From positions 1 to 64,000 of IMG/VR virus record IMGVR_UViG_3300004369_000003: a stretch of DNA of 64,000 bases, one strand, 5' to 3'. A program made the position numbers and the translations under genes. Each line of letters begins with the position of its first letter. Positions within the stretch are counted from its first letter, which is position 1. Below are positions 1-64,000 of this stretch, piece by piece. Below the pieces are notes generated by a model. It was not told the origin of the DNA, ran no database searches, and saw only the letters and a program-made list of their open reading frames with translations. Source of the stretch: a virus.

Positions 1-188
1 GCTCCGAAAAGTTTTTCTTGGTTAGTAACTCTAGACTATCCTGCACTTCTAAAACGCAAAAAAACTCTGACTTTTCTGTTAGTACAGTCCGACAGAACAT
101 GCAGGAAGGTTTAGAAATTTGTCACGAAATCATAACGAAAACAAGAACCAAACAACTATAGACAACTAAAAATTATATCCACAAGTTG
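1..188. other. Left edge, no supported gene
   Basis: This stretch lies downstream of the minus-strand glycosyltransferase and holds no complete gene. Short frames are open on both strands but none has a ribosome binding site. Bases 95-110 repeat, with one mismatch, bases 194-209 inside the end of the glycosyltransferase gene, so part of this stretch may be a remnant of a longer or duplicated 3' end. Confidence 0.5.
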
Positions 189-848
189 TCATCGAACATG
201 CAGGTAGGTGCTTTTCAGGTGCTTGACCCTGACCTCTGGCTCCACCCAAATCTGGTAGCCAGCCTCCCTAGCCTTCAGGCAGAAACTGTAGTCCTCGCTC
301 AAATTGACAGGAAAATCTGCCGCCTCAATCTCAATCTGGCGAATCTGGAACCACGGCCTAGGCAGGCTTTCAAAGACCCCCCTCTTCATACAGACAAAGC
401 CAAAACCCACACCGTCCACCTGGACAGCCCCGTCAGCCAAGGAAAAGACCATGGAATCCATCGGCGTTGGCTTCCCCTCCACCAACCTCATGGTGTTGAC
501 CCGTCCAGAGTCCCCGACGGCGTAAAGTCCCGAAACTATGTCAAAGTCAGAATCCAGCAGGAGCTCAAAGTCCCTGATACTCCATGCAATATCGGAGTCA
601 ATCCAGAACACCTTGTCGTAGGTGAACCTTCCTGCACCAATCTCCTTGGCTTTCCAATCCAGACCGTCACCGCCCGTTGCGGTCATTTCGCGAGCGCTTG
701 GTACAAAGGACGAATAGTTGTTCAGAAGAAGGAACTTCAGGTCCTCCTCAACGCACCACTCAACTGTCTTCATCATAGAGTCCAAGTAACCAGCGGTTAT
801 AGAGTCTCCAGGGGTACAGAAGACAACGTGATAGTGGGGAATTTCCAT
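189..848 (-). CDS. GT-A type glycosyltransferase
   Basis: A 219-residue protein with the features of a GT-A fold sugar transferase: a beta-strand start (HVVFCTPGD, residues 7-15), and a DSD motif at 84-86 after the strand 'KVFWID', which would bind the metal and sugar nucleotide. The second half has 'GFGFVCMKRGVFE', typical of the acceptor side, and 'SEDYSFCLKAREAGYQI', the ED acidic pair of the catalytic base region. The protein should be cytoplasmic. Target unknown: fibre protein, host surface glycan or phage DNA are all possible. The start codon has no ribosome binding site, but TACCCT lies exactly 6 nt upstream, the leaderless pattern seen at several genes of this window. Fold call is fairly safe, substrate is not known. 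Confidence 0.75.
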   Translation of the reverse strand: MEIPHYHVVFCTPGDSITAGYLDSMMKTVEWCVEEDLKFLLLNNYSSFVPSAREMTATGGDGLDWKAKEIGAGRFTYDKVFWIDSDIAWSIRDFELLLDSDFDIVSGLYAVGDSGRVNTMRLVEGKPTPMDSMVFSLADGAVQVDGVGFGFVCMKRGVFESLPRPWFQIRQIEIEAADFPVNLSEDYSFCLKAREAGYQIWVEPEVRVKHLKSTYLHVR

Positions 849-854
849 AATAAA

Positions 855-860
855 AGGGTA
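855..860 (-). promoter_or_regulatory. Probable leaderless -10 box of the glycosyltransferase
   Basis: TACCCT on the minus strand ends 6 nt before the ATG at 848. Transcription from such a box would begin at or next to the start codon. No clear -35 box is visible. Confidence 0.4.
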
Positions 861-997
861 CCGAATCGAGCACTTGAGCGCAAGAACTTCTCAGTAGATA
901 CCGCCTAAACCCAGGTAAAACGGCAAAAATAGGACTTTTCATCGTGTTATGGTGGACTAATGGCTCTAGAAAGGTCTAGGGAAAGAGAGGAAGGCTT

Positions 998-1888
998 ATG
1001 GCTTGGAACCCCAACGCCATAGTTAACGCTTGCAAAGCCGCAGGCATTGATTATGAAGTTGACAAGACATGGCTCCAGATTGACCCCTACGGTTCAGGCT
1101 TTCAACCCGTGGGAGTCGTTTGGCACCACACCGCTAGTGGTACCTATTCGCCAGGTGACGCACCGTCTTTGAATTGGTGCCGATTCCCAGGGCAGTACGC
1201 AGGTCAGGCTCGTGGTTGTCACATCGTTGTCGGACGGTCTGGCAAGTTTTATGTCATCGCTGGCAAAGGCGCATACCACGCTGGTGCTGGCGGTCCAATG
1301 AAGGTCAACGGGACGAACATCCCCAAAGACCTCGGAAATCGCTACCTCATCGGAATTGAAATCGAAGCGAGCTCTACAAATCAAATAAACAAGAAGAACC
1401 GAACAACTCCAAAATCTGGACTGAATCCAATTCAGCTAGAAACCGTTGCGAAGTTCTGTGCTTCACTTTTTGACTCACTTGGTTGGTCAACAGAAGCAGC
1501 AATCCGTCATAAGGACTGGGCACCTGGTCGCAAAGTAGATGTAGGTATCCCGCTCAAAGACATCCACAAGGAAATTGACAAGTATCGGAAGAAGTCGCCC
1601 TCTTCTCCGAAACCAATCCCCCCAGTGGTTCAACCCATCACCCCAACTGTCACTCTTGACGACCTTCGCCTAGGTAAGCGGAGCACCTCCGCAATCATCG
1701 TCAAGGATGCGCTCAACAAAGAGTTCGGGACCAAGTTGCCTAAAACCAACGTCTGGGGCAGGGGCGCTATGCGCGTCTATAAGAAGTGGCAAAAGGCCAA
1801 TGGGTTTTACGGCAAAGATGCCGACGGAAACCCAGGACGTTCAACTCTAAGGATGTTGGCTAAGAAGTATCACTTCAAAATCAAGTAA
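998..1888 (+). CDS. N-acetylmuramoyl-L-alanine amidase (endolysin)
   Basis: A 296-residue type 2 amidase/PGRP-fold enzyme that would cut the bond between muramic acid and the stem peptide. Zinc ligands are visible as 'VWHHTAS' (H43/H44) and 'IRHKDWAPGRKVD' (H171, with D180-type partner); 'YLIGIEIE' (117-123) is the central strand. A proline-rich linker (about 202-216) leads to a C-terminal peptidoglycan-binding-like domain (220-296). No signal peptide, so export probably depends on a holin. The ATG follows a good ribosome site (agaggaagg). A strong terminator directly follows. It is the first of five cell-wall enzymes in this window and the best candidate for the main endolysin. Confidence 0.9.
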   Translation: MAWNPNAIVNACKAAGIDYEVDKTWLQIDPYGSGFQPVGVVWHHTASGTYSPGDAPSLNWCRFPGQYAGQARGCHIVVGRSGKFYVIAGKGAYHAGAGGPMKVNGTNIPKDLGNRYLIGIEIEASSTNQINKKNRTTPKSGLNPIQLETVAKFCASLFDSLGWSTEAAIRHKDWAPGRKVDVGIPLKDIHKEIDKYRKKSPSSPKPIPPVVQPITPTVTLDDLRLGKRSTSAIIVKDALNKEFGTKLPKTNVWGRGAMRVYKKWQKANGFYGKDADGNPGRSTLRMLAKKYHFKIK

Positions 1889-1894
1889 TAAAAA

Positions 1895-1939
1895 AGAGAA
1901 CCCCGCCCTTCGCCTAGGACGGGGACTCTTTTCTTTTTG
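1895..1939 (+). terminator. Rho-independent terminator after the amidase
   Basis: AGAG-AA-CCCCG (1895-1905) pairs with CGGGG-A-CTCT (1920-1929), followed by a T-rich run (1928-1938). Confidence 0.85.
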
Positions 1940-1966
1940 TTTCTGCCAAGAAAGAAAGGAATTGCC

Positions 1967-2467
1967 ATGAGATTGAAGGTCACCCTTTTACTCATTTGCA
2001 TGTTAGCACCATTATCAATATCTGTACCCGTTTCTGCGTTGGAATTTCAACTCCCATCTATGAGAGTCATTTACGGCTACAGCCACCCAACCATGCAGGG
2101 CTGGCAGAGTAGTGCCTATAAAGGGAAATACTTCAGTCGCTCCCAAGAGTCGTGGCGCAAGTGTGTCCAGTTTCGAGAGTCTCGGCACCGTTATGGTGCA
2201 GCCAATAAAACTTCCTCCGCGAGAGGGGCGTATCAGTTTCTTGATTCTCAGTGGCGAAAGCCCCTCGCTCATATGGTCTACCCCGAACTCAGAAAGACGC
2301 ATGGAGAGCGTGTTGCAAAAGATATAAAGAATACCCTCTTCGCCAACCCCATCAACAAGTGGTCACGAGACATTCAAGATATGGCCTTTTACACCGTTCT
2401 CAACTATCATGGGAAGTGGTCAGGTAAGAAACATTGGAATGGCTCTTTTGCGGGCTATAAATGTTAG
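1967..2467 (+). CDS. Secreted lysozyme/transglycosylase-like protein
   Basis: A 166-residue protein with a signal peptide (MRLKVTLLLICMLAPLSI..., cleavage likely after 'VSA'). The mature part has a goose-lysozyme/Rpf-like transglycosylase signature: 'WRKCVQFRES' with the probable catalytic Glu, then 'SSARGAYQFLDSQW' and a tyrosine/tryptophan-rich end with two more cysteines, one at the C-terminus. It would cleave glycan strands outside the membrane. The ATG at 1967 is chosen over an upstream in-frame ATG at 1937 because it follows 'agaaagga' with good spacing and begins the signal peptide; 1937 lies inside the preceding terminator. The signal peptide lets it act without a holin. It is separated by 9 nt from the next gene. 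Confidence 0.8.
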   Translation: MRLKVTLLLICMLAPLSISVPVSALEFQLPSMRVIYGYSHPTMQGWQSSAYKGKYFSRSQESWRKCVQFRESRHRYGAANKTSSARGAYQFLDSQWRKPLAHMVYPELRKTHGERVAKDIKNTLFANPINKWSRDIQDMAFYTVLNYHGKWSGKKHWNGSFAGYKC

Positions 2468-2470
2468 GGT
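2465..2470 (+). promoter_or_regulatory. Probable leaderless -10 box
   Basis: TAGGGT, 6 nt before the ATG at 2477. The surrounding 18 bases (2463-2480) nearly match those before the gene at 21602. Confidence 0.35.
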
Positions 2471-2476
2471 TAATTC

Positions 2477-3316
2477 ATGGAGAGAAACGTCCTTGTTGGC
2501 GGTGAAGTTCTTTTAACTCACCCTTCCTCCGCTTGTGCTGGTCAGTACTGCACCATCCATAACAACTCCAACCACCACATGCGCGACTGGCATCAGCACT
2601 GGCGCGAAGACAGACACATCATTGAGAGAATCTGCCCCCACGGCGTGGGTCACCCAGACCCCGACGAAATAAACACCGACAAGACGCACGGTTGCGACGG
2701 TTGTTGTATCCCACCCGAAAACGAAGAGACCACTATGAAAATCAAAGAAGCAATCACTGACGCTCTGACAGAGCAACTACTACAAAAATCTTCTCCCCGA
2801 GGAAAGCACGCAGGGGACTGGGACGCTGACGATGAGAACAGTCAGTACTCAGTTACCCGAGAACTTGTCGGGCTAATTGTTGACGGAACCTTCCAAGCAA
2901 TTCAAAATTGGGAAGAAACAGAAGACGAGAGCGATACAGAGGAGCCTCAGGAAGACGACCTCTTTGCTACACCTCCCCGCGACAGGTATGGCAAGTATCT
3001 GATGAACAAGTCAGAGGGCGCAGTTGCGTCACATGCAAACTTCTTCATCTTTATGGACGCTGGTCCTGGCGTTTCCCACTACGTCAAAGATGTTCGTGAG
3101 TGGCTTCGTCGAGTAGATGAATTAAAGATTCCAGACGATACGGAAGTAGAAGGAACCCTCCACCTCACTCACGATTTTGACAACACGGTTGTTGAGCGGA
3201 TTGAATGTGGGGAGTGCTACCAATACGACATCATTACCGAAACGCATCACTGCGACAGTCGTTGGTCGGAGCGCTATCAAGCTCTTAAAGAAAAAAAGTC
3301 ACAGCAGGAGACATGA
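2477..3316 (+). CDS. Conserved phage protein with Cys/His-rich N-terminus
   Basis: A 279-residue protein of unknown function. Residues about 20-80 are rich in Cys and His ('AGQYCTIHN', 'RICPHGVGHPDPDE', 'GCDGCC'), suggesting a zinc-binding module of a kind common in actinobacteriophage hypothetical proteins (family memory, not checked). The middle is acidic (about 145-165) and a second pair of cysteines ('ECGECYQYD') lies near the end. An internal ATG at residue 86 (MKIKEAITDAL) could mark a second domain or product. No ribosome site precedes the start; a -10 like TAGGGT sits 6 nt upstream. It overlaps the next gene by 4 nt. Confidence 0.7.
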   Translation: MERNVLVGGEVLLTHPSSACAGQYCTIHNNSNHHMRDWHQHWREDRHIIERICPHGVGHPDPDEINTDKTHGCDGCCIPPENEETTMKIKEAITDALTEQLLQKSSPRGKHAGDWDADDENSQYSVTRELVGLIVDGTFQAIQNWEETEDESDTEEPQEDDLFATPPRDRYGKYLMNKSEGAVASHANFFIFMDAGPGVSHYVKDVREWLRRVDELKIPDDTEVEGTLHLTHDFDNTVVERIECGECYQYDIITETHHCDSRWSERYQALKEKKSQQET

Positions 3317-3645
3317 TGATTTATCTATCAGGACCAATGACTGGATATGTCGGTTATAACTACGACACCTTCCATAAGGCAGCAGAGTACCTTCGTAATA
3401 AGGGATATACCGTTTTTAATCCTGCAGAAATTTTCAGTGGTAATACTTCTCTTCCTCGTGAGGACTACATGAGGGAAGACATTCGGGCTCTCCTTGACTG
3501 CGAAACCGTGATGATGCTTGATGGGTGGCAAGACTCCGATGGTGCTAAGTTGGAGTATGAAATCGCAAAAGCAATTGGTCTTCCCGTTTTAGAGTTTCAC
3601 ATAAGTTCTAAGAGTAGTGAAGGAAAGATAAAGGTGTTGAGCTGA
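3313..3645 (+). CDS. DUF4406-type nucleoside deoxyribosyltransferase-like protein
   Basis: A 110-residue protein of the DUF4406/nucleoside 2-deoxyribosyltransferase-like fold. It begins 'MMIYLSGPMTG', has 'LREDIRALLDCETVMMLDGW' like spacing (acidic pair then strand) and 'SDGAKLEYEIAKAIGLPV', where Glu of 'LEYE' corresponds to the nucleophile region of the superfamily. It may act on nucleosides or nucleotides, which fits the reductase gene just downstream. The ATG overlaps the previous stop (ATGATGA) and its own stop overlaps the next start (TGATG), so translation is coupled. Substrate unproven. Confidence 0.75.
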   Translation: MMIYLSGPMTGYVGYNYDTFHKAAEYLRNKGYTVFNPAEIFSGNTSLPREDYMREDIRALLDCETVMMLDGWQDSDGAKLEYEIAKAIGLPVLEFHISSKSSEGKIKVLS

Positions 3646-3881
3646 TGTGCGATGATGCAGCAGTGTTATGGAGCAACTACGAGCAGAACCGACGCCACAT
3701 CCGAGATGAACTACAAAACGAGACACTTCGAACCCTTGACAATCACCTCACCAGATACAAAAATCTTGCGGTAGACAGTCAGTTTCTTGCGGGGTTCGAA
3801 CTGGCGATAGACCTAGTTCGTACTCCTAGAACAGCAGAAATGACGGAACAAAACGAACTGGACGCACCAAGACTTTTTTAG
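3645..3881 (+). CDS. Small hypothetical protein
   Basis: A 78-residue, mostly helical charged protein with no family I recognise. It starts inside the previous stop codon (TGATG), so it belongs to the same translationally coupled operon. A 68-bp gap separates it from the reductase gene. Confidence 0.65.
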   Translation: MCDDAAVLWSNYEQNRRHIRDELQNETLRTLDNHLTRYKNLAVDSQFLAGFELAIDLVRTPRTAEMTEQNELDAPRLF

Positions 3882-3949
3882 AAACTTGTCATCTTTGATA
3901 GGCTTCCCAGTTCAACCTACGCAAGACCCGCATCTACCATCACGAGGAA

Positions 3950-6013
3950 GTGATTACTTTGGCTATCCCCTTTTCTTTCACCCTGTCCGAAGACTTTGTT
4001 AACGGTTATCGTGACAAGCAAGCACCGTTTGGTTACCGAGATGCGGGCGGTAACTCGGTGGGTGAAATTACATTCCTTCGTACTTACTCACGACTGAAGG
4101 AAGATGGCACCAAGGAGTCTTGGGCTGATGTTTGCGAACGTGTCATCAATGGCATGTACTCACTTCAGAAGGACCACTGCAAAGACAATCGTCTTCCGTG
4201 GATTGACCAGAAGGCTCAAGCATCTGCCAAGGAAGCATTTGACCGTCTCTTCAATCTGAAGTGGACACCTCCTGGTCGTGGACTTTGGGTTATGGGAACC
4301 CCAATCGTTAACGAGCAACGCAACTCTGCTGCACTTCAAAACTGTGCGTTCATCTCTACTTACGACATGCACAAGAGCAATCCAGCAAAGCCATTTGGTT
4401 TTCTCATGGAAGCATCAATGCTTGGCGTTGGTGTTGGTTTTGATGACAAGGGTGCAGATAAAGATTTTGTTATTTACAAGCCAACGAAAGAGATTCAGGA
4501 GTATCACATTCCTGACACCCGCGAGGGTTGGGTTGACTCCACCGTTGCGCTTATCAATTCGTACCTCAAAGAAGGTCAGCCGACTTACGTTTTTGACTAC
4601 TCAGTCATTCGCCCACTTGGCGAACCAATCAAGACTTTCGGCGGTACAGCAGCAGGTCCAGAACCGCTCATCAAACTCCACGAGTACATCAAGAAACTTT
4701 TTGCATCTCGCGCAGGTAAAGGCAAGTTCCTCACTCGCACAGACATTGCTGATATTGGAAACCTCATCGGTGTTTGCGTTGTCTCGGGCAACGTGCGTCG
4801 AAGCGCAGAGCTTCTCATCGGTCGCCTAGATGACGACAACTTCCTCAACTTGAAGAACTCAGAGAAATTCCCAGAGCGCAACTCTTATGACCCAGATGCT
4901 CCAGGTTGGGGTTGGATGTCCAACAACTCTGTAGAGGTTTCTGTTGGTCAGGACCTTTCTCCAATCGTTGAAGGCATCTCTCGCAATGGTGAGCCAGGTG
5001 TTCTCTGGATGGATGTCTCTCGCAAGTACGGGCGTCTTACTGATGGAGTGAACAACAAGGACCACCGAGTCGCTGGTTACAACCCATGCGCTGAGCAGTC
5101 ACTTGAGAGTGGGGAAATGTGCACGCTTGTTGAGACCTACCTCAACCGCCACGACGACCTTGAGGACTACAAGCGCACCCTGAAGTTTGCATATCTCTAT
5201 GCCAAGACCGTCACCCTTCTCCCCACCCACTGGGAAGAGACCAACGCAATCATGCAGCGCAACCGACGCATCGGAACTTCAATGTCAGGTGTTGCAAACT
5301 TTGCAGACCGAAAGGGTCTTCCGACTCTTCGCACTTGGATGGACGAGGGCTATAACACTGTCAAGCGCTATGACAATGTGTACTCAGAGTGGCTAGGTAT
5401 CCGTGAGTCCATCAAGACCACAACCGTGAAGCCTTCTGGCACCGTGTCAATTCTTGCTGGTGAGTCCCCTGGTGTTCACTGGACCCCAGGTGGTAAGTAC
5501 TTCCTTCGCACTATTCGTTTTGCGAACACCGACCCCATGCTTCCGCTCTTCAAGATGGCGAACTACAAGGTTGAAAAGGCGAGCGAGTCTCCCGACACAA
5601 CCTCAGTTGTTTACTTCCCCATCAAGTCTGACGCAGAGCGTGCAGAGCGAGATGTCACTATCTTTGAAAAGATGGCGCTCGCAGCTCAGGCTCAGCGTTA
5701 CTGGTCAGACAACTCCGTTTCCGTCACTATCTCCTTCGACCCCGAAAAAGAGTCGGAGCACATCGGCACTGTCCTTCACATGTATGACGGTCAGATGAAA
5801 ACGGTTTCATTCCTTCCGTCAGGCAACATGACCTACCCACAGATGCCTTACACGCAAATCACGGAGAAGGAATACGAGAAGTACACGATGAAACTATTCC
5901 CCATTGACTTCTCTGGTGTGTACGCAGGAATGGCTGCGGATGCAATTGGCGAGGCTTACTGCACCACAGATGCTTGTGAGATAAAGTTTGTAAAGGACAA
6001 CCAAGCAAACTAG
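3950..6013 (+). CDS. nrdJ: Class II (B12-dependent) ribonucleoside-triphosphate reductase
   Basis: A 687-residue monomeric adenosylcobalamin-dependent reductase that turns ribonucleotides into deoxyribonucleotides for phage DNA synthesis. Key residues: C132 ('LQNCAFIST') and C391 ('GEMC') as the active-site redox pair, 'NPCAEQ' with thiyl radical C380 and E382 in the finger loop, 'KPSGTVSILAGESPGVHW' phosphate-binding loop, and a C-terminal C671-x4-C676 pair ('AYCTTDAC') that would relay electrons from thioredoxin-like donors. Length and order match the Lactobacillus-type enzyme. The GTG at 3950 abuts the ribosome site 'gaggaa'; a TTG at 3959 has better spacing and could be the true start. 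No cobalamin riboswitch fits in the short leader. It coexists with an orphan class I small subunit at 11016. Confidence 0.93.
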   Translation: MITLAIPFSFTLSEDFVNGYRDKQAPFGYRDAGGNSVGEITFLRTYSRLKEDGTKESWADVCERVINGMYSLQKDHCKDNRLPWIDQKAQASAKEAFDRLFNLKWTPPGRGLWVMGTPIVNEQRNSAALQNCAFISTYDMHKSNPAKPFGFLMEASMLGVGVGFDDKGADKDFVIYKPTKEIQEYHIPDTREGWVDSTVALINSYLKEGQPTYVFDYSVIRPLGEPIKTFGGTAAGPEPLIKLHEYIKKLFASRAGKGKFLTRTDIADIGNLIGVCVVSGNVRRSAELLIGRLDDDNFLNLKNSEKFPERNSYDPDAPGWGWMSNNSVEVSVGQDLSPIVEGISRNGEPGVLWMDVSRKYGRLTDGVNNKDHRVAGYNPCAEQSLESGEMCTLVETYLNRHDDLEDYKRTLKFAYLYAKTVTLLPTHWEETNAIMQRNRRIGTSMSGVANFADRKGLPTLRTWMDEGYNTVKRYDNVYSEWLGIRESIKTTTVKPSGTVSILAGESPGVHWTPGGKYFLRTIRFANTDPMLPLFKMANYKVEKASESPDTTSVVYFPIKSDAERAERDVTIFEKMALAAQAQRYWSDNSVSVTISFDPEKESEHIGTVLHMYDGQMKTVSFLPSGNMTYPQMPYTQITEKEYEKYTMKLFPIDFSGVYAGMAADAIGEAYCTTDACEIKFVKDNQAN

Positions 6014-6022
6014 GGAGTCGTA

Positions 6023-6481
6023 ATGACTTGGGACCTCAATCAGCACCATCTCCCAAAAGACGCTGGAGAGTATGCGGAAGGACTGTCCAAGATTATGGAC
6101 AGAATTCCAGAAGGTTGGGGGCGTTGGATTTCCCACGGTAAGGGTTGGTACAAACTTATCTGCGACACCAACGAGATGCTTTCGTTCATTGACCCTGACT
6201 ACGAGATTCACCAAGTCAAAGAGAAGTTCGGAACTCTTCGCTACTACTACGCAAGTAAGTTTCCTTGGGGCTCAACTCAGGAAAAGATAATGGAAGCAAT
6301 TGTTCGCCACGCAGAAGACCTTTCGGCTGTCACCTGCGAGGAATGCGGCAAGGCTAAATACGGAACTCTTGACAATATTGACAGCACGGTCAAACTCAGA
6401 GCCCACGGCTGGTATCGAACTCTCTGCGACACCCACGCTCTTGAGCAGGGCTATCCAATTGAAGAAACCGAGGAAGAATAG
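6023..6481 (+). CDS. Conserved phage protein with C-terminal zinc-ribbon-like part
   Basis: A 152-residue protein. The N-terminal half has a block 'GWGRWISHGKGWYKLI' and 'EIHQVKEKFGTLRYYY' that I recall from hypothetical proteins in many phages. The C-terminal part carries 'CEECGK' and, about 40 residues on, 'WYRTLCDTH', a likely Cys/His zinc site. Function unknown. Ribosome site 'gggag' precedes the ATG. It lies between the reductase and the M15 peptidase on the same strand. Confidence 0.7.
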   Translation: MTWDLNQHHLPKDAGEYAEGLSKIMDRIPEGWGRWISHGKGWYKLICDTNEMLSFIDPDYEIHQVKEKFGTLRYYYASKFPWGSTQEKIMEAIVRHAEDLSAVTCEECGKAKYGTLDNIDSTVKLRAHGWYRTLCDTHALEQGYPIEETEEE

Positions 6482-6525
6482 GACCAAATTTATTGGTCTA
6501 AACTACGCTCTTCGACAAGGAGCGT
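6482..6525 (+). promoter_or_regulatory. Two hairpins, the second covering the M15 ribosome site
   Basis: GACCAA (6482-6487) pairs with TTGGTC (6493-6498). ACGCTC (6505-6510) pairs with GAGCGT (6520-6525), and the second arm overlaps the 'aaggag' ribosome site of the gene starting at 6529, which could limit its translation. Function is inferred. Confidence 0.3.
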
Positions 6526-6528
6526 GTT

Positions 6529-7377
6529 ATGGCATTTCCCATCAAGAAAGTAGTTCTACCCCGAGACCTCAAGGGTAGGCAGAACGGAAAGCTTCCCGCA
6601 GAGATTCTTGGAAACATCGGACCCTACGGTCAGATGCACCACCTCGCGGCTAATGCGTGGGAGGCAATGCGTGCTCACGCAGCCAAAGACGGAATCACGC
6701 TCGCTCATGTCGGGGACTATCGTCCCTACGACAAGCAGTACGCACTCTTTATGCAGCGCTATGTCAAGGGTGACTCTGGTGATTCGCGCAGAATCACTCG
6801 CAAGTTCCAAGGCGCTGTTTGGATGCTCAAGCCAAAGATGGCGCAAGCGGCGGTCCCTGGTACCTCCAATCACGGTTGGGGTCTGGCGATTGACTCAGCT
6901 CTGAAGGTAAACGGAAAAGTTGTTTCTATCAGTAGCAACGCTCGCGGAAATACTCACCACAAGACTGGCGTTGACTGGCTTCTTGACTACGCAGACTCCT
7001 ATGGTTTTAGTTGGGAACTTCAGTCAGAACCTTGGCATCTTCGTTACTATCCAGCAGAGTCAGTGCCTCAAGCAGTACAAAACTGGCTTGCTGGAAAACC
7101 ACGGCCTCCTAAGCCAGCAACAACTCCAGCCACCCCCGATAACCCAACCGTGGCTATCAAAACTAAGAAGCCTTGGCCTGGTGGTCGCTCACTTCGTATG
7201 GGTATGCGAAACAACATCCATGTCAAAGCAGTTCAGGCTCGTCTAGGCATCAAGGTAGATGGTCACTTCGGCCCCCAAACAAACCATCATGTGATGGACT
7301 TCCAGAAGAAGAATCCAGCATGTGGCCCAGTTGATGGGATTGTCGGACCAAAAACTTGGAAAGTGATGTTTGGGTAA
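6529..7377 (+). CDS. M15 (VanY-type) peptidase with peptidoglycan-binding domain
   Basis: A 282-residue zinc peptidase that would cut peptide bonds of peptidoglycan (D-Ala-D-Ala carboxypeptidase or L-alanoyl-D-glutamate endopeptidase family). Ligands are visible in 'GTSNHGWGLAID' (H115, D122) and 'EPWHLRY' (H170, with E167 as base). After a Pro/Thr linker (about 185-208) comes a peptidoglycan-binding type 1 domain ('VQARLGIKVDGHFGPQT', 'VDGIVGPKTW'). No signal peptide. The same binding-domain type is present in the next gene. Ribosome site 'aaggag' is strong but partly paired in a hairpin. Confidence 0.88.
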   Translation: MAFPIKKVVLPRDLKGRQNGKLPAEILGNIGPYGQMHHLAANAWEAMRAHAAKDGITLAHVGDYRPYDKQYALFMQRYVKGDSGDSRRITRKFQGAVWMLKPKMAQAAVPGTSNHGWGLAIDSALKVNGKVVSISSNARGNTHHKTGVDWLLDYADSYGFSWELQSEPWHLRYYPAESVPQAVQNWLAGKPRPPKPATTPATPDNPTVAIKTKKPWPGGRSLRMGMRNNIHVKAVQARLGIKVDGHFGPQTNHHVMDFQKKNPACGPVDGIVGPKTWKVMFG

Positions 7378-7498
7378 TTTCATAAGATTTCTAATTTAAA
7401 TAAACCCATACAACCAAATAACTTTCTGAAGACTAGTATCAACTTTTCTATCTTCTTTTATGATGGGATTACCCCCCGTTTTTAGAGTTAGGTAGAAA

Positions 7499-8434
7499 AT
7501 GTCAAAGATGGTCTGGCCCCTTGACGGGTCGCCTGGTAAGGGGTTTACCGTTAGGTCGCCTTTCGGATGGCGAATCCACCCCATTTCAAAAGTACGCAAA
7601 CACCACAATGGCGCGGACATTATTGGTGGCAAATACATCAAGTCCATCGCTGATGGTGTTGTCATCACCGCTCGTGCTTCTAAATCAAAGAAGTCAAATG
7701 GTGAGCCGAATGGCTACGGCTATTTCGTAGTTGTCCGCCACAAGATTGACGGGCAGTACTACACATCTCTTTATGCCCACATGGTCAAGAACAGTTTCCA
7801 AGTAAAAGAAGGAGACAAGATTCAGGCGGGCAAGATTCTTGGTGAGATGGGAACAACTGGCGCTTCAACAGGCGTCCACCTTCATCTAGAAATCTGGAAA
7901 GGCAAGACCAACGGTTGGTCAGCCGACGGCTCTGGATTCGTTGAACCCATTGCCTTTATCCAGACTCACCTCGACAAAGACGCTGTTATTAGCGTTGCTG
8001 AACTTCCCACCCCAGACCCAGCCAAAGTCTGGACAGCACCCTCTAAGAAGCCAAAATACACAGACGCTATGTCTCGGGGTGGACAAGATGTTGGTCAGGA
8101 TGTTGCATATCTGCAGAAGTTCCTTGGCATCAAAGTAGACGGAATCTTCGGACCATTTACAGAAAAAGCCGTAATCGCTTTCCAGAAAAAGCAGAAAGGC
8201 ATCGTTGCAGATGGTGTGGTTGGTCCCATCACTTGGGGACTTATTCCAGACACCCTTGAGCCACCGAAGCCTAAGGCTCCTAAGGCACCAGCGAAGATTC
8301 ACGTTGTAAAGCGTGGCGATACATTGAGCAAGATTGCGAAAGCGTCTGGTGTGTCAGTTACGAAGCTCAAAGGACTGAACAACATCAAGAACGCAAACCT
8401 GATTAAAGTCGGGCAACAGATTAAACTGGGTTAG
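7499..8434 (+). CDS. M23 peptidase with peptidoglycan-binding and LysM domains
   Basis: A 311-residue enzyme. An M23 (lysostaphin/LytM-like) zinc endopeptidase domain occupies about residues 1-165, with 'HHNGAD' (H36, D40) and 'HLHLE' (H127, H129) as the metal and catalytic residues. A peptidoglycan-binding domain follows (about 190-255, 'VDGIFGPFTEKA'), then a LysM domain (about 268-311, 'IHVVKRGDTLSKIAKASG'). It would cut stem-peptide cross-links while bound to the wall. No signal peptide. The 121-bp upstream gap may hold a promoter but no convincing box is seen. The stop overlaps the next start (TAGTG). Confidence 0.9.
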   Translation: MSKMVWPLDGSPGKGFTVRSPFGWRIHPISKVRKHHNGADIIGGKYIKSIADGVVITARASKSKKSNGEPNGYGYFVVVRHKIDGQYYTSLYAHMVKNSFQVKEGDKIQAGKILGEMGTTGASTGVHLHLEIWKGKTNGWSADGSGFVEPIAFIQTHLDKDAVISVAELPTPDPAKVWTAPSKKPKYTDAMSRGGQDVGQDVAYLQKFLGIKVDGIFGPFTEKAVIAFQKKQKGIVADGVVGPITWGLIPDTLEPPKPKAPKAPAKIHVVKRGDTLSKIAKASGVSVTKLKGLNNIKNANLIKVGQQIKLG

Positions 8435-8607
8435 TGCCCACTTACGAATATAAATGCCCTCTGGGTCACCTCTACCAGGAAGAGCGGTCTATGAAAGAAG
8501 ACCAGCGCCTGGTGAGGTGTCCCGAGTGCGATAGACCTCTTATCCGTATTTATAAGCCCGCTGGTATAACATTCAAGGGTAAGGGTTTCTACTCAACAGG
8601 AGGATAG
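8434..8607 (+). CDS. FmdB-type zinc ribbon protein
   Basis: A 57-residue zinc ribbon starting with GTG inside the stop of the M23 gene. It reads 'MPTYEYKCPLGHLYQEE', then 'RCPECDRPLIRIYKPAG' and 'FKGKGFYSTGG', which is the standard layout of the FmdB putative regulatory protein family (one Cys replaced: C-P-L-G-H in place of C-x2-C). Such proteins are common in actinobacteria and their phages. Role unknown, possibly transcription. Both flanking genes are directly abutting (stop at 8605-8607, next ATG at 8608). Confidence 0.8.
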   Translation: MPTYEYKCPLGHLYQEERSMKEDQRLVRCPECDRPLIRIYKPAGITFKGKGFYSTGG

Positions 8608-8964
8608 ATGTCTGACGAACAAGACGAGATGCTTGCTGCTTATGGAGAAGGCGACTTTGAGATTATTCGAGGCGAGGATGTAGTTGTCTCTCAGGAGGTG
8701 TCTAATCCAGAAGTCGCTGATGACCCTGACGCCCCCGAAACAACAGAGATTTATTACATGCTTTGCTATAACGTCCAGATGGGTAAGTGGTACTCAGCCG
8801 ATGGAATGATTAACGTCTTAACCAATGGTGCTGGAACAGTCCTTGAAGGTAAAGGCTCAAAGGGCCATTGGCGACCTCTTGCAGAGGGGCAAGAAACTGA
8901 CGTAGATTATGACAATGTTGAGTCACTGGGGGAGTTTCTCAGAAGTGTCAATAAAGAAGATTAG
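8608..8964 (+). CDS. Hypothetical acidic protein
   Basis: A 118-residue acidic protein, not recognised. The ribosome site 'aggagga' lies in the end of the FmdB gene and the start follows that stop with no gap. It contains a beta-rich centre ('EIYYMLCYNVQMGKWYS') that could be a small barrel-like domain. Confidence 0.65.
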   Translation: MSDEQDEMLAAYGEGDFEIIRGEDVVVSQEVSNPEVADDPDAPETTEIYYMLCYNVQMGKWYSADGMINVLTNGAGTVLEGKGSKGHWRPLAEGQETDVDYDNVESLGEFLRSVNKED

Positions 8965-9008
8965 GTTCTGGTGTATCGCTATGCGATACATAGATAGGAA
9001 GTTGATGC

Positions 9009-9158
9009 GTGGTGAGTACCGTTAAGAACGGTGTTTATGGAACACTTCCAATGCCAGAATGGAAGCATAAAGTCCTGAAGTTCATAGCAAAACTTTTATT
9101 TCTAAGAGACGTATCGGCGGTCATCATTGTCCATGGAGAGAGTGACACCTCGTCCTGA
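9009..9158 (+). CDS. Possible small protein upstream of dCMP deaminase
   Basis: A 49-codon frame starting with GTG after 'taggaag', with a basic amphipathic stretch ('EWKHKVLKFIAKLLFLRD'). Its end overlaps the deaminase start, which has no ribosome site of its own, so it might serve translational coupling. Weak call. Confidence 0.3.
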   Translation: MVSTVKNGVYGTLPMPEWKHKVLKFIAKLLFLRDVSAVIIVHGESDTSS

Positions 9159-9525
9159 TTGGGACGAATACTATTTAGGGATTGCTAAAGCAGTCTCTAT
9201 GCGTGGCGACTGCGCTCGCAGACAGCACGGCGCAATCATTGTCAAAGACCACAAAATTGTTTCTACGGGGTACAACGGTACTCCTCCAGGTGACGAACGT
9301 TCTTGCGGCAAAAGCGGGCAGTGCCCCAGAAACCTTGACCCCAACGCGGTTCATGGTGCTGGCGATTACGACCTTTGCTGGGCAACCCACGCAGAAGCAA
9401 ACGCTCTTCTTCGAGCAAACTGGGAAGAATTAAAAGACTCAACTATTTTTATAACTGGCGCTCCATGCTCTGGTTGTCATAAACTAATTATGTCTGCGGG
9501 GATTAGCAGAGTTGTTCATCTCTAA
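9133..9525 (+). CDS. Deoxycytidylate (dCMP) deaminase
   Basis: A 131-residue zinc deaminase that converts dCMP to dUMP, feeding the ThyX reaction encoded at 23416. The zinc site is 'HAEAN' (H86, catalytic E88) with 'PCSGC' (C112, C115), and an extra cysteine-rich loop ('RSCGKSGQCPRN') is typical of ComEB-type enzymes. ATG at 9133 is preferred; a TTG two codons earlier is possible. No ribosome site is visible, so it may be translated by coupling to the small frame ending at 9158. Confidence 0.92.
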   Translation: MERVTPRPDWDEYYLGIAKAVSMRGDCARRQHGAIIVKDHKIVSTGYNGTPPGDERSCGKSGQCPRNLDPNAVHGAGDYDLCWATHAEANALLRANWEELKDSTIFITGAPCSGCHKLIMSAGISRVVHL

Positions 9526-9549
9526 GCAGACCAGAATGAAAGTAGAGAA

Positions 9550-9807
9550 ATGACGACACAGACAATTAGTGTGAATATGGCAGCAGAGCATTACATGGAT
9601 GGGGCAAGGCGGGGCAGAGAAGCGGGAGCACTTGATGAAAGAAACCGCATCTTGAACCTTCTTTCCGATTGCGATTTCCAAGACGCAGTTGCATACGAGT
9701 GGAAAGAAGATAAGACCATCTACGAAATCATTTCTGAATTGATTATCAGAAGTGAGGGACATCAGTTTGGGTATAATAAATCTCAAGAAGAAGTCAAACT
9801 CTTCTAA
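9550..9807 (+). CDS. Small hypothetical protein
   Basis: An 85-residue charged helical protein. Its part 'ALDERNRILNLL' resembles 'KMDERRRILEKL' in the 61-residue protein at 18491, suggesting the two belong to one small family. Function unknown. It ends just before a bidirectional terminator. Confidence 0.6.
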   Translation: MTTQTISVNMAAEHYMDGARRGREAGALDERNRILNLLSDCDFQDAVAYEWKEDKTIYEIISELIIRSEGHQFGYNKSQEEVKLF

Positions 9808-9831
9808 AGATTTCCTTACCCGACGAAGGAA

Positions 9832-9873
9832 AGCGCGGGGGCCCCTGAATTACGGGGGCCCTCGCTGCTTTTA
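9832..9873 (+). terminator. Strong bidirectional terminator between convergent genes
   Basis: AGCGCGGGGGCCCC pairs with GGGGGCCCTCGCT across 'TGAATTAC', followed by 'gctttta' on the plus strand. It ends the deaminase operon and abuts the stop of the minus-strand M23 gene. Confidence 0.85.
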
Positions 9874-10683
9874 TTCGTAGGTAATAGTTGTCTCAACTAT
9901 CTTGAATGTCTCCCCTAAAAACATCCAATCTTTGTGGTCCTCTTCTGCAACCACAACAACTTCGTATGTACCAAGCAAAGGCTGGGGGTCTACATACTCT
10001 CCATTGATAAGGAGCTCAAAATGGAGGTGGGGGCCAGTTGACATACCAGTGTTTCCCACCTCTCCCAACTTCTCTCCTGTTTTTACTACGGAGCCAATCT
10101 TGAGTTCTTTAGGAAAAGAGTTTGTTCTCATGTGGGCGTAGAGAGTCGTCCATTCATCAACTTCACCCTCTGCATTTCCTACAAGATGATTTAGAACTAT
10201 GTAGTTTCCGTAACCACCATTCTCTCCCATCTCAACAACCATTCCGTCTGTGATGGCGTAGATAGGCTCTCCATACCCAGGAACGAAGTCAACACCTCTG
10301 TGGTCGGCACTACACCCGTCGCAAGGAGGAGTTCTCCATCCATAGTCGCTGCTGATTTCTGGGTCATCAACAGGCCATCTGGTGTTTGCAACCTTCATGT
10401 AGTTGATGGTCTTAGTGATTGTAATTCCGTCATCTATGTCTTGCGTCTTTGGCTTAAAGAGTCCCTCTAGTTGCTCTTGAGCAACTTCTGTGATTGTCAT
10501 TGTGTTTGTTGGATACTCGGGTCCTCCTGAGCCGAAGTAGTCGCTCATAAGACTATGAGGGCTTTCCTTCTGAATCAGGACGCTTGTATCTCGAAACTCC
10601 TGACTAGCTTCAGCAGCACTAAAAAGCATTGGAGTAAACAAGTAAAGCGAACTAATAATTACTGCGCTCGTTCTGTGGTGCAT
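9871..10683 (-). CDS. Secreted M23 family metallopeptidase
   Basis: A 270-residue protein with an N-terminal signal peptide (residues 1-27, hydrophobic 'AVIISSLYLFTPMLFSA', cleavage near 'AEA'). The C-terminal half is an M23 domain: 'HRGVDFVPGYGEPIYA' and 'GPHLHFELLINGEYVDPQPLL' segments carry the zinc and catalytic residues. It would cut cross-links from outside the membrane. It is alone on its strand, has a strong ribosome site (aaaaggggg) and its own terminator, so it looks like an independent transcription unit, perhaps expressed apart from the lysis genes. A paired-cysteine loop ('PPCDGCSADHRG') precedes the first His and may form a disulfide. Confidence 0.9.
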   Translation of the reverse strand: MHHRTSAVIISSLYLFTPMLFSAAEASQEFRDTSVLIQKESPHSLMSDYFGSGGPEYPTNTMTITEVAQEQLEGLFKPKTQDIDDGITITKTINYMKVANTRWPVDDPEISSDYGWRTPPCDGCSADHRGVDFVPGYGEPIYAITDGMVVEMGENGGYGNYIVLNHLVGNAEGEVDEWTTLYAHMRTNSFPKELKIGSVVKTGEKLGEVGNTGMSTGPHLHFELLINGEYVDPQPLLGTYEVVVVAEEDHKDWMFLGETFKIVETTITYE

Positions 10684-10760
10684 TTCTGCCCCCTTTTCAT
10701 TACGTCATTCCAGTATAAGCAGAAATTATAATAAACGCCTAATGAAAACTCAAATAAATA
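10684..10760 (-). promoter_or_regulatory. Promoter region of the secreted M23 gene
   Basis: On the minus strand, TATACT and TATAAT-like hexamers lie 25-45 nt upstream of the ribosome site. No -35 box with consensus spacing is clear, so the exact promoter is not fixed. Confidence 0.35.
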
Positions 10761-10893
10761 CAGAAGCACTTTTGAGTTTTTTACATCAGCACAAGTAAGC
10801 CGATGCACTCACATCCCAATAAATAAAAGGGATGTAGCCCCATTGAGTCCATGAGAAAATTTATTTCTAACGTCTTTTCTAGACGTTTTTTCT
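10745..10893 (+). ncRNA. Three-hairpin intergenic stretch before the class I reductase genes
   Basis: Three perfect hairpins follow one another: AAAACTCAAA/TTTGAGTTTT (10745-10754 with 10771-10780, then T-run), ACATCCC/GGGATGT (10811-10817 with 10829-10835) and AACGTCT/AGACGTT (10869-10875 with 10881-10887, then TTTTCTTT). The first and third look like terminators. The segment may be a small RNA or an attenuator for the nrdF operon. No known RNA family is recognised. Confidence 0.35.
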
Positions 10894-10938
10894 TTCCCCC
10901 CAAACCGCCCCGTTTTTCTGCATATTTAGGAGAATCTT

Positions 10939-11016
10939 ATGGACCCCGAAATTATTGATGGCTATGCCTGCCCCGTGGACCCCATGGAAGCACTGCAATG
11001 CGAGAGCTGCCAGTAA
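10939..11016 (+). CDS. 25-residue peptide resembling the C-terminal tail of class I reductase alpha
   Basis: A 25-codon gene with a strong ribosome site (ttaggaga). Its peptide ends 'GYACPVDPMEALQCESCQ'. This looks like the flexible redox tail of class I ribonucleotide reductase large subunits, which often end in a Cys followed by C-E-x-C-Q (recalled pattern, not searched). It sits where such a large subunit would end, just before the small-subunit gene, whose ATG overlaps its stop (TAATG). It is therefore either the translated remnant of a deleted large-subunit gene or a stand-alone tail peptide. No other large-subunit sequence remains around it. Confidence 0.6.
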   Translation: MDPEIIDGYACPVDPMEALQCESCQ

Positions 11017-11996
11017 TGGGAATTTTAGGTACAGGAATTCAAGAAGGTCTTCTCCTCAAGCCAGTGCGCTATCAGTGGGCCATGGACCTCTACGACCAGG
11101 CTGTTGCTAACACCTGGTTCCCCAACGAGGTTCAACTTGGTGAAGACATCGCTGACTTCAAGAAGATGACGGACGAAGAGCGTCACGCTATTGAGTTTTT
11201 GATGTCTTTCTTCAATCCTTCGGAACTCATTGTCAACAAGGCGCTCGCGTTCGGTGTCTACCCCTACGTCAACGCTCCCGAGGCGCACCTCTACCTCGCG
11301 AAGCAAATGTGGGAAGAAGCCAACCACTGCATGTCGTTTGAGTATGTTCTTGAGACATTCCCACTTGACCGCGAGAAGGCATACGCCCAACATGTTGAGT
11401 CACCGACTATTGCAGCCAAAGAAGCGTTTGAAACCAAGTACATCACTCGCATGACCGAGCACACTCTTGACATCAACACCGTTGAAGGCAAGCAGGATTT
11501 TGTTCGAAACTTGGTGGCATACAACATCATCATGGAGGGCATCTGGTTCTACTCGGGCTTCATGGTTGCTCTGAGTTTCCGTCAGCGCAACCTACTCAGG
11601 AACTACGCATCTCTCATTGATTGGGTTGTTCGTGACGAGAGTCTTCACCTCAAGTTCGGCATCAACCTCATCCTCACCGTTTTGGAGGAGAACCCCGAGA
11701 TTGTGACAGATGAGTTTGTCGCTGAGGTTAGGCAGATGATTCTTGACGCTGTTGAACTGGAGTGCGCTTACAACGAAGAGATGTTCCCTGGTGGCATCTT
11801 GGGTCTTAACCACAAGTACGTCAGTCAGTACACGAAGTACCTCGCAGACCGCCGCTTTGAGGAGTTGGGATTCCCTGCTCACTACAACGTTGGTAACCCT
11901 GCCAAGTGGATGGCGACCGCCAACGACACTCTGCAGTTGGTGAACTTCTTTGAGTCGCTCAACACTTCTTATGAAGTAAATGCAAAGGTGGCTTAA
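11016..11996 (+). CDS. nrdF: Class I ribonucleotide reductase small (beta) subunit, Tyr-less
   Basis: A 326-residue ferritin-like protein of the class I beta family. Dimetal ligands are visible: E70 (in place of the usual Asp), E101-x2-H104 ('WEEANH'), the 'MEGIWFYSGF' Glu and 'RDESLHL' (E-x2-H). The residue four after H104, which carries the radical Tyr in standard enzymes, is F108, as in Chlamydia-type class Ic enzymes that use a Mn/Fe centre. The C-terminus has the usual 'NFFES' segment before the alpha-binding tail. ATG at 11016 is chosen over 10998 because it overlaps the previous stop. No large subunit of class I is present in the window; the reductase at 3950 is class II and needs no beta. 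Confidence 0.88.
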   Translation: MGILGTGIQEGLLLKPVRYQWAMDLYDQAVANTWFPNEVQLGEDIADFKKMTDEERHAIEFLMSFFNPSELIVNKALAFGVYPYVNAPEAHLYLAKQMWEEANHCMSFEYVLETFPLDREKAYAQHVESPTIAAKEAFETKYITRMTEHTLDINTVEGKQDFVRNLVAYNIIMEGIWFYSGFMVALSFRQRNLLRNYASLIDWVVRDESLHLKFGINLILTVLEENPEIVTDEFVAEVRQMILDAVELECAYNEEMFPGGILGLNHKYVSQYTKYLADRRFEELGFPAHYNVGNPAKWMATANDTLQLVNFFESLNTSYEVNAKVA

Positions 11997-11998
11997 AG

Positions 11999-12037
11999 AT
12001 GACTTGCGGCGACAAGTGCGTCTGTGGTAAGAAATAA
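11999..12037 (+). CDS. 12-residue cysteine-rich mini-ORF after nrdF
   Basis: The frame MTCGDKCVCGKK starts 3 nt after the nrdF stop, preceded by 'aaaggtgg'. It has a C-x3-C-x-C pattern. Its position suggests a link with the reductase genes (for example metal or thiol chemistry), but such a short frame may also be chance. Confidence 0.3.
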   Translation: MTCGDKCVCGKK

Positions 12038-12070
12038 TAACCACTGTTCGCAACTACAGAAAGAGACAAA

Positions 12071-12217
12071 ATGACACTCCAGGTAATTGAAGTTCAGAGC
12101 AAGGACAAGACTCGGGTCTACAACATTGATGGGCCACAAAGAGAAACAGTTGAGTCCTTCTGGAACTGGCTCAAGACGAACCGAATAATCGAGAGTTTTG
12201 AGATAACTGAAAAGTAG
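12071..12217 (+). CDS. Small hypothetical protein
   Basis: A 48-residue protein with a start preceded by 'aaagaga', 33 nt after the mini-ORF. It shows one beta-beta then helix pattern with 'SFWNWLKTNRIIESFEI' at its end. Not recognised. It is the last gene before a strong terminator, so it belongs to the nrdF operon. Confidence 0.55.
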   Translation: MTLQVIEVQSKDKTRVYNIDGPQRETVESFWNWLKTNRIIESFEITEK

Positions 12218-12222
12218 CGTGA

Positions 12223-12245
12223 GCCCCCTCTTCGGAGGGGGTTTT
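12223..12245 (+). terminator. Rho-independent terminator with UUCG loop
   Basis: CCCCCTC (12224-12230), loop TTCG, GAGGGGG (12235-12241), then TTTT. Confidence 0.9.
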
Positions 12246-12272
12246 CGCTTATACTGCCAAAGTAAATTATTC

Positions 12273-12347
12273 GCCCTTGTAGCTCAGTGGTAGAGCAACC
12301 GCCTTGTAAGCGGTAGGTCGTCAGTTCAATCCTGACCGAGGGCTCCA
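12273..12347 (+). tRNA. tRNA-Thr (anticodon UGU)
   Basis: A complete cloverleaf: acceptor GCCCTTG with CGAGGGC, D-stem GCTC/GAGC, anticodon stem ACCGC/GCGGT with loop CTTGTAA, T-stem GTCAG/CTGAC with TTCAATC, and encoded CCA end. The anticodon TGT reads ACA/ACG. Threonine codons are very abundant in the Gly-Pro-Thr fibre genes of this phage, which may explain why this tRNA is kept (inference). Confidence 0.95.
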
Positions 12348-12357
12348 ATGGAATAGG

Positions 12358-13131
12358 ATGCTAACTATGTACCCCCAACCATATGTCGCAATCCGAGAAC
12401 AGGTAGTTGAGGTACTTCAGGGTCTAATCAACAAAGACGACCACTACCACTACAAACATGCCAGACGCTTTGCCAGGACTCTGGAAGTCATACTTGACCA
12501 GAAGCCATCTGGAAAACTTTTGGAAGTTGGTACTTCTGGTGTGCTCCCTAAAGCCTTAGAGATTCTTGCCCCCGATGTGGAAGTGCATGTTAGCGAATAC
12601 GCTAACAAAAGTAGCGTCGGTCTCTATGATGAAAAGTATCCGTCTTACCGAGGCAACCTTGAAAAGCACAACCTTCAAGTAGAAGACGAGACTTTTACAT
12701 TCATAATTTGTTCTGAAGTTGTGGAACATATGGAGCAAGACCCAATGGCGATGCTGGCGGAACTTAACAGAGTTGCAAAGCCAAATGCCAAACTTGTTCT
12801 AACCACACCCAACATAACTAGTTCTCGCAACATCTCAAAGATGCTTCGTGGTTTAGACCCTTATTTTTATATGCAGTATCGCAAGTCTGGGTCTACTGAC
12901 CGCCACAATTACGAGTACACCGTTTTTTCTATTGCCAAACTCCTCAACGGCGCTGGCTTCACGGGGTCAGCCTGGACCGAGGACACCTTTGAACTTCCCA
13001 AGAATGAGGACATTCTCAAACTTCGGGGATTGGGCTACCCAATTAAGCATGTAGGAGATAATATTTTCTGTGTAGCCAAAAAAGAGGGGCCTGTAGTAGA
13101 CCGCTATCCATCACCCATCTACGAAGACTGA
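12358..13131 (+). CDS. Class I SAM-dependent methyltransferase
   Basis: A 257-residue Rossmann-fold methyltransferase. Motif I is 'LLEVGTSGVLPKALE' (about 46-60), the acidic strand end is 'VHVSEY', and 'FTFIICSEVVEHMEQDP' (about 113-130) is the typical motif IV/post-motif with E-H, followed by 'NRVAKPNAKLVLTTPN'. This matches small-molecule or sugar methyltransferases of the Methyltransf_11/23 type. The target may be a glycan, given glycan-type genes nearby. Two starts are possible, ATG at 12358 or 12367; the ribosome-like 'atagga' favours 12367. It follows the tRNA by 10 nt. Confidence 0.82.
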   Translation: MLTMYPQPYVAIREQVVEVLQGLINKDDHYHYKHARRFARTLEVILDQKPSGKLLEVGTSGVLPKALEILAPDVEVHVSEYANKSSVGLYDEKYPSYRGNLEKHNLQVEDETFTFIICSEVVEHMEQDPMAMLAELNRVAKPNAKLVLTTPNITSSRNISKMLRGLDPYFYMQYRKSGSTDRHNYEYTVFSIAKLLNGAGFTGSAWTEDTFELPKNEDILKLRGLGYPIKHVGDNIFCVAKKEGPVVDRYPSPIYED

Positions 13132-13138
13132 GGACGAA

Positions 13139-14089
13139 ATGGAACCATCAAAAATACCCACCATTAAAGAAATGGGCGGGACCATTATTGATGTTCGCCG
13201 TCTAGTCAACCCTGATGACAAGCATTGGTCTTGTACCAACATGTCCATTGGCTACTGGCCCAAGAAGGGCTACGTCGCGGCTTTTCGTTCTAGCAACTAT
13301 GTGATTACCCCTCAAGGCGTCTATCAAGTAGTAGATGGCGGGGCTCACATCAAAAACAAGATTTATTTTGCAGAACTAGACAACGACTTCAAGCCAAAAA
13401 ACCTGAGGCAGATTGACTTCTCAGGAGTTGGAAAATTTGAGCGTGGCTGCGAAGACCCAAAGTTGTTCTATCGTGATGGAGCTTGGCACTTCACCTGCGT
13501 CGTCATGGAATCTCCTCACATTCCTTATGCCCGAATGGCAGTCGCAAAACTTGACTCAAAGTGCACAAAGGTTGTGGATTTCAAAGTCTTACCAGGAAAC
13601 GATTCTCAGCGTCCAGAAAAGAACTGGATGACAACTTATGACAACACCGAGTGCAACTTTGATTTTGTCTATGGTCCTAACCAAGTAATCGTTGGTCGGG
13701 TACTCAATTCGTGGATGACTGACAAGAAAGAAATCTCTCAAATTCGAGGAGGGTCAAACCTCCACTCTCTCAACGATGGAACCTATCTTGGTGTCGTCCA
13801 CAGGACCTTTTTCAAGAACGAGAGTAAGTTTTCGCCAGAGCGCTTCGGGACATTTCAAGTTCAACTTCGCGACTACATTCACTACTTCGCTAGGTATGAC
13901 CAAGACGGATACATCACCCAGTTGTCTCCTGGTTTTAAGTTCTATAGACCTGGTGTAGAGTTTGCGGCTGGTCTTGTCGCTCAGAGGAAAGACCTTCTAA
14001 TTTCTTTCGGAAGGGAAGATGTGTCTAGCCACATTGCTCGTGTCCCACTAGAGACTGTCCTCAAATCACTCAAGCCAGTTGACTACTAG
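13139..14089 (+). CDS. Five-bladed propeller protein, glycosidase-like
   Basis: A 316-residue beta-rich protein. 'GCEDPKLFYRDGAWHFTCVVME' like strands (an E-D-P motif near residue 100), 'PEKNWMTTYDN' and 'GGSNLHSLNDGTYLGVVHR' resemble the substrate pocket of GH130/GH43-like five-bladed propellers, which act on glycosidic bonds by hydrolysis or phosphorolysis. No signal peptide, so the substrate would be intracellular or the protein rides in the virion. It is 7 nt from the methyltransferase gene, so both may work on one sugar structure. Family assignment is tentative. Confidence 0.55.
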   Translation: MEPSKIPTIKEMGGTIIDVRRLVNPDDKHWSCTNMSIGYWPKKGYVAAFRSSNYVITPQGVYQVVDGGAHIKNKIYFAELDNDFKPKNLRQIDFSGVGKFERGCEDPKLFYRDGAWHFTCVVMESPHIPYARMAVAKLDSKCTKVVDFKVLPGNDSQRPEKNWMTTYDNTECNFDFVYGPNQVIVGRVLNSWMTDKKEISQIRGGSNLHSLNDGTYLGVVHRTFFKNESKFSPERFGTFQVQLRDYIHYFARYDQDGYITQLSPGFKFYRPGVEFAAGLVAQRKDLLISFGREDVSSHIARVPLETVLKSLKPVDY

Positions 14090-14100
14090 GCTTGACCCCA

Positions 14101-14388
14101 ATGTCAACACATCCTTCAAGGTCAAATCCACCAGAAGACCCAAACGAACTCCACGCGGAGAGGGACAAACTTTCTCGTGAAGTAGAAAAGCCACCCAAGG
14201 AAGAACTTGAATGGCTGACTACAAAAGAACGTTGCGACCAGTGCGGGGCGCAGTCTTATTATTTAGTTTTGTTTGGTGAGGGTAAGGAACTCTACTTTTG
14301 CTACCACCACTACAGGATGCATGAACAAACGTTGTTTGAAGTAGCCGAAGACATCATTGATGAGTCTGAACTACTTACTGGTCGGTAG
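14101..14388 (+). CDS. Small zinc-binding protein (DUF7455-like)
   Basis: A 95-residue protein. The core 'ERCDQCGAQSYYLVLF' followed by 'LYFCYHHYRMHEQ' is a zinc knuckle pair (C-x2-C, C-x2-H-H) I know from small actinobacterial and actinophage proteins. Function unknown. ATG at 14101 is chosen; a TTG at 14092 is possible. Its end overlaps the convergent gene at 14375 by 14 nt. Confidence 0.7.
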   Translation: MSTHPSRSNPPEDPNELHAERDKLSREVEKPPKEELEWLTTKERCDQCGAQSYYLVLFGEGKELYFCYHHYRMHEQTLFEVAEDIIDESELLTGR

Positions 14389-14776
14389 TTGTTGCTTTCT
14401 TTCGAGGAGCACGCTTTTTAGGTTCAGGCTTAGGCTCTTCTTCAATAGCGTCTTCCTGAGCAATAATCTCTTCCACAGCTTCAGCAAGTTCTTCTGGTGT
14501 TTCAGCAGCCTCAGCCACTGCCTCTAGTTTTGCAGCATCTTTTGCCAGCATCTTTTCAATGGCTGCTACCGATACCTGAGGGCGAACCCAACCAACGTCA
14601 ATAATCTGGTCTGTCTCAGAGGGAACAGCAACAACTTGAAATTCCCCGTCCTTCCAAATAACTGTGGGGTCGGGGAGCATGGTTGAAAGGGGACCGCTCA
14701 CCATACAGTCTTCAATGTGCTTCTTGAGAACAACAGTGTTGTTCGGTGAGTGGCTGTATCCGCATAGACATTTCAT
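14375..14776 (-). CDS. Hypothetical protein with N-terminal CCHC-like finger
   Basis: A 133-residue protein. Residues 3-24 hold Cys-x1-Cys...His...Cys ('MKCLCGYSHS', 'KKHIEDC'), a possible zinc finger. The middle is plain; the C-terminal half is an acidic, Ala/Glu-rich helix (about 85-117) followed by a basic Lys/Arg tail with 'KKRAPRKKA', which may bind nucleic acid. A -10 box TAGAAT lies 6 nt before the ATG, and it is 4 nt downstream of the next minus-strand gene. Confidence 0.65.
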   Translation of the reverse strand: MKCLCGYSHSPNNTVVLKKHIEDCMVSGPLSTMLPDPTVIWKDGEFQVVAVPSETDQIIDVGWVRPQVSVAAIEKMLAKDAAKLEAVAEAAETPEELAEAVEEIIAQEDAIEEEPKPEPKKRAPRKKATTTDQ

Positions 14777-14780
14777 AGTT

Positions 14781-15122
14781 TTATTCTACACCTTGTTCTT
14801 TTAGTTCATTCTTCCTCTGCTTCCTTGCGGCGGCGAGGTTGGTTCCAGTTTTGTTCTTCCAGTGCACCGTTTTGATGCGGTCAGTGTGGTAGGACCTGTA
14901 AGAACTGTACCCCTTCTGCCCACCGACGACATCAATCCACTCAGCATCAACCCTCGGGTTGTAGACATGTCTTATGAATCTGAAACGACCTGGAACACCT
15001 TGTATAGACAGTTCTGTGTCCTTGGTGACAATTCGACCGTTAACCTTTAGTTCCTCGGTAATGACCCAATCGTCGTTGGGGCGTGGTTCAACAGGCTTTG
15101 TGTCTTTCCTTCGTCGTGGCAT
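14781..15122 (-). CDS. Conserved actinophage-type hypothetical protein
   Basis: A 113-residue basic protein. The segment 'ELKVNGRIVTKDTELSI', 'GRFRFIRHVYN' and 'EWIDVVGG...SYRSYHTDRIKTVH' is a small beta-rich domain I recall in actinobacteriophage proteins of unknown role. The C-terminal end is Lys/Arg-rich. It has an excellent promoter whose -10 box ends 6 nt before the ATG, so its mRNA should be leaderless. Confidence 0.7.
   Translation of the reverse strand: MPRRRKDTKPVEPRPNDDWVITEELKVNGRIVTKDTELSIQGVPGRFRFIRHVYNPRVDAEWIDVVGGQKGYSSYRSYHTDRIKTVHWKNKTGTNLAAARKQRKNELKEQGVE
14783..14788 (-). promoter_or_regulatory. Probable leaderless -10 box
   Basis: TAGAAT on the minus strand, 6 nt before the ATG at 14776, preceded by 'GG TG'. 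No -35 box. Confidence 0.4.
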
Positions 15123-15128
15123 TTTTTG

Positions 15129-15157
15129 ATTATACCTCTGTCTATCCTAGAAGTCAA
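15129..15157 (-). promoter_or_regulatory. Sigma70-type promoter producing a leaderless mRNA
   Basis: Minus strand TTGACT (15157-15152), 17-nt spacer, TATAAT (15134-15129), then 6 nt to the ATG at 15122. Near-consensus boxes and spacing. Confidence 0.85.
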
Positions 15158-15172
15158 ATCGGCACTTTGGTT

Positions 15173-15178
15173 TACACT
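15173..15178 (+). promoter_or_regulatory. Possible leaderless -10 box
   Basis: TACACT, 6 nt before the ATG at 15185, in the intergenic stretch shared with the divergent promoter. No -35 box. Confidence 0.3.
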
Positions 15179-15184
15179 TAGTGT

Positions 15185-16417
15185 ATGGCGACTACTCCAC
15201 GCAGTAATGTTTCAAAACCGTCACGAGACGGGGCCAACGCTTTTCGCGTGGACATGTTCGGGCGTGTCAAGGTTTCCAACCCCCTCACCATTTTTGACTC
15301 TCAGCATCGCTACAAGCGTTCTGGAGATTACAGCGAGATACTGACTGGTGGCGCTACTACCACCTATGACGCAAACAAAAGCATGGTGTCTCTGAACGTC
15401 GGTACGGCTTCAGGTGACAAAGTAGATATGGAAAGCAAGAAGGTCTTTCCTTATCAACCAGGTAAGTCTCTACAAGTGCTTCAGACTTTTGTCTTTGCTC
15501 CTGCTCAGACCAACCTCCGCCAACGTGCTGGCTACTACTCACGCACTAACGGCTACTACCTAGAACTCGACGGAACCCAGCTCTCTTTCGTGCGTCGAAG
15601 CTACGTCACAGGTGAGCTGGTAGAGACCCGAGTGCTTCAGTCCGAGTGGAACGTTGACAAACTTGATGGAACTGGGCCTAGTGACGTAACCCTTGACATC
15701 TCTAAGGCCCAGATTATGTTTTCCGAGTACGAGTGGCTTGGGGCAGGCTCTGTTCGCCTTGGGTTTGCTATTGACGGCAACTTCATCATTGCTCACCAGT
15801 TCAATCACGCAAACTATGTGACCCACCCCTACATCACCACAGCCTCACTCCCACTCCGCTACGAGATTGAGAACACGGGAACGACCGACACCGCTTCATC
15901 TCTTGGTCAAATCTGCGCCAGCGTGATGTCCAACGGTGGCTATGAGAGGCACACGGAAGACTGGACTGCTGCTAGAACCGAAACACAAAACGTCAGTTCA
16001 GACTTTTATCCCATGGTTTCAATTCGCATGGCTGCGGGCAGAACTGACTCAGTAATTATGCCTTCGGGTCTCGACGTTCTTCCAATTGCTCAGGGTAACT
16101 ACGAGTGGGCGCTTATTCGTAATGCAACTATTACTGGTGGTACTTGGGTAAATCACACCCCATCAACAGGAAATGTTGACTACAACATCACTGCCACTGC
16201 TATGACGGGTGGGATTCTCGTTGCTCAGGGGATTATCAACTCCAGCAACCAAGCAACATCATCGGTCCATTTGAATGAGGGCTTCCAGCGCTTTGACCTT
16301 CAGCTCGGACGCACAAACGCAGTTACTCCCGTCAGCGACACGATGACTCTTGCTCTCCGCTCTCTTGGTGGGACTCAATCAGGTATCGCGTCTCTTAGCT
16401 GGGTGGACTTGCTTTAG
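15185..16417 (+). CDS. Phage structural (fibre/decoration) protein
   Basis: A 410-residue protein with no signal peptide. 'FRVDMFGRVKVSNPLTIFDS' (about 21-40) is a signature I associate with structural proteins of T4-like aquatic phages. Residues about 160-235 ('SEWNVDKLDGTGPSDVTLD', 'FSEYEWLGAGSVRLGFAIDG', 'AHQFNHANY', 'LPLRYEIENTG') match part of the C-terminal region of the 2876-residue protein at 44462 ('QMIYMDYSWYGAGKIRFGF', 'YTHEFTHNNQ', 'LPARYEVATY'). The remainder is beta-rich. So this is probably a virion protein built on the same module, encoded 29 kb away from its relative. Confidence 0.75.
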   Translation: MATTPRSNVSKPSRDGANAFRVDMFGRVKVSNPLTIFDSQHRYKRSGDYSEILTGGATTTYDANKSMVSLNVGTASGDKVDMESKKVFPYQPGKSLQVLQTFVFAPAQTNLRQRAGYYSRTNGYYLELDGTQLSFVRRSYVTGELVETRVLQSEWNVDKLDGTGPSDVTLDISKAQIMFSEYEWLGAGSVRLGFAIDGNFIIAHQFNHANYVTHPYITTASLPLRYEIENTGTTDTASSLGQICASVMSNGGYERHTEDWTAARTETQNVSSDFYPMVSIRMAAGRTDSVIMPSGLDVLPIAQGNYEWALIRNATITGGTWVNHTPSTGNVDYNITATAMTGGILVAQGIINSSNQATSSVHLNEGFQRFDLQLGRTNAVTPVSDTMTLALRSLGGTQSGIASLSWVDLL

Positions 16418-16440
16418 AAATCAACAACTCTTTACTCGTC

Positions 16441-16446
16441 TAAAAT
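16441..16446 (+). promoter_or_regulatory. Possible leaderless -10 box
   Basis: TAAAAT, 6 nt before the ATG at 16453. Confidence 0.35.
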
Positions 16447-16452
16447 TAAAGA

Positions 16453-16734
16453 ATGAGTGGAGAAGAAAAGCCCGAAGAGGCAGGGGAAGAGAAGATGGCA
16501 GAGCCAACTTTTGATGCCGAGGCATTTGAAGCCGCTGTCGGCACTAGCCCGATGGATGAAGACGCCATGCAGATGCATGAGTTGTTTCTATCTTTGATGA
16601 GAGCTGGCTTCCTAGAGCACCAAGCCCTGAAGTTGGTCGCTTTTCTCATTGACCAAGCAAACCAAGACCAAATCGTTTTTCAGTCTATGATGGACTTAGA
16701 CGACGATGACGATGAAGACGAAGATGACTCCTGA
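16453..16734 (+). CDS. Small acidic hypothetical protein
   Basis: A 93-residue helical protein with acidic N-terminus and a C-terminal run of Asp/Glu (about 80-93). The middle 'MHELFLSLMRAGFLEHQALKLVAFLI' is amphipathic helix. Not recognised. It overlaps the next gene and probably has a leaderless mRNA. Confidence 0.6.
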   Translation: MSGEEKPEEAGEEKMAEPTFDAEAFEAAVGTSPMDEDAMQMHELFLSLMRAGFLEHQALKLVAFLIDQANQDQIVFQSMMDLDDDDDEDEDDS

Positions 16735-17062
16735 AGAAAAAGAGGCAGTCACCGATGAGGTTTGGAAAATCCTCATTGAGACGGGTTGTCTAGTCTTCAA
16801 CGGGTATGACCATCAGGGAGAAGCCACCTACAAAGTAACCGAGAGGTGCCGAGAGTTTTTTCCTGAAATCTTTGAGATGCATCAATCAGATGTAAACTCA
16901 ACTGCCTTTGAACTGTGGCAACTTGGAGTTATTGACATCATGTTCACAGAAAGTTCGGAGAGCATCAGCGTTAGCCCAGCGAACTACGCAAGACTACGAG
17001 AAGTGTCTCACCTTCTTGATGACGACCAGTTGGCGTTTCTTAGAGCGCTACAGAAGGACTAA
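16724..17062 (+). CDS. Hypothetical protein
   Basis: A 112-residue mixed alpha/beta protein, not recognised ('DEVWKILIETGCLVFNGYD', 'FELWQLGVIDIMFTE'). ATG at 16724 gives the common overlap with the previous stop; in-frame ATGs at 16706 and 16712 are alternatives. Its stop overlaps the stop of the convergent DNA methyltransferase by 4 nt. Confidence 0.6.
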   Translation: MTPEEKEAVTDEVWKILIETGCLVFNGYDHQGEATYKVTERCREFFPEIFEMHQSDVNSTAFELWQLGVIDIMFTESSESISVSPANYARLREVSHLLDDDQLAFLRALQKD

Positions 17063-18102
17063 ATCCTTCCACCAATCCACTCAATGACGTTCACTGTTAC
17101 AGCGTTGCCCATCTGCTTGTAGCGCGTTGAGTCAGCCTGACCGTCTGTCCAGTTGTCAGGAAAGCCCTGAAGTCTCTCGCACTCGACAGGGGTGAGTCTG
17201 CGAACTCTCGACTTATCCATTATTGCTGGTACGTTTCCGCCACCAGTTCCCCATCTAGAAATCACCGTCTGCATTGTCTGAGACTCAGTGACTCGGACAT
17301 CTCCCACACGGGTTCCGTCCATAATCAAGACCGTTGCTCGTCCTTCTCCGCTGTTGTCAAACGGAGTGAGAGTTGGAGAAACTGACTGGGTTCTCCACAC
17401 TTCAGCGGGAAGATTTCCTTCGCTGTCTCGTGCTCCAGAACGAACTGCCTTGATGTAGGTCGTCAGAGTGTTATCTGACTCGTTAGAGCCTGTTCCAATT
17501 CCTCGGGAAGTGGCTTCCCCCGCCCCGTCGCTCTGCGAATGATTCCCTCGCAGGCTTTCGAACTCAGCGAGTACTTTGCGTCCACCTCGTTCTGGAGTGT
17601 TTGCGACAATAAAGACTCGGCGGCGTCGCTGGGGGACTCCGAAGAATTGCGAATCAAGCACACGCCATTCGATGTCGCTATACCCTGCGTCGGCCAATGT
17701 AGTGAGGACGACTCCGAAATCGCGTCCTCCGTTGCTTGATAGAAGTCCTGCGACATTTTCCAGGATAACAGTTTTGGCTTCAACGTGCGATGCGAAAGAG
17801 ACAGCATCAAAGAAGAGTCCACTTCGTTCTCCAGCGAGCCCAACCCTGCGTCCCGCAACGCTGACATCTTGGCAAGGGAATCCTCCGCAGACAATATCGA
17901 CTCGCCCTTTGAGATTTTCGGCATCAGCCCACTCCTTTGCTGTTACTACATCCGTGTGCTTGGCAACTGTGGGCCAATGCTTTGTAAGTACCTCTAGGCA
18001 CTTCTTATCAATCTCAACTTGACCGACGCAGGTGTGACCAGCCCGTTCCAGCCCAAGGTCAAAGCCTCCGACCCCAGCGAAGAGAGATACAAAAGTTGCC
18101 AT
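17059..18102 (-). CDS. DNA (cytosine-5) methyltransferase
   Basis: A 347-residue C5 methyltransferase that would methylate cytosine in a specific DNA site. All main motifs are present in order: I 'SLFAGVGGFDLGLE' (6-19), IV 'GGFPCQDVS' with catalytic C77, VI 'ILENVAGL', VIII 'VPQRRRRVFIVAN', the target region (about 185-290), IX 'RRLTPVECERLQGFPDNW', X 'KQMGNAVTVNVIEW'. No restriction nuclease lies next to it, so it is probably an orphan enzyme protecting phage DNA or altering gene expression. The start lacks a clear ribosome site; TAAGCT lies 7 nt upstream. Confidence 0.93.
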   Translation of the reverse strand: MATFVSLFAGVGGFDLGLERAGHTCVGQVEIDKKCLEVLTKHWPTVAKHTDVVTAKEWADAENLKGRVDIVCGGFPCQDVSVAGRRVGLAGERSGLFFDAVSFASHVEAKTVILENVAGLLSSNGGRDFGVVLTTLADAGYSDIEWRVLDSQFFGVPQRRRRVFIVANTPERGGRKVLAEFESLRGNHSQSDGAGEATSRGIGTGSNESDNTLTTYIKAVRSGARDSEGNLPAEVWRTQSVSPTLTPFDNSGEGRATVLIMDGTRVGDVRVTESQTMQTVISRWGTGGGNVPAIMDKSRVRRLTPVECERLQGFPDNWTDGQADSTRYKQMGNAVTVNVIEWIGGRI

Positions 18103-18127
18103 GAGAAAAAGCTTACCCTACCAACCC

Positions 18128-18156
18128 TTGATTGCCAAGAGGACACTACTTATAAT
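18128..18156 (+). promoter_or_regulatory. Sigma70-type promoter of the small-gene operon
   Basis: TTGATT (18128-18133), 17-nt spacer, TATAAT (18151-18156). It leads into the gene at 18212 and the start-element operon beyond, suggesting early expression by host polymerase. Confidence 0.8.
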
Positions 18157-18211
18157 CTTGACTCATCAACGGTTTATGCGTAATATGTTCATAAAGACGG
18201 AGGAGATATAA

Positions 18212-18469
18212 ATGATTTATTGCAAGATGCCCGAATATGACGTAACAGTCATGCGGAACATGCAAGGCCAACTTGGCTGTTACATGTGCAAGTTTGGCGA
18301 CATGATAGAGACCGTCTATCACCCAGAGTCCACTCAAGAAATGTTGGACCACCTGTCAGCGCACGACCGCGCAGGAGACAAAGTTCCCCTCGGCCTCCAC
18401 ACTCAACTGGTGAACGACGACGAAAAGAACTTCCCCCAGAACTTGAAGACGGAGCCGCCTCGTCTCTGA
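18212..18469 (+). CDS. Small conserved phage protein
   Basis: An 85-residue protein. The N-terminal part 'MIYCKMPEYDVTVMRN' and 'LGCYMCKFGDMIE' with three cysteines may bind metal; 'MLDHLSAHDRAGDKVPLGLH' follows. I recall related short proteins in actinobacteriophages; no function known. Strong ribosome site 'ggaggag'. First gene after the promoter at 18128. Confidence 0.7.
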   Translation: MIYCKMPEYDVTVMRNMQGQLGCYMCKFGDMIETVYHPESTQEMLDHLSAHDRAGDKVPLGLHTQLVNDDEKNFPQNLKTEPPRL

Positions 18470-18470
18470 A

Positions 18471-18490
18471 CGGAACGAGAGCGCGAAAAA
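18471..18490 (+). repeat. Start-associated element, copy 1
   Basis: CGGAACGAGAGCGCGAAAAA ends directly at the ATG at 18491. It contains the purine-rich ribosome site but is conserved well beyond it. Six copies lie between 18471 and 22505. Confidence 0.85.
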
Positions 18491-18676
18491 ATGGATTTCA
18501 ACTACGCATTTGAGGCCATGATGTCAGCCGAAGAACAGATAGAACGTGCTCGAATCAAAGGCAAGATGGATGAGCGCAGGCGCATCTTGGAGAAGTTGGC
18601 TCAACTAGAGCTTCAGGGCGACAAGTTGAAGCGCAGTCCTAAGGAACTTGCACGCTTCTTTTGGGGAACTAACTGA
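18491..18676 (+). CDS. Small helical protein behind start element 1
   Basis: A 61-residue highly charged helical protein ('EEQIERARIKGKMDERRRIL'). 'KMDERRRILEKL' resembles part of the 85-residue protein at 9550. Function unknown. The start is fixed by the repeated element. Its end overlaps the convergent gene at 18669 by 8 nt. Confidence 0.7.
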   Translation: MDFNYAFEAMMSAEEQIERARIKGKMDERRRILEKLAQLELQGDKLKRSPKELARFFWGTN

Positions 18677-18905
18677 AGTTCCTGACCCAACTTGCTACGA
18701 CCTTTTGCCATTCACTGAATGTCTGAGCGTCACCGCCACCTTCAAGCATTCGTTTGACAGGAACCTCAACTTGGTAGACAAGTGCCCCAGTTGAATTCTT
18801 CCAAATCTCAAGGTTGCCTCGGAGCATGTTGTCTCCGATAGGCATGACTTTCATAAAGTAAGCCCGACCGACAGGGCCTTCCCACAGAGGCTGTTCTTCG
18901 TCCAT
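18669..18905 (-). CDS. Hypothetical protein
   Basis: A 78-residue beta-rich protein, not recognised ('GRAYFMKVMPIGDNMLRGNLEIW', 'GALVYQVEVPVKRML'). It follows the pyruvyl-transferase-like gene by 4 nt on the minus strand. TAGGAT lies 6 nt before its ATG but overlaps the previous gene's end and also resembles a ribosome site. Confidence 0.6.
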   Translation of the reverse strand: MDEEQPLWEGPVGRAYFMKVMPIGDNMLRGNLEIWKNSTGALVYQVEVPVKRMLEGGGDAQTFSEWQKVVASWVRNFS

Positions 18906-18909
18906 CTCT

Positions 18910-19623
18910 TTATCCTATCTGTCTATGCCAGACACGGCCTTGGACAATATTCTCGCAGAAAACGGGCTGTCCGTATCCTTTGGATGCAAACCAGTCCACC
19001 CACTTGGGAACGCAATCAACAAATCCATCGTGCCCCGCGAGGGGGGCCCAAGGCACTCCGTAAGCATCAGCAACCATTGCAGCGTGCATGGCACCAGCCA
19101 GAACAAACCTGGCTCCTGAAATCTTTTGAATAAACTCAATAATGTCAGATGGCTCTTCTACAACTGGACTGAAGATGGCGTCAGCGCCAAGTTCAAAGAT
19201 TGAGTCCTGGTTGTAGTCCGTCGGGTCTTGCATGTGTCGAACAACGAGGGCTAGCGCGTTTGGTGCGCCCTTCGCAACAAGTTTTGGAAGTTGGTACGCG
19301 GGGTCGCCAGTCACCTCAACGTGCACACCGTGTCGGGCTAGTTCGCCCTGGGTATATGGACCGCGAGCGCCGACAAACTCGCACTCGGCAACAAGTTCTG
19401 GGTCTAACTCTTCGCCTCGCCACCCGCAATTGATGAAAACAGGTTTATAACCTAAAGACAAAGATTCCAAGATGACTTGGTTGCAAATAACGCTTCCAAT
19501 AGGAAAATAGATGTGATTCGGGTCCTCCTGGAAGTCTTTATAGACTTTTTCAGGCAGGAGGATTTCGTATAGCGCGTCACCGAAGTTTCGCGTTACACCA
19601 TCCAGTTTCCACTCGTAAATCAC
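18910..19623 (-). CDS. Polysaccharide pyruvyl transferase-like protein
   Basis: A 237-residue protein of the CsaB/WcaK-like pyruvyl transferase family, which adds ketal pyruvate to sugars of cell-surface polymers. Signs: 'NFGDALYEILLP' at the start, 'FVGARGPYTQGELARHGV' and 'VTGDPAYQLP' in the middle (about 82-112), and 'FVLAGAMHAAMVADAYGVPW' (about 172-192), the H-A-x2-A region near the C-terminal half. It is shorter than typical members (about 300). Start is GTG with TAATTT 6 nt upstream (leaderless pattern). It might alter host or phage glycans together with the cytidylyltransferase-like gene at 20648. Confidence 0.75.
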   Translation of the reverse strand: MIYEWKLDGVTRNFGDALYEILLPEKVYKDFQEDPNHIYFPIGSVICNQVILESLSLGYKPVFINCGWRGEELDPELVAECEFVGARGPYTQGELARHGVHVEVTGDPAYQLPKLVAKGAPNALALVVRHMQDPTDYNQDSIFELGADAIFSPVVEEPSDIIEFIQKISGARFVLAGAMHAAMVADAYGVPWAPLAGHDGFVDCVPKWVDWFASKGYGQPVFCENIVQGRVWHRQIG

Positions 19624-19661
19624 TGTTTAAAATTACCATTCGACTCGTCTCCCGATGGGAG

Positions 19662-20162
19662 CTAACTGTAGGTGTCTTCTAGAAGAACAGCGGAGAGTAT
19701 TGAAATTTCTGGGTCGTAATGTACGTTCAAATTATCATCCGCGACAATCCTGTGGATTGCTCCGTCCATCGCCACATGGGTTACACACCCCGCGTGACCG
19801 ATTCCAATTTGAGGAGCCCCTGGCAGCAAAATTGCTGTTACGACGGTCTCCTGCGTTACATACAACACTCCGCCTCCAAGTGAAAAAGGTCCAAATGAAG
19901 CTTTGGTTACTTTCTCAAACTCTTGCTTGATAAGCGGAATTTCTACTTCTGCCTTCTTCTCGGGATTAAGTGGGTCATCGAGCAAAGTAAAAAACACGGG
20001 TTTGTAGAACTCATTCATCATGTGCTCCAAAACCCACTGAGCCATAGCAATAGATGAATGCGCCCACTCGAATGCATTGCTCGGTTTACGCCCGACAACG
20101 GAGAATCCCCACATGAGGTTCTCGAACCTCTGGGGCACAATCCGAATTTCTTCCGCACCCAT
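19662..20162 (-). CDS. Hypothetical protein
   Basis: A 166-residue protein, not recognised. It shows mixed helices and strands, with 'LGGGVLYVTQETVVTAILLPG' as a hydrophobic beta segment near residue 105. It is the first gene of a minus-strand cassette lying between start elements 1 and 2, and has a perfect TATAAT 6 nt before its ATG. Confidence 0.65.
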   Translation of the reverse strand: MGAEEIRIVPQRFENLMWGFSVVGRKPSNAFEWAHSSIAMAQWVLEHMMNEFYKPVFFTLLDDPLNPEKKAEVEIPLIKQEFEKVTKASFGPFSLGGGVLYVTQETVVTAILLPGAPQIGIGHAGCVTHVAMDGAIHRIVADDNLNVHYDPEISILSAVLLEDTYS

Positions 20163-20168
20163 AACCTA

Positions 20169-20174
20169 ATTATA
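20169..20174 (-). promoter_or_regulatory. Leaderless -10 box
   Basis: TATAAT on the minus strand followed by TAGGTT and the ATG at 20162. No good -35 at 17 nt. Confidence 0.6.
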
Positions 20175-20197
20175 GAGACTGCCTCGTCTGCTGATTA

Positions 20198-20217
20198 GGG
20201 AACGAGAGCGCGAAAAG
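20198..20217 (+). repeat. Start-associated element, copy 2 (without a following plus-strand gene)
   Basis: GGGAACGAGAGCGCGAAAAG is followed not by a start codon but by TTA, the stop codon of a minus-strand gene. The copy therefore seems orphaned. Confidence 0.8.
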
Positions 20218-20379
20218 TTACTTTTCGAAGTCTTGGAGTTCGTCCTCTAACCACTCAAGATGGTCTTCTGCCATTTTTAGTTGGCCTTTTAGGGAGTTGA
20301 CTGTCTGCTTCTGCTTGACAACCTCAATCTCCAAGTACCGCATGTAATTTGTGTTCCCTAGGCTGGTTTTTTCTAGCAT
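20218..20379 (-). CDS. Small coiled-coil protein
   Basis: A 53-residue protein (MLEKTSLGNT...) that is helical with heptad-like spacing ('LEIEVVKQKQTVNSLKGQL'), ending 'ELQDFEK'. It would form a coiled coil. Function unknown. Its stop touches start element copy 2. TAAGTT lies 6 nt before the ATG. Confidence 0.6.
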   Translation of the reverse strand: MLEKTSLGNTNYMRYLEIEVVKQKQTVNSLKGQLKMAEDHLEWLEDELQDFEK

Positions 20380-20391
20380 ATTGAAAACTTA

Positions 20392-20586
20392 CTACTTCTT
20401 GGGGGCCCTGTTTTTTCTTTTGGGTTTACTCTCCTCGACCACGAATGCTTTCTTTTCTGGCAAAGGTGGTTTAGGCTTACCTACATGACACTTGCATTCA
20501 CATTCAATGATGCGGTCGTCCCAGTTTCTGTAATGGACGCGGCATCCTTCATCATGTCCGTCCAAACACCACCCGAACTTTGCCAT
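20392..20586 (-). CDS. Small Cys/His-rich protein
   Basis: A 64-residue protein. The first half has 'FGWCLDGHDEGCRVHY' and 'IIECECKCH', a probable zinc site of a kind repeated in actinobacteriophage small proteins; the second half is Pro/Lys-rich with a basic end. It may bind nucleic acid. TAGGGT lies 6 nt before the ATG, and AGGGG could serve as ribosome site. Confidence 0.7.
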   Translation of the reverse strand: MAKFGWCLDGHDEGCRVHYRNWDDRIIECECKCHVGKPKPPLPEKKAFVVEESKPKRKNRAPKK

Positions 20587-20627
20587 ACCCCTACCCTAAA
20601 CTCCATCGGCGGTCCCGCTGATGATTT

Positions 20628-20647
20628 CGGAACGAGAGCGCGAAAAG
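20628..20647 (+). repeat. Start-associated element, copy 3
   Basis: CGGAACGAGAGCGCGAAAAG followed directly by TTG at 20648. The position of the element argues that this TTG, and not the ATG at 20621 inside the element, is the start codon. Confidence 0.8.
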
Positions 20648-21199
20648 TTGGCTTCTGACATGAACACACTTATTGGTTACGAAGGCGAAGACGCCAATTA
20701 TGTTTTTGACGCTATAAGGATGCTTGGCGGAGGGCCCAAAGTGGGGCTCACGGCCTCGTGTTTTGACCTTCTTCATGCAGGTCACATCCTTATGTTAGAA
20801 GAGGCAAAGAGCGTTTGCGATTACCTCGTCTGCGCTTTGCAAACTGACCCAAGTATTGACCGTCCAAAAGAAAAGCGCAAGCCTATTCAATCTCTAGTTG
20901 AGCGACAGATTCAACTTCAAGCGGTCTCGTTCGTTGACGAGATTATTGTCTACGAGACGGAAGATGACCTACTCAACATTCTTAAGACTCGTCGTCCCGA
21001 CCTTCGCATCGTCGGGGAAGAGTACATCGGGAGAGACTTCACGGGTCGGGATTGGTGCGAGAAGAACAACATAGAGATTTACTACAACTCCCGAAACCAC
21101 AACTACTCAACCACAGAACTTCTAGACAGAATCTGGCACCGCCAACCAAGCGCTCGCAAAGACGGTTCTGTCCCAAGGAAGCCTGACAGTCTTGCATAG
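20648..21199 (+). CDS. Cytidylyltransferase-like nucleotidyltransferase
   Basis: A 183-residue protein of the HxGH nucleotidyltransferase superfamily. 'VGLTASCFDLLHAGHILMLEEAK' like start holds the HAGH nucleotide-binding motif; 'RKPIQSLVERQIQL' and 'RIVGEEYIGRDFTG' are typical of the glycerol-3-phosphate/heptose cytidylyltransferase branch. It would activate a sugar phosphate or alcohol phosphate with CTP or ATP, which would suit glycan synthesis along with nearby sugar genes. Start TTG at 20648 is set by the start element. The usual C-terminal 'IS(S/T)T' motif is replaced by 'NYSTTELLDRI'. Confidence 0.82.
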   Translation: MASDMNTLIGYEGEDANYVFDAIRMLGGGPKVGLTASCFDLLHAGHILMLEEAKSVCDYLVCALQTDPSIDRPKEKRKPIQSLVERQIQLQAVSFVDEIIVYETEDDLLNILKTRRPDLRIVGEEYIGRDFTGRDWCEKNNIEIYYNSRNHNYSTTELLDRIWHRQPSARKDGSVPRKPDSLA

Positions 21200-21233
21200 C
21201 AAACATACGCAATGGATTGTTGCTCTGAAAACT

Positions 21234-21488
21234 ATGGGCAACAAAGAGTACTGGACAAAAGCAAACATCTTTGAGTTTGTAGCTTTTGTTGTGAAGGCAG
21301 TTATCATCGTCCCAGGACTTCTTTTTGACATTCAGTTCTGGTGGCTTTACATCTTTGCAGTCGTCTCTAGTTTGATGCTGATTTGGTCTTCAACGGTAAA
21401 GACCATCCCCACTCTTATTTGGTTCAACATTCTTTGGGTTGTTTTGGCTGTTGCAGCAATAATTCGTCAACTCATAGTGGTACAATAA
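21234..21488 (+). CDS. Small membrane protein with three helices
   Basis: An 84-residue protein with three hydrophobic segments ('FVAFVVKAVIIVPGLLF', 'WWLYIFAVVSSLMLIW', 'LIWFNILWVVLAVAAII'). It would lie in the host membrane. Role unknown; it could affect membrane exclusion or lysis. ATG at 21234 is chosen; an in-frame TTG at 21192 overlapping the previous gene is an alternative. No clear ribosome site. Confidence 0.6.
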   Translation: MGNKEYWTKANIFEFVAFVVKAVIIVPGLLFDIQFWWLYIFAVVSSLMLIWSSTVKTIPTLIWFNILWVVLAVAAIIRQLIVVQ

Positions 21489-21496
21489 AAAAGCCA

Positions 21497-21563
21497 ATCG
21501 CGGCCTCTGGGAGGACATCGGTCTCCAAAACCGATTAGCAGGGTTCAATTCCTTGACGCGGTG
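21497..21563 (+). tRNA. Degenerate tRNA-Trp-like sequence (anticodon CCA)
   Basis: An anticodon stem TCGGT/ACCGA with loop CTCCAAA gives anticodon CCA. A T-arm CAGGG-TTCAATT-CCTTG and an acceptor stem ATCGCGG/ACGCGGT (one wobble, one mismatch) are present. The D-arm is much too short (CCTC-TGG-GAGG at best) and no CCA end is encoded. It may be a decayed tRNA, a tRNA-like RNA, or a processing decoy. Confidence 0.55.
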
Positions 21564-21589
21564 CTCTTGAGAAATGTAATAGTTCGTGT

Positions 21590-21595
21590 TAGGTT
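21590..21595 (+). promoter_or_regulatory. Possible leaderless -10 box
   Basis: TAGGTT, 6 nt before the ATG at 21602, in an 18-base context nearly identical to that at 2463-2480. Confidence 0.35.
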
Positions 21596-21601
21596 CAATT
21601 C

Positions 21602-21907
21602 ATGGAACTATTAGAAGGACACAGAGACGGTGAGACTTACGAAGAAGACTTTGACTTCGACAGGCTCAACGCTCAAGCAAAGCGCGTATACCTCGTAATG
21701 AAAGATTCTGAGTGGCGAACCCTTTCAGAGATTTCTTTTCACACGGGCGACCCAGAAGCCTCAATCTCTGCCAGACTGCGTGACCTACGAAAAGCCAGGT
21801 TTGGCTCATTCACGGTGGAGCGGAGGCGTCGGACAGAAAACGGTCTCTACGAGTACCGAGTTCTTACCCCCCTCTCCGTGGTGGAGTCCCTCAACCGACT
21901 ATTCTGA
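21602..21907 (+). CDS. Winged-helix DNA-binding protein
   Basis: A 101-residue protein. The segment 'QAKRVYLVMKDSEWRTLSEIS' to 'PEASISARLRDLRKARFGSF' is a winged helix-turn-helix, with the recognition helix at about 58-70, then a basic wing 'TVERRRRTENGLYEYRVL'. Such small proteins are frequent in actinobacteriophages and may act as regulators or replication-linked proteins. It opens the run of start-element genes 21931-22769. Confidence 0.8.
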   Translation: MELLEGHRDGETYEEDFDFDRLNAQAKRVYLVMKDSEWRTLSEISFHTGDPEASISARLRDLRKARFGSFTVERRRRTENGLYEYRVLTPLSVVESLNRLF

Positions 21908-21910
21908 TTT

Positions 21911-21930
21911 CGGAAAGGGAGCGCGAAAAA
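21911..21930 (+). repeat. Start-associated element, copy 4
   Basis: CGGAAAGGGAGCGCGAAAAA directly before the ATG at 21931. Confidence 0.85.
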
Positions 21931-22062
21931 ATGGATTCTGAAGCCCGACGCACACAAACAGAGATTGCCAAGAACCTCAAAAGCATCTCTGAACAACTTG
22001 CCGAACAGAACCGTCTTCTTTCGGAAGTCTTGAAATACCTACTTCGCCACGAAGGCAAGTAG
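21931..22062 (+). CDS. Small helical protein behind start element 4
   Basis: A 43-residue protein ('MDSEARRTQTEIAKNLKSIS') predicted to be one long amphipathic helix. Its start is set by the element and its TAG stop touches element copy 5. Function unknown. Confidence 0.65.
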   Translation: MDSEARRTQTEIAKNLKSISEQLAEQNRLLSEVLKYLLRHEGK

Positions 22063-22081
22063 CGGAACGGGAGCGCGAAAA
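22063..22081 (+). repeat. Start-associated element, copy 5
   Basis: CGGAACGGGAGCGCGAAAA directly before the ATG at 22082. Confidence 0.85.
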
Positions 22082-22486
22082 ATGGCATCTGACGGATTCA
22101 ACCCCCACTTTGACATTGACCTCCAAAAGGGCAAGGTCGGTGAAGAGGTTGTCGAGGGATTCCTCCACGGCAGCAAGCACGAAGTCAAAGCCGATGCCAG
22201 GGTTCCCGAAACAGGCAACTTTTATGTAGAGACTTGGCAGTGGCAGGGTGTTGAAGAGAATGCCTACCCCTCAGGTATCAATGTCACAGAGTCTGACTAC
22301 TGGCACTGGTCCAGCCCCACGGGTAAGGGTGGCCTTTGGATTGAAACCGAAACCCTCAAAGAAATCCTTTCGGAAAACGACTATCGGGTGGGCAAGCAGA
22401 CCATTACCAACGAACACACCAACGCCTCCAAGGGCAGACTCGTCCCTCTCACCCACATCCTCCAGAAGCTCGGTTTCGTCAAATAG
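22082..22486 (+). CDS. PD-(D/E)XK nuclease-like phage protein
   Basis: A 134-residue protein. 'FDIDLQKGKVGEEVVEGFL' (helix with Glu), 'HEVKADARVPETGNFYVE' (E-x-K core) and 'SGINVTESDYWHWSS' match a small phage family that looks like the PD-(D/E)XK nuclease fold, with Glu/Asp/Lys as metal site. It may be a structure-specific or modification-dependent nuclease. Nuclease activity is inferred from the motif only. Confidence 0.6.
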   Translation: MASDGFNPHFDIDLQKGKVGEEVVEGFLHGSKHEVKADARVPETGNFYVETWQWQGVEENAYPSGINVTESDYWHWSSPTGKGGLWIETETLKEILSENDYRVGKQTITNEHTNASKGRLVPLTHILQKLGFVK

Positions 22487-22505
22487 CGGAAAGGGAGCGC
22501 GAAAA
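22487..22505 (+). repeat. Start-associated element, copy 6
   Basis: CGGAAAGGGAGCGCGAAAA directly before the ATG at 22506. Confidence 0.85.
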
Positions 22506-22769
22506 ATGCAATTTCCGCTCAAGGTCACCACAGAAACTGGCTCTGTCTACAAAATCAACGAGAGCGGTGTCTGCGTCAAGACAGATAAAGACGGCAGGGG
22601 TATTGATGCCTTCAAGCCGTTCTGTATAAAACCGATACCCGACGGAGTGCTCACCATGGGAGAGGTTTTTGACCTTCCTGAAGGCGACCCAGTGGTTGGT
22701 CAACGCATGTACATCTCTGGATTGAACACCTGGTGGGTAACCACCCCCGTTGTGTCCGTAGAACCCTAA
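22506..22769 (+). CDS. Small hypothetical protein behind start element 6
   Basis: An 87-residue beta-rich protein (starts MQFPLKVTTETGSVYKI, ends TTPVVSVEP), not recognised. It is the last gene of the start-element operon: a terminator follows. The true start is set by the element at 22506, though the frame is open far upstream. Confidence 0.7.
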   Translation: MQFPLKVTTETGSVYKINESGVCVKTDKDGRGIDAFKPFCIKPIPDGVLTMGEVFDLPEGDPVVGQRMYISGLNTWWVTTPVVSVEP

Positions 22770-22778
22770 ACGCAAGAA

Positions 22779-22811
22779 ACGCAACCCCGTAGGGGGGCTA
22801 TTGCGTCTTTT
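22779..22811 (+). terminator. Terminator of the start-element operon
   Basis: ACGCAA-CCCC pairs with GGGG...TTGCGT (22801-22806), followed by CTTTTG. Confidence 0.75.
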
Positions 22812-22820
22812 GTGGTTATA

Positions 22821-22850
22821 ATTGTACGAAAATCGCCCCTGGCGTACAAT
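22821..22850. promoter_or_regulatory. Inverted repeat, possible operator
   Basis: ATTGTACG (22821-22828) and CGTACAAT (22843-22850) form a perfect 8-bp inverted repeat with a 14-nt spacer. A third GTAC-centred palindrome, GTGTACAC, lies at 22878-22885, followed by a -10-like TATACT at 22903-22908. A regulator may bind here to control the ThyX operon. Confidence 0.45.
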
Positions 22851-22935
22851 ATCTGAACATTATAGATATGGCTTTGGGTGTACACTTTTGAGTCTAAGTC
22901 TGTATACTGTAGAGACCTAAAGAAAGGGAGAAACA

Positions 22936-23154
22936 ATGGATATTGACTGGGTAGCACCGTTCAAGTTTGCTTTTGAGGCTGGGATGTGGTCCCTCGGGAT
23001 TCTTCTCTGCATCTTTGTCGTTCTGCTGGCTGCGTTTGTTGGATACGCCTTGGTCGCAGCATTTGTCGCTGCAATCAAGAACGCACGCAAGCAGAAGAAC
23101 CCTCGCCGTCGCTTTGAGACGGGCAACAAGTTCGACGTTTTCACGAACAAGTAA
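22936..23154 (+). CDS. Small single-pass membrane protein
   Basis: A 72-residue protein with one long hydrophobic helix (about 17-48) and a basic C-terminal tail ('KNARKQKNPRRRF'), so the tail would face the cytoplasm. Good ribosome site 'aaaggga'. First gene of the ThyX transcription unit. Role unknown. Confidence 0.65.
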   Translation: MDIDWVAPFKFAFEAGMWSLGILLCIFVVLLAAFVGYALVAAFVAAIKNARKQKNPRRRFETGNKFDVFTNK

Positions 23155-23159
23155 GCAAA

Positions 23160-23444
23160 GTGGGAAGCCCGTATCGGGAGCCTCGGCCTAAGAGCCCAGA
23201 GCGCCTTGCCGTAAAGAGCATTGACTTTGCTGGGCATGACCCAGAGGATGGTCAAGCCACCGTCACTGTCTCGTTTGTTTACGACCGTTGGTGTTGCAAC
23301 GGCTCGCACGAGATTCTTGATGCAATTACCACTGTTATGGAGACCTTTGAAGCCGCCTCTCAAACGGCAGAGAAAGAGCGACTAGACAACCTAAGTAAAG
23401 AATACGAAGGAATCTTTGATGACCCAGAAGACCCCGACCTATAG
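23160..23444 (+). CDS. Hypothetical protein
   Basis: A 94-residue protein beginning with GTG; beta strands in the middle ('ATVTVSFVYDRWCCNG') and an acidic helical tail. Not recognised. It overlaps the ThyX start by 29 nt. Confidence 0.6.
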   Translation: MGSPYREPRPKSPERLAVKSIDFAGHDPEDGQATVTVSFVYDRWCCNGSHEILDAITTVMETFEAASQTAEKERLDNLSKEYEGIFDDPEDPDL

Positions 23445-24162
23445 GTCAGACGTTGAAGTAGAACTGGTCAAGTGCAGTGCAGAAGATTTAGATGTTGTTT
23501 TCTCTGCTCGGGTTAGCACCGAAGGCGAGCGCACTCGGGACCTTGGGTTCTATCTAGAAGATGCAGCCCACGAGCTGTCAGACAAAGACAAAGGTCTCAT
23601 CAACTTCTTGATGCGTGAGCGCCACGGTACTCCGTTTGAGCACTCTTACTTCACGTTCTACGTCAAGGCACCAATTTTCGTGTGGCGAGAGCACATGCGT
23701 CACCGAATCGCCTCCTACAACGAAGAGTCAGGTCGTTATCGAGTTTTAGAGCCAGAGTTCTACATTCCTGGTCGCGACCGCAAACTCGTTCAAGTTGGTA
23801 AGCCTGGTGGTTACACCTTTGAAGAAGGCACTGAGCATCAGCACCAAATCACAGAGATTCATTACAAGATGACTTGTGAACAGGCATACAACGCCTACAT
23901 GGGGATGATTGGAAACAATGTTGCAAGGGAAGTGGCTCGTGGAGTTCTCCCTGTGACCATTTATTCCTCTGCTTATGTCACCATGAATGCTCGCGGTCTT
24001 ATGAACTTCCTGTCTCTTCGTGTCAAGGATGACAATTCCACCTACGCCTCATACCCCCAACGAGAGATTGAAATGGTGGCAGAGAGGTATGAAGAGATTT
24101 TTCAGTACCACATGCCCGTAACGCACGAGGCATTTGTGAAGAACGGAAGGGTGTGTCCATGA
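23416..24162 (+). CDS. thyX: FAD-dependent thymidylate synthase
   Basis: A 248-residue flavin-dependent enzyme that makes dTMP from dUMP with methylene-tetrahydrofolate and NAD(P)H. The ThyX motif RHR-x7-S is present ('RHRIASYNEES', R95-S105), with 'RHGTPFEH' (69-76) and 'YSSAYVTMNARGLMNFL' for FAD and nucleotide binding. Length is normal. It acts after the dCMP deaminase at 9133. The next gene starts inside its stop region (ATGA). Confidence 0.95.
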   Translation: MMTQKTPTYRSDVEVELVKCSAEDLDVVFSARVSTEGERTRDLGFYLEDAAHELSDKDKGLINFLMRERHGTPFEHSYFTFYVKAPIFVWREHMRHRIASYNEESGRYRVLEPEFYIPGRDRKLVQVGKPGGYTFEEGTEHQHQITEIHYKMTCEQAYNAYMGMIGNNVAREVARGVLPVTIYSSAYVTMNARGLMNFLSLRVKDDNSTYASYPQREIEMVAERYEEIFQYHMPVTHEAFVKNGRVCP

Positions 24163-24362
24163 CTACCAAGAAAGTCAAGCAAGACTGGACCCCTCTAGTT
24201 TCATATGCAGAAGGTTTTCTTGACGGTCTCAAGGCGACTTCTTGGACATGCATTGATTGTGGGAACACTTATCTCCCGATAGTAGAAGAGTGCCCTAATG
24301 TCCTTCTAGACGAGGCATCTGCAAGTCTTCGTCATGCTCAGTACAAGGCAGACAATGAGTGA
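24159..24362 (+). CDS. Small protein with zinc-ribbon-like cysteines
   Basis: A 67-residue protein with 'TSWTCIDCGNTYLPIVEECP', three cysteines in a half-ribbon layout, and a helical C-terminus. Not recognised. ATG at 24159 overlaps the ThyX stop (ATGA) after 'ggaagg'. It overlaps the recombinase start. Confidence 0.6.
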   Translation: MTTKKVKQDWTPLVSYAEGFLDGLKATSWTCIDCGNTYLPIVEECPNVLLDEASASLRHAQYKADNE

Positions 24363-25035
24363 GGGTATTGCTTATTGCTATGCCAGAGTCTCAACTCAAA
24401 TGCAGGTTGAAGACGGCATCAGCCTTGGAGCACAGGAAAAGCAACTTATTGCCGCAGCAGAGGCCGCAGGGTATGAGGCGGTAGTCCTTCGAGAAGAAGG
24501 TCGTTCAGGTAAGAGCATCACAGGTAGGCCAGTTTTAACCAAGGCTCTTTCTGACCTTGATTCAGGGACAGCAAAAGCCCTGTATGTGACCCGTCTTGAC
24601 CGACTTGCTCGTTCAACCCGTGACTTTCTCAGCATCGTAGACCGCTCTCATAAAAACGGATGGCGTCTTGCAATGCTTGACCTCGGTCTTGACACCGCCA
24701 CCTACCAGGGACGTTTCGTTGTGACCGTCATGTCTGCTATGGCAGAGATGGAGCGCGGGATGATTTCTCTGCGCCAAAAGGATGTCCACAAGGACCGAAG
24801 AGACAACGGAAAAGTCTGGGGAGTGGACATTGGCCCTAAGTCAAGGATTGATGGAGCACTTCTGGAAGAAATTCTGTTGTACAGAAGTAAAGGGATGTCC
24901 TACCACAAAATTGCAGAGAAGTTGAACAAAGACATGACTCCCACGCTTAGAAACGCTGAGCAATGGTACGCCTCAACCGTTAGAAACGTCTGTATCAACG
25001 CTTCTAAAACTAAACTTGGCGAGGAAAGTCTTTAG
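24355..25035 (+). CDS. Small serine recombinase (resolvase/invertase family)
   Basis: A 226-residue protein. The catalytic domain holds 'YARVSTQMQ' with nucleophile S13, 'EGRSGKS', 'TRLDRLARSTRDF' and 'MSAMAEMERGMIS'; a short C-terminal part (about 170-226, 'ILLYRSKGMSYHKIAEKLN') looks like a helix-turn-helix DNA-binding domain. It is far shorter than large serine integrases, and is closer to resolvases or invertases. It may resolve genome multimers or invert a segment, or be a remnant of a mobile element. ATG at 24355 chosen by overlap with the previous stop. Confidence 0.88.
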   Translation: MSEGIAYCYARVSTQMQVEDGISLGAQEKQLIAAAEAAGYEAVVLREEGRSGKSITGRPVLTKALSDLDSGTAKALYVTRLDRLARSTRDFLSIVDRSHKNGWRLAMLDLGLDTATYQGRFVVTVMSAMAEMERGMISLRQKDVHKDRRDNGKVWGVDIGPKSRIDGALLEEILLYRSKGMSYHKIAEKLNKDMTPTLRNAEQWYASTVRNVCINASKTKLGEESL

Positions 25036-25110
25036 ATATGTAACTTAGTACACCGATTTGTTATAAGAAATCGTCTTTCACAAGTCGCTAACCGATTTAT
25101 AATTTTGCTG
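25036..25110. promoter_or_regulatory. Possible recombinase site region
   Basis: Just after the recombinase: CGATTT (25054-25059) and AAATCG (25068-25073) form an inverted repeat with 8-nt spacing, and CCGATTT recurs at 25092-25098. A crossover or regulatory site is possible; nothing else proves it. Confidence 0.25.
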
Positions 25111-25275
25111 TACGGAAAGAGATTTCCATAACTTAATAAGCTTCCAAGACATCATCTGAGGAGGTTCACCCAGAGCAAGCATCAGCTTAGGAAACCAGTC
25201 CAGATGCGTCTGAGGAGGTGGTCCAAAAGCCATAACCCGAGGGTGATACGCAGTCACCCGATGAAGGAGAGGCAA
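25078..25275 (-). CDS. Possible small protein with internal repeat
   Basis: A 65-codon minus-strand frame (TTG start). It has two copies of a motif, 'FGPPPQTHLDWFPKLM' and 'LGEPPQMMSWKLIKLW', reflecting the DNA repeat CTGAGGAGGT on the plus strand. No ribosome site is visible. The repeat and Trp/Pro content suggest coding, but support is thin. Confidence 0.35.
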   Translation of the reverse strand: MPLLHRVTAYHPRVMAFGPPPQTHLDWFPKLMLALGEPPQMMSWKLIKLWKSLSVQQNYKSVSDL

Positions 25276-25322
25276 CCGCAGCAGCAGCAGCGGTTTATCT
25301 AAAATAGTGACGGAGAGCGACT

Positions 25323-25520
25323 ATGGAACTTCTACGACAGATTTTTACGGCCCTGGGAGTGGCTGTTACTGTCTTCGTCTTCCTTGCAGGTCTAGGGTTC
25401 ATTGCTTTGATGTCTGTTCTTTCTCTTATTGCCAAAATTGAGTCTGAGTCAGAAAAGCAGGAAAATGACTGGCTAGCCGAGCAAGAAGAGAGCATTGAGG
25501 TCTGGGATTTTCGGGATTAA
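25323..25520 (+). CDS. Small single-pass membrane protein
   Basis: A 65-residue protein with one membrane helix (about 10-38, 'ALGVAVTVFVFLAGLGFIAL') and an acidic C-terminal part. Ribosome site 'ggagag'. A terminator follows at once. The position just before terminase suggests no clear role. Confidence 0.6.
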   Translation: MELLRQIFTALGVAVTVFVFLAGLGFIALMSVLSLIAKIESESEKQENDWLAEQEESIEVWDFRD

Positions 25521-25527
25521 AAGTAGG

Positions 25528-25559
25528 AAAGCAACCCCTTTTTGTTTGCTTTTTTAGTT
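25528..25559 (+). terminator. Rho-independent terminator
   Basis: AAAGCAA (25528-25534) pairs with TTGCTTT (25546-25552), followed by TTTT. Confidence 0.7.
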
Positions 25560-25622
25560 TTTCTATGATAAGTTTACTCATAAGGGACATGAGTTAGGCC
25601 AACGACAAAAATGGAGAGATAC

Positions 25623-26084
25623 ATGAGCCAAGAGCTCGTAGAAGAGTACGCATCCAAGATTGAGCCAATTTTGCCCCTGGCAAAGAAGGCTTATGGACGG
25701 CGCGACCAAGATACAGCAGAGCACAAAGCAAGCAAGCAGTACACGGACCTTCTTCGTGAGTTCCAGGACAAGGGAGGAAGCCTTCCAATGCTTGCCAAGC
25801 GAATCAATGTTGCTTACGCAGGTGTCCGTCGTCGAGTTGCAATGAGCAACATTGCTGTCTCTGACGTAAAGCCAAAGATTCGTCTCAAGGAGCAGAATAT
25901 TGAGGCGGCAGCAGAGCGAGTTCGTTCTGCTAAGGAGAAGGGAACCCTTGAGTACCACGACCAACTTCGGTCGGAGTACATGTCAGGAATTTCTTTGTCC
26001 AATCTTGCCAAGTTTATGGGGCTTAGTTCCGCTGCACCGCTCTATTATGGAGTCCAGAGGAGTCTCCAGAGACAAGCACGATAA
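25623..26084 (+). CDS. Putative small terminase subunit
   Basis: A 153-residue basic helical protein directly before the large terminase (9-nt gap). Two helix-turn-helix-like parts are visible: 'LPMLAKRINVAYAGVRRRVAM' (about 55-75) and 'SLSNLAKFMGLSSAAPLYYGV' (about 125-146). Position and DNA-binding look suggest it recognises the packaging site, but no family signature is certain. ATG at 25623 follows 'ggagag'. Confidence 0.6.
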   Translation: MSQELVEEYASKIEPILPLAKKAYGRRDQDTAEHKASKQYTDLLREFQDKGGSLPMLAKRINVAYAGVRRRVAMSNIAVSDVKPKIRLKEQNIEAAAERVRSAKEKGTLEYHDQLRSEYMSGISLSNLAKFMGLSSAAPLYYGVQRSLQRQAR

Positions 26085-26093
26085 GGGAGTTTT

Positions 26094-27503
26094 ATGGGTA
26101 AGAGTTTGATGGAGCAACTTGCTCTCTTACCCGACGACGAACGTCAGGCGGTTCTAGCCGATATTGACATGGACAACCTTGTTTGGGATTGGTCTGCATG
26201 GGCCCGTCCCGAACAACGTCCACCAGATAGCACTGATTGGAGCATCTGGTTGTATCTGGCTGGTCGCGGTTCGGGTAAAACAAGAAGCGCTGCTGAGTGG
26301 GTTCGAGAGAAGGCAAGAGATACTTCTCAAGGACAACTTCGGTTCGCTCTTGTTGCCCGAACCGCCGCCGACGTTCGTGACGTTATCGTTGAAGGTGAGT
26401 CGGGGATTATGAATGTTTCCCCACCATCCGAGCGTCCACACTATGAGCCATCCAAACGTCGCTTAACTTGGCCCAACGGAAACACCGCGACTCTTTTCAC
26501 CGCTGATGAACCAGACGGTCTCCGTGGTCCGCAGTGTCATTACGCCTGGGCAGACGAGTTGGCTGCATGGCGTCAGACCCCCGATGCTGCAGGTATGACA
26601 TCTTGGGACAACTTGCGAGTTTCAGCTCGTCTTGGGGCTAATCCACAAATTATTGCGACCACGACTCCTAAACGAGTTCCAATTCTTTATCAACTTATTG
26701 AAGAAGCAAAGTCGGGTCGAGTTGTTATCTCCAAGGGTTCAACACTTGACAACGCTGGAAACTTGTCAGAGGCATATCTTCAAGCAATTACTGGTGTTTA
26801 TCAGGGAACCAGACTTGCTGCCCAAGAACTTTACGGTGAGATGCTTGACGATGTTGAGGGTGCGCTCTGGACAATTGAGATGATTGAGAAGGCTCGTCAA
26901 GGAGCACTTCCACCTTTAGCGCCCCTTCGTTGCATCGGGGTTGACCCGTCAGTTGCAGAAAATCCACGAGACGAGTGTGGAATCGTGGTCTGTGCTTCTA
27001 CAGCAGACCGAGACCTTTACAAGCGACACGCTTGGGTCATGGAAGACGCGACCATTCATGGCTCACCAGAAGTGTGGGCTAACAAAGTTGTTGAGATGGC
27101 TAGACGCTGGGGAGCTCCAGTTATTGCTGAAGTAAACCAAGGTGGCGCACTTGTTCGTAACGCCATCAATGCAATTGACCCCAACATCAAAGTATTAGAA
27201 GTCCACTCAAAGCATGGCAAGGCTCTTCGAGCAGAGCCAGTTGTTCTTGCTTATGAGCAGGAGCGAGTCCACCATATTGGTTATCTCCCAGACCTTGAGT
27301 CGCAGATGACAGCATGGATTCCAGGAGAAACAAAGAACTCTCCCGACCGAGTAGACGCTTTGGTTCACGCAATGACTGCACTGCTTATCAAACCACCTCC
27401 AGGATTTGTAGGTGGACGACTCACGGCAAAGTCACCAGCGTCAAGACGGCTTCCATCATTCCGCTCTGGCGGTGGTGGAGGAAGAGTATTTACTCCTCGC
27501 TAA
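26094..27503 (+). CDS. Large terminase subunit
   Basis: A 469-residue packaging motor. The N-terminal ATPase has Walker A 'GRGSGKTR' (57-64), Walker B 'YAWADELAAW' and coupling motif 'IIATTTPK'. The C-terminal RNase H-like nuclease has 'IGVDPSVAENP', 'IAEVNQGGALV' and 'SPDRVDALVHAMTA', the three acidic positions. A Gly/Ser/Arg-rich end follows. The protein cuts and pumps DNA into empty heads. Its stop overlaps the stop of the convergent primase-helicase gene by 4 nt. Confidence 0.95.
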   Translation: MGKSLMEQLALLPDDERQAVLADIDMDNLVWDWSAWARPEQRPPDSTDWSIWLYLAGRGSGKTRSAAEWVREKARDTSQGQLRFALVARTAADVRDVIVEGESGIMNVSPPSERPHYEPSKRRLTWPNGNTATLFTADEPDGLRGPQCHYAWADELAAWRQTPDAAGMTSWDNLRVSARLGANPQIIATTTPKRVPILYQLIEEAKSGRVVISKGSTLDNAGNLSEAYLQAITGVYQGTRLAAQELYGEMLDDVEGALWTIEMIEKARQGALPPLAPLRCIGVDPSVAENPRDECGIVVCASTADRDLYKRHAWVMEDATIHGSPEVWANKVVEMARRWGAPVIAEVNQGGALVRNAINAIDPNIKVLEVHSKHGKALRAEPVVLAYEQERVHHIGYLPDLESQMTAWIPGETKNSPDRVDALVHAMTALLIKPPPGFVGGRLTAKSPASRRLPSFRSGGGGGRVFTPR

Positions 27504-30082
27504 CGAGCAAGTCTTGTTGCAATGCTCCAGTCAATGTCTGACGTTGGAACTGCTCTGGGAAGAATTTGAATGTCGTGAATCAGTGCCTTAGAACCAAGAC
27601 CTTCAACGTCTAGGTTTCGGTCTACCAACTTACGGTGGAAGGCAATCTGAGTCATTGGCCTTTCACCACGGTCTTCCGACCAAACTCTATAGACACCGTA
27701 CAGAGACTTGACGGGAGTATTTGCCCCCTTACTCTCTGTTGTCTCTTCATCAAGGAAGATTCCGATTCGGTCTTCGTTCTTGCGGTAGATGTCAGCGGCT
27801 TCAGCAACCCTTGAACACCAACCAAGAGCGTCTCGTGACGAAGACCCAAGAACTTTGATGGCACCTTCAACTGCCCACGCAAGAACCGCAGGCAGTGCAC
27901 CCTCTGGGTCAAAGATGTAGTCCTTGAGTTCTGGGTCTGGGCTGTCTGGGACCTTTGTGAATGGGATGGGTCGAATACGACGCCACATTGCATCGTCGGT
28001 AATAATGGGTCGGTGGTTAGTTGAAATCCAAAGCTTAGCGCGAGATTGAAAAGTAAATGGCTTCTCGCCAGGTGAACGAGCAGAAATTTCAGAAGAACCA
28101 GTCAACTTCTTTACCGAGTTCTCTTTCATGCGCTCAGTCTCTGGGAGTTCATCAACCCAAACAACACGACGACCACGAAGTTCTGCCCAGTGATACAAGT
28201 CAGAACTACTGGCGCTTCCATCACCTTGAGCAAGAATGCTTGAGTCAAGAGGCCATGCGTATTGTTGAGTACCAAGGCACTTGACCAAAGCCTCAACAAA
28301 TGTGTTCTTACCAGAGCCAGCGGGTCCGTATACCAAGAACAACAGGTCATATTTACTTGAACCAGTAAGCGAGTATCCAGCGGCTCGTTGCAGCCAGTCT
28401 TGAAACTCCTTGTCACCCCCAGTAGCGAACTCAAGGAACTGTTCCCACTTCACGTTCCTGTGACCAGGTGTGTATGTGACTGGTGCACGACGAGTTATGT
28501 GAAGGTCTGGACGACCTTTGAGAAGTTCTCCTGTCCTCAGGTCAATGACACCATTGAGAACCCCAAGAAGATTCTCGTCGTGGTCCCAACGTGCAACAGG
28601 GACTTCAATTCTTGGGTCAGACTTTGCGCTGTCAATAGCGCCACGAAGACGAGCATTTGAGCGAGAAGAGTGCGCCCAAGAAATTACATCGCTCTGTTGC
28701 GCCTCTGGATATTGGTGGACATCTGAAGAGATGATTGGCGGTATGCGCTTTGCAAGTTCTTGGACTTCAAGGTCTTCCATGTCAGGCTTCCAGTAACCCT
28801 CTTTCCATACAAACCAACCGAGACCAGTTGTGTAACGAAGACCAGCGCCGAATACATCAACCAACCGACGACCGTTACCAGTGTCCGATAGCGAACGCTT
28901 TCTCTCGTTTCCACCGTCTTCTTCTCGAAGAGAGTCTGGGTCTTTTGGAATGTCCATGTTGGAGACAGAAGCGGCGTCGTGGATTGAGTCGCCTTCTTCA
29001 ACAGAAGCTCGAACGGCTTCGTGTCCCCATGACGGGAGAGCGCCTTGACTAGCCTTAGGAGCAACAACTCCTGTCATTGCTTTGGGTTGGTCTTCTGTAA
29101 GTCGCTGACCTTGCTTTTTCATCCATTCAGCTGTCTCAGGGCTCATCAATCCAATCTTTGGATTGTCAGCAACGAAATCAATTGCGCGGTGAACGTGGTG
29201 AAGAAGCCCGTTGGTTCCTTCAATGTGAAGCGGTGGACGAATTTTCTCACTGTTGAAACGAATCATCATCGTTTCAATCATCTGACGAGCAACGGCATCA
29301 GTACCGTATTTATTGGCTAATGAACAAGTAACTTTGTAAACATCTACTGCCCGAGAGCCTTCGTCAATTCCATCTTCAAGAATCTTGTCTACGTCAACTG
29401 TCGGCTCGTACTCAAGCCAATCCCAGTTGCCCTCACCTAGCGAGTAGGTGGTTCGCTTTGAGCGCTTACGCAAAGCAGCGAGAAGTTCTTCGGGTGCCTC
29501 AGCCATCTCCGTTTCCCATGGAGCCTTACCAGGAACCCATTCGTAGTCAACGCCAGAAAAGTGGTGACTCGGGGCAATCAGCACATAGCCGTTGTGCTTG
29601 ATGTCAATACCCTTCAACCCCATCTTTGAGAGGTTGCCAACCAGACCCTCTGAGTCATCGCATCGGTAGAAGATGTGGCGACCACGAAGTGCTTGACCTC
29701 GGTCTGAGTTGTAGGTTCCCGTAATTGCTTCAATGGTTGGAGGCAGAGCGCCCTCCACTAACTCTTCAAACTTTGCGAAAGACTCTGGACCACCAGAGCG
29801 AGGGTCAATGTCAATTACGAAGAACCCAGACTTGGAACAGTGAACTCCGATGTTGTAATCGGGATTCTCTTCCCACCAGCGGTTGATGGCGGAGATGTCA
29901 CTCGTGGATTGGACGTTCCACTCGTTCAGGGCTGGGTGCTTGCCGACTTCCTTAGGTTCACCATGGGGTCTGTTACATGTACAGCGACCTCCGACGATTC
30001 CATGACAGGGAAGGATGTTCCATCCGATACTGGAATAGAAAGCAGCCGCCTTCGCCAAACGGCCCGCTTCGTCATTTGCCAC
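27500..30082 (-). CDS. Primase-polymerase/D5-type helicase fusion
   Basis: An 860-residue replication protein. The N-terminal PrimPol domain (about 1-215) has the acidic pair 'FVIDIDPRSGG' and 'RGRHIFYRC' as third motif; a Cys pair 'GGRCTCNRPHG' near residue 33 is usual in this family. The C-terminal part is a superfamily 3/D5 helicase: Walker A 'GPAGSGKNTFVE', Walker B 'RVVWVDELPETE', sensor 'LWISTNHRPII' and the Arg finger region 'MWRRIRPIPF'. It would prime and unwind phage DNA. Start is GTG after the strong site 'ggaggg'. Confidence 0.93.
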   Translation of the reverse strand: MANDEAGRLAKAAAFYSSIGWNILPCHGIVGGRCTCNRPHGEPKEVGKHPALNEWNVQSTSDISAINRWWEENPDYNIGVHCSKSGFFVIDIDPRSGGPESFAKFEELVEGALPPTIEAITGTYNSDRGQALRGRHIFYRCDDSEGLVGNLSKMGLKGIDIKHNGYVLIAPSHHFSGVDYEWVPGKAPWETEMAEAPEELLAALRKRSKRTTYSLGEGNWDWLEYEPTVDVDKILEDGIDEGSRAVDVYKVTCSLANKYGTDAVARQMIETMMIRFNSEKIRPPLHIEGTNGLLHHVHRAIDFVADNPKIGLMSPETAEWMKKQGQRLTEDQPKAMTGVVAPKASQGALPSWGHEAVRASVEEGDSIHDAASVSNMDIPKDPDSLREEDGGNERKRSLSDTGNGRRLVDVFGAGLRYTTGLGWFVWKEGYWKPDMEDLEVQELAKRIPPIISSDVHQYPEAQQSDVISWAHSSRSNARLRGAIDSAKSDPRIEVPVARWDHDENLLGVLNGVIDLRTGELLKGRPDLHITRRAPVTYTPGHRNVKWEQFLEFATGGDKEFQDWLQRAAGYSLTGSSKYDLLFLVYGPAGSGKNTFVEALVKCLGTQQYAWPLDSSILAQGDGSASSSDLYHWAELRGRRVVWVDELPETERMKENSVKKLTGSSEISARSPGEKPFTFQSRAKLWISTNHRPIITDDAMWRRIRPIPFTKVPDSPDPELKDYIFDPEGALPAVLAWAVEGAIKVLGSSSRDALGWCSRVAEAADIYRKNEDRIGIFLDEETTESKGANTPVKSLYGVYRVWSEDRGERPMTQIAFHRKLVDRNLDVEGLGSKALIHDIQILPRAVPTSDIDWSIATRLAR

Positions 30083-30285
30083 TGTGTCGCTCCCTCCGAG
30101 AAGATATGAAAAGTAAACTTACACGCAGGCCGAGGGGGTCGTCAACACTCACTTCGACGTTTTGCGGTACATCGACTATACACCCTCTAGGTGACCCTTT
30201 CGCAAAGGTCGGCGTGTCATAACTCCTGTAAACTATTATTCATTCTTAGAGACACCATCTAACTATTGAGTAAGGAACTAAAATT
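30083..30285. promoter_or_regulatory. Divergent promoter region
   Basis: A 203-bp gap between the primase-helicase (-) and the membrane protein (+). On the minus strand TTGCGA is 19 nt from TATAGT (around 30173), in a string TATAGTCGAT that recurs upstream of the WhiB gene at 62207. GACCCTTT/AAAGGTC forms a short bulged hairpin. Exact promoters are not certain. Confidence 0.4.
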
Positions 30286-30768
30286 ATGTTCGTTGCTTCG
30301 GGCATGGTGCTCGGGGGCGCTTCCCTGACAGTTGTAGGCATGACTACGGCTAACTGGTGGGAGCCAGGTACCCCTGGGTTTTTTGACATCGGTGACGCCT
30401 CTGCAGTTCTTGGTTTTGTTATCGCGATGTCTGGTGTCATTTTTGGTGTCACCAGGTGGTGGATAAAACTGATGCGAAAAATAATGCGCGAAGAAATTAT
30501 GGAAGCAACAGCACCTATTCATCCTGACGCAAATGGCGGTTTGAGTCTTGCCGACGTAGCCCGCAAGACAGCTAAGTTAGAAGAAGACCTTGACGGTCTT
30601 GGAAAGAAGACGGACAGACTTCAAAAGACGGTCGCTGAGTCAAACACCCTCCTCATCAGATTCCTCAGCGAGACCTCTGGAGCATCGGCTTTTGAAGCCG
30701 TGTTAGAGCAAGAGAAGACTGAAAAGTCTCAAGCAAGTTCTAGAAAAAGAACTTCTCCTAAGAAGTAA
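30286..30768 (+). CDS. Membrane protein, possible holin or tail-linked protein
   Basis: A 160-residue protein with two hydrophobic helices (about 4-24 and 38-58) and then a long charged helical region. 'PIHPDANGGLSLADVARKTAKLEEDLDGL' like text followed by coiled coil recalls actinophage membrane proteins of the DUF2746 kind. A holin is possible by topology, but the lysis genes are far away. Ribosome site 'aagga'. The C-terminal end is basic. Confidence 0.6.
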   Translation: MFVASGMVLGGASLTVVGMTTANWWEPGTPGFFDIGDASAVLGFVIAMSGVIFGVTRWWIKLMRKIMREEIMEATAPIHPDANGGLSLADVARKTAKLEEDLDGLGKKTDRLQKTVAESNTLLIRFLSETSGASAFEAVLEQEKTEKSQASSRKRTSPKK

Positions 30769-30822
30769 TCTCGTCTCCTCTTATTTATAGAGGTCATTTA
30801 TAAAAATTTTCGGGCACTTTTT

Positions 30823-30850
30823 TTGACACGCCCAAATTCTTTTCTATCCT
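30823..30850 (+). promoter_or_regulatory. Sigma70-type promoter
   Basis: TTGACA (30823-30828), 16-nt spacer, TATCCT (30845-30850), upstream of the gene at 30912. Confidence 0.65.
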
Positions 30851-30911
30851 GAAATCCCTGACACAGCCACACCAAGGTGGTAAAGTTGTTGACTAAGTAA
30901 TTAGAAGACTT

Positions 30912-31250
30912 ATGCGTAGCCTTCTAGTTACACAGACAAACAAGTCAACTGGAGGGATGATGAGTCTGGCTGAAAAGCTATCAACGGCAAAACGCACGGA
31001 GCCTGGTCTCCCCTGCGGAATTTCAAAAGTACTGTCCGAGGTCAAGGGAGAAGACCGAGAGGCACTTGAGATTGTTCTGTCCAGCCCCACTAAAGGTACG
31101 AACATTTCCAATAGGCAAATTCACGAAATTCTTCTTAGCGAAGGGCACGACGTTGCTTATTCGTCCGTGGCTCTTCACAGAAGGCAACAGTGTCGTTGCT
31201 TTGTTGGAAAGAACAGCGAGAGACGGCAAGAAATTACCAAGGGGGCGTAA
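30912..31250 (+). CDS. HTH-type small actinophage protein
   Basis: A 112-residue protein. 'GLPCGISKVLSE' and 'ISNRQIHEILLSEGHDVAYSSVALHRRQQCRCF' look like a helix-turn-helix protein type that I recall in many actinobacteriophages (a DNA-binding or terminase-like small protein). Start at 30912 or at the ATG at 30957/30960, which lies right behind 'ggaggg'. Its TAA stop overlaps the next ATG (TAATG). Confidence 0.65.
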   Translation: MRSLLVTQTNKSTGGMMSLAEKLSTAKRTEPGLPCGISKVLSEVKGEDREALEIVLSSPTKGTNISNRQIHEILLSEGHDVAYSSVALHRRQQCRCFVGKNSERRQEITKGA

Positions 31251-32455
31251 TGAGTTCCATCTCAGACCGACTTGCTTCTTTGGTGTCACCAGGACCTTCG
31301 GGTTCCGATACTAGAGTGCACAACACACCTGAGTCCTGGCGTCCTCGTTTAGAGGTTGACCCAGAAGGCGGTTACCTAGTTTCTGTCCCGCGACCAGCGG
31401 GAGAAATTCCCGATGCGGAGCAGTTGCTTCACGAGTTTGACCTTGACCCAATGATGTGGTCTATCACATCGCTTCGTAAGTCAAGATGGCAAAACCATGC
31501 AGGCGAGTGGTTGGAAGCGTATAGAGCCACACTTACTCCGACTCAAACAATTAGTTCAGAACTACGACTAGATGCGGACAAACTAATAGAAGAAGTTTCA
31601 CGATGGAAGCCAACAAAATCTAGGGAAAAAATCTCTGGTGAGTTGGCTTATGTTTTTGCCCCGAGCGACCAGCAACTTGGGAAAAAGCAAGGAGAAGAGG
31701 GAACTCCAGAAACAGTTGCTCGACTTCTTGATTTGACAACCGAGGCGGTTCAAAGACTTAAAGAACTGAGAAAAATTGGTAGAAGTATCGGGACTGTAGT
31801 CATTGCCTTGCCTGGAGACCATGTAGAAGGAACTGTTTCTCAAGCAGGAAAACTGCAAGGTCAGGCAGCTTCAGACCTTGGCTTAACTGAGCAAACCCGA
31901 GTTGCCAGAAGGCTGTTGATGGCTCAAATTAAGGCTTTTGCACCTCTAGCAGACCGAATTATTGTTCCTGTAGTCAATGGTAACCATGATGAGGTCACCA
32001 GACAAGTAATGGCTGACCCCTCAGATGGTTGGAATGTTGAGATTGCTTCATCTGTTCAGGACGCCTGCGCTGAGAACGAAAATCTTAGTCATGTTGAGTT
32101 TAGGTTCCCTGAAAAGTCACATCAAACGCTTGCTCTAGATGTCTGCGGAAGCATGTTGGGGCTGTTTCACGGTCATCAGACTGGTAGCAACGTTCTAAAG
32201 TACCTCCAAGAACAGTCTGCTGGTCAGACGGCCCTCGGAATGTGCGATGTGTGGATTTCGGGGCATTACCACTCGTATAAAAGCATGGACATTGGAGGAA
32301 GATTCTGGGTCCAAGCCCCCACAACCGACCCTGGGAGCGCCTGGTTCAGAGACCGACACGGTTTGGAGTCCCCTCCTGGTGTCCTAACTATGGTGATAGG
32401 TGGTGACTACAATCCCCGTCGGGACATCAGCATCCTTTCAGGCACAAGGGCATAA
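31250..32455 (+). CDS. Metallophosphoesterase
   Basis: A 401-residue protein with a calcineurin-like phosphoesterase domain: 'FAPSDQQLGKK' (first Asp), 'VVIALPGDHVEG' (second Asp), 'PVVNGNHDEVTR' (G-N-H-D), 'GLFHGHQTG' and 'VWISGHYHSYKS' (final His). About 140 N-terminal residues precede it. Members of this kind act as DNA-end processing nucleases or nucleotide phosphatases; near a replication gene a DNA role is plausible. Start at 31250 chosen for TAATG overlap and the 'gggggc' ribosome site. Confidence 0.82.
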   Translation: MSSISDRLASLVSPGPSGSDTRVHNTPESWRPRLEVDPEGGYLVSVPRPAGEIPDAEQLLHEFDLDPMMWSITSLRKSRWQNHAGEWLEAYRATLTPTQTISSELRLDADKLIEEVSRWKPTKSREKISGELAYVFAPSDQQLGKKQGEEGTPETVARLLDLTTEAVQRLKELRKIGRSIGTVVIALPGDHVEGTVSQAGKLQGQAASDLGLTEQTRVARRLLMAQIKAFAPLADRIIVPVVNGNHDEVTRQVMADPSDGWNVEIASSVQDACAENENLSHVEFRFPEKSHQTLALDVCGSMLGLFHGHQTGSNVLKYLQEQSAGQTALGMCDVWISGHYHSYKSMDIGGRFWVQAPTTDPGSAWFRDRHGLESPPGVLTMVIGGDYNPRRDISILSGTRA

Positions 32456-32563
32456 TTTTCAGACTAGCCGTCTCCAGGACAGCGTAGAATATAAACGGTT
32501 CTGGAAGCTGTTGCCTGTGCAGCTTTCTGTAATAGACCGCTATGACCTGCTGGAGTGCCGCAC

Positions 32564-37441
<4,878 letters not shown>

Positions 37442-37448
37442 GTGACTA

Positions 37449-38156
37449 ATGGCAGCTATTGATTTTCCGACAAATCCGACCGTAGGTGAAGAATACACAA
37501 ACGGTATTAACGTCTATGTGTGGGACGGAACAGCATGGCGTCTTGTTCGTACTAGCGCAGTTGGACCAACTGGACCAACTGGTCCCGCTGGTCAAGACTC
37601 AACAGTCCCAGGGCCTACTGGCCCAACAGGCCCCGCTGTTACTGGACCAACTGGTGCAGATTCAACGATTCCAGGACCTACAGGTCCAACTGGACCCACT
37701 GGAACATTTTCTATCTCCGCTTGGACAACATATACACCTCAGTGGACTGCTGCTGGTACCAACCCAACAACTGGTGACGCTGTTGTCACTGCTCGTTATG
37801 TTGCTATCGGTGCAACTGTTATTGGTGAGATTAGAATTGTTGGTGGTAGTTCTGCAGGTGGATTTAACAGAGGTTCTGGAATCTACAGTTTCTCTCTGCC
37901 AACAGATGCTGTTGCCGCTGACTATCAACCAGTGGGTCAAGTAGTAATGCGTAACGAAGGACCAGGAAACCAGTTCTTCGGTACAGCAATCTTTACTGGA
38001 GTTATTGGAGGAGTCTCTAACAAAATTCAGTTGTTCATGCACAGCCAGACAGCAACAATTGACGAAGGTGTTGCAGCCACTGAGTCAACTCCGTTCCTTT
38101 TTGATGTGAACGACAAGATTCTCGTCCAATTCATTTACGAAGCGGATTTGACCTAG
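37449..38156 (+). CDS. Short collagen-like fibre protein
   Basis: A 235-residue protein. The N-terminal module ('MAAIDFPTNPTVGEEYTNG', 'YVWDGTAWRLV') is shared with the genes at 38166 and 41189. A short Gly-Pro-Thr run (about 40-92) leads to a beta-rich head (about 95-235) with 'TYTPQWTAAGTNPTTGDAV', a phage tail-tip type domain. It follows the large fibre gene by 7 nt. Confidence 0.85.
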   Translation: MAAIDFPTNPTVGEEYTNGINVYVWDGTAWRLVRTSAVGPTGPTGPAGQDSTVPGPTGPTGPAVTGPTGADSTIPGPTGPTGPTGTFSISAWTTYTPQWTAAGTNPTTGDAVVTARYVAIGATVIGEIRIVGGSSAGGFNRGSGIYSFSLPTDAVAADYQPVGQVVMRNEGPGNQFFGTAIFTGVIGGVSNKIQLFMHSQTATIDEGVAATESTPFLFDVNDKILVQFIYEADLT

Positions 38157-38165
38157 GGGTAACTG

Positions 38166-40049
38166 ATGGCAGCGATTGATTTTCCTAACTCACCCAACGT
38201 AAACGATACGTTCAGCGCGGCTGGTCAGACTTGGATTTGGACTGGTACAGCCTGGGACCTTGTTATTGCTCAGGTGGTTGGTCCTACAGGTCCTACTGGT
38301 CCTGAGGGTTCTGCTTCAACTGTTGCTGGACCGACTGGTCCAACTGGTGCGTTTACTGTTTCTTCAGACACTCCTCCCTCAAACCCAGATGAGGGAGACG
38401 CATGGTTCAACTCAACAACTGGTCAAATTTACGTTTACTACGACAGCTACTGGGTCGAGTCCGCTTCTAGCAATGTTGGTCCCGCTGGTCCCACTGGTGC
38501 GACAGGAGCAACAGGTCCACAAAATACAACTCCTGGACCTACAGGCTCAACTGGTGCGACAGGTGCTACAGGTCCTCAAGGAAACACTGGACCTACTGGA
38601 CCTCAGGGTCTTTATGTTGAAGGTCCTACTGGACCTCAAGGTCCCACGGGGGTTGCTGGACCTACAGGCGCAGAAGGCGACCGTGGCCCCACAGGTCCGA
38701 TTGGTCCAATTGGCCCAACGGGTCCTTTAGGGCCAACTGGTGCTGATGGTCTACTCGGTGCAACAGGTTCACCTGGCCCTACAGGTCCGACTGGACCTCG
38801 CGGTTTTCAAGGCGCAACTGGTGCTCAAGGAGCGACAGGACCGACTGGTGCTTCCGTAACTGGTGCTACAGGTTCAACAGGACCTACTGGTCCTTCAGGT
38901 GGACCGACTGGTGCAACAGGTCCAACTGGTCCGACTGGTGCTACTGGTGCTCAGGGTGAGTTGGGTCTTCGTGGTTCTACTGGACCTACGGGTGCAACTG
39001 GAGCTGCTTCAACTGAGCCTGGTCCTACAGGTCCGACTGGTGCGTCTATTACGGGTCCTCAGGGACCAACTGGTCCCCAAGGTCCTCAAGGTCCTACTGG
39101 TCCAGAAGTAACTGGTCCAACTGGTGCAACTGGTGAGCCTGGAGTTGGTTATGACGGAATCACTAGCACAACAAACCTAATCATCGGTGCTGGTAACAAG
39201 ACTTTTACCGTAAATAAGATTGGTGCTCTACAAGTCGGAACACGAATTCGTTTTTCTGCCGCCCTTCAACCTCAAGAGTTTGTTGAAGGTGTTGTAGCAG
39301 GAATTAACGGTCTACTTGTAACAATTACTTCTGATGTTTTCAATGGAACTGGTAACACATACTCGTCATGGTATGTGAGCGTTGGTGGAGGCCCTGTTGG
39401 TCCTCAAGGACCTGTCGGTCCTCAGGGCACAGCCGTAAACCTCAAGGGTAGTGTTGCAAACTTTGCGGCTCTTCCTTCGTCAGGAAACGTAGTAAATGAT
39501 GCTTACATTCTTTCTGACACAGGAAATCTTGCTGTATGGACAGCTCAAAGCACTTGGGTTGACGTAGGAAGAATTGTTGGCCCGACAGGTGCAACTGGTT
39601 CAACTGGTCCGTCAGTTACAGGACCTACAGGTCCCGCTGGTCAAGACTCAACAGTCCCAGGACCAACAGGTCCAACTGGACCTTCGGTCACTGGTCCTAC
39701 AGGGGCAATTGGTCCTACAGGCCCTGCTTACTACGAACTTGTTGGAAACCAATACCTGCAAAATGTTGTTCTTGTTGAGGAAGACGGTGCAAGTATTGTC
39801 AAAATCAACAGTTCAATTGCAACAACTGTAACTGTCCCAGCAGACGGAACAAATGGTTACACATTCCCAACTGGAACTCAGATTGTTCTAACTCAATTGG
39901 GTGTCGGTCAGGTCATTATTGAAGGTGACACGGGAGTAACTGTTCTCAGCGAGGGAAGCAGATTCACTACCAAAGCACGGTATGCGGTCGCCTCTCTTAT
40001 CAAGTTGTCTAGCAACTCCTGGCTTCTTAGCGGAAACTTAGTGGCCTAA
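38166..40049 (+). CDS. Collagen-like fibre protein
   Basis: A 627-residue protein. The same N-terminal MAAIDFP module begins it, followed by collagen-like runs, a module W copy ('[20 protein letters not shown]', about 70-105), a beta domain (about 325-405), a module L copy ('[20 protein letters not shown]', about 415-465) and a C-terminal head (about 515-627, '[20 protein letters not shown]', '[15 protein letters not shown]'), a type I recall from phage fibre ends. It ends 3 nt before the propeller gene. Confidence 0.87.
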
Positions 40050-40051
40050 AC

Positions 40052-40966
40052 ATGCTTATCTCTACTCATGCGATGCACGCAACACTCCCAACACCGTATG
40101 TAGCGGCTGGTTGGCAGCTTGTTGATGAGTCATCGTTTGGCACTACAAACATCAACACAATTACTTCAAATGACAGTGGTCTATATGTTGTTGCTGGAGG
40201 TTCTGGAAAACTGGCTACCTCAGTAGACGGTCTTTCTTGGGTTCAGAGAGAGTCAGGTTTCTCGACCAGTAATATTTATTCGTCTGCCTACGGAGATGGT
40301 CAGTTTATAGTTGGCGGTAGTTCTGGAAAATTAGCTACATCTCCAGATGGAATTACTTGGACTCAACGGGCTTCAGGTTTTGGTGCGAGTGCCGTCTTAG
40401 GAATAACTTGGGCACCTTCTGCGTCTGCATGGGTTGCTGTGGGCGGTTCAGGAAAACTTGCCACATCAATTGATGGCGTTGAGTGGACTTTAAGAACTTC
40501 TTCTTTTGGAATTAGCTTTATCAACGATGTGTATGCAACAGAAAATTTAATTATCGCTGTTGGGTATGACGGTAAACTTGCTACATCAACAAACAGCATT
40601 TCTTGGACTCAACGGGCTTCGTCTTTTGCTTTTGACACGATAAACGGCATAGTGGCTAACCCGTCTAGAACTCAATACGTTGCTGTTGGAGATTCAGGAA
40701 AAATTGCCACATCTCCTAACGGAACTGTTTGGACTCAAGTTTTTCCATCTCCATCTTTTGGTTCTTCAAGGGTTGTTTCTGTTGCTTCTAACATTGACAG
40801 TTACGTTGCTGTAGGAACAACAGGGAAAGTTGCTACATCTGTAGGTGGTCTGAACTGGAAGCAAAGAGTTTCCAATTTTGGACTTGACAACATCAATGAT
40901 GTTTTACTTGAAGAAAATTTTGCCCTAATTGTCGGTAACTCTGGCAAGATTGCGTACTCGGTATAG
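40052..40966 (+). CDS. Beta-propeller repeat protein
   Basis: A 304-residue protein made of about seven repeats of roughly 38-40 residues with the pattern 'xVAVGGSGKLATSxDGxxW' and 'TxRxSxFG'. This is a BNR/YCF48-like beta-propeller. No signal peptide. Within a fibre operon it would be a virion adhesin or a fibre cap that binds glycans. The repeats are about 115-120 bp long in the DNA and may recombine. Confidence 0.8.
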   Translation: MLISTHAMHATLPTPYVAAGWQLVDESSFGTTNINTITSNDSGLYVVAGGSGKLATSVDGLSWVQRESGFSTSNIYSSAYGDGQFIVGGSSGKLATSPDGITWTQRASGFGASAVLGITWAPSASAWVAVGGSGKLATSIDGVEWTLRTSSFGISFINDVYATENLIIAVGYDGKLATSTNSISWTQRASSFAFDTINGIVANPSRTQYVAVGDSGKIATSPNGTVWTQVFPSPSFGSSRVVSVASNIDSYVAVGTTGKVATSVGGLNWKQRVSNFGLDNINDVLLEENFALIVGNSGKIAYSV

Positions 40967-40975
40967 GAGTTATGA

Positions 40976-41143
40976 ATGTTTAGTTACAGAATTATTCAAG
41001 AAGGACCTATGGTCCAGGTTCTATACGGAGACAACGTAATTGATGAATGCGGTCCTTGGGAAAGCCTTACCGCAGCAATTAACTGGGCAGAAAGTTACAT
41101 TGCATTTAAAAATTCTGGTCTGCCAGAGCCAAACATCGCGTAG
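40976..41143 (+). CDS. Small hypothetical protein
   Basis: A 55-residue protein (MFSYRIIQEGPMVQVLYGDN...), beta-beta-helix pattern, not recognised. Ribosome site 'taggag' fits the second of two nearby ATGs (40976). It sits between the propeller gene and a collagen-like gene, so may be a small structural or chaperone protein. Confidence 0.6.
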   Translation: MFSYRIIQEGPMVQVLYGDNVIDECGPWESLTAAINWAESYIAFKNSGLPEPNIA

Positions 41144-41188
41144 TACAGCAAAGTACAATAACTATTAGAGGAAGAAAGGAGGCACACA

Positions 41189-41839
41189 GTGGCAGCAATT
41201 GATTTCCCCACACCCGTTGTGGTTGGTGAAGAGTTCACAGCTGGTAACAGCACTTGGGTGTGGACAGGCACTGTTTGGGAGCTCCTGCGTACCGCTCCTA
41301 CTGGCCCCCAAGGTCCTCAAGGTATTCAGGGTCCTACAGGTCCGACTGGTGCGGTAGGTGACACTGGCCCGCAAGGTATCGTCGGTCCTACTGGTCCAGT
41401 TTCAGATGTTGCTGGCCCTCAGGGTCCTACTGGACCCACAGGTCCACAAGGTCCTACAGGTCCACAAGGTCTTCAGGGTATTCAAGGTGAGCGTGGTAAT
41501 ACAGGACCTACTGGTGCTGACTCCAACGTCACTGGTCCTCAGGGTCCTACTGGACCTCGTGGTCAAACTGGTCCTACTGGTTCAACTGGTCCTCAGTCTG
41601 AGGTTCCTGGACCAACAGGACCTACGGGTCCTGCAGGTAAATTCGTAGCTAGCCCAAATCAGCCAGACCCCACATTTGCCACAGACGGGGACACTTGGTT
41701 TGACACAGGAACAGGAACAACATACGTTTTCTATAACGGAGTTTTTGTTCGCACTCAGGGCGGTCAAACTGGTCCTACTGGTCCCAGAGGTCTACAGAGT
41801 TCTTTTGCAGTCTCTGCCTCATGGTGGTTAGGTGTCTAA
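41189..41839 (+). CDS. Collagen-like fibre protein
   Basis: A 216-residue protein with GTG start behind the strong site 'aaaggagg'. It has the MAAIDFP N-terminal module, a collagen-like run (about 33-150), a module W relative ('[20 protein letters not shown]', about 155-190) and a short end. It lacks a large C-terminal head, so it may be a linker fibre. A TACAAT hexamer lies upstream in the 45-bp gap. Confidence 0.85.
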
Positions 41840-41840
41840 T

Positions 41841-41933
41841 ATGCAAAACTTTGAAATTTCGTCCGAATCACACAGTCACGCTGGTGTTATCCTACTAGTT
41901 GGGCTGTCTTGTGGTGAAAGAGGTAATGAATAA
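41841..41933 (+). CDS. Possible 30-residue peptide
   Basis: A 30-codon frame (MQNFEISSESHSHAGVILLV...) fills the gap between two fibre genes, its stop overlapping the next ATG (TAATG). The 'agaggt' ribosome site of the next gene lies inside it. It may be a coupling leader only. Confidence 0.3.
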   Translation: MQNFEISSESHSHAGVILLVGLSCGERGNE

Positions 41934-44413
41934 TGCCTGGTTTTCTTGGCGGTAGTTCTGGCGGTACTGGTGGTACTGGCGGAGAAATCTCCTTTCCTAA
42001 AGAATTTATTGACCCAGTAACTAAACTTCGGGTTTCCACGCCCGAAAACCTCATTGACACCGACTTTGAGTACGGTCTCCAGCCCACCAAGTGGGAAACA
42101 GTTGAACTAATCAACAACACCCCTTCGTTTTTCTCAAAATCGGGTGACACAACCATCCCCAACATCACCTCAATCAACACGATTCAGGGTTCTCGGGAAA
42201 TTACCGTTTCTACAAAACTAGACCACGGTCTATCTGTTGGTATCCCTATCAACGTAAACGGTACAAAGTCTTTGACCGCAGACGGTGCCTACATTATTAA
42301 CTCAGTTCCAACAGCCAGGACATTTACATATCTAGCCAAAGAGAATCAGTTTTTAACAGCATCTATCGAGGACCTCTACACCTCTATCGTTACTGGTGAG
42401 TTCTTTCAAGGCTCTCAGATTCGGATTGCAGACTCTCACGGTCTGGTAACCGATGGTCAAACCCCGTCAACTCTAACTGTTACTACAGATAGTCCTCACG
42501 GGTTTGGTCCAAACACTCCTTTCTACTTCCTAAATTTGAACTCCACAATTTCTCAGGAGTTTGATTCAACTAACACCGAAGCCCAGACATTTGATTCAAG
42601 CAACAACTCAACTGCTAGAACTTTTGACTCTTCTAACTCAGATGTTTCGGTCAACTATGACTTCTCCAATCAAGCAGCAAGCCTGCCCTCTTCTGCGGTA
42701 GGTAGCCCTATCGCTGGGGTAAGTATTGAGAGTGACACCATTACGGTTGGTCATACAGCAGAAAACTTTGACGGTCTTCCCGTTGGAACTCCTCTGTATT
42801 ACAACGTAGTTGCTTCTACTGGTTATTTTTCAACAAGCCCTCGTGGCGTTGTCTACCTCAAAACAACAAACTCTCTTGGACCATCTCTTTCCACATTCCA
42901 AGTAAGCGCTATCCCCAACGGGACACCTATTGATATCACCTCTCAGATGACTGGAACCTTCCAGAAAGCTGACTTGGTGGCGTTTTTTGCTGGCAACAAC
43001 GAAGACCCAGAAAACCAAATTTCTGTAAATATTTTCAGAAGTAGCGCTTATGAATTTGACGGTGACAACTCAGAAGGCTCTACATACAACATCAACAGCA
43101 TTACTGGTCTTGGGAATATTGCTCTAAATGGGGACAGTAACTGGGCCGCTGGTCAGATGGTTTTCTACAGCACCACTGGAGCCCCCGCTACTGGTCTCAC
43201 CAACAACACCACATACTGGGTGACAGCAACAAACCCATCTGCAAGCGTTATTAACATTTCTTCTGAGCCAGGTGGAGCAACTCTTACAGCAATTTCTGGT
43301 GGAACTGGAACTCAAACACTTCAGGCCATTTCTGTTTCTGTTGACAGAAACATTCTTGCAGTTCCAGGCCACGACTTCCAGGAAGCTGACATGGTGAAGT
43401 ACAGCTATCCAGAAGGTGCTGCTTTTACAACCTCAGAGACTGCCCAAGATTATTACTACATTCAAGATGTATACCCAGACGGAACACACATCCGTTTGAC
43501 AACTCAAAAAGGATTTGTCTACGACGGAAGCACGGAGGCCCGCGCAGCAGCAAGTGCTGCCGACATCCTTGCAGCCAATCCAAGTGCCCCAGACGGAGCT
43601 TACTGGATTAAGCCAGAAGGTTCAAGCACAGCACATCTCACCTACTGCCTTAACTCAGTTGAGGGTGGCGGTTGGACTCAGATGATGAAAATTTCCACCA
43701 ATACTCTTCTCAATCCGTACAACGGTCGAATTGGTGGTTGGCCTAACACCAACATTTCATACCGATTCGGAGCAGTATGGGATGGCTGGGCATGGAACAG
43801 CGATAGCGCTTGGGACCCCCACACTGGAACGCTTCCCGACTCAGCTAATGAAGATTTCAGTGACATTGATTCCTTCTCCAAGCTGTTCCACAAGATGCCA
43901 TTCAATGATGTGATGATTGTGTCAATTGGTGACACTTCTAAGCGTCTTGGGTGGAGGCACAACGCTCAAATCGCAAACATGCGGGCTGTTACTGGTGGAA
44001 CAAACCTGACCACCTACGGCGACCAATGGCTATTCCCTGCGGTAAACCAACTTGAATACGCATGGCATCGTCAGCTTCTGGCTTACGCAGGTAACTACAA
44101 CTACCAGACCCAGACACCAACAGTCTTCGGATTCAAGATTCTGTCTGACCGAGCCAACAACTACGGCTCAATCAACAGTTATATCACTGGCGGTTATAGC
44201 ACTTTTACTTCCGCAAACGTCACTGGTCACGGTGTCGCCATGATTGGTACGGGTGGTACAGGAGCTAGCGGTGGTCGTTGGGGTGGCGGTATCGGCTTCA
44301 ACTACACCGCCAACTATGACTTCAAAGTTGGAAGCCACTTCTATAACTACGGATTTGGCACCAACATCACTAACTACCGACTCCTATACGGAATCGCCGT
44401 ATTCGTAAGGTAG
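41933..44413 (+). CDS. Fibre protein with fibrinogen-like C-terminal domain
   Basis: An 826-residue protein. Residues 1-530 are beta repeats of the 'HGF/HGL..G..V' kind used in the next gene ('DHGLSVGIPINVNG', 'SPHGFGPNTPFYF', 'PGHDFQEADMVKYS'), and a 'TFDSSN' repeat stretch near 215-235. From about 535 on there is a fibrinogen/intelectin-like domain: 'LAANPSAPDGAYWIKPEG', 'GGGWTQMMKIS', and the C-terminal 'GGRWGGGIGFNY', 'SHFYNYGFG'. Such domains bind sugars. It probably serves as a receptor-binding protein. Confidence 0.8.
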   Translation: MPGFLGGSSGGTGGTGGEISFPKEFIDPVTKLRVSTPENLIDTDFEYGLQPTKWETVELINNTPSFFSKSGDTTIPNITSINTIQGSREITVSTKLDHGLSVGIPINVNGTKSLTADGAYIINSVPTARTFTYLAKENQFLTASIEDLYTSIVTGEFFQGSQIRIADSHGLVTDGQTPSTLTVTTDSPHGFGPNTPFYFLNLNSTISQEFDSTNTEAQTFDSSNNSTARTFDSSNSDVSVNYDFSNQAASLPSSAVGSPIAGVSIESDTITVGHTAENFDGLPVGTPLYYNVVASTGYFSTSPRGVVYLKTTNSLGPSLSTFQVSAIPNGTPIDITSQMTGTFQKADLVAFFAGNNEDPENQISVNIFRSSAYEFDGDNSEGSTYNINSITGLGNIALNGDSNWAAGQMVFYSTTGAPATGLTNNTTYWVTATNPSASVINISSEPGGATLTAISGGTGTQTLQAISVSVDRNILAVPGHDFQEADMVKYSYPEGAAFTTSETAQDYYYIQDVYPDGTHIRLTTQKGFVYDGSTEARAAASAADILAANPSAPDGAYWIKPEGSSTAHLTYCLNSVEGGGWTQMMKISTNTLLNPYNGRIGGWPNTNISYRFGAVWDGWAWNSDSAWDPHTGTLPDSANEDFSDIDSFSKLFHKMPFNDVMIVSIGDTSKRLGWRHNAQIANMRAVTGGTNLTTYGDQWLFPAVNQLEYAWHRQLLAYAGNYNYQTQTPTVFGFKILSDRANNYGSINSYITGGYSTFTSANVTGHGVAMIGTGGTGASGGRWGGGIGFNYTANYDFKVGSHFYNYGFGTNITNYRLLYGIAVFVR

Positions 44414-44461
44414 TCGCAGATGTATAATAACGAGAGAACCAACCTAAGGAGTCGCTAGCAA

Positions 44462-47400
44462 ATGGCAGTGCTCGACATCACCGCTGTAGGCGGCGCAGGA
44501 ACACACACGCTCCAGAAGACAAACGTCAACCTGGATGAAGATTTTGTGTACTTCCCTGGTCGCGATGCTTCAACGACCCTATCTTCAGAAGTAACTGATG
44601 ACAGCGCCTGGGTTTTCCGTGAAGGAACTGGTGACCTAGTAGGTGCGACCAGCAACACCGTCTACTTTGTCAACTCTGATGGTTTCTCCGTCGGTCTATC
44701 CACCACCTCGGGTGGAAGCAATATTGACCTTACAAACTTTGCTCCTGGCTCTATCACTCTCAACTTCCCGTTTGTTTACAACAACAACTTCAACATTTCT
44801 TCAGTCAAGTTTGATGACCTTCAGGCTGTCAAGTACCTAACAGACGATGCAGCTATCACTGGCCTCACTTCTGGAAGTGTTTACTACGTCAAAAACCTTC
44901 TTGAGGGTCTTGGCGGAAACTCTCTATACACCTTTACCACGCATGACTTCACCACAGGTGGCTCAACAGGTCGTTACGGCCCAACAATCACGCAACTTCG
45001 GGACGAATACGTCGCTGGAGGAGCCGCTTGGGCGTCAACCTATCTCAATCAAGGTGACTTCCAGGGCTACCAAGACTGGACAGTTCCAACTGATGGGCTT
45101 TATGAGTTCACAGTAAAAGGCGCTTCTGGTCGCCAAGGAAGTTCACTTGCTGGTCAGGGAGCTGCAATTCGCGCTAGGGTTCGCCTAAATAAGGGCGAAA
45201 CTATCACGTTCCTTATCGGTCAAAGAGGTGAACTTCCACCAAATAACACCTCATGGCCTGGTTCTTCTGGTGGAACATTTGTTGTTCGTAAGTCTGGAAA
45301 TGTTCCTCTCTTCGTTGCTGGTGGTGGTTCTTCATCATCTGCAGCAACCTCCTCTCGCGGAGACACTCGCGGTAACGGTGAGCTAACCAACCGTGGTGGT
45401 ACTTCGCAGAACGGCTACGGCGGAGGCGTTGACGGATTTGGTGCTGGTGGAATTTCCACTGGTGGAGCTGGCGGTGGTTTCTACTCAAATGGTGGAAACT
45501 CCGAGCGTGGTGGCGGTGGGCAAGCCTTCATCAACGGCGGTATTGGTGGCTACCCAGCTGGTGGCTCGTCTGGTGCTGGTGGTTTCGGTGGTGGCGGTGG
45601 AGCCGACGGTGAGACCTGGGGTGGTCCTGGCGGTGCTGGTGGCTACTCAGGTGGTGCTACAAACAACCGTTCTGGCTCTCGTTGGTGCGGTGGTGGCGGT
45701 TCCTGGATTATTTCTACCGCTACAGATGTCTTTACATCCGAGGGAACATACAATGGTTCAACTCAACTTGTTGGTCGAAACATTGGAACAATTGACTGGA
45801 CCGAGCCAAATGTTGACGGTTCTGTAACTGTCACCCTTGTTGAGAGTTCTGTCTTCGGTTTCAACCTACACACAACTCCTGCTGACGCACTCAGTGATAC
45901 AGACCCAATTGCTGTTGCTCCTTCTGGAAGTTCTTATCACGCACTTGTTCCTCTTACAGTAGATGTTGATACGGACATCATCCATTTCAAGACTCCGCAC
46001 GGGTTCTTTGATGGCAAAGCAGTCAACTACTTCTTCACAGGAACACCTGTATCAACACTTAACGGCACTTCTGTTTACTACATTGATGCTCTTGACGATT
46101 ACACATTCCGTCTAAGCACCACCCCAGACCCGAATTTTACAAATATCAACCTGACTGCTCCTTCAGCTGCAACGTCTGAAGGTTTCCGAAATGTCATTGT
46201 AAACCTAGATACCAACGCAATTACGATTCCTAATCACGGATTTCTTGCCAATCAGCCAGTTAGATATCGAACAGGTGAGAATTCACCGATTACACCACTA
46301 CAGAACAACGCAACCTACTACATCAAGGAAGTTATTGATGCCAACAGGTTCACTCTAAGTCAGTCTCTTAATGGGCCAGCCCTTGACTTGACAGAACTAG
46401 GAGTCGGTGAGCACAGTTTTATCTTTATCGTCGTTAACGACCTTGAAGACAGCATCTACATTCCTAGCCACGGTTTTGTAACTGGTCAAACTATTCAGTA
46501 CGCCAAATCCCGAGACTTTGCAATCAAGCGTCTCTACTCTAGTGGTGTCTACAAGTATGTGGACACTGATGTCAACGGTGGGTTTGATGCAAACCAGTTC
46601 GTTCTTTTTGACAACGTTCAGCGTCCTGCAAGAACAGCGGCTTTCCCGACTCTAGGTATTACTAGTTACCGAAGCTCTGGAACAACTCGTTACATCACAA
46701 CTGATGCAAACCACAACTACTCGACAAACATGTTTGTCAAAATTAGTGGTCTGCCTTCAGACACCGTTGCTAATGACCGTCGCTGGAATGGTTTCTGGAG
46801 AATTACTGGTATTCAGTCTGGAAACGAATTCTCATTTACGGCTGAAGAAAGTTTTAACCAAAGCCCAACTAATGCACCAGAAGGTGCTCAAGTTGAGCGC
46901 GACCTAGATTACGAGTTCTTCCTCGGTGAGCGCAAACTTCGTATTCGAGCAATTCAGTCTTCAAGTCGTACCCGCTACATCTACTGCGACCGTCCTCACT
47001 ACCACGACAATGGCTACCTCGTAAAGATTGAGGGTATTCCAGAGCCATACGCACGTTACTTCAACGGAGAGTGGTTTAAGACCGCAGACTGGGCTGGAAA
47101 CGGTGGCTCAGGTGAGTATGGTTTCTACTGGAACGATGCGTCTGAAAGTGGCGACACAGAGGTAGACGAGTATTACACACTCCCTTACACGGACATCTGG
47201 GAGTTTGAGGCTACCGTTGTTGGCTTCGCTCGAATTGACAACATTGAAACTGGTATCAACGGTGGTGGTACTCGTCTTCGTTACCGCAACAACTATGCCT
47301 CCCTCACTCAAAGCGAAGAACTTGATGTAAGTGGTTTCGTCTCCAAGCGAAGCATGTACATCCAGAACCGCAGACTTGACAAGCGAACTCGCGTATACCT

Positions 47401-50400
47401 AGACCTTGACGTTGCACATGACCGTCAGGTCGGTGACCGAATCACTGTTGGAAGCATGGAAGACCGCTTCCGCTATGTCTTCAACAAGGAGTTCCGCGTC
47501 AATCAAGTTATTGGTGCTGACACTCTGTACTGCCAACTTGATGAGCCAGACACGAAAGAAATTGAAAGCATTCGTTTCTTTGGCGCAAACGACATGTTCA
47601 TCAACTTCACAGAACCTCACGGTTGGAGTGATGGTGGTGATGCTTGGTTTGAGGTCCGCGACCTTCCTGGCGCACCTGACCGACTCTTTTCTGGCGAATG
47701 CAACATTGTAAACCGCTACAGCACGGGAACTCGTCGTTATATTACGACAGACAATCCGCACAGGCTTGCTGCTGGTTATAGGGTTCGCGTTTATGAGTTT
47801 GACGATGGTGACGACAACAACACCTCCGAGTTCGTTGGAGACTGGGTTGTTGCTGGCATCAACAATGCAACTACTTTCTACTACGACGTAGACACTGGAA
47901 CAAACCTAACTCTAACCACAGAGAACCCAGGGGTTGTGTCTGGTCGTATGCGTCGCGCTTACTTCCTTGACACTGTTTATGGTGTCGGAATTGCATGGCG
48001 TCGCCGTGATGGAAATGTTGTCACGATGTATCTTGATAGCAACCACGATATGGTTCCTGGCGAGAAGGTTCGTATCACTCGTCTGTCAGGAAGTCAGCCA
48101 GAAGAGTTTCAAGGCTTCTTCACAATTACTGGAACTCCTGACAACCGTCAGATTCAGTATGTAACCGACAACAGTTTCTCTATTGCACAACAAAACATTG
48201 ACGGTTACGTCTACGCTAGCCACCAGATTCGTGCATATGACGAGCCTTTCTACGACTTTGCTATTGCTGGTCGTGAGCTTCTTTCGCACAACCTTGGTCA
48301 AATTACCACTCAGTATGAGCACGGATTTGATGAAGGTATGCAAGTTGTTCTCAGCAGCCTGACAGGCAACAACACTGGCGTGTTCAACGGAACATGGACA
48401 GTAGTTGAGTCTGTAAGTCCGACCCAGTTCACCTTTACAAGAACGTCTCAAGCGAACGTCACGACCTTTACGGTTACGAACCGAAGCAGGACTTCTTTCC
48501 TCTGCGACGTAACCCTAAACACAACTCACAACTTCCGAGCTGGCGACTCCGTAACTATCTCAAACATGAGTGGTACAAATATTGAGTCGTTCCAAGGAAC
48601 ACATATCATTACCTCCGTACCAGCAGCCAACAGAATTCAATTTGTTGACCCGAACAATGATTCTGGAACAATCTCTGCTGCTTCTGTTAGCGGTACCTGT
48701 GTTCTTGAAGCTGTTCCATTCGCAGCGTCTACTGGAAACATTCGACTTAACGCATACACATCTGGAACAGACATTGGTGGTGTTGTTGACCTAGTTGAAA
48801 CCTCAAACGAGGGCTTCAACGGATTTATGAACGTTGATACGTCAATTCTTGGTCTTAAGAACCGCGACACCTACTTTATTCAGAAAGTTGATGACAACAC
48901 AATTCGTCTTTCTGAAGACTCTGCCTTTACAGAAATTGCAGACATCCAAGGTGTTGGTGTGGGTAACCACTCTATTATTAACAAGTCTGTTGATTACATT
49001 CTTGACACCATCACAATTCCTAATCACGGCTTCTCTCTAGCAGAGTTGGTTGAATACGACACTGGTGGAGGAACCGCGCTAGGTGGTCTAACTACGGCAA
49101 CTCCGTACTATGTAATTCCAGTTGACGGAAACACTCTGCAGTTGGCTACTTCTGCAAACAATGCAAATAATGGTGTTGCTATTGACCTTCTAGACAATGT
49201 GACACCGACTGGTCGTCATACTCTGAAGTCTCTCATCAGAACCCCAGATGGAACTTACGCAATTAGCGATGTTCCAAGCGCCACGACGTTTGAGGTAATT
49301 GCAAACGGTTCTGTCCCATTCATTGAGAAGTCTTTTGACCCTCAATTCACTGTTGACCTTGACCTAAACGTCATTAAGGTTCCATCTCACGGTTTCTTGA
49401 CTGGAACAAAGGTTACATACGGAGACGGAGGCGGAACTGCTCTAGGTGGTCTAACAGATGGAACCATTTACTATGCAATTGCCATTAACAAGGACTATTT
49501 GAAACTTGCTGTAAGCGCTGAAGCAGCTGCTTCTGGTCAACCTCTTACCATCACCACTACTGGTGCAGGAAGCGGTCACACCTTTACATCTTCCCAAATT
49601 AACGGTCAGATTACTGGTTCAGGTACGGTTTCAACAGAAGTTGACTCGGTACTTGTAAATGGTAGCGGTACAACCTTCTCCAAGATTCTCAAGGTTGGCG
49701 ACTACTTCAGACTCTTCCCCGCTGATGCACACGAGAAGTACTACTTTGAGGCTTCAGATGTTGACTCCGCGACTACTGACCAAATTCTTGTGGCAAACCA
49801 CAACTACACCACGGGCGAGTCAGTTCTATTCAACGCTGGTTCTGGTGGTCGTCGGGTTGGAATTGCAAGAATTCAGAGCTCTGGAACAACTCGCTACATC
49901 TATACCAGTGAAAACCATGGCTACCAAAACGGTGATACGGTTACCGTCTCTGGTCTAAGTAGTGATTCTGCTTCTGACTTTGAGGGAACATACGTCATCA
50001 ACTTTGTGTCGGCTCAAGAGTTCCGCTACATAGGAGTTGAGAGTTTCACTCTTGGTGTAGAGAATCAAGCCTGGGGAGCAACGGCTTTTACCAATGGTCC
50101 TGCAGGTGTGGCTCCTGCTCCACTTGTCAACGACAAGTACTACTACGTCAGGAGAATTGACGACTCAACTGTTCGCAACATCTCTTCTCGTTATCGCACA
50201 AGCAACGTGGTTCGCATTACAACTTCAGCAAGCCACGGCCTACAGCCAGGAAACGTTGTAACTATTGAAAACATTACTGGCGTAAACCCAGAGGTGTTTA
50301 ATGGAACGCACACAATTATTGCCGTTCCTTCAGCCACGACTTTTGAGTTCAACTCAGTAGGAACAAACATTGGTAGTGCAAGTGCTAGTGGAACCATTAC

Positions 50401-53092
50401 CACAACAAGTAGCAACCTTGTAACTCTTCACCCAACCAAGACGGATGCTGTTGCAAATACAAACGCAGTTGACCTTGCTACTCAGGGTTCTGGTTCCGCT
50501 ATGTTCCTTAACCATGTAACTCCAACAGCCCCAATCGTTCGTCGAATTGCCGCTATTGGTTCAGATGAACAGGTAACAGTCACTCGTCCATACACAACGG
50601 CTTACGACGGAGTTTCTTACTCCTACCCAACCTTTGTGTATGTCCGACCTCAGGGCTACTCGTTGCACCGTCCGTTTGACGGCGGTGTTGAAATGTCTAC
50701 TGGTGCACAGACTTGGTATGGCTCAATTGTTAGGCAGACTCGTAAGTACTTCCGTTACCAGTCAGGTAAGGGTATTCAGACTTCTGCCGCTGTTAACTTC
50801 AAGCCAAGCATTGACATTGAGACAATGTACCGAGTGGGAACTTCAAATGTTATCCAGGTTCGCACCCGTCGTCCTCACGGTCTTATCAATGGCCTATTCA
50901 TCAGAATTGATGATGCTAAGGACCAGTACGGAGTTGATAGCAATGTCTACAACGGAATTTTCCAAGTAACAGTTGTTGACTCATTTAACTTAACAGTAAT
51001 TGCTGCTAACCCTATTGTTGAGCCAACTGTCTACGGATACCCAAGACTCCACGTTACGGCTTGGCAAAACGGTGCTATCCGCGCAGGTATGTTTGACTTC
51101 CAGAACGGAATGTTCTTTGAGTTTGATGGTCAAAAACTTTACGCAGTGCGTCGCTCCTCCACACAGCAGATTGCTGGAACGTTCGCTTGTTTGAACGGCT
51201 CGGAGCGCGTCTTTGGTACTAACACGGCTTTCACAACTCAGTTGAATGTCGGAGATTACATCGTTCTTCGCGGTCAGTCTTATCGTGTTGCAGACATTGA
51301 GTCCGACTCAAGAATGACAATTAAGCCAGAGTACAAAGGTTCATCTGGTAACGAGCGTGAGTTTGACCCAACTACTGTTGTCAACACAACTGCAGACACT
51401 TTCACCATCTTGAGTCACGGCTACACCCAAGACCTACCAGTTGTCTACAACTCAATTGATGGCGAGCCAATCGGTGGCCTAGTAAATGGTCGTACTTACT
51501 ATGTTGATGTTGTTACTAGTAACATCTTCAAACTAAAAGCTGCACCAGGGTCACAAGTCAATGTAAACCTGTCAACTCAGGGGACTACAACAGTTCACTC
51601 CTTTACACCAGCTAAGACTGGCATCATTGGAACATTGACTGTTGACACCAGAATTCCTCAAGAAGATTGGAGTCTAGACCCAGCCAATGGGACTGGACCA
51701 ACTGGTTACAACCTAGACCTGTCCAAGATTCAGATGATTTACATGGACTACTCCTGGTATGGTGCAGGTAAGATTCGCTTCGGATTCAAGACTGTAGACG
51801 GACAAGTTCGCTACACCCATGAGTTCACTCACAACAACCAGTTGTTTGAGTCATACTTCCGCTCTGGTAACTTGCCAGCTCGCTACGAAGTAGCTACCTA
51901 TGCAAATCCGACATACATCCCATCTCTATTCCACTGGGGTACCTCGGTCATCATGGATGGTCGATTTGACGATGACAAGGCGTACTTGTTCACCAAGTCA
52001 AGTCAGACTCTAAACATTGGTGGAACCACCGCCAAGACTTTTGGCTCTAGCGCAATTAGCTCCATCACTGACCAAATAAACATTCCGTCTCATGGTTTTG
52101 CTAACGGTGACGCAGTTCAATTTGTTGGCCTTGGCACGAATGGTCTACCGCAAAACAACAATCAAAACCCAAGAACTAGGTTCCTATCAAGCAACCCATA
52201 TGACTATCTCATAAACGAGAACACCTACTACATTCGGGCACTAGATTCGAACAACATTGCTCTAACAAACAGTCTGGCAAATGCTACGCAGACTTCTGTT
52301 CAGATTACAACTCTCAACAAGAGCAACTACCTGGTAACTGCCGACACAAACGGTAACCACAACCTTGTTCAAGGCCAGTGGGTGTTTGTCTACGTCAATC
52401 CAAGCAACACTAACTATCTTGCATATTCTGGCGTTGTTCAGGTTCAAAGCATTGTGGATGCAAACACGTTCCGCTACTATCAGTTCAGCCAGTTCAGAAG
52501 CACAGGAACCCTGACTAACCAGGCTTACGTTCTTCGCGACATGATTGACTTTTTCAATGGAGGAAACTCTCAGTCCAGCTACAGGCTGTCTCCTCAGGGG
52601 TCACTAAACAACAGTTCTGGCGCTAACTACCAGCCACTCATTTCTATCCGTCTGAGCCCTTCAGTATCTGAAGGTCTTACGGGTGCTCTGGGTGACCGAG
52701 ACGTTATTAACCGAATGCAGCTACGTCTGCAGGAAATCGGTGTTCAGACAACTCAGTTGGTTGATGTGAAGGTTCTTCTAAATGCTCGACTCAACAACTT
52801 GAACTTCATTGGTGTGGAAAACCCATCACTCGTTCAGGTAATTGAGCACACCTCTAACGACACTGTTTCTGGTGGTATCCAGGTGTACAACTTCAAGGCA
52901 TCTGGTAACCAAGGTGAAGAGCAGACCACAACTGTGGACGTAGGAGACCTGTTCGAGCTTTCTAACTCCATTCTCGGTGGTGACTCCGTGTTCCCTGACG
53001 GACCAGACATCATCACCGTGGCAGTTGCTCGTCTGACTGGTCAAGAAACATTGGCCTCAGCGAAACTGTCATGGGGCGAGGCTCAGGCGTAA
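44462..53092 (+). CDS. Giant 2876-residue repeat fibre protein
   Basis: An 8.6-kb gene. Residues about 160-460 hold a Gly-rich domain ('GGGVDGFGAGGISTGGAGGG') like those in phage tail-fibre tips and ALK-type receptors. The main body consists of two repeating beta modules of about 55-80 residues: type A ('IPNHGF..G..V.Y', 'YY(V/I)', 'L') e.g. near 46220, 46460, 49010, 49370, 51410, 52080, and type B ('HGL..G..V.I', 'F.GT..I') e.g. near 46690, 47750, 48030, 48310, 48520, 49905, 50220, 50870. Near residues 2390-2500 lies the domain shared with the protein at 15185. A 'GEAQA' end. Good ribosome site 'aaggag'. Likely a long virion-attached fibre or baseplate-linked protein. Confidence 0.85.
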   Translation: MAVLDITAVGGAGTHTLQKTNVNLDEDFVYFPGRDASTTLSSEVTDDSAWVFREGTGDLVGATSNTVYFVNSDGFSVGLSTTSGGSNIDLTNFAPGSITLNFPFVYNNNFNISSVKFDDLQAVKYLTDDAAITGLTSGSVYYVKNLLEGLGGNSLYTFTTHDFTTGGSTGRYGPTITQLRDEYVAGGAAWASTYLNQGDFQGYQDWTVPTDGLYEFTVKGASGRQGSSLAGQGAAIRARVRLNKGETITFLIGQRGELPPNNTSWPGSSGGTFVVRKSGNVPLFVAGGGSSSSAATSSRGDTRGNGELTNRGGTSQNGYGGGVDGFGAGGISTGGAGGGFYSNGGNSERGGGGQAFINGGIGGYPAGGSSGAGGFGGGGGADGETWGGPGGAGGYSGGATNNRSGSRWCGGGGSWIISTATDVFTSEGTYNGSTQLVGRNIGTIDWTEPNVDGSVTVTLVESSVFGFNLHTTPADALSDTDPIAVAPSGSSYHALVPLTVDVDTDIIHFKTPHGFFDGKAVNYFFTGTPVSTLNGTSVYYIDALDDYTFRLSTTPDPNFTNINLTAPSAATSEGFRNVIVNLDTNAITIPNHGFLANQPVRYRTGENSPITPLQNNATYYIKEVIDANRFTLSQSLNGPALDLTELGVGEHSFIFIVVNDLEDSIYIPSHGFVTGQTIQYAKSRDFAIKRLYSSGVYKYVDTDVNGGFDANQFVLFDNVQRPARTAAFPTLGITSYRSSGTTRYITTDANHNYSTNMFVKISGLPSDTVANDRRWNGFWRITGIQSGNEFSFTAEESFNQSPTNAPEGAQVERDLDYEFFLGERKLRIRAIQSSSRTRYIYCDRPHYHDNGYLVKIEGIPEPYARYFNGEWFKTADWAGNGGSGEYGFYWNDASESGDTEVDEYYTLPYTDIWEFEATVVGFARIDNIETGINGGGTRLRYRNNYASLTQSEELDVSGFVSKRSMYIQNRRLDKRTRVYLDLDVAHDRQVGDRITVGSMEDRFRYVFNKEFRVNQVIGADTLYCQLDEPDTKEIESIRFFGANDMFINFTEPHGWSDGGDAWFEVRDLPGAPDRLFSGECNIVNRYSTGTRRYITTDNPHRLAAGYRVRVYEFDDGDDNNTSEFVGDWVVAGINNATTFYYDVDTGTNLTLTTENPGVVSGRMRRAYFLDTVYGVGIAWRRRDGNVVTMYLDSNHDMVPGEKVRITRLSGSQPEEFQGFFTITGTPDNRQIQYVTDNSFSIAQQNIDGYVYASHQIRAYDEPFYDFAIAGRELLSHNLGQITTQYEHGFDEGMQVVLSSLTGNNTGVFNGTWTVVESVSPTQFTFTRTSQANVTTFTVTNRSRTSFLCDVTLNTTHNFRAGDSVTISNMSGTNIESFQGTHIITSVPAANRIQFVDPNNDSGTISAASVSGTCVLEAVPFAASTGNIRLNAYTSGTDIGGVVDLVETSNEGFNGFMNVDTSILGLKNRDTYFIQKVDDNTIRLSEDSAFTEIADIQGVGVGNHSIINKSVDYILDTITIPNHGFSLAELVEYDTGGGTALGGLTTATPYYVIPVDGNTLQLATSANNANNGVAIDLLDNVTPTGRHTLKSLIRTPDGTYAISDVPSATTFEVIANGSVPFIEKSFDPQFTVDLDLNVIKVPSHGFLTGTKVTYGDGGGTALGGLTDGTIYYAIAINKDYLKLAVSAEAAASGQPLTITTTGAGSGHTFTSSQINGQITGSGTVSTEVDSVLVNGSGTTFSKILKVGDYFRLFPADAHEKYYFEASDVDSATTDQILVANHNYTTGESVLFNAGSGGRRVGIARIQSSGTTRYIYTSENHGYQNGDTVTVSGLSSDSASDFEGTYVINFVSAQEFRYIGVESFTLGVENQAWGATAFTNGPAGVAPAPLVNDKYYYVRRIDDSTVRNISSRYRTSNVVRITTSASHGLQPGNVVTIENITGVNPEVFNGTHTIIAVPSATTFEFNSVGTNIGSASASGTITTTSSNLVTLHPTKTDAVANTNAVDLATQGSGSAMFLNHVTPTAPIVRRIAAIGSDEQVTVTRPYTTAYDGVSYSYPTFVYVRPQGYSLHRPFDGGVEMSTGAQTWYGSIVRQTRKYFRYQSGKGIQTSAAVNFKPSIDIETMYRVGTSNVIQVRTRRPHGLINGLFIRIDDAKDQYGVDSNVYNGIFQVTVVDSFNLTVIAANPIVEPTVYGYPRLHVTAWQNGAIRAGMFDFQNGMFFEFDGQKLYAVRRSSTQQIAGTFACLNGSERVFGTNTAFTTQLNVGDYIVLRGQSYRVADIESDSRMTIKPEYKGSSGNEREFDPTTVVNTTADTFTILSHGYTQDLPVVYNSIDGEPIGGLVNGRTYYVDVVTSNIFKLKAAPGSQVNVNLSTQGTTTVHSFTPAKTGIIGTLTVDTRIPQEDWSLDPANGTGPTGYNLDLSKIQMIYMDYSWYGAGKIRFGFKTVDGQVRYTHEFTHNNQLFESYFRSGNLPARYEVATYANPTYIPSLFHWGTSVIMDGRFDDDKAYLFTKSSQTLNIGGTTAKTFGSSAISSITDQINIPSHGFANGDAVQFVGLGTNGLPQNNNQNPRTRFLSSNPYDYLINENTYYIRALDSNNIALTNSLANATQTSVQITTLNKSNYLVTADTNGNHNLVQGQWVFVYVNPSNTNYLAYSGVVQVQSIVDANTFRYYQFSQFRSTGTLTNQAYVLRDMIDFFNGGNSQSSYRLSPQGSLNNSSGANYQPLISIRLSPSVSEGLTGALGDRDVINRMQLRLQEIGVQTTQLVDVKVLLNARLNNLNFIGVENPSLVQVIEHTSNDTVSGGIQVYNFKASGNQGEEQTTTVDVGDLFELSNSILGGDSVFPDGPDIITVAVARLTGQETLASAKLSWGEAQA

Positions 53093-53104
53093 GGGAGGCC
53101 GCAT

Positions 53105-54192
<1,088 letters not shown>

Positions 54193-54193
<1 letters not shown>

Positions 54194-55761
54194 TGTCTGA
54201 CGAGTTGCGGGAGTACACAGTTACCGCACCAGACATGGAAACTACAGACTCCATCTGGGACGACTTACTTACTGATGAGCCCACTCCTGACACAATCCCC
54301 GACCGAGTTGTAGAGGTCGCTAACGAGCGAACAAACAACCCAAGAAATACTTCCTACTTTCTTACAGATGCAGAGGCAGAAGCCCTAAGACAAGACCCAC
54401 GGGTTGAGGCTGTTGAGAATGTAAACGAAATTCCCATTCGTAAGCGTGCTTTTCAAGATGGGACTTTTGACAAATTAACGACTCAGACGGGGGAAAAGTT
54501 TAACTGGGGACTTCTTCGTCACATCAGCGCTACAAACAATTTTGGAACATCTACGACCGACCCTGGTGGAACATACGATTACGTTTTAGACGGAACTGGT
54601 GTTGATGTTGTAATTGTTGACAGCGGAATTCAAGCAGACCACCCAGAGTTTGAGGACGCAGAGGGCAATAGTCGAGTACAGCAAATTGACTGGTTCACCG
54701 AGAGCGGTGTTTCAGGAACTATGCCTTCTGGTTTTTATGTTGACTATGACGGGCACGGAACTCATGTTGCTGGAATCGTCGCTGGAAAAACTTTTGGCTG
54801 GGCTAAAAACGCAAACATTTATTCAATAAAACTTTCTGGTTTAGAGGGCCCATCTGACCCAGTTCAAGGTATCAGTGTTGCAAATGCCTTTGACTGCATT
54901 GTCGGTTGGCATAACAACAAAACAAATGGGAACCCAACTGTTGTCGTAAACAGCTGGTCATACATCATATATTGGGATGAGGCATCGGACGAGTTGACTT
55001 TTAACGAAGTCACTTATTATCCAGTAACGGGAGGCTCTTATCAGGGAACGCCTCACAGTGACACCACAAAAGACCCAGCAAAGGGCCTAACTGGTCAACA
55101 GGTTGACACGACTCTTTATGTTTTTAACTACAGAGTTTCCTCCGTTGACGCAGATGTTCAGACGATGATTAACTCTGGAATAGCTATCTGTAATGCTGCT
55201 GGTAATGGTGGAATTAAGCAAGACATCTCTGGCGGTCAGGATTACGACAACTATGTAACCGCAACTGGTCTTTCAAATTATTACTACCATCGAGGTAGTT
55301 CTCCGCACTGCAATTCAAGCCCTGGTTTTGAAGTTGGCTCATTTGGAACAAACTTTATCTCAGGAACTGAAGCAAAGTCTGTATACAGTGATGCTGGCCC
55401 AGGAGTAAATATTTACGCTGCAGGTGACAGGATTATGAGCGCCATGAGCATTACAAATATTGACGCTAGTGCCTATGACTACCACGCAGACGCTGGGTAT
55501 AAACAACAACTACTAAGTGGCACTTCTATGGCTGCTCCCCAAATTGCTGGAATGTGCGCTCTCCTTCTCCAGGCCCACAGAGACTGGACCCCCCCTCAAG
55601 TCGTGGGCTGGATGCAAGATAAGGCTCGCCCAGTTCTACATTCAACTGGTCAGAGTACGGACTACGCGGTTACCTCAAGTCTGTACGGAGGGCCAAATCG
55701 TCTTGCCTGGATGCCCATGAACGGGCAAAAAGTTTATTCTATCTCTGAAGTGGCTGTTTGA
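54193..55761 (+). CDS. Subtilisin-like serine protease (S8) with propeptide
   Basis: A 522-residue protease. An inhibitor I9-like propeptide end is visible at about 54-75 ('YFLTDAEAEALRQDPRVEAV'). The catalytic triad is D143 ('IVDSGIQADH'), H188 ('DGHGTHVAG') and S445 ('LSGTSMAAPQ'); the oxyanion region 'NAAGNGG' lies between. No signal peptide. It sits between fibre genes and is coupled to one of them, so it may mature fibres during assembly or travel with the virion to cut host surface proteins. The gene is full length and intact. Confidence 0.93.
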
Positions 55762-55834
55762 GCGGGGTCTTGGTGAAAATGTTCTGTAGTAAACTAGATA
55801 ATAGATTTCCTGAGAAAGTGACGGTGACTCGCAA
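55762..55834. promoter_or_regulatory. Intergenic region after the protease
   Basis: A 73-bp gap, one of the longer ones in the fibre island. TTGGTG and TAGATA lie 19 nt apart, which could be a weak promoter. No hairpin terminator is seen. Confidence 0.25.
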
Positions 55835-57261
55835 ATGGCTGTAACTCGCGTAGGTTCGGCAAAGCCTCTTGCCAACGTTGATACTGCCCTGCCCGCAGTT
55901 ACGACCACGGGCGTTGCTTCTGTCATTGCGGCAAACACCGAATTCAGTACTTCTCTAGCGACTATCTACCTCCAACCAGCAAATACGATTGATGAGGGAA
56001 GTCGAGTCTACTTAGCATCAAACCTTTCAATCACTGCTGGTCAGTCCTTTGAGACTTTCCGTTTTGCCGTGCAGTCTGGAGATGCTGTCCACGTTTTGGC
56101 TGACACAGACAATGTAGTTTTTTCAATGTCTTTGGTCTACGAAATTATTGGACCAAACAAAGTCTTCTATCAACTAGTTGAGCCACAGTACCCAGAAGTC
56201 GGCCACATTTGGGTAAAGAGTTCAACTGGTCAAGTCTTCTTCTATAACAACGACACCCAATGGGATGAACTTGCTTATATTGGCGACGGTCCAACTGGAC
56301 CCACTGGGCCTCAGGGACCAGTTGGCGCTCAAGGAGTTACTGGACCTCAAGGGTCTGGTGTAAACATCCTTGGAACATACGCAACTCTTGAACTTCTTCA
56401 AGCCGATACTCCTGTTGGAAATATTGGTGATGGTTACATCATTCAGGGCGACCTCTACATTTGGTCAGACCTAAACCAAGAGTGGTCAAACGTTGGTGCT
56501 ATTCAAGGCCCGACAGGTGCAACAGGCCCGACAGGTGCGGTAGGACCTACAGGTGCAGATTCGACTGTTGAAGGTCCAACTGGTCCAACGGGACCTTCTG
56601 GAGGTCCAACAGGGCCAACGGGGCCTACAGGTCCCACGGGTGCAACTGGTGCAACTGGAGCAGATAGTCAGGTCCAAGGACCCATTGGGCCGACTGGTCC
56701 TACTGGTCCCACGGGACCAGACGGTCAACTAGGGGCAACTGGCCCTGTAGGGGCTACAGGTGCTTCAGGAGTTATAGTTTCTGCTACGGCCCCAGAAGAC
56801 ACAGATGTTGTTTGGGTGGATACAAGTGTTGCTGGTGGGTATTCGGTATTTCAGCCCCACATTCAGGTTTTCTTTTCCAACGCTCTCGCTGATTCAAGCG
56901 GTGTTTGGACCGTAACCCCGAGCGCTAGTGCCATTTTTGGTGGAACTATTATTAGCTCTGGTCTGCAAGACGAATATGCAGAGTGGAACATCTCCGTAGT
57001 CCCTGGAACTTATGAACTTACGCTTTTGCATACAGAGGCAAACAACCGAGGAATTTATACTGTTTCAATTGATGGAACCACTGTTGGAACAATTGACGGA
57101 TATTCAGCCTCTGTTGCTGGAACTTTCGACAGAATTAGTTCAATCGCAATCACCGCAGCGGGGTACGTCCCCATCAGGTTCACCATGGCAACAAGAAACG
57201 GGAGTAGTGCCAACTACTACGCCAGCATTTCTGGATTCACTCTGACAAGGACGGGCGACTA

Positions 57262-57262
<1 letters not shown>
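55835..57262 (+). CDS. Collagen-like fibre protein with carbohydrate-binding-like end
   Basis: A 475-residue protein. It has the N-terminal domain shared with the gene at 53105, a small domain '[20 protein letters not shown]' (module W relative, about 110-145), collagen-like runs around a module L copy ('[14 protein letters not shown]', '[13 protein letters not shown]', about 170-220), and a C-terminal beta-sandwich (about 330-475, '[20 protein letters not shown]') resembling carbohydrate-binding modules. Its stop overlaps the next start (TAATG). Confidence 0.83.
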
Positions 57263-58377
<1,115 letters not shown>

Positions 58378-58400
58378 CCATAACCTCCTCCCAACTGTTA

Positions 58401-58418
58401 TAGTGGTGTTTGCCACTA
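58401..58418. promoter_or_regulatory. Hairpin or operator in the gap before the modification genes
   Basis: TAGTGG (58401-58406) and CCACTA (58413-58418) form a perfect inverted repeat 17 nt before the methyltransferase start. No T-run follows, so it is not a standard terminator. Confidence 0.3.
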
Positions 58419-58434
58419 CAGATGGAGAGAAATA

Positions 58435-59010
58435 ATGACTCAGGTTCCGAATTGGTTCGCCAATGACGGTCAAAAAAATTTTTCTGAGTTTTTGGTTGAG
58501 TACCAAGACAAACCTTTTCGAGCTTTGCAGATAGGCGCGTACACTGGTGATGCAAGTGTGTGGCTTTATCACAACATCTTAAAAAATCCAGAGTCCGTAC
58601 TTATAGACGTAGACACTTGGGGTGGCTCCGACGAACCTGCCCACCACCAACTCAACTGGTCAAGCATTGAGACGCTTTACGACCACAAGACCGCATCAGG
58701 TCGCGAACAGAGAAAAATTATTAAGTACAAAGGAACCAGTGACTCGTTCTTTCGAAACAACCGAGAGATGTACGACTTCATCTACATTGACGGTGACCAC
58801 ACTGCTTACGGCGTCATAAAAGATGCTGTCAGTGCCTATGAATGTCTCAAAGTCGGTGGAGTCCTGGCTTTTGACGACTACCAGTGGTCTGCTGGTTTAG
58901 GAGCAACTAAAGAGCCAAAACCAGCGATTGATGCTTTTTACACTATCTATATGGATAGAATAAAGGTTCTAGTAAACGGATATCAGTTCTGGGTCAGAAA
59001 GACGGTGTAG
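58435..59010 (+). CDS. Class I SAM-dependent methyltransferase (Methyltransf_24-like)
   Basis: A 191-residue Rossmann methyltransferase. 'RALQIGAYTGDASVWLYHNI' (about 25-45) is motif I, 'ESVLIDVDTWGG' the acidic strand, 'YDFIYIDGDHTAYGVIKDAV' (about 115-135) the motif with the D-G-D-H of Methyltransf_24 enzymes, then 'LKVGGVLAFDDY'. It may methylate a sugar or protein. It is 4 nt before the halogenase gene, in one operon with it and the glycosyltransferase. Ribosome site 'ggagag'. Confidence 0.85.
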   Translation: MTQVPNWFANDGQKNFSEFLVEYQDKPFRALQIGAYTGDASVWLYHNILKNPESVLIDVDTWGGSDEPAHHQLNWSSIETLYDHKTASGREQRKIIKYKGTSDSFFRNNREMYDFIYIDGDHTAYGVIKDAVSAYECLKVGGVLAFDDYQWSAGLGATKEPKPAIDAFYTIYMDRIKVLVNGYQFWVRKTV

Positions 59011-59014
59011 ACAG

Positions 59015-60592
59015 ATGAGTGACGAAGACAGAGCTAGATTTGTAGTTGTTGGTGGTGGGACTGCTGGATGGCTTTCAGCTCTTTACGTTAGATACAAGAT
59101 GCCATCTGCCAAAGTTATTCTTGTTGAGTCAGACTCCATTGGCATTCTAGGCGCTGGCGAGGGGACAACTCCTTCTTTTCTTTCTCTCATTGAAGAACTA
59201 AAAATTCCTCTATCTAGACTGGTCAAAGAAACAAGCACGACCATTAAAAATGGAATCAAGTTTACTAACTGGACTGGAGATGGAAGCCACTACTACCACG
59301 GTTTTTCTGCAAGTTCAGAAGTCGGGTTTAGCGCTTTTGACAATCCGCAGTTTCTCAGTGACACGAGTCTTTTGTTCGGTTATGGAATCTCGCAGAATAA
59401 ACCTTTTGAAGATTTTAGTTTTTCGGAAAAGTTGAGTGAAAGCAACAAGGTTCCGTTTCATGTTCATCCAGAGTACGAGAATCAACTAATCCCAGACCCT
59501 ATATTCAAATACATGTACGACGCTAATTATGCCGTTCATTTTGATGCAATCGCTCTAGCAGAGTTTCTAAAGACCATTGCAATAGATGAAAGAAACATTG
59601 TTCGAGTTGAGGGCAAGGTCGTTTCTTACGAAAAAGACTCTGCTGGAGATATCAAGTCAATAACTTTAGATAGTGGTGAAGAGATTGAAGCCGACTTTCT
59701 TCTAGATTGCACTGGATTTGCAAAAAAATTTATAGGTGAGTCTTATGAATCAGAGTGGAACAGCCACTCAAAGAGCCTCACTGTCAACTCTGCTTTCCCT
59801 TTCTTTCTTCCCTCTGATGACAGTATCCCTGCTTACACAGAGTCAATAGCAATGAAGTACGGGTGGGTGTGGAAGATTCCTCTTCAGCACAGGTACGGCT
59901 GTGGCTACGTTTTTGACTCTAACTATCTAAACGATGAGGATGCAAAGCAAGAAATAGTAGAAATGCTCGGGTTTGAGCCGAAGTGGCCTCGGGAAAGTTC
60001 TTTCAAGTTTGAGCCTGGTTATTTCAAAACTCCTTGGGTGAACAACTGCCTAGCGGTAGGGTTGTCTAGCGGTTTTATTGAACCTCTTGAAGCGACATCT
60101 ATCTGGGCAACCATTATTTCTTTACGAGAAGCATTCAAAGACATCAACAGAGTTCTCAATAGAAACGACCAATACGTTGAGGATTTCAATAACAAGATGT
60201 GTGGGGTTGCAGAAGAGATTTTTGAGTTTGTCTACTTCCACTACATGGGCGGAAGAAGCGACACGGAGTTTTGGAAGCACTACCAAGACCAAAACAACAT
60301 TCCCGAAAGAGTAGAAAAGATGCTCAAGGTCTGGGAGTACAGAACTCCTAGATATTCAGACTTCTCAAAGTTGTTCCTTCTTGAGAGCTGGCTTTCCGTC
60401 GGTTACGGACTCGGAAAAACAAACGAAGCCCTCTATAAAGAAGTATTTGAGGTCAACAAAGTCCCTGAGTTTGTCAACGAAGACTACGGTCATCTTAAGA
60501 ATCAACAAGAACTAGTAATTGATAAGTCAATGGACCATAAAGAGTTCCTTGAAGACTTGAAGTCATCTAACCTAGGGCTTCAGCCACTGTAA
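59015..60592 (+). CDS. FAD-dependent tryptophan-type halogenase
   Basis: A 525-residue flavin-dependent halogenase, full length. The FAD-binding 'VVGGGTAGWLSAL' (11-23) is at the N-terminus; the halogenase hallmark W-x-W-x-I-P is present ('WVWKIP', W284-P289); the catalytic Lys fits K78 ('TTIKNGIKF') and the catalytic Glu E356 in 'GFIEPLEATSIW'. The enzyme would oxidise chloride, bromide or iodide with FADH2 and O2 and transfer it to an aromatic substrate. Viral relatives are known from cyanophages (an iodinating viral halogenase has been described). The flavin reductase must come from the host. Substrate unknown. Confidence 0.95.
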   Translation: MSDEDRARFVVVGGGTAGWLSALYVRYKMPSAKVILVESDSIGILGAGEGTTPSFLSLIEELKIPLSRLVKETSTTIKNGIKFTNWTGDGSHYYHGFSASSEVGFSAFDNPQFLSDTSLLFGYGISQNKPFEDFSFSEKLSESNKVPFHVHPEYENQLIPDPIFKYMYDANYAVHFDAIALAEFLKTIAIDERNIVRVEGKVVSYEKDSAGDIKSITLDSGEEIEADFLLDCTGFAKKFIGESYESEWNSHSKSLTVNSAFPFFLPSDDSIPAYTESIAMKYGWVWKIPLQHRYGCGYVFDSNYLNDEDAKQEIVEMLGFEPKWPRESSFKFEPGYFKTPWVNNCLAVGLSSGFIEPLEATSIWATIISLREAFKDINRVLNRNDQYVEDFNNKMCGVAEEIFEFVYFHYMGGRSDTEFWKHYQDQNNIPERVEKMLKVWEYRTPRYSDFSKLFLLESWLSVGYGLGKTNEALYKEVFEVNKVPEFVNEDYGHLKNQQELVIDKSMDHKEFLEDLKSSNLGLQPL

Positions 60593-60604
60593 GGGAGAAG
60601 AACT

Positions 60605-61675
60605 GTGAAAGTAGCTGTTTACACGATTGCTCTTAACGAACTTCAGTTTGTTGAGAAGTGGTTTGAGTCAGCAAAAGATGCTGATTACTTGCTCATTGCT
60701 GATACTGGGTCTACAGATGGAACGGTGGAGAAGGCTCGTGAGTTGGGCATCAATGTTGTCGATGTGCGTGTTAGCCCTTGGCGATTTGACGACGCACGCA
60801 ATGCGGCGCTCGCGGCACTTCCTCTTGACATCGACATGTGCGTGTCCCTTGACATGGATGAAGTCATCACTCCAGGGTGGAGACAAGTTCTAGAAGAAGC
60901 TTGGGACAAGGGAATCAACCGACCTCGGTACAAGCACATCTGGTCGTGGAACGAAGATGGTACGCCTGGTCTTGAGTTCTCCTACGACCACATCCACGCT
61001 CGCAAGGGGTTTCGTTGGCGTCACCCAGTACACGAGTGCATCTACTCCTACGGCATTGAAGAGGTTCAGGGTTGGATTGACGGCCTAGAAACGCACCACC
61101 ACCCCGACAATACCAAGAGCAGGTCTCAGTACCTGCCACTTCTCGCGCTTTCCGTGAAAGAAGACCCCTACAACGACCGCAATGCCTTTTACTACGGTCG
61201 TGAGTTGTACTTCTACGGTCGCTACATGGAGGCTGCAGCTGAACTTAAGCGCCACCTAGAGCTTCCTACGGCTCAGTGGGCCCCAGAGCGAGCAGCATCA
61301 ATGCGATTCATCGCCAAGTCACTTCCAGACGAGGCTGAAGTGTGGCTTAGAAGAGCAATTGAGCAAGCACCAGGTCGTCGTGAGCCATTTGTTGACCTGG
61401 CTAAGGTCTACTACGGTCGTCAGCAGTGGAGGCAGTGTTTAGAAGCCGCTGAGAGCGCCTTAGAGATTAAAGAGAAGCCTCTTGAGTATCTTTGTGAGGC
61501 AGAATCGTGGGGAGCAGCACCTTGGGACTATGCAGCAATTGCCGCTTACAACTTAGGTGAGTACGAAAAAGCCGCTGAGTACGCCAGAAATGCCGTAGAG
61601 ATTGAGCCCGACAACGAAAGACTTCGTTCAAACGTTCAATACTGCGAACTAGCAGCCGCTAAGTCTGCTTCTTAG
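60605..61675 (+). CDS. Family 2 glycosyltransferase with TPR tail
   Basis: A 356-residue protein. The N-terminal GT2 domain (about 1-205) shows 'TIALNELQFVEKWFES', 'LIADTGSTDGTVEKA' (nucleotide-sugar Asp), 'CVSLDMDEVI' (D-x-D) and 'WRHPVHECIY'. The C-terminal half (about 210-350) is a TPR-like helical repeat ('AAYNLGEYEKAAEYARNAV'), typical for protein-acting transferases. GTG start behind 'agggagaag'. Position after the fibre and halogenase genes suggests it glycosylates fibre proteins (inference). Its end overlaps the convergent WhiB gene by 17 nt. Confidence 0.9.
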   Translation: MKVAVYTIALNELQFVEKWFESAKDADYLLIADTGSTDGTVEKARELGINVVDVRVSPWRFDDARNAALAALPLDIDMCVSLDMDEVITPGWRQVLEEAWDKGINRPRYKHIWSWNEDGTPGLEFSYDHIHARKGFRWRHPVHECIYSYGIEEVQGWIDGLETHHHPDNTKSRSQYLPLLALSVKEDPYNDRNAFYYGRELYFYGRYMEAAAELKRHLELPTAQWAPERAASMRFIAKSLPDEAEVWLRRAIEQAPGRREPFVDLAKVYYGRQQWRQCLEAAESALEIKEKPLEYLCEAESWGAAPWDYAAIAAYNLGEYEKAAEYARNAVEIEPDNERLRSNVQYCELAAAKSAS

Positions 61676-62207
61676 TCTTAGCTTTTGCGCGAGCCTTCTC
61701 TCGTTCACGAATCCTGGCTCGGCGTTCACGTTCCTTCTGCTTCTTTTCTTCTTTTTGCTGACGCTCAATTTGATAAGCAAGGACCGCATTCGCGCTTGTT
61801 CGACTACGCCATGCAAATCCGCAAACTGTACATGTAACAATTTTTGCTGTAGTCCACCGACCACCACCAGACATTTCTTGACTACTTGTTTCTAGTTTTG
61901 ATGGTCGTGCACTGCAGTAAGGACAGTGTGGGAACCTACGTCTGCGTGTTTCTTCTCCTTTGTAGGAGACAGATAGAGCGCGTCGTATCTCTACTTCGTC
62001 CTTTCCCCCCCAGATTCCCCAAATTTGGCGATGCTCCAGCGCCCATTGAATACATTGTTTTCTGACGGGGCAGCCATAACAGAGGTTTTTAGCCTCATAT
62101 CGTTCTTTGGGGTCCTTTGAGAAGAACCAGTCTCTGTTGTCTCTATGCTCTGGCTTGGAGCATGAAGCATCCACTTGCCATGTCAAGTTGTCTGCTGGTT
62201 CCCACAC
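61659..62207 (-). CDS. WhiB-family regulator with extra zinc-ribbon-like domain
   Basis: A 182-residue protein. The WhiB domain (1-85) has the four iron-sulfur cysteines C16, C43, C46, C52 and the G-[IV]-W-G-G turn ('GIWGG', 64-68) for sigma-factor contact. An added part has 'HCPYCSARP' and 'IVTCTVCGFAW', a probable zinc ribbon, then a long Lys/Arg/Glu helix to the end ('ERERRARIREREKARAKAK'). WhiB proteins bind 4Fe-4S and the host sigma factor and are confined to actinobacteria and their phages. Start GTG; TAGTAT lies 6 nt upstream. Confidence 0.92.
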   Translation of the reverse strand: MWEPADNLTWQVDASCSKPEHRDNRDWFFSKDPKERYEAKNLCYGCPVRKQCIQWALEHRQIWGIWGGKDEVEIRRALSVSYKGEETRRRRFPHCPYCSARPSKLETSSQEMSGGGRWTTAKIVTCTVCGFAWRSRTSANAVLAYQIERQQKEEKKQKERERRARIREREKARAKAKTKKQT

Positions 62208-62213
62208 GCAACC

Positions 62214-62219
62214 ATACTA
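62214..62219 (-). promoter_or_regulatory. Possible leaderless -10 box of the WhiB gene
   Basis: TAGTAT on the minus strand, 6 nt before the GTG at 62207. The same stretch has an inverted repeat CATACT/AGTATG (about 62213-62240) that could be an operator. Confidence 0.35.
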
Positions 62220-62251
62220 CCTTATCGACTATAAAGTATGCGACTATTTTA

Positions 62252-62599
62252 CTATTTTTTGATGGAAATTTCAACCCAGGTCATTGGCAGTGGGTCGTCT
62301 ACATAGTCCCCATATTCGGTCTCAGCGTGTTCGTCACAGACCGTATATTCGGATTCCTGGTCCAAGAATCCAGCCCACCCAAACTCATAATGGGCGTCTT
62401 CAAACATCCTGAAACCATCTGAAAGAGAGTCTGCAACCCCATCTCGCTGGAGCGTGGAGGCGAGAGCCCTCCTGACAATTTCGTTATCTGTGTCTATGTG
62501 CTCAATGGTGTAATAGATAAGGTCGGCTTTTGTCTCTGGTTCATAACCATTGCCTTCCCACTCTCTCCAGAGCGACTCTCCCAATCTAATGTCTTTCAT
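62252..62599 (-). CDS. Hypothetical acidic protein
   Basis: A 115-residue acidic protein, not recognised ('AHYEFGWAGFLDQESEYTV'). It is 1 nt downstream of the next minus-strand gene, so belongs to the regulatory operon. Confidence 0.6.
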   Translation of the reverse strand: MKDIRLGESLWREWEGNGYEPETKADLIYYTIEHIDTDNEIVRRALASTLQRDGVADSLSDGFRMFEDAHYEFGWAGFLDQESEYTVCDEHAETEYGDYVDDPLPMTWVEISIKK

Positions 62600-62600
62600 G

Positions 62601-62912
62601 TCAGTCTTCTTCTTCTCTCTCCCAAAGTTCTAATTCAGAGAAGGTTGACGGACTACCACTTGTGATTTTGTGGTTTGTGAACATGTCTAGTTCTGGGTCC
62701 CTAAGTTCAAAAATTCCGCTGACTGTAATCTTCCCGCACTGGGAGCAAATTTCAACAGTTTGGGTGTTGTATTTATTGGGCACATCAACGCCTATGAGAC
62801 GAAGTTTGACATTACCTTCGTCATCAACACTTTCTGGTTCCCAGCGGGCGTGGTCTTTGAGCCAACAGGCTTCACATGTCGGCTGTGGCGTTAAGACTCG
62901 CTCTGCGCTCAT
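62601..62912 (-). CDS. Small zinc-ribbon-like protein
   Basis: A 103-residue protein with two cysteine pairs, 'TCEACWLKDHA' near the N-terminus and 'EICSQCGKITVSGIFE' in the middle, in zinc-ribbon style. Related small proteins are common in actinobacteriophages. Function unknown. Its start lies 41 nt inside the end of the second WhiB gene. Confidence 0.65.
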   Translation of the reverse strand: MSAERVLTPQPTCEACWLKDHARWEPESVDDEGNVKLRLIGVDVPNKYNTQTVEICSQCGKITVSGIFELRDPELDMFTNHKITSGSPSTFSELELWEREEED

Positions 62913-63210
62913 ACAGATATTCTACCTCTTCAGGGAGAGCCGTATCTGGAACAAACCGCGATTTTCCTTGCCTTTTAATGAGTTTTCGCTCATTAGGAGT
63001 GAGACCTCCCCATACACCGTGAGTCTCGTTTTTTAATCCCCAAATAGCGCAATCAGTTTTGTATTCGCAAGTAGAGCAAACTTTTTTAGCGTCCCCATAC
63101 ATAGAGTCGTTTGTGCCATTTGATTCTGGGTCGTCTTTGTCTTGAGCAAAGAAGACGTTAACTCCGACTTCAGTACATGGTGCGTTTTGAAACTCCCAAG
63201 GACCTCTCAT
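62872..63210 (-). CDS. WhiB-like regulator
   Basis: A 112-residue second WhiB-type protein. Cysteines C12, C45, C48, C54 and 'GVWGG' (65-69), followed by 'LTPNERKLIKRQGKS', the usual basic region, are in place. A loop of acidic and Asn residues between the first and second Cys is longer than usual. It probably competes for the host sigma factor. It is separated by 5 nt from the gene at 63216. Confidence 0.9.
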   Translation of the reverse strand: MRGPWEFQNAPCTEVGVNVFFAQDKDDPESNGTNDSMYGDAKKVCSTCEYKTDCAIWGLKNETHGVWGGLTPNERKLIKRQGKSRFVPDTALPEEVEYLYERRASLNATADM

Positions 63211-63215
63211 TTAGG

Positions 63216-63551
63216 TCAGTCGTTCCTATGGTTTTGTCCGACCTCATAACCACAACCAGCATAGCCAGCAATGTCAATCCAGGTATCTGGTTGAAAGCCA
63301 GCTTTAGAAACAAATCGAGCGAGCTTCACTCCGACCATAGCCATTGCTACTTCTTCGGGTGTGAACTCTCGCTCAAAGATGACTTCCCAAATCTTTGCAA
63401 TGTTGGTGAAGTTTTCCTCGGGACCCCCGTACTGCTTGTTCCTATCTCCGTTGATAATCCTTGCGGCTTCTCGGAGCGCTTGGACCCTTACGGGGGCATC
63501 ATCTGTAATTGGGACAGTCACCTGTGGTGTTGTCGTTTCGTCAGTTGACAT
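63216..63551 (-). CDS. DUF6378-type conserved phage protein
   Basis: A 111-residue helical protein. The segment 'REAARIINGDRNKQYGGPEENFTNIAKIW' like pattern with 'EEVAMAMVGVKLARFV' and 'DTWIDIAGYAGCG' is the conserved core of a phage family known as DUF6378, whose function is not known. It overlaps the gene at 63541 by 11 nt. Confidence 0.8.
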   Translation of the reverse strand: MSTDETTTPQVTVPITDDAPVRVQALREAARIINGDRNKQYGGPEENFTNIAKIWEVIFEREFTPEEVAMAMVGVKLARFVSKAGFQPDTWIDIAGYAGCGYEVGQNHRND

Positions 63552-63789
63552 CTTTCAACCTCGCAATCACTTCGGCGGTATATTCAAATTCACTAGAAAC
63601 GTCTTTTGTCTTTCTGACGATGAGTTCATAGTTAATCTTCGGTCTAGAGGTCTCTTCTTCGTCTTCCTCAAACTCGTCGTCTGGGTCGGACTCAGAAAGA
63701 AACTTATAGATGGCGGCTTCAGCGTTTGCTTTCAGTTCCGAATAACTATCTCCGCCAACTTCAAAATGAACAGTTGTCGTTGTTGACAT
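63541..63789 (-). CDS. Small acidic hypothetical protein
   Basis: An 82-residue protein with a beta-type start ('TVHFEVGGDSYSELKANA') and a run of Asp/Glu in the middle (about 35-47). Not recognised. Its ATG overlaps the previous stop (TAATG). Confidence 0.6.
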   Translation of the reverse strand: MSTTTTVHFEVGGDSYSELKANAEAAIYKFLSESDPDDEFEEDEEETSRPKINYELIVRKTKDVSSEFEYTAEVIARLKDVN

Positions 63790-64000
63790 TATGAAACCAA
63801 CTTTTCCAGTTTGTCTGGCGGATAGTGCGCTCCATCAAGAACTGGTTCTTTTCCATCTGTTGTTTTGATGATTACATCTCCGTAACGGACACCGACAACA
63901 ACACCGACGCGACCATTGTGGATTGTTCCAAGTTCGCCACCGAAAGCGTCAAACCTAACTCGAACTCTTTCGGCAACTCTGATGTCTCCTGGTCTTACTG
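63789..64000 (-). CDS. Partial gene, C-terminal 69 codons of a hypothetical protein
   Basis: The minus-strand frame is open to the right edge and ends at TAA (63791-63789). The visible part is beta-rich ('VRVRFDAFGGELGTI', 'GRVGVVVGVRYGDVIIK'), perhaps a small barrel or KOW-like fold. The N-terminus lies outside the window. Confidence 0.6.
   Translation of the reverse strand, partial: VRPGDIRVAERVRVRFDAFGGELGTIHNGRVGVVVGVRYGDVIIKTTDGKEPVLDGAHYPPDKLEKLVS

Follow-up and report, generated by a model that had tools for sequence, protein, structure and literature searches.

A separately encoded redox-tail peptide, probably acting in trans on class I ribonucleotide reductase, in Microbacteriaceae and their phages

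A stand-alone gene for a 25-residue peptide was found directly upstream of nrdB in a window of 64,000 nucleotides of viral DNA (positions 1 to 64,000 of IMG/VR record IMGVR_UViG_3300004369_000003). The peptide is very probably the redox tail of a class I (probably class Ic) ribonucleotide reductase (RNR), encoded separately and acting in trans, with the phage peptide and NrdB topping up the NrdA of the host. As judged from sequence, the tail is split from the catalytic chain, co-occurs with a tail-less NrdA, is present in unlinked copies and is carried alone by phages. RNR makes all DNA precursors and, to our knowledge, its mobile C-terminal tail has been taken to belong to the catalytic chain. 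With somewhat less assurance, we consider it probable that the redox tail in this branch of class I RNRs is an independent, diffusible third component, encoded by an NrdR-regulated gene of Microbacteriaceae and carried alone by phages to drive the host enzyme.

The peptide gene and its neighbors in the window

The features of the window are compiled in Table 1. The original prediction described a stand-alone peptide with its own ribosome site and TAATG coupling to nrdB, and both details were confirmed, the stop codon TAA of the peptide overlapping the ATG of nrdB. The predicted likeness to a class I large-subunit redox tail also held. The peptide has a Cys pair (CxxC) at its extreme C-terminus (CESCQ-stop), and its end (DGYACPVDPMEALQCESCQ) is homologous to that of the fused NrdA of Actinomycetales (DGVACPVDPMEALQCESCQ), with CxxCQ invariant. 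Among the 450 ATG-initiated open reading frames of at least 20 aa in the window, only this one has a CxxCx ending, and the peptide profile (HMM) matched it within the virus record with an E-value of 1.1e-14. No family in Pfam, NCBIfam or PHROGs matched the peptide above the cut-off, and its 25 aa compare with about 75 aa or more for the thioredoxin-fold domain of glutaredoxin, NrdH and thioredoxin.

Table 1. Features of the window discussed in the text
Feature	Position	Strand	Evidence
Monomeric class II RNR (NrdJ) with its own C-x4-C tail	3950..6013	+	PF17975, PF21995, phrog_367; sole PF02867 match in the record
Ribosome-binding site AGGAG, six bases 5' of the peptide ATG	10928..10932	+	Direct reading; present in L005 and L006 too
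Stand-alone redox-tail peptide gene, 25 aa, MDPEIIDGYACPVDPMEALQCESCQ	10939..11016	+	Conserved ORF, HMM, invariant CxxCQ end, purifying selection
nrdB, class I RNR small subunit	11016..11996	+	PF00268, E=7e-75 over the whole chain
Second Cys-rich micropeptide, MTCGDKCVCGKK, directly 3' of nrdB	11999..12037	+	Similar ORF close to nrdB in about nine further phage contigs

The 25-codon frame is conserved in relatives. Compared with its counterpart in phage contig L005, it has five synonymous codon changes and one amino-acid change (dN 0.036, dS 0.62; just 25 codons were compared). The distinct DNA versions of the gene, 122 from phages and 79 from hosts, vary in their codons for P, D, P, C, C and Q, yet these residues are invariant. 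Members of the family have 20-37 residues and the C-terminal consensus P-x-D-P-(M)-x-x-L-Q-C-[DE]-S-C-Q. On this evidence, the ORF is a real, conserved gene, and the free-standing peptide, as seen in relatives, is the normal state of that gene.

These relatives bear on the earlier statement that the rest of the large subunit is gone. The 102,539-base record, which is possibly a fragment, indeed contains no class I large subunit, the class II enzyme being its sole large-subunit match, and an nrdA gene of the phage may be missing from a record that is perhaps incomplete. The loss implied by that statement was not upheld, as the gene is free-standing in relatives too. If nrdA had been deleted and a translated remnant retained solely to couple its translation to that of nrdB, the TAATG overlap, which recurs in L005-L008, would be accounted for. 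This explanation has almost no credibility, given the conservation at the amino-acid level, copies away from nrdB (L011, L013, L015, L019, L025, L030, and L032), lone copies in phages that have no nrdB and the NrdR-linked second copies of hosts. Hundreds of bacterial and phage loci preserve the frame as a gene in its own right.

Action of the tail in trans on another reductase, with the class II enzyme of the window as the example, had also been proposed. Action in trans is the most likely reading, but the suggested partner had to be abandoned. The two genes share one record and little else commends the pairing: NrdJ has a C-x4-C tail of its own (YCTTDACEIK by direct reading), the peptide is homologous to class I tails, and it occurs without NrdJ in hosts and phages, namely in phages without any RNR and in ten hosts whose only PF02867 match is a tail-less NrdA. 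We regard service to the class II reductase as exceedingly unlikely.

The NrdB of the window is 86% identical to that of Microbacteriaceae bacterium MWH-Ta3. Its motif HCMSF has Phe at what we take, by eye against class Ia/Ic sequences, to be the usual position of the radical Tyr, which suggests that the protein is class Ic-like. The host of the window phage is likely a member of the Microbacteriaceae, as inferred solely from the NrdB similarity and a WhiB gene.

A second Cys-rich micropeptide (MSCGDKCTCGKK and MCNGNCTCGKGK in other contigs) is encoded mostly directly 3' of phage nrdB. Its carriers are the window, L005, L006, L008, L009, L010, L014, L017, L024, L025, and L032, and it was not found at the host loci examined. 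It is possibly an accessory part of the system and possibly metal- or redox-related.

Tail-less NrdA and the peptide in Microbacteriaceae

The class I large subunit NrdA was detected in 56 of 120 Microbacteriaceae genomes, and all 56 encode the peptide as a separate ORF. The remaining 64 genomes have a class Ib NrdE instead of this NrdA; none of them gave a strong peptide match and one (G243) gave a weak match (E 0.005). Counting strong matches, the co-occurrence of NrdA and peptide has a Fisher p of about 1e-35, a value for related genomes that are not independent. Every one of the 79 host NrdA C-termini read is without Cys after KTTYYLH, and [KR]GF[GA] motifs are located near the end of every NrdA examined, within the short linker where the chain stops. 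In 77 of these 79 cases, a short ORF with the CxxCQ motif at its end lies 62-180 bases 3' of nrdA, and nrdB follows the peptide in all 52 cases in which it was located in the stretch, the usual order being nrdA-peptide-nrdB. The tail-less NrdA was the sole PF02867 match in the ten host genomes checked, which makes the peptide likely to be required for growth there. Tropheryma whipplei is listed in a review with class Ic as its only RNR (PMC4009431).

Most of the NrdA-bearing Microbacteriaceae genomes (53 of 56) have two or more peptide copies, and each unlinked copy is equipped with a start and a Shine-Dalgarno sequence (SD) of its own. Paired NrdR-box-like sites, 32-33 bases apart, precede all ten unlinked peptide genes tested, and paired sites also precede all 19 nrdA genes tested; each pair scored above at least 99.5% of shuffles. 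No NrdR-like boxes were found 5' of the peptide copy in the window. In genomes G200, G236, and G293, each with one PF02867 match, nrdA directly abuts nrdB and the peptide is encoded solely elsewhere in the genome.

Two further features of the host copies were observed. A conserved inverted repeat, AATGACA-N4-TGTCATT, lies between the two NrdR-box-like sites 5' of the unlinked peptide (L135, L136, L137, L142, and L144) and is perhaps a site for another regulator. Genome G039 has a third, divergent copy (L143, at about 4516, ending in DGYLVPVDPSDAVQCESCQ), which may sit in an integrated element.

The peptide is a separate short ORF in the window, in hosts and in phages, and in the trans-only genomes it is not even adjacent to nrdA. 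Covalent joining of the peptide to NrdA by programmed frameshift, stop bypass or enzymatic ligation would give an ordinary mature tail, and it would suit the usual position of the tail ORF 3' of nrdA with overlapping stop and start, the prevalence of one frame offset relative to nrdA (+2 in 66 of 77) and the fused tails of sister lineages. We consider such joining improbable. Offsets of 0 (six cases) and 1 (five cases) occur too, G200, G236, and G293 have no tail ORF beside nrdA, each unlinked copy comes with a start, an SD and NrdR-like sites, and the copies in phages are remote from any nrdA. The varying offsets, the trans-only genomes and the unlinked and phage copies cannot be explained by recoding, and post-translational ligation remains as the form that joining could take; programmed frameshifting in particular was rejected on the offsets and the trans-only genomes.

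Phage copies with and without RNR genes

Scanning viral contigs for NrdB yielded 32 loci, or 33 records including the window. A strong peptide match was obtained in 23 of the 33 and a weak one in two more. The peptide is directly 5' of nrdB in the window and L005-L009, about 80 bases 5' of it in L014 and L017, and kilobases away or 3' of nrdB in the other NrdB phage loci. The search of relatives for nrdA and its tail found a class I NrdA in only three of the 33 records; it ends in GAPKKGFGFAVAKN or similar, without cysteine, and in these three related contigs a gene of its own upstream encodes the peptide. Compared with the chromosomal NrdA of the 80 best bacterial loci, which belong almost exclusively to Microbacteriaceae, the tail-less phage protein shows 73-79% identity. 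An ordinary fused tail ending in CESCQ is present in phage NrdA proteins that are more distant (L043-L046).

Other ORFs were observed near phage nrd genes. In L028 and L029, a divergent, longer ORF near 6264 (a 60-codon frame ending in FVCDSCQ) lies 3' of a 67%-identical nrdB and is perhaps a remote variant of the tail peptide. Free-standing LAGLIDADG-type intein-like proteins adjoin phage nrd genes in L025 (1592-2539), L032 (1574-2539), and L015 (about 4046-4996). Two of the three end in Asn-stop, and they are related to the intein inside the NrdA of L039. A role as a splicing device for the protein encoded between peptide and nrdA in L025 and L032 was rejected; the first catalytic Cys is missing from these proteins, none was seen in the window or in hosts, and the proposed system has no need of one.

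Lone copies were sampled with a DNA pattern for DPM[DE]xLQC[DE]SCQ-stop, which matched at least 120 viral stretches. Among the matches listed, a lone peptide ORF was present in at least 112 viral contigs, with at least 84 distinct peptide sequences of median length 25 aa, and in none of the 112 did the motif lie inside a long frame. Tape-measure, head and primase genes are present in the sampled contigs. NrdB and any large subunit were absent from all 21 lone-peptide records tested (27-61 kb), including Pan2 and the complete phage phiPsal1. Phage phiPsal1, whose host is Pontimonas (Microbacteriaceae), encodes MSDPFDAIDRVDGIDVPIDPMDLLQCTSCQ, which is unannotated. Pan2 (ON968453.1, 21246-21326; L050, L132) is recorded as a Pseudanabaena phage, yet its peptide is typical of Microbacteriaceae and their phages, and its host record may deserve a check.

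The many phages that carry the peptide and no RNR subunit, together with the variable N-termini, could also be read as antagonism, the free tail acting as a mimic that competes for host NrdA or thioredoxin and so blocks host DNA synthesis or alters RNR regulation. This reading has a small probability in our estimate: the invariant CxxCQ and the PxDP core are the same in phage and host peptides, and the coupling of the window gene to nrdB favors supply over inhibition.

Proposed function of the free tail

Supply of a working tail is the reading that we prefer, and the likely partner is a tail-less NrdA, supplied by the host or, in the three contigs with an nrdA of their own, by the phage. In other class I enzymes, the dithiol of the covalent tail is swapped for the active-site disulfide and is re-reduced by a thioredoxin-like protein (PMC9669993, PMC5704485). 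In Microbacteriaceae, the NrdA chain ends after a short linker and the Cys pair (CxxCQ) would be made as a free peptide of 20-37 residues. By analogy with the covalent tail, this peptide would enter the active site of NrdA, its dithiol would reduce the disulfide formed in each turnover, and a thioredoxin-like partner would re-reduce it. Docking may occur near the GFG motifs. When a natural in-frame read-through chain (NrdA-stop-tail, L066) was modeled with AlphaFold, the core was fair, the last 95 residues were disordered and no docking site was visible. In the window phage, the genes for peptide and NrdB are predicted to be translationally coupled. Because no nrdA is present in the record, the phage most likely supplies both products and borrows the NrdA of the host, which would provide more dNTP during infection.

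A lineage with a free tail offers a natural system for studying tail docking and Cys-pair exchange, with tail and enzyme separately titratable. The findings suggest that an enzyme fragment ranks among the smallest metabolic genes of phages and has escaped notice, being below the length that gene callers accept. The split tail may also be a lineage-specific target.

Origin and comparison with known systems

In other Actinomycetales, the same motif is fused to NrdA after a linker of about 200 residues, and a long flexible linker that made the covalent link dispensable is a likely story for the origin of the split. The NrdA tree places the fused actinobacterial clade beside or inside the split ones and, with a very distant outgroup, does not fix the direction of change. 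No further stand-alone peptide was found outside Microbacteriaceae in a thinly sampled, phylum-wide set of 396 genomes. The open-access literature, searched with the peptide string included and with subscription papers outside the search, gave no account of a split class I tail.

The fused class I tail of Actinomycetales resembles the peptide in its near-identical sequence, its enzyme clade and its CxxCQ at the extreme C-terminus, whereas Microbacteriaceae and their phages encode the tail as a polypeptide in its own right, by a gene that is often duplicated and unlinked. The nearest precedent for a split tail is the class II NrdJa/NrdJb of Pseudomonas aeruginosa (PMC4520616), in which the redox Cys module likewise has a chain of its own and serves the catalytic one. 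NrdJb, however, is a folded zinc-finger domain of 229 residues that belongs to a B12 enzyme encoded in one operon (PMC4520616); the peptide (25 aa with one CxxC in the window, 20-37 residues in the family) has a class I NrdA as its likely partner and is partly encoded in trans and by phages. The class I large subunit of Aeromonas phage Aeh1 (NrdA-a/NrdA-b; PMC3653736) is likewise in two pieces and still works, but it was split by insertion of a homing endonuclease in one phage, whereas here the redox tail alone is separate and the arrangement extends across a bacterial family. The NrdB of Facklamia ignava, with its fused glutaredoxin (PMC6187632), is another class I RNR with a rearranged electron-delivery module; there, the reductant was fused on, the opposite direction to a tail that is split off.
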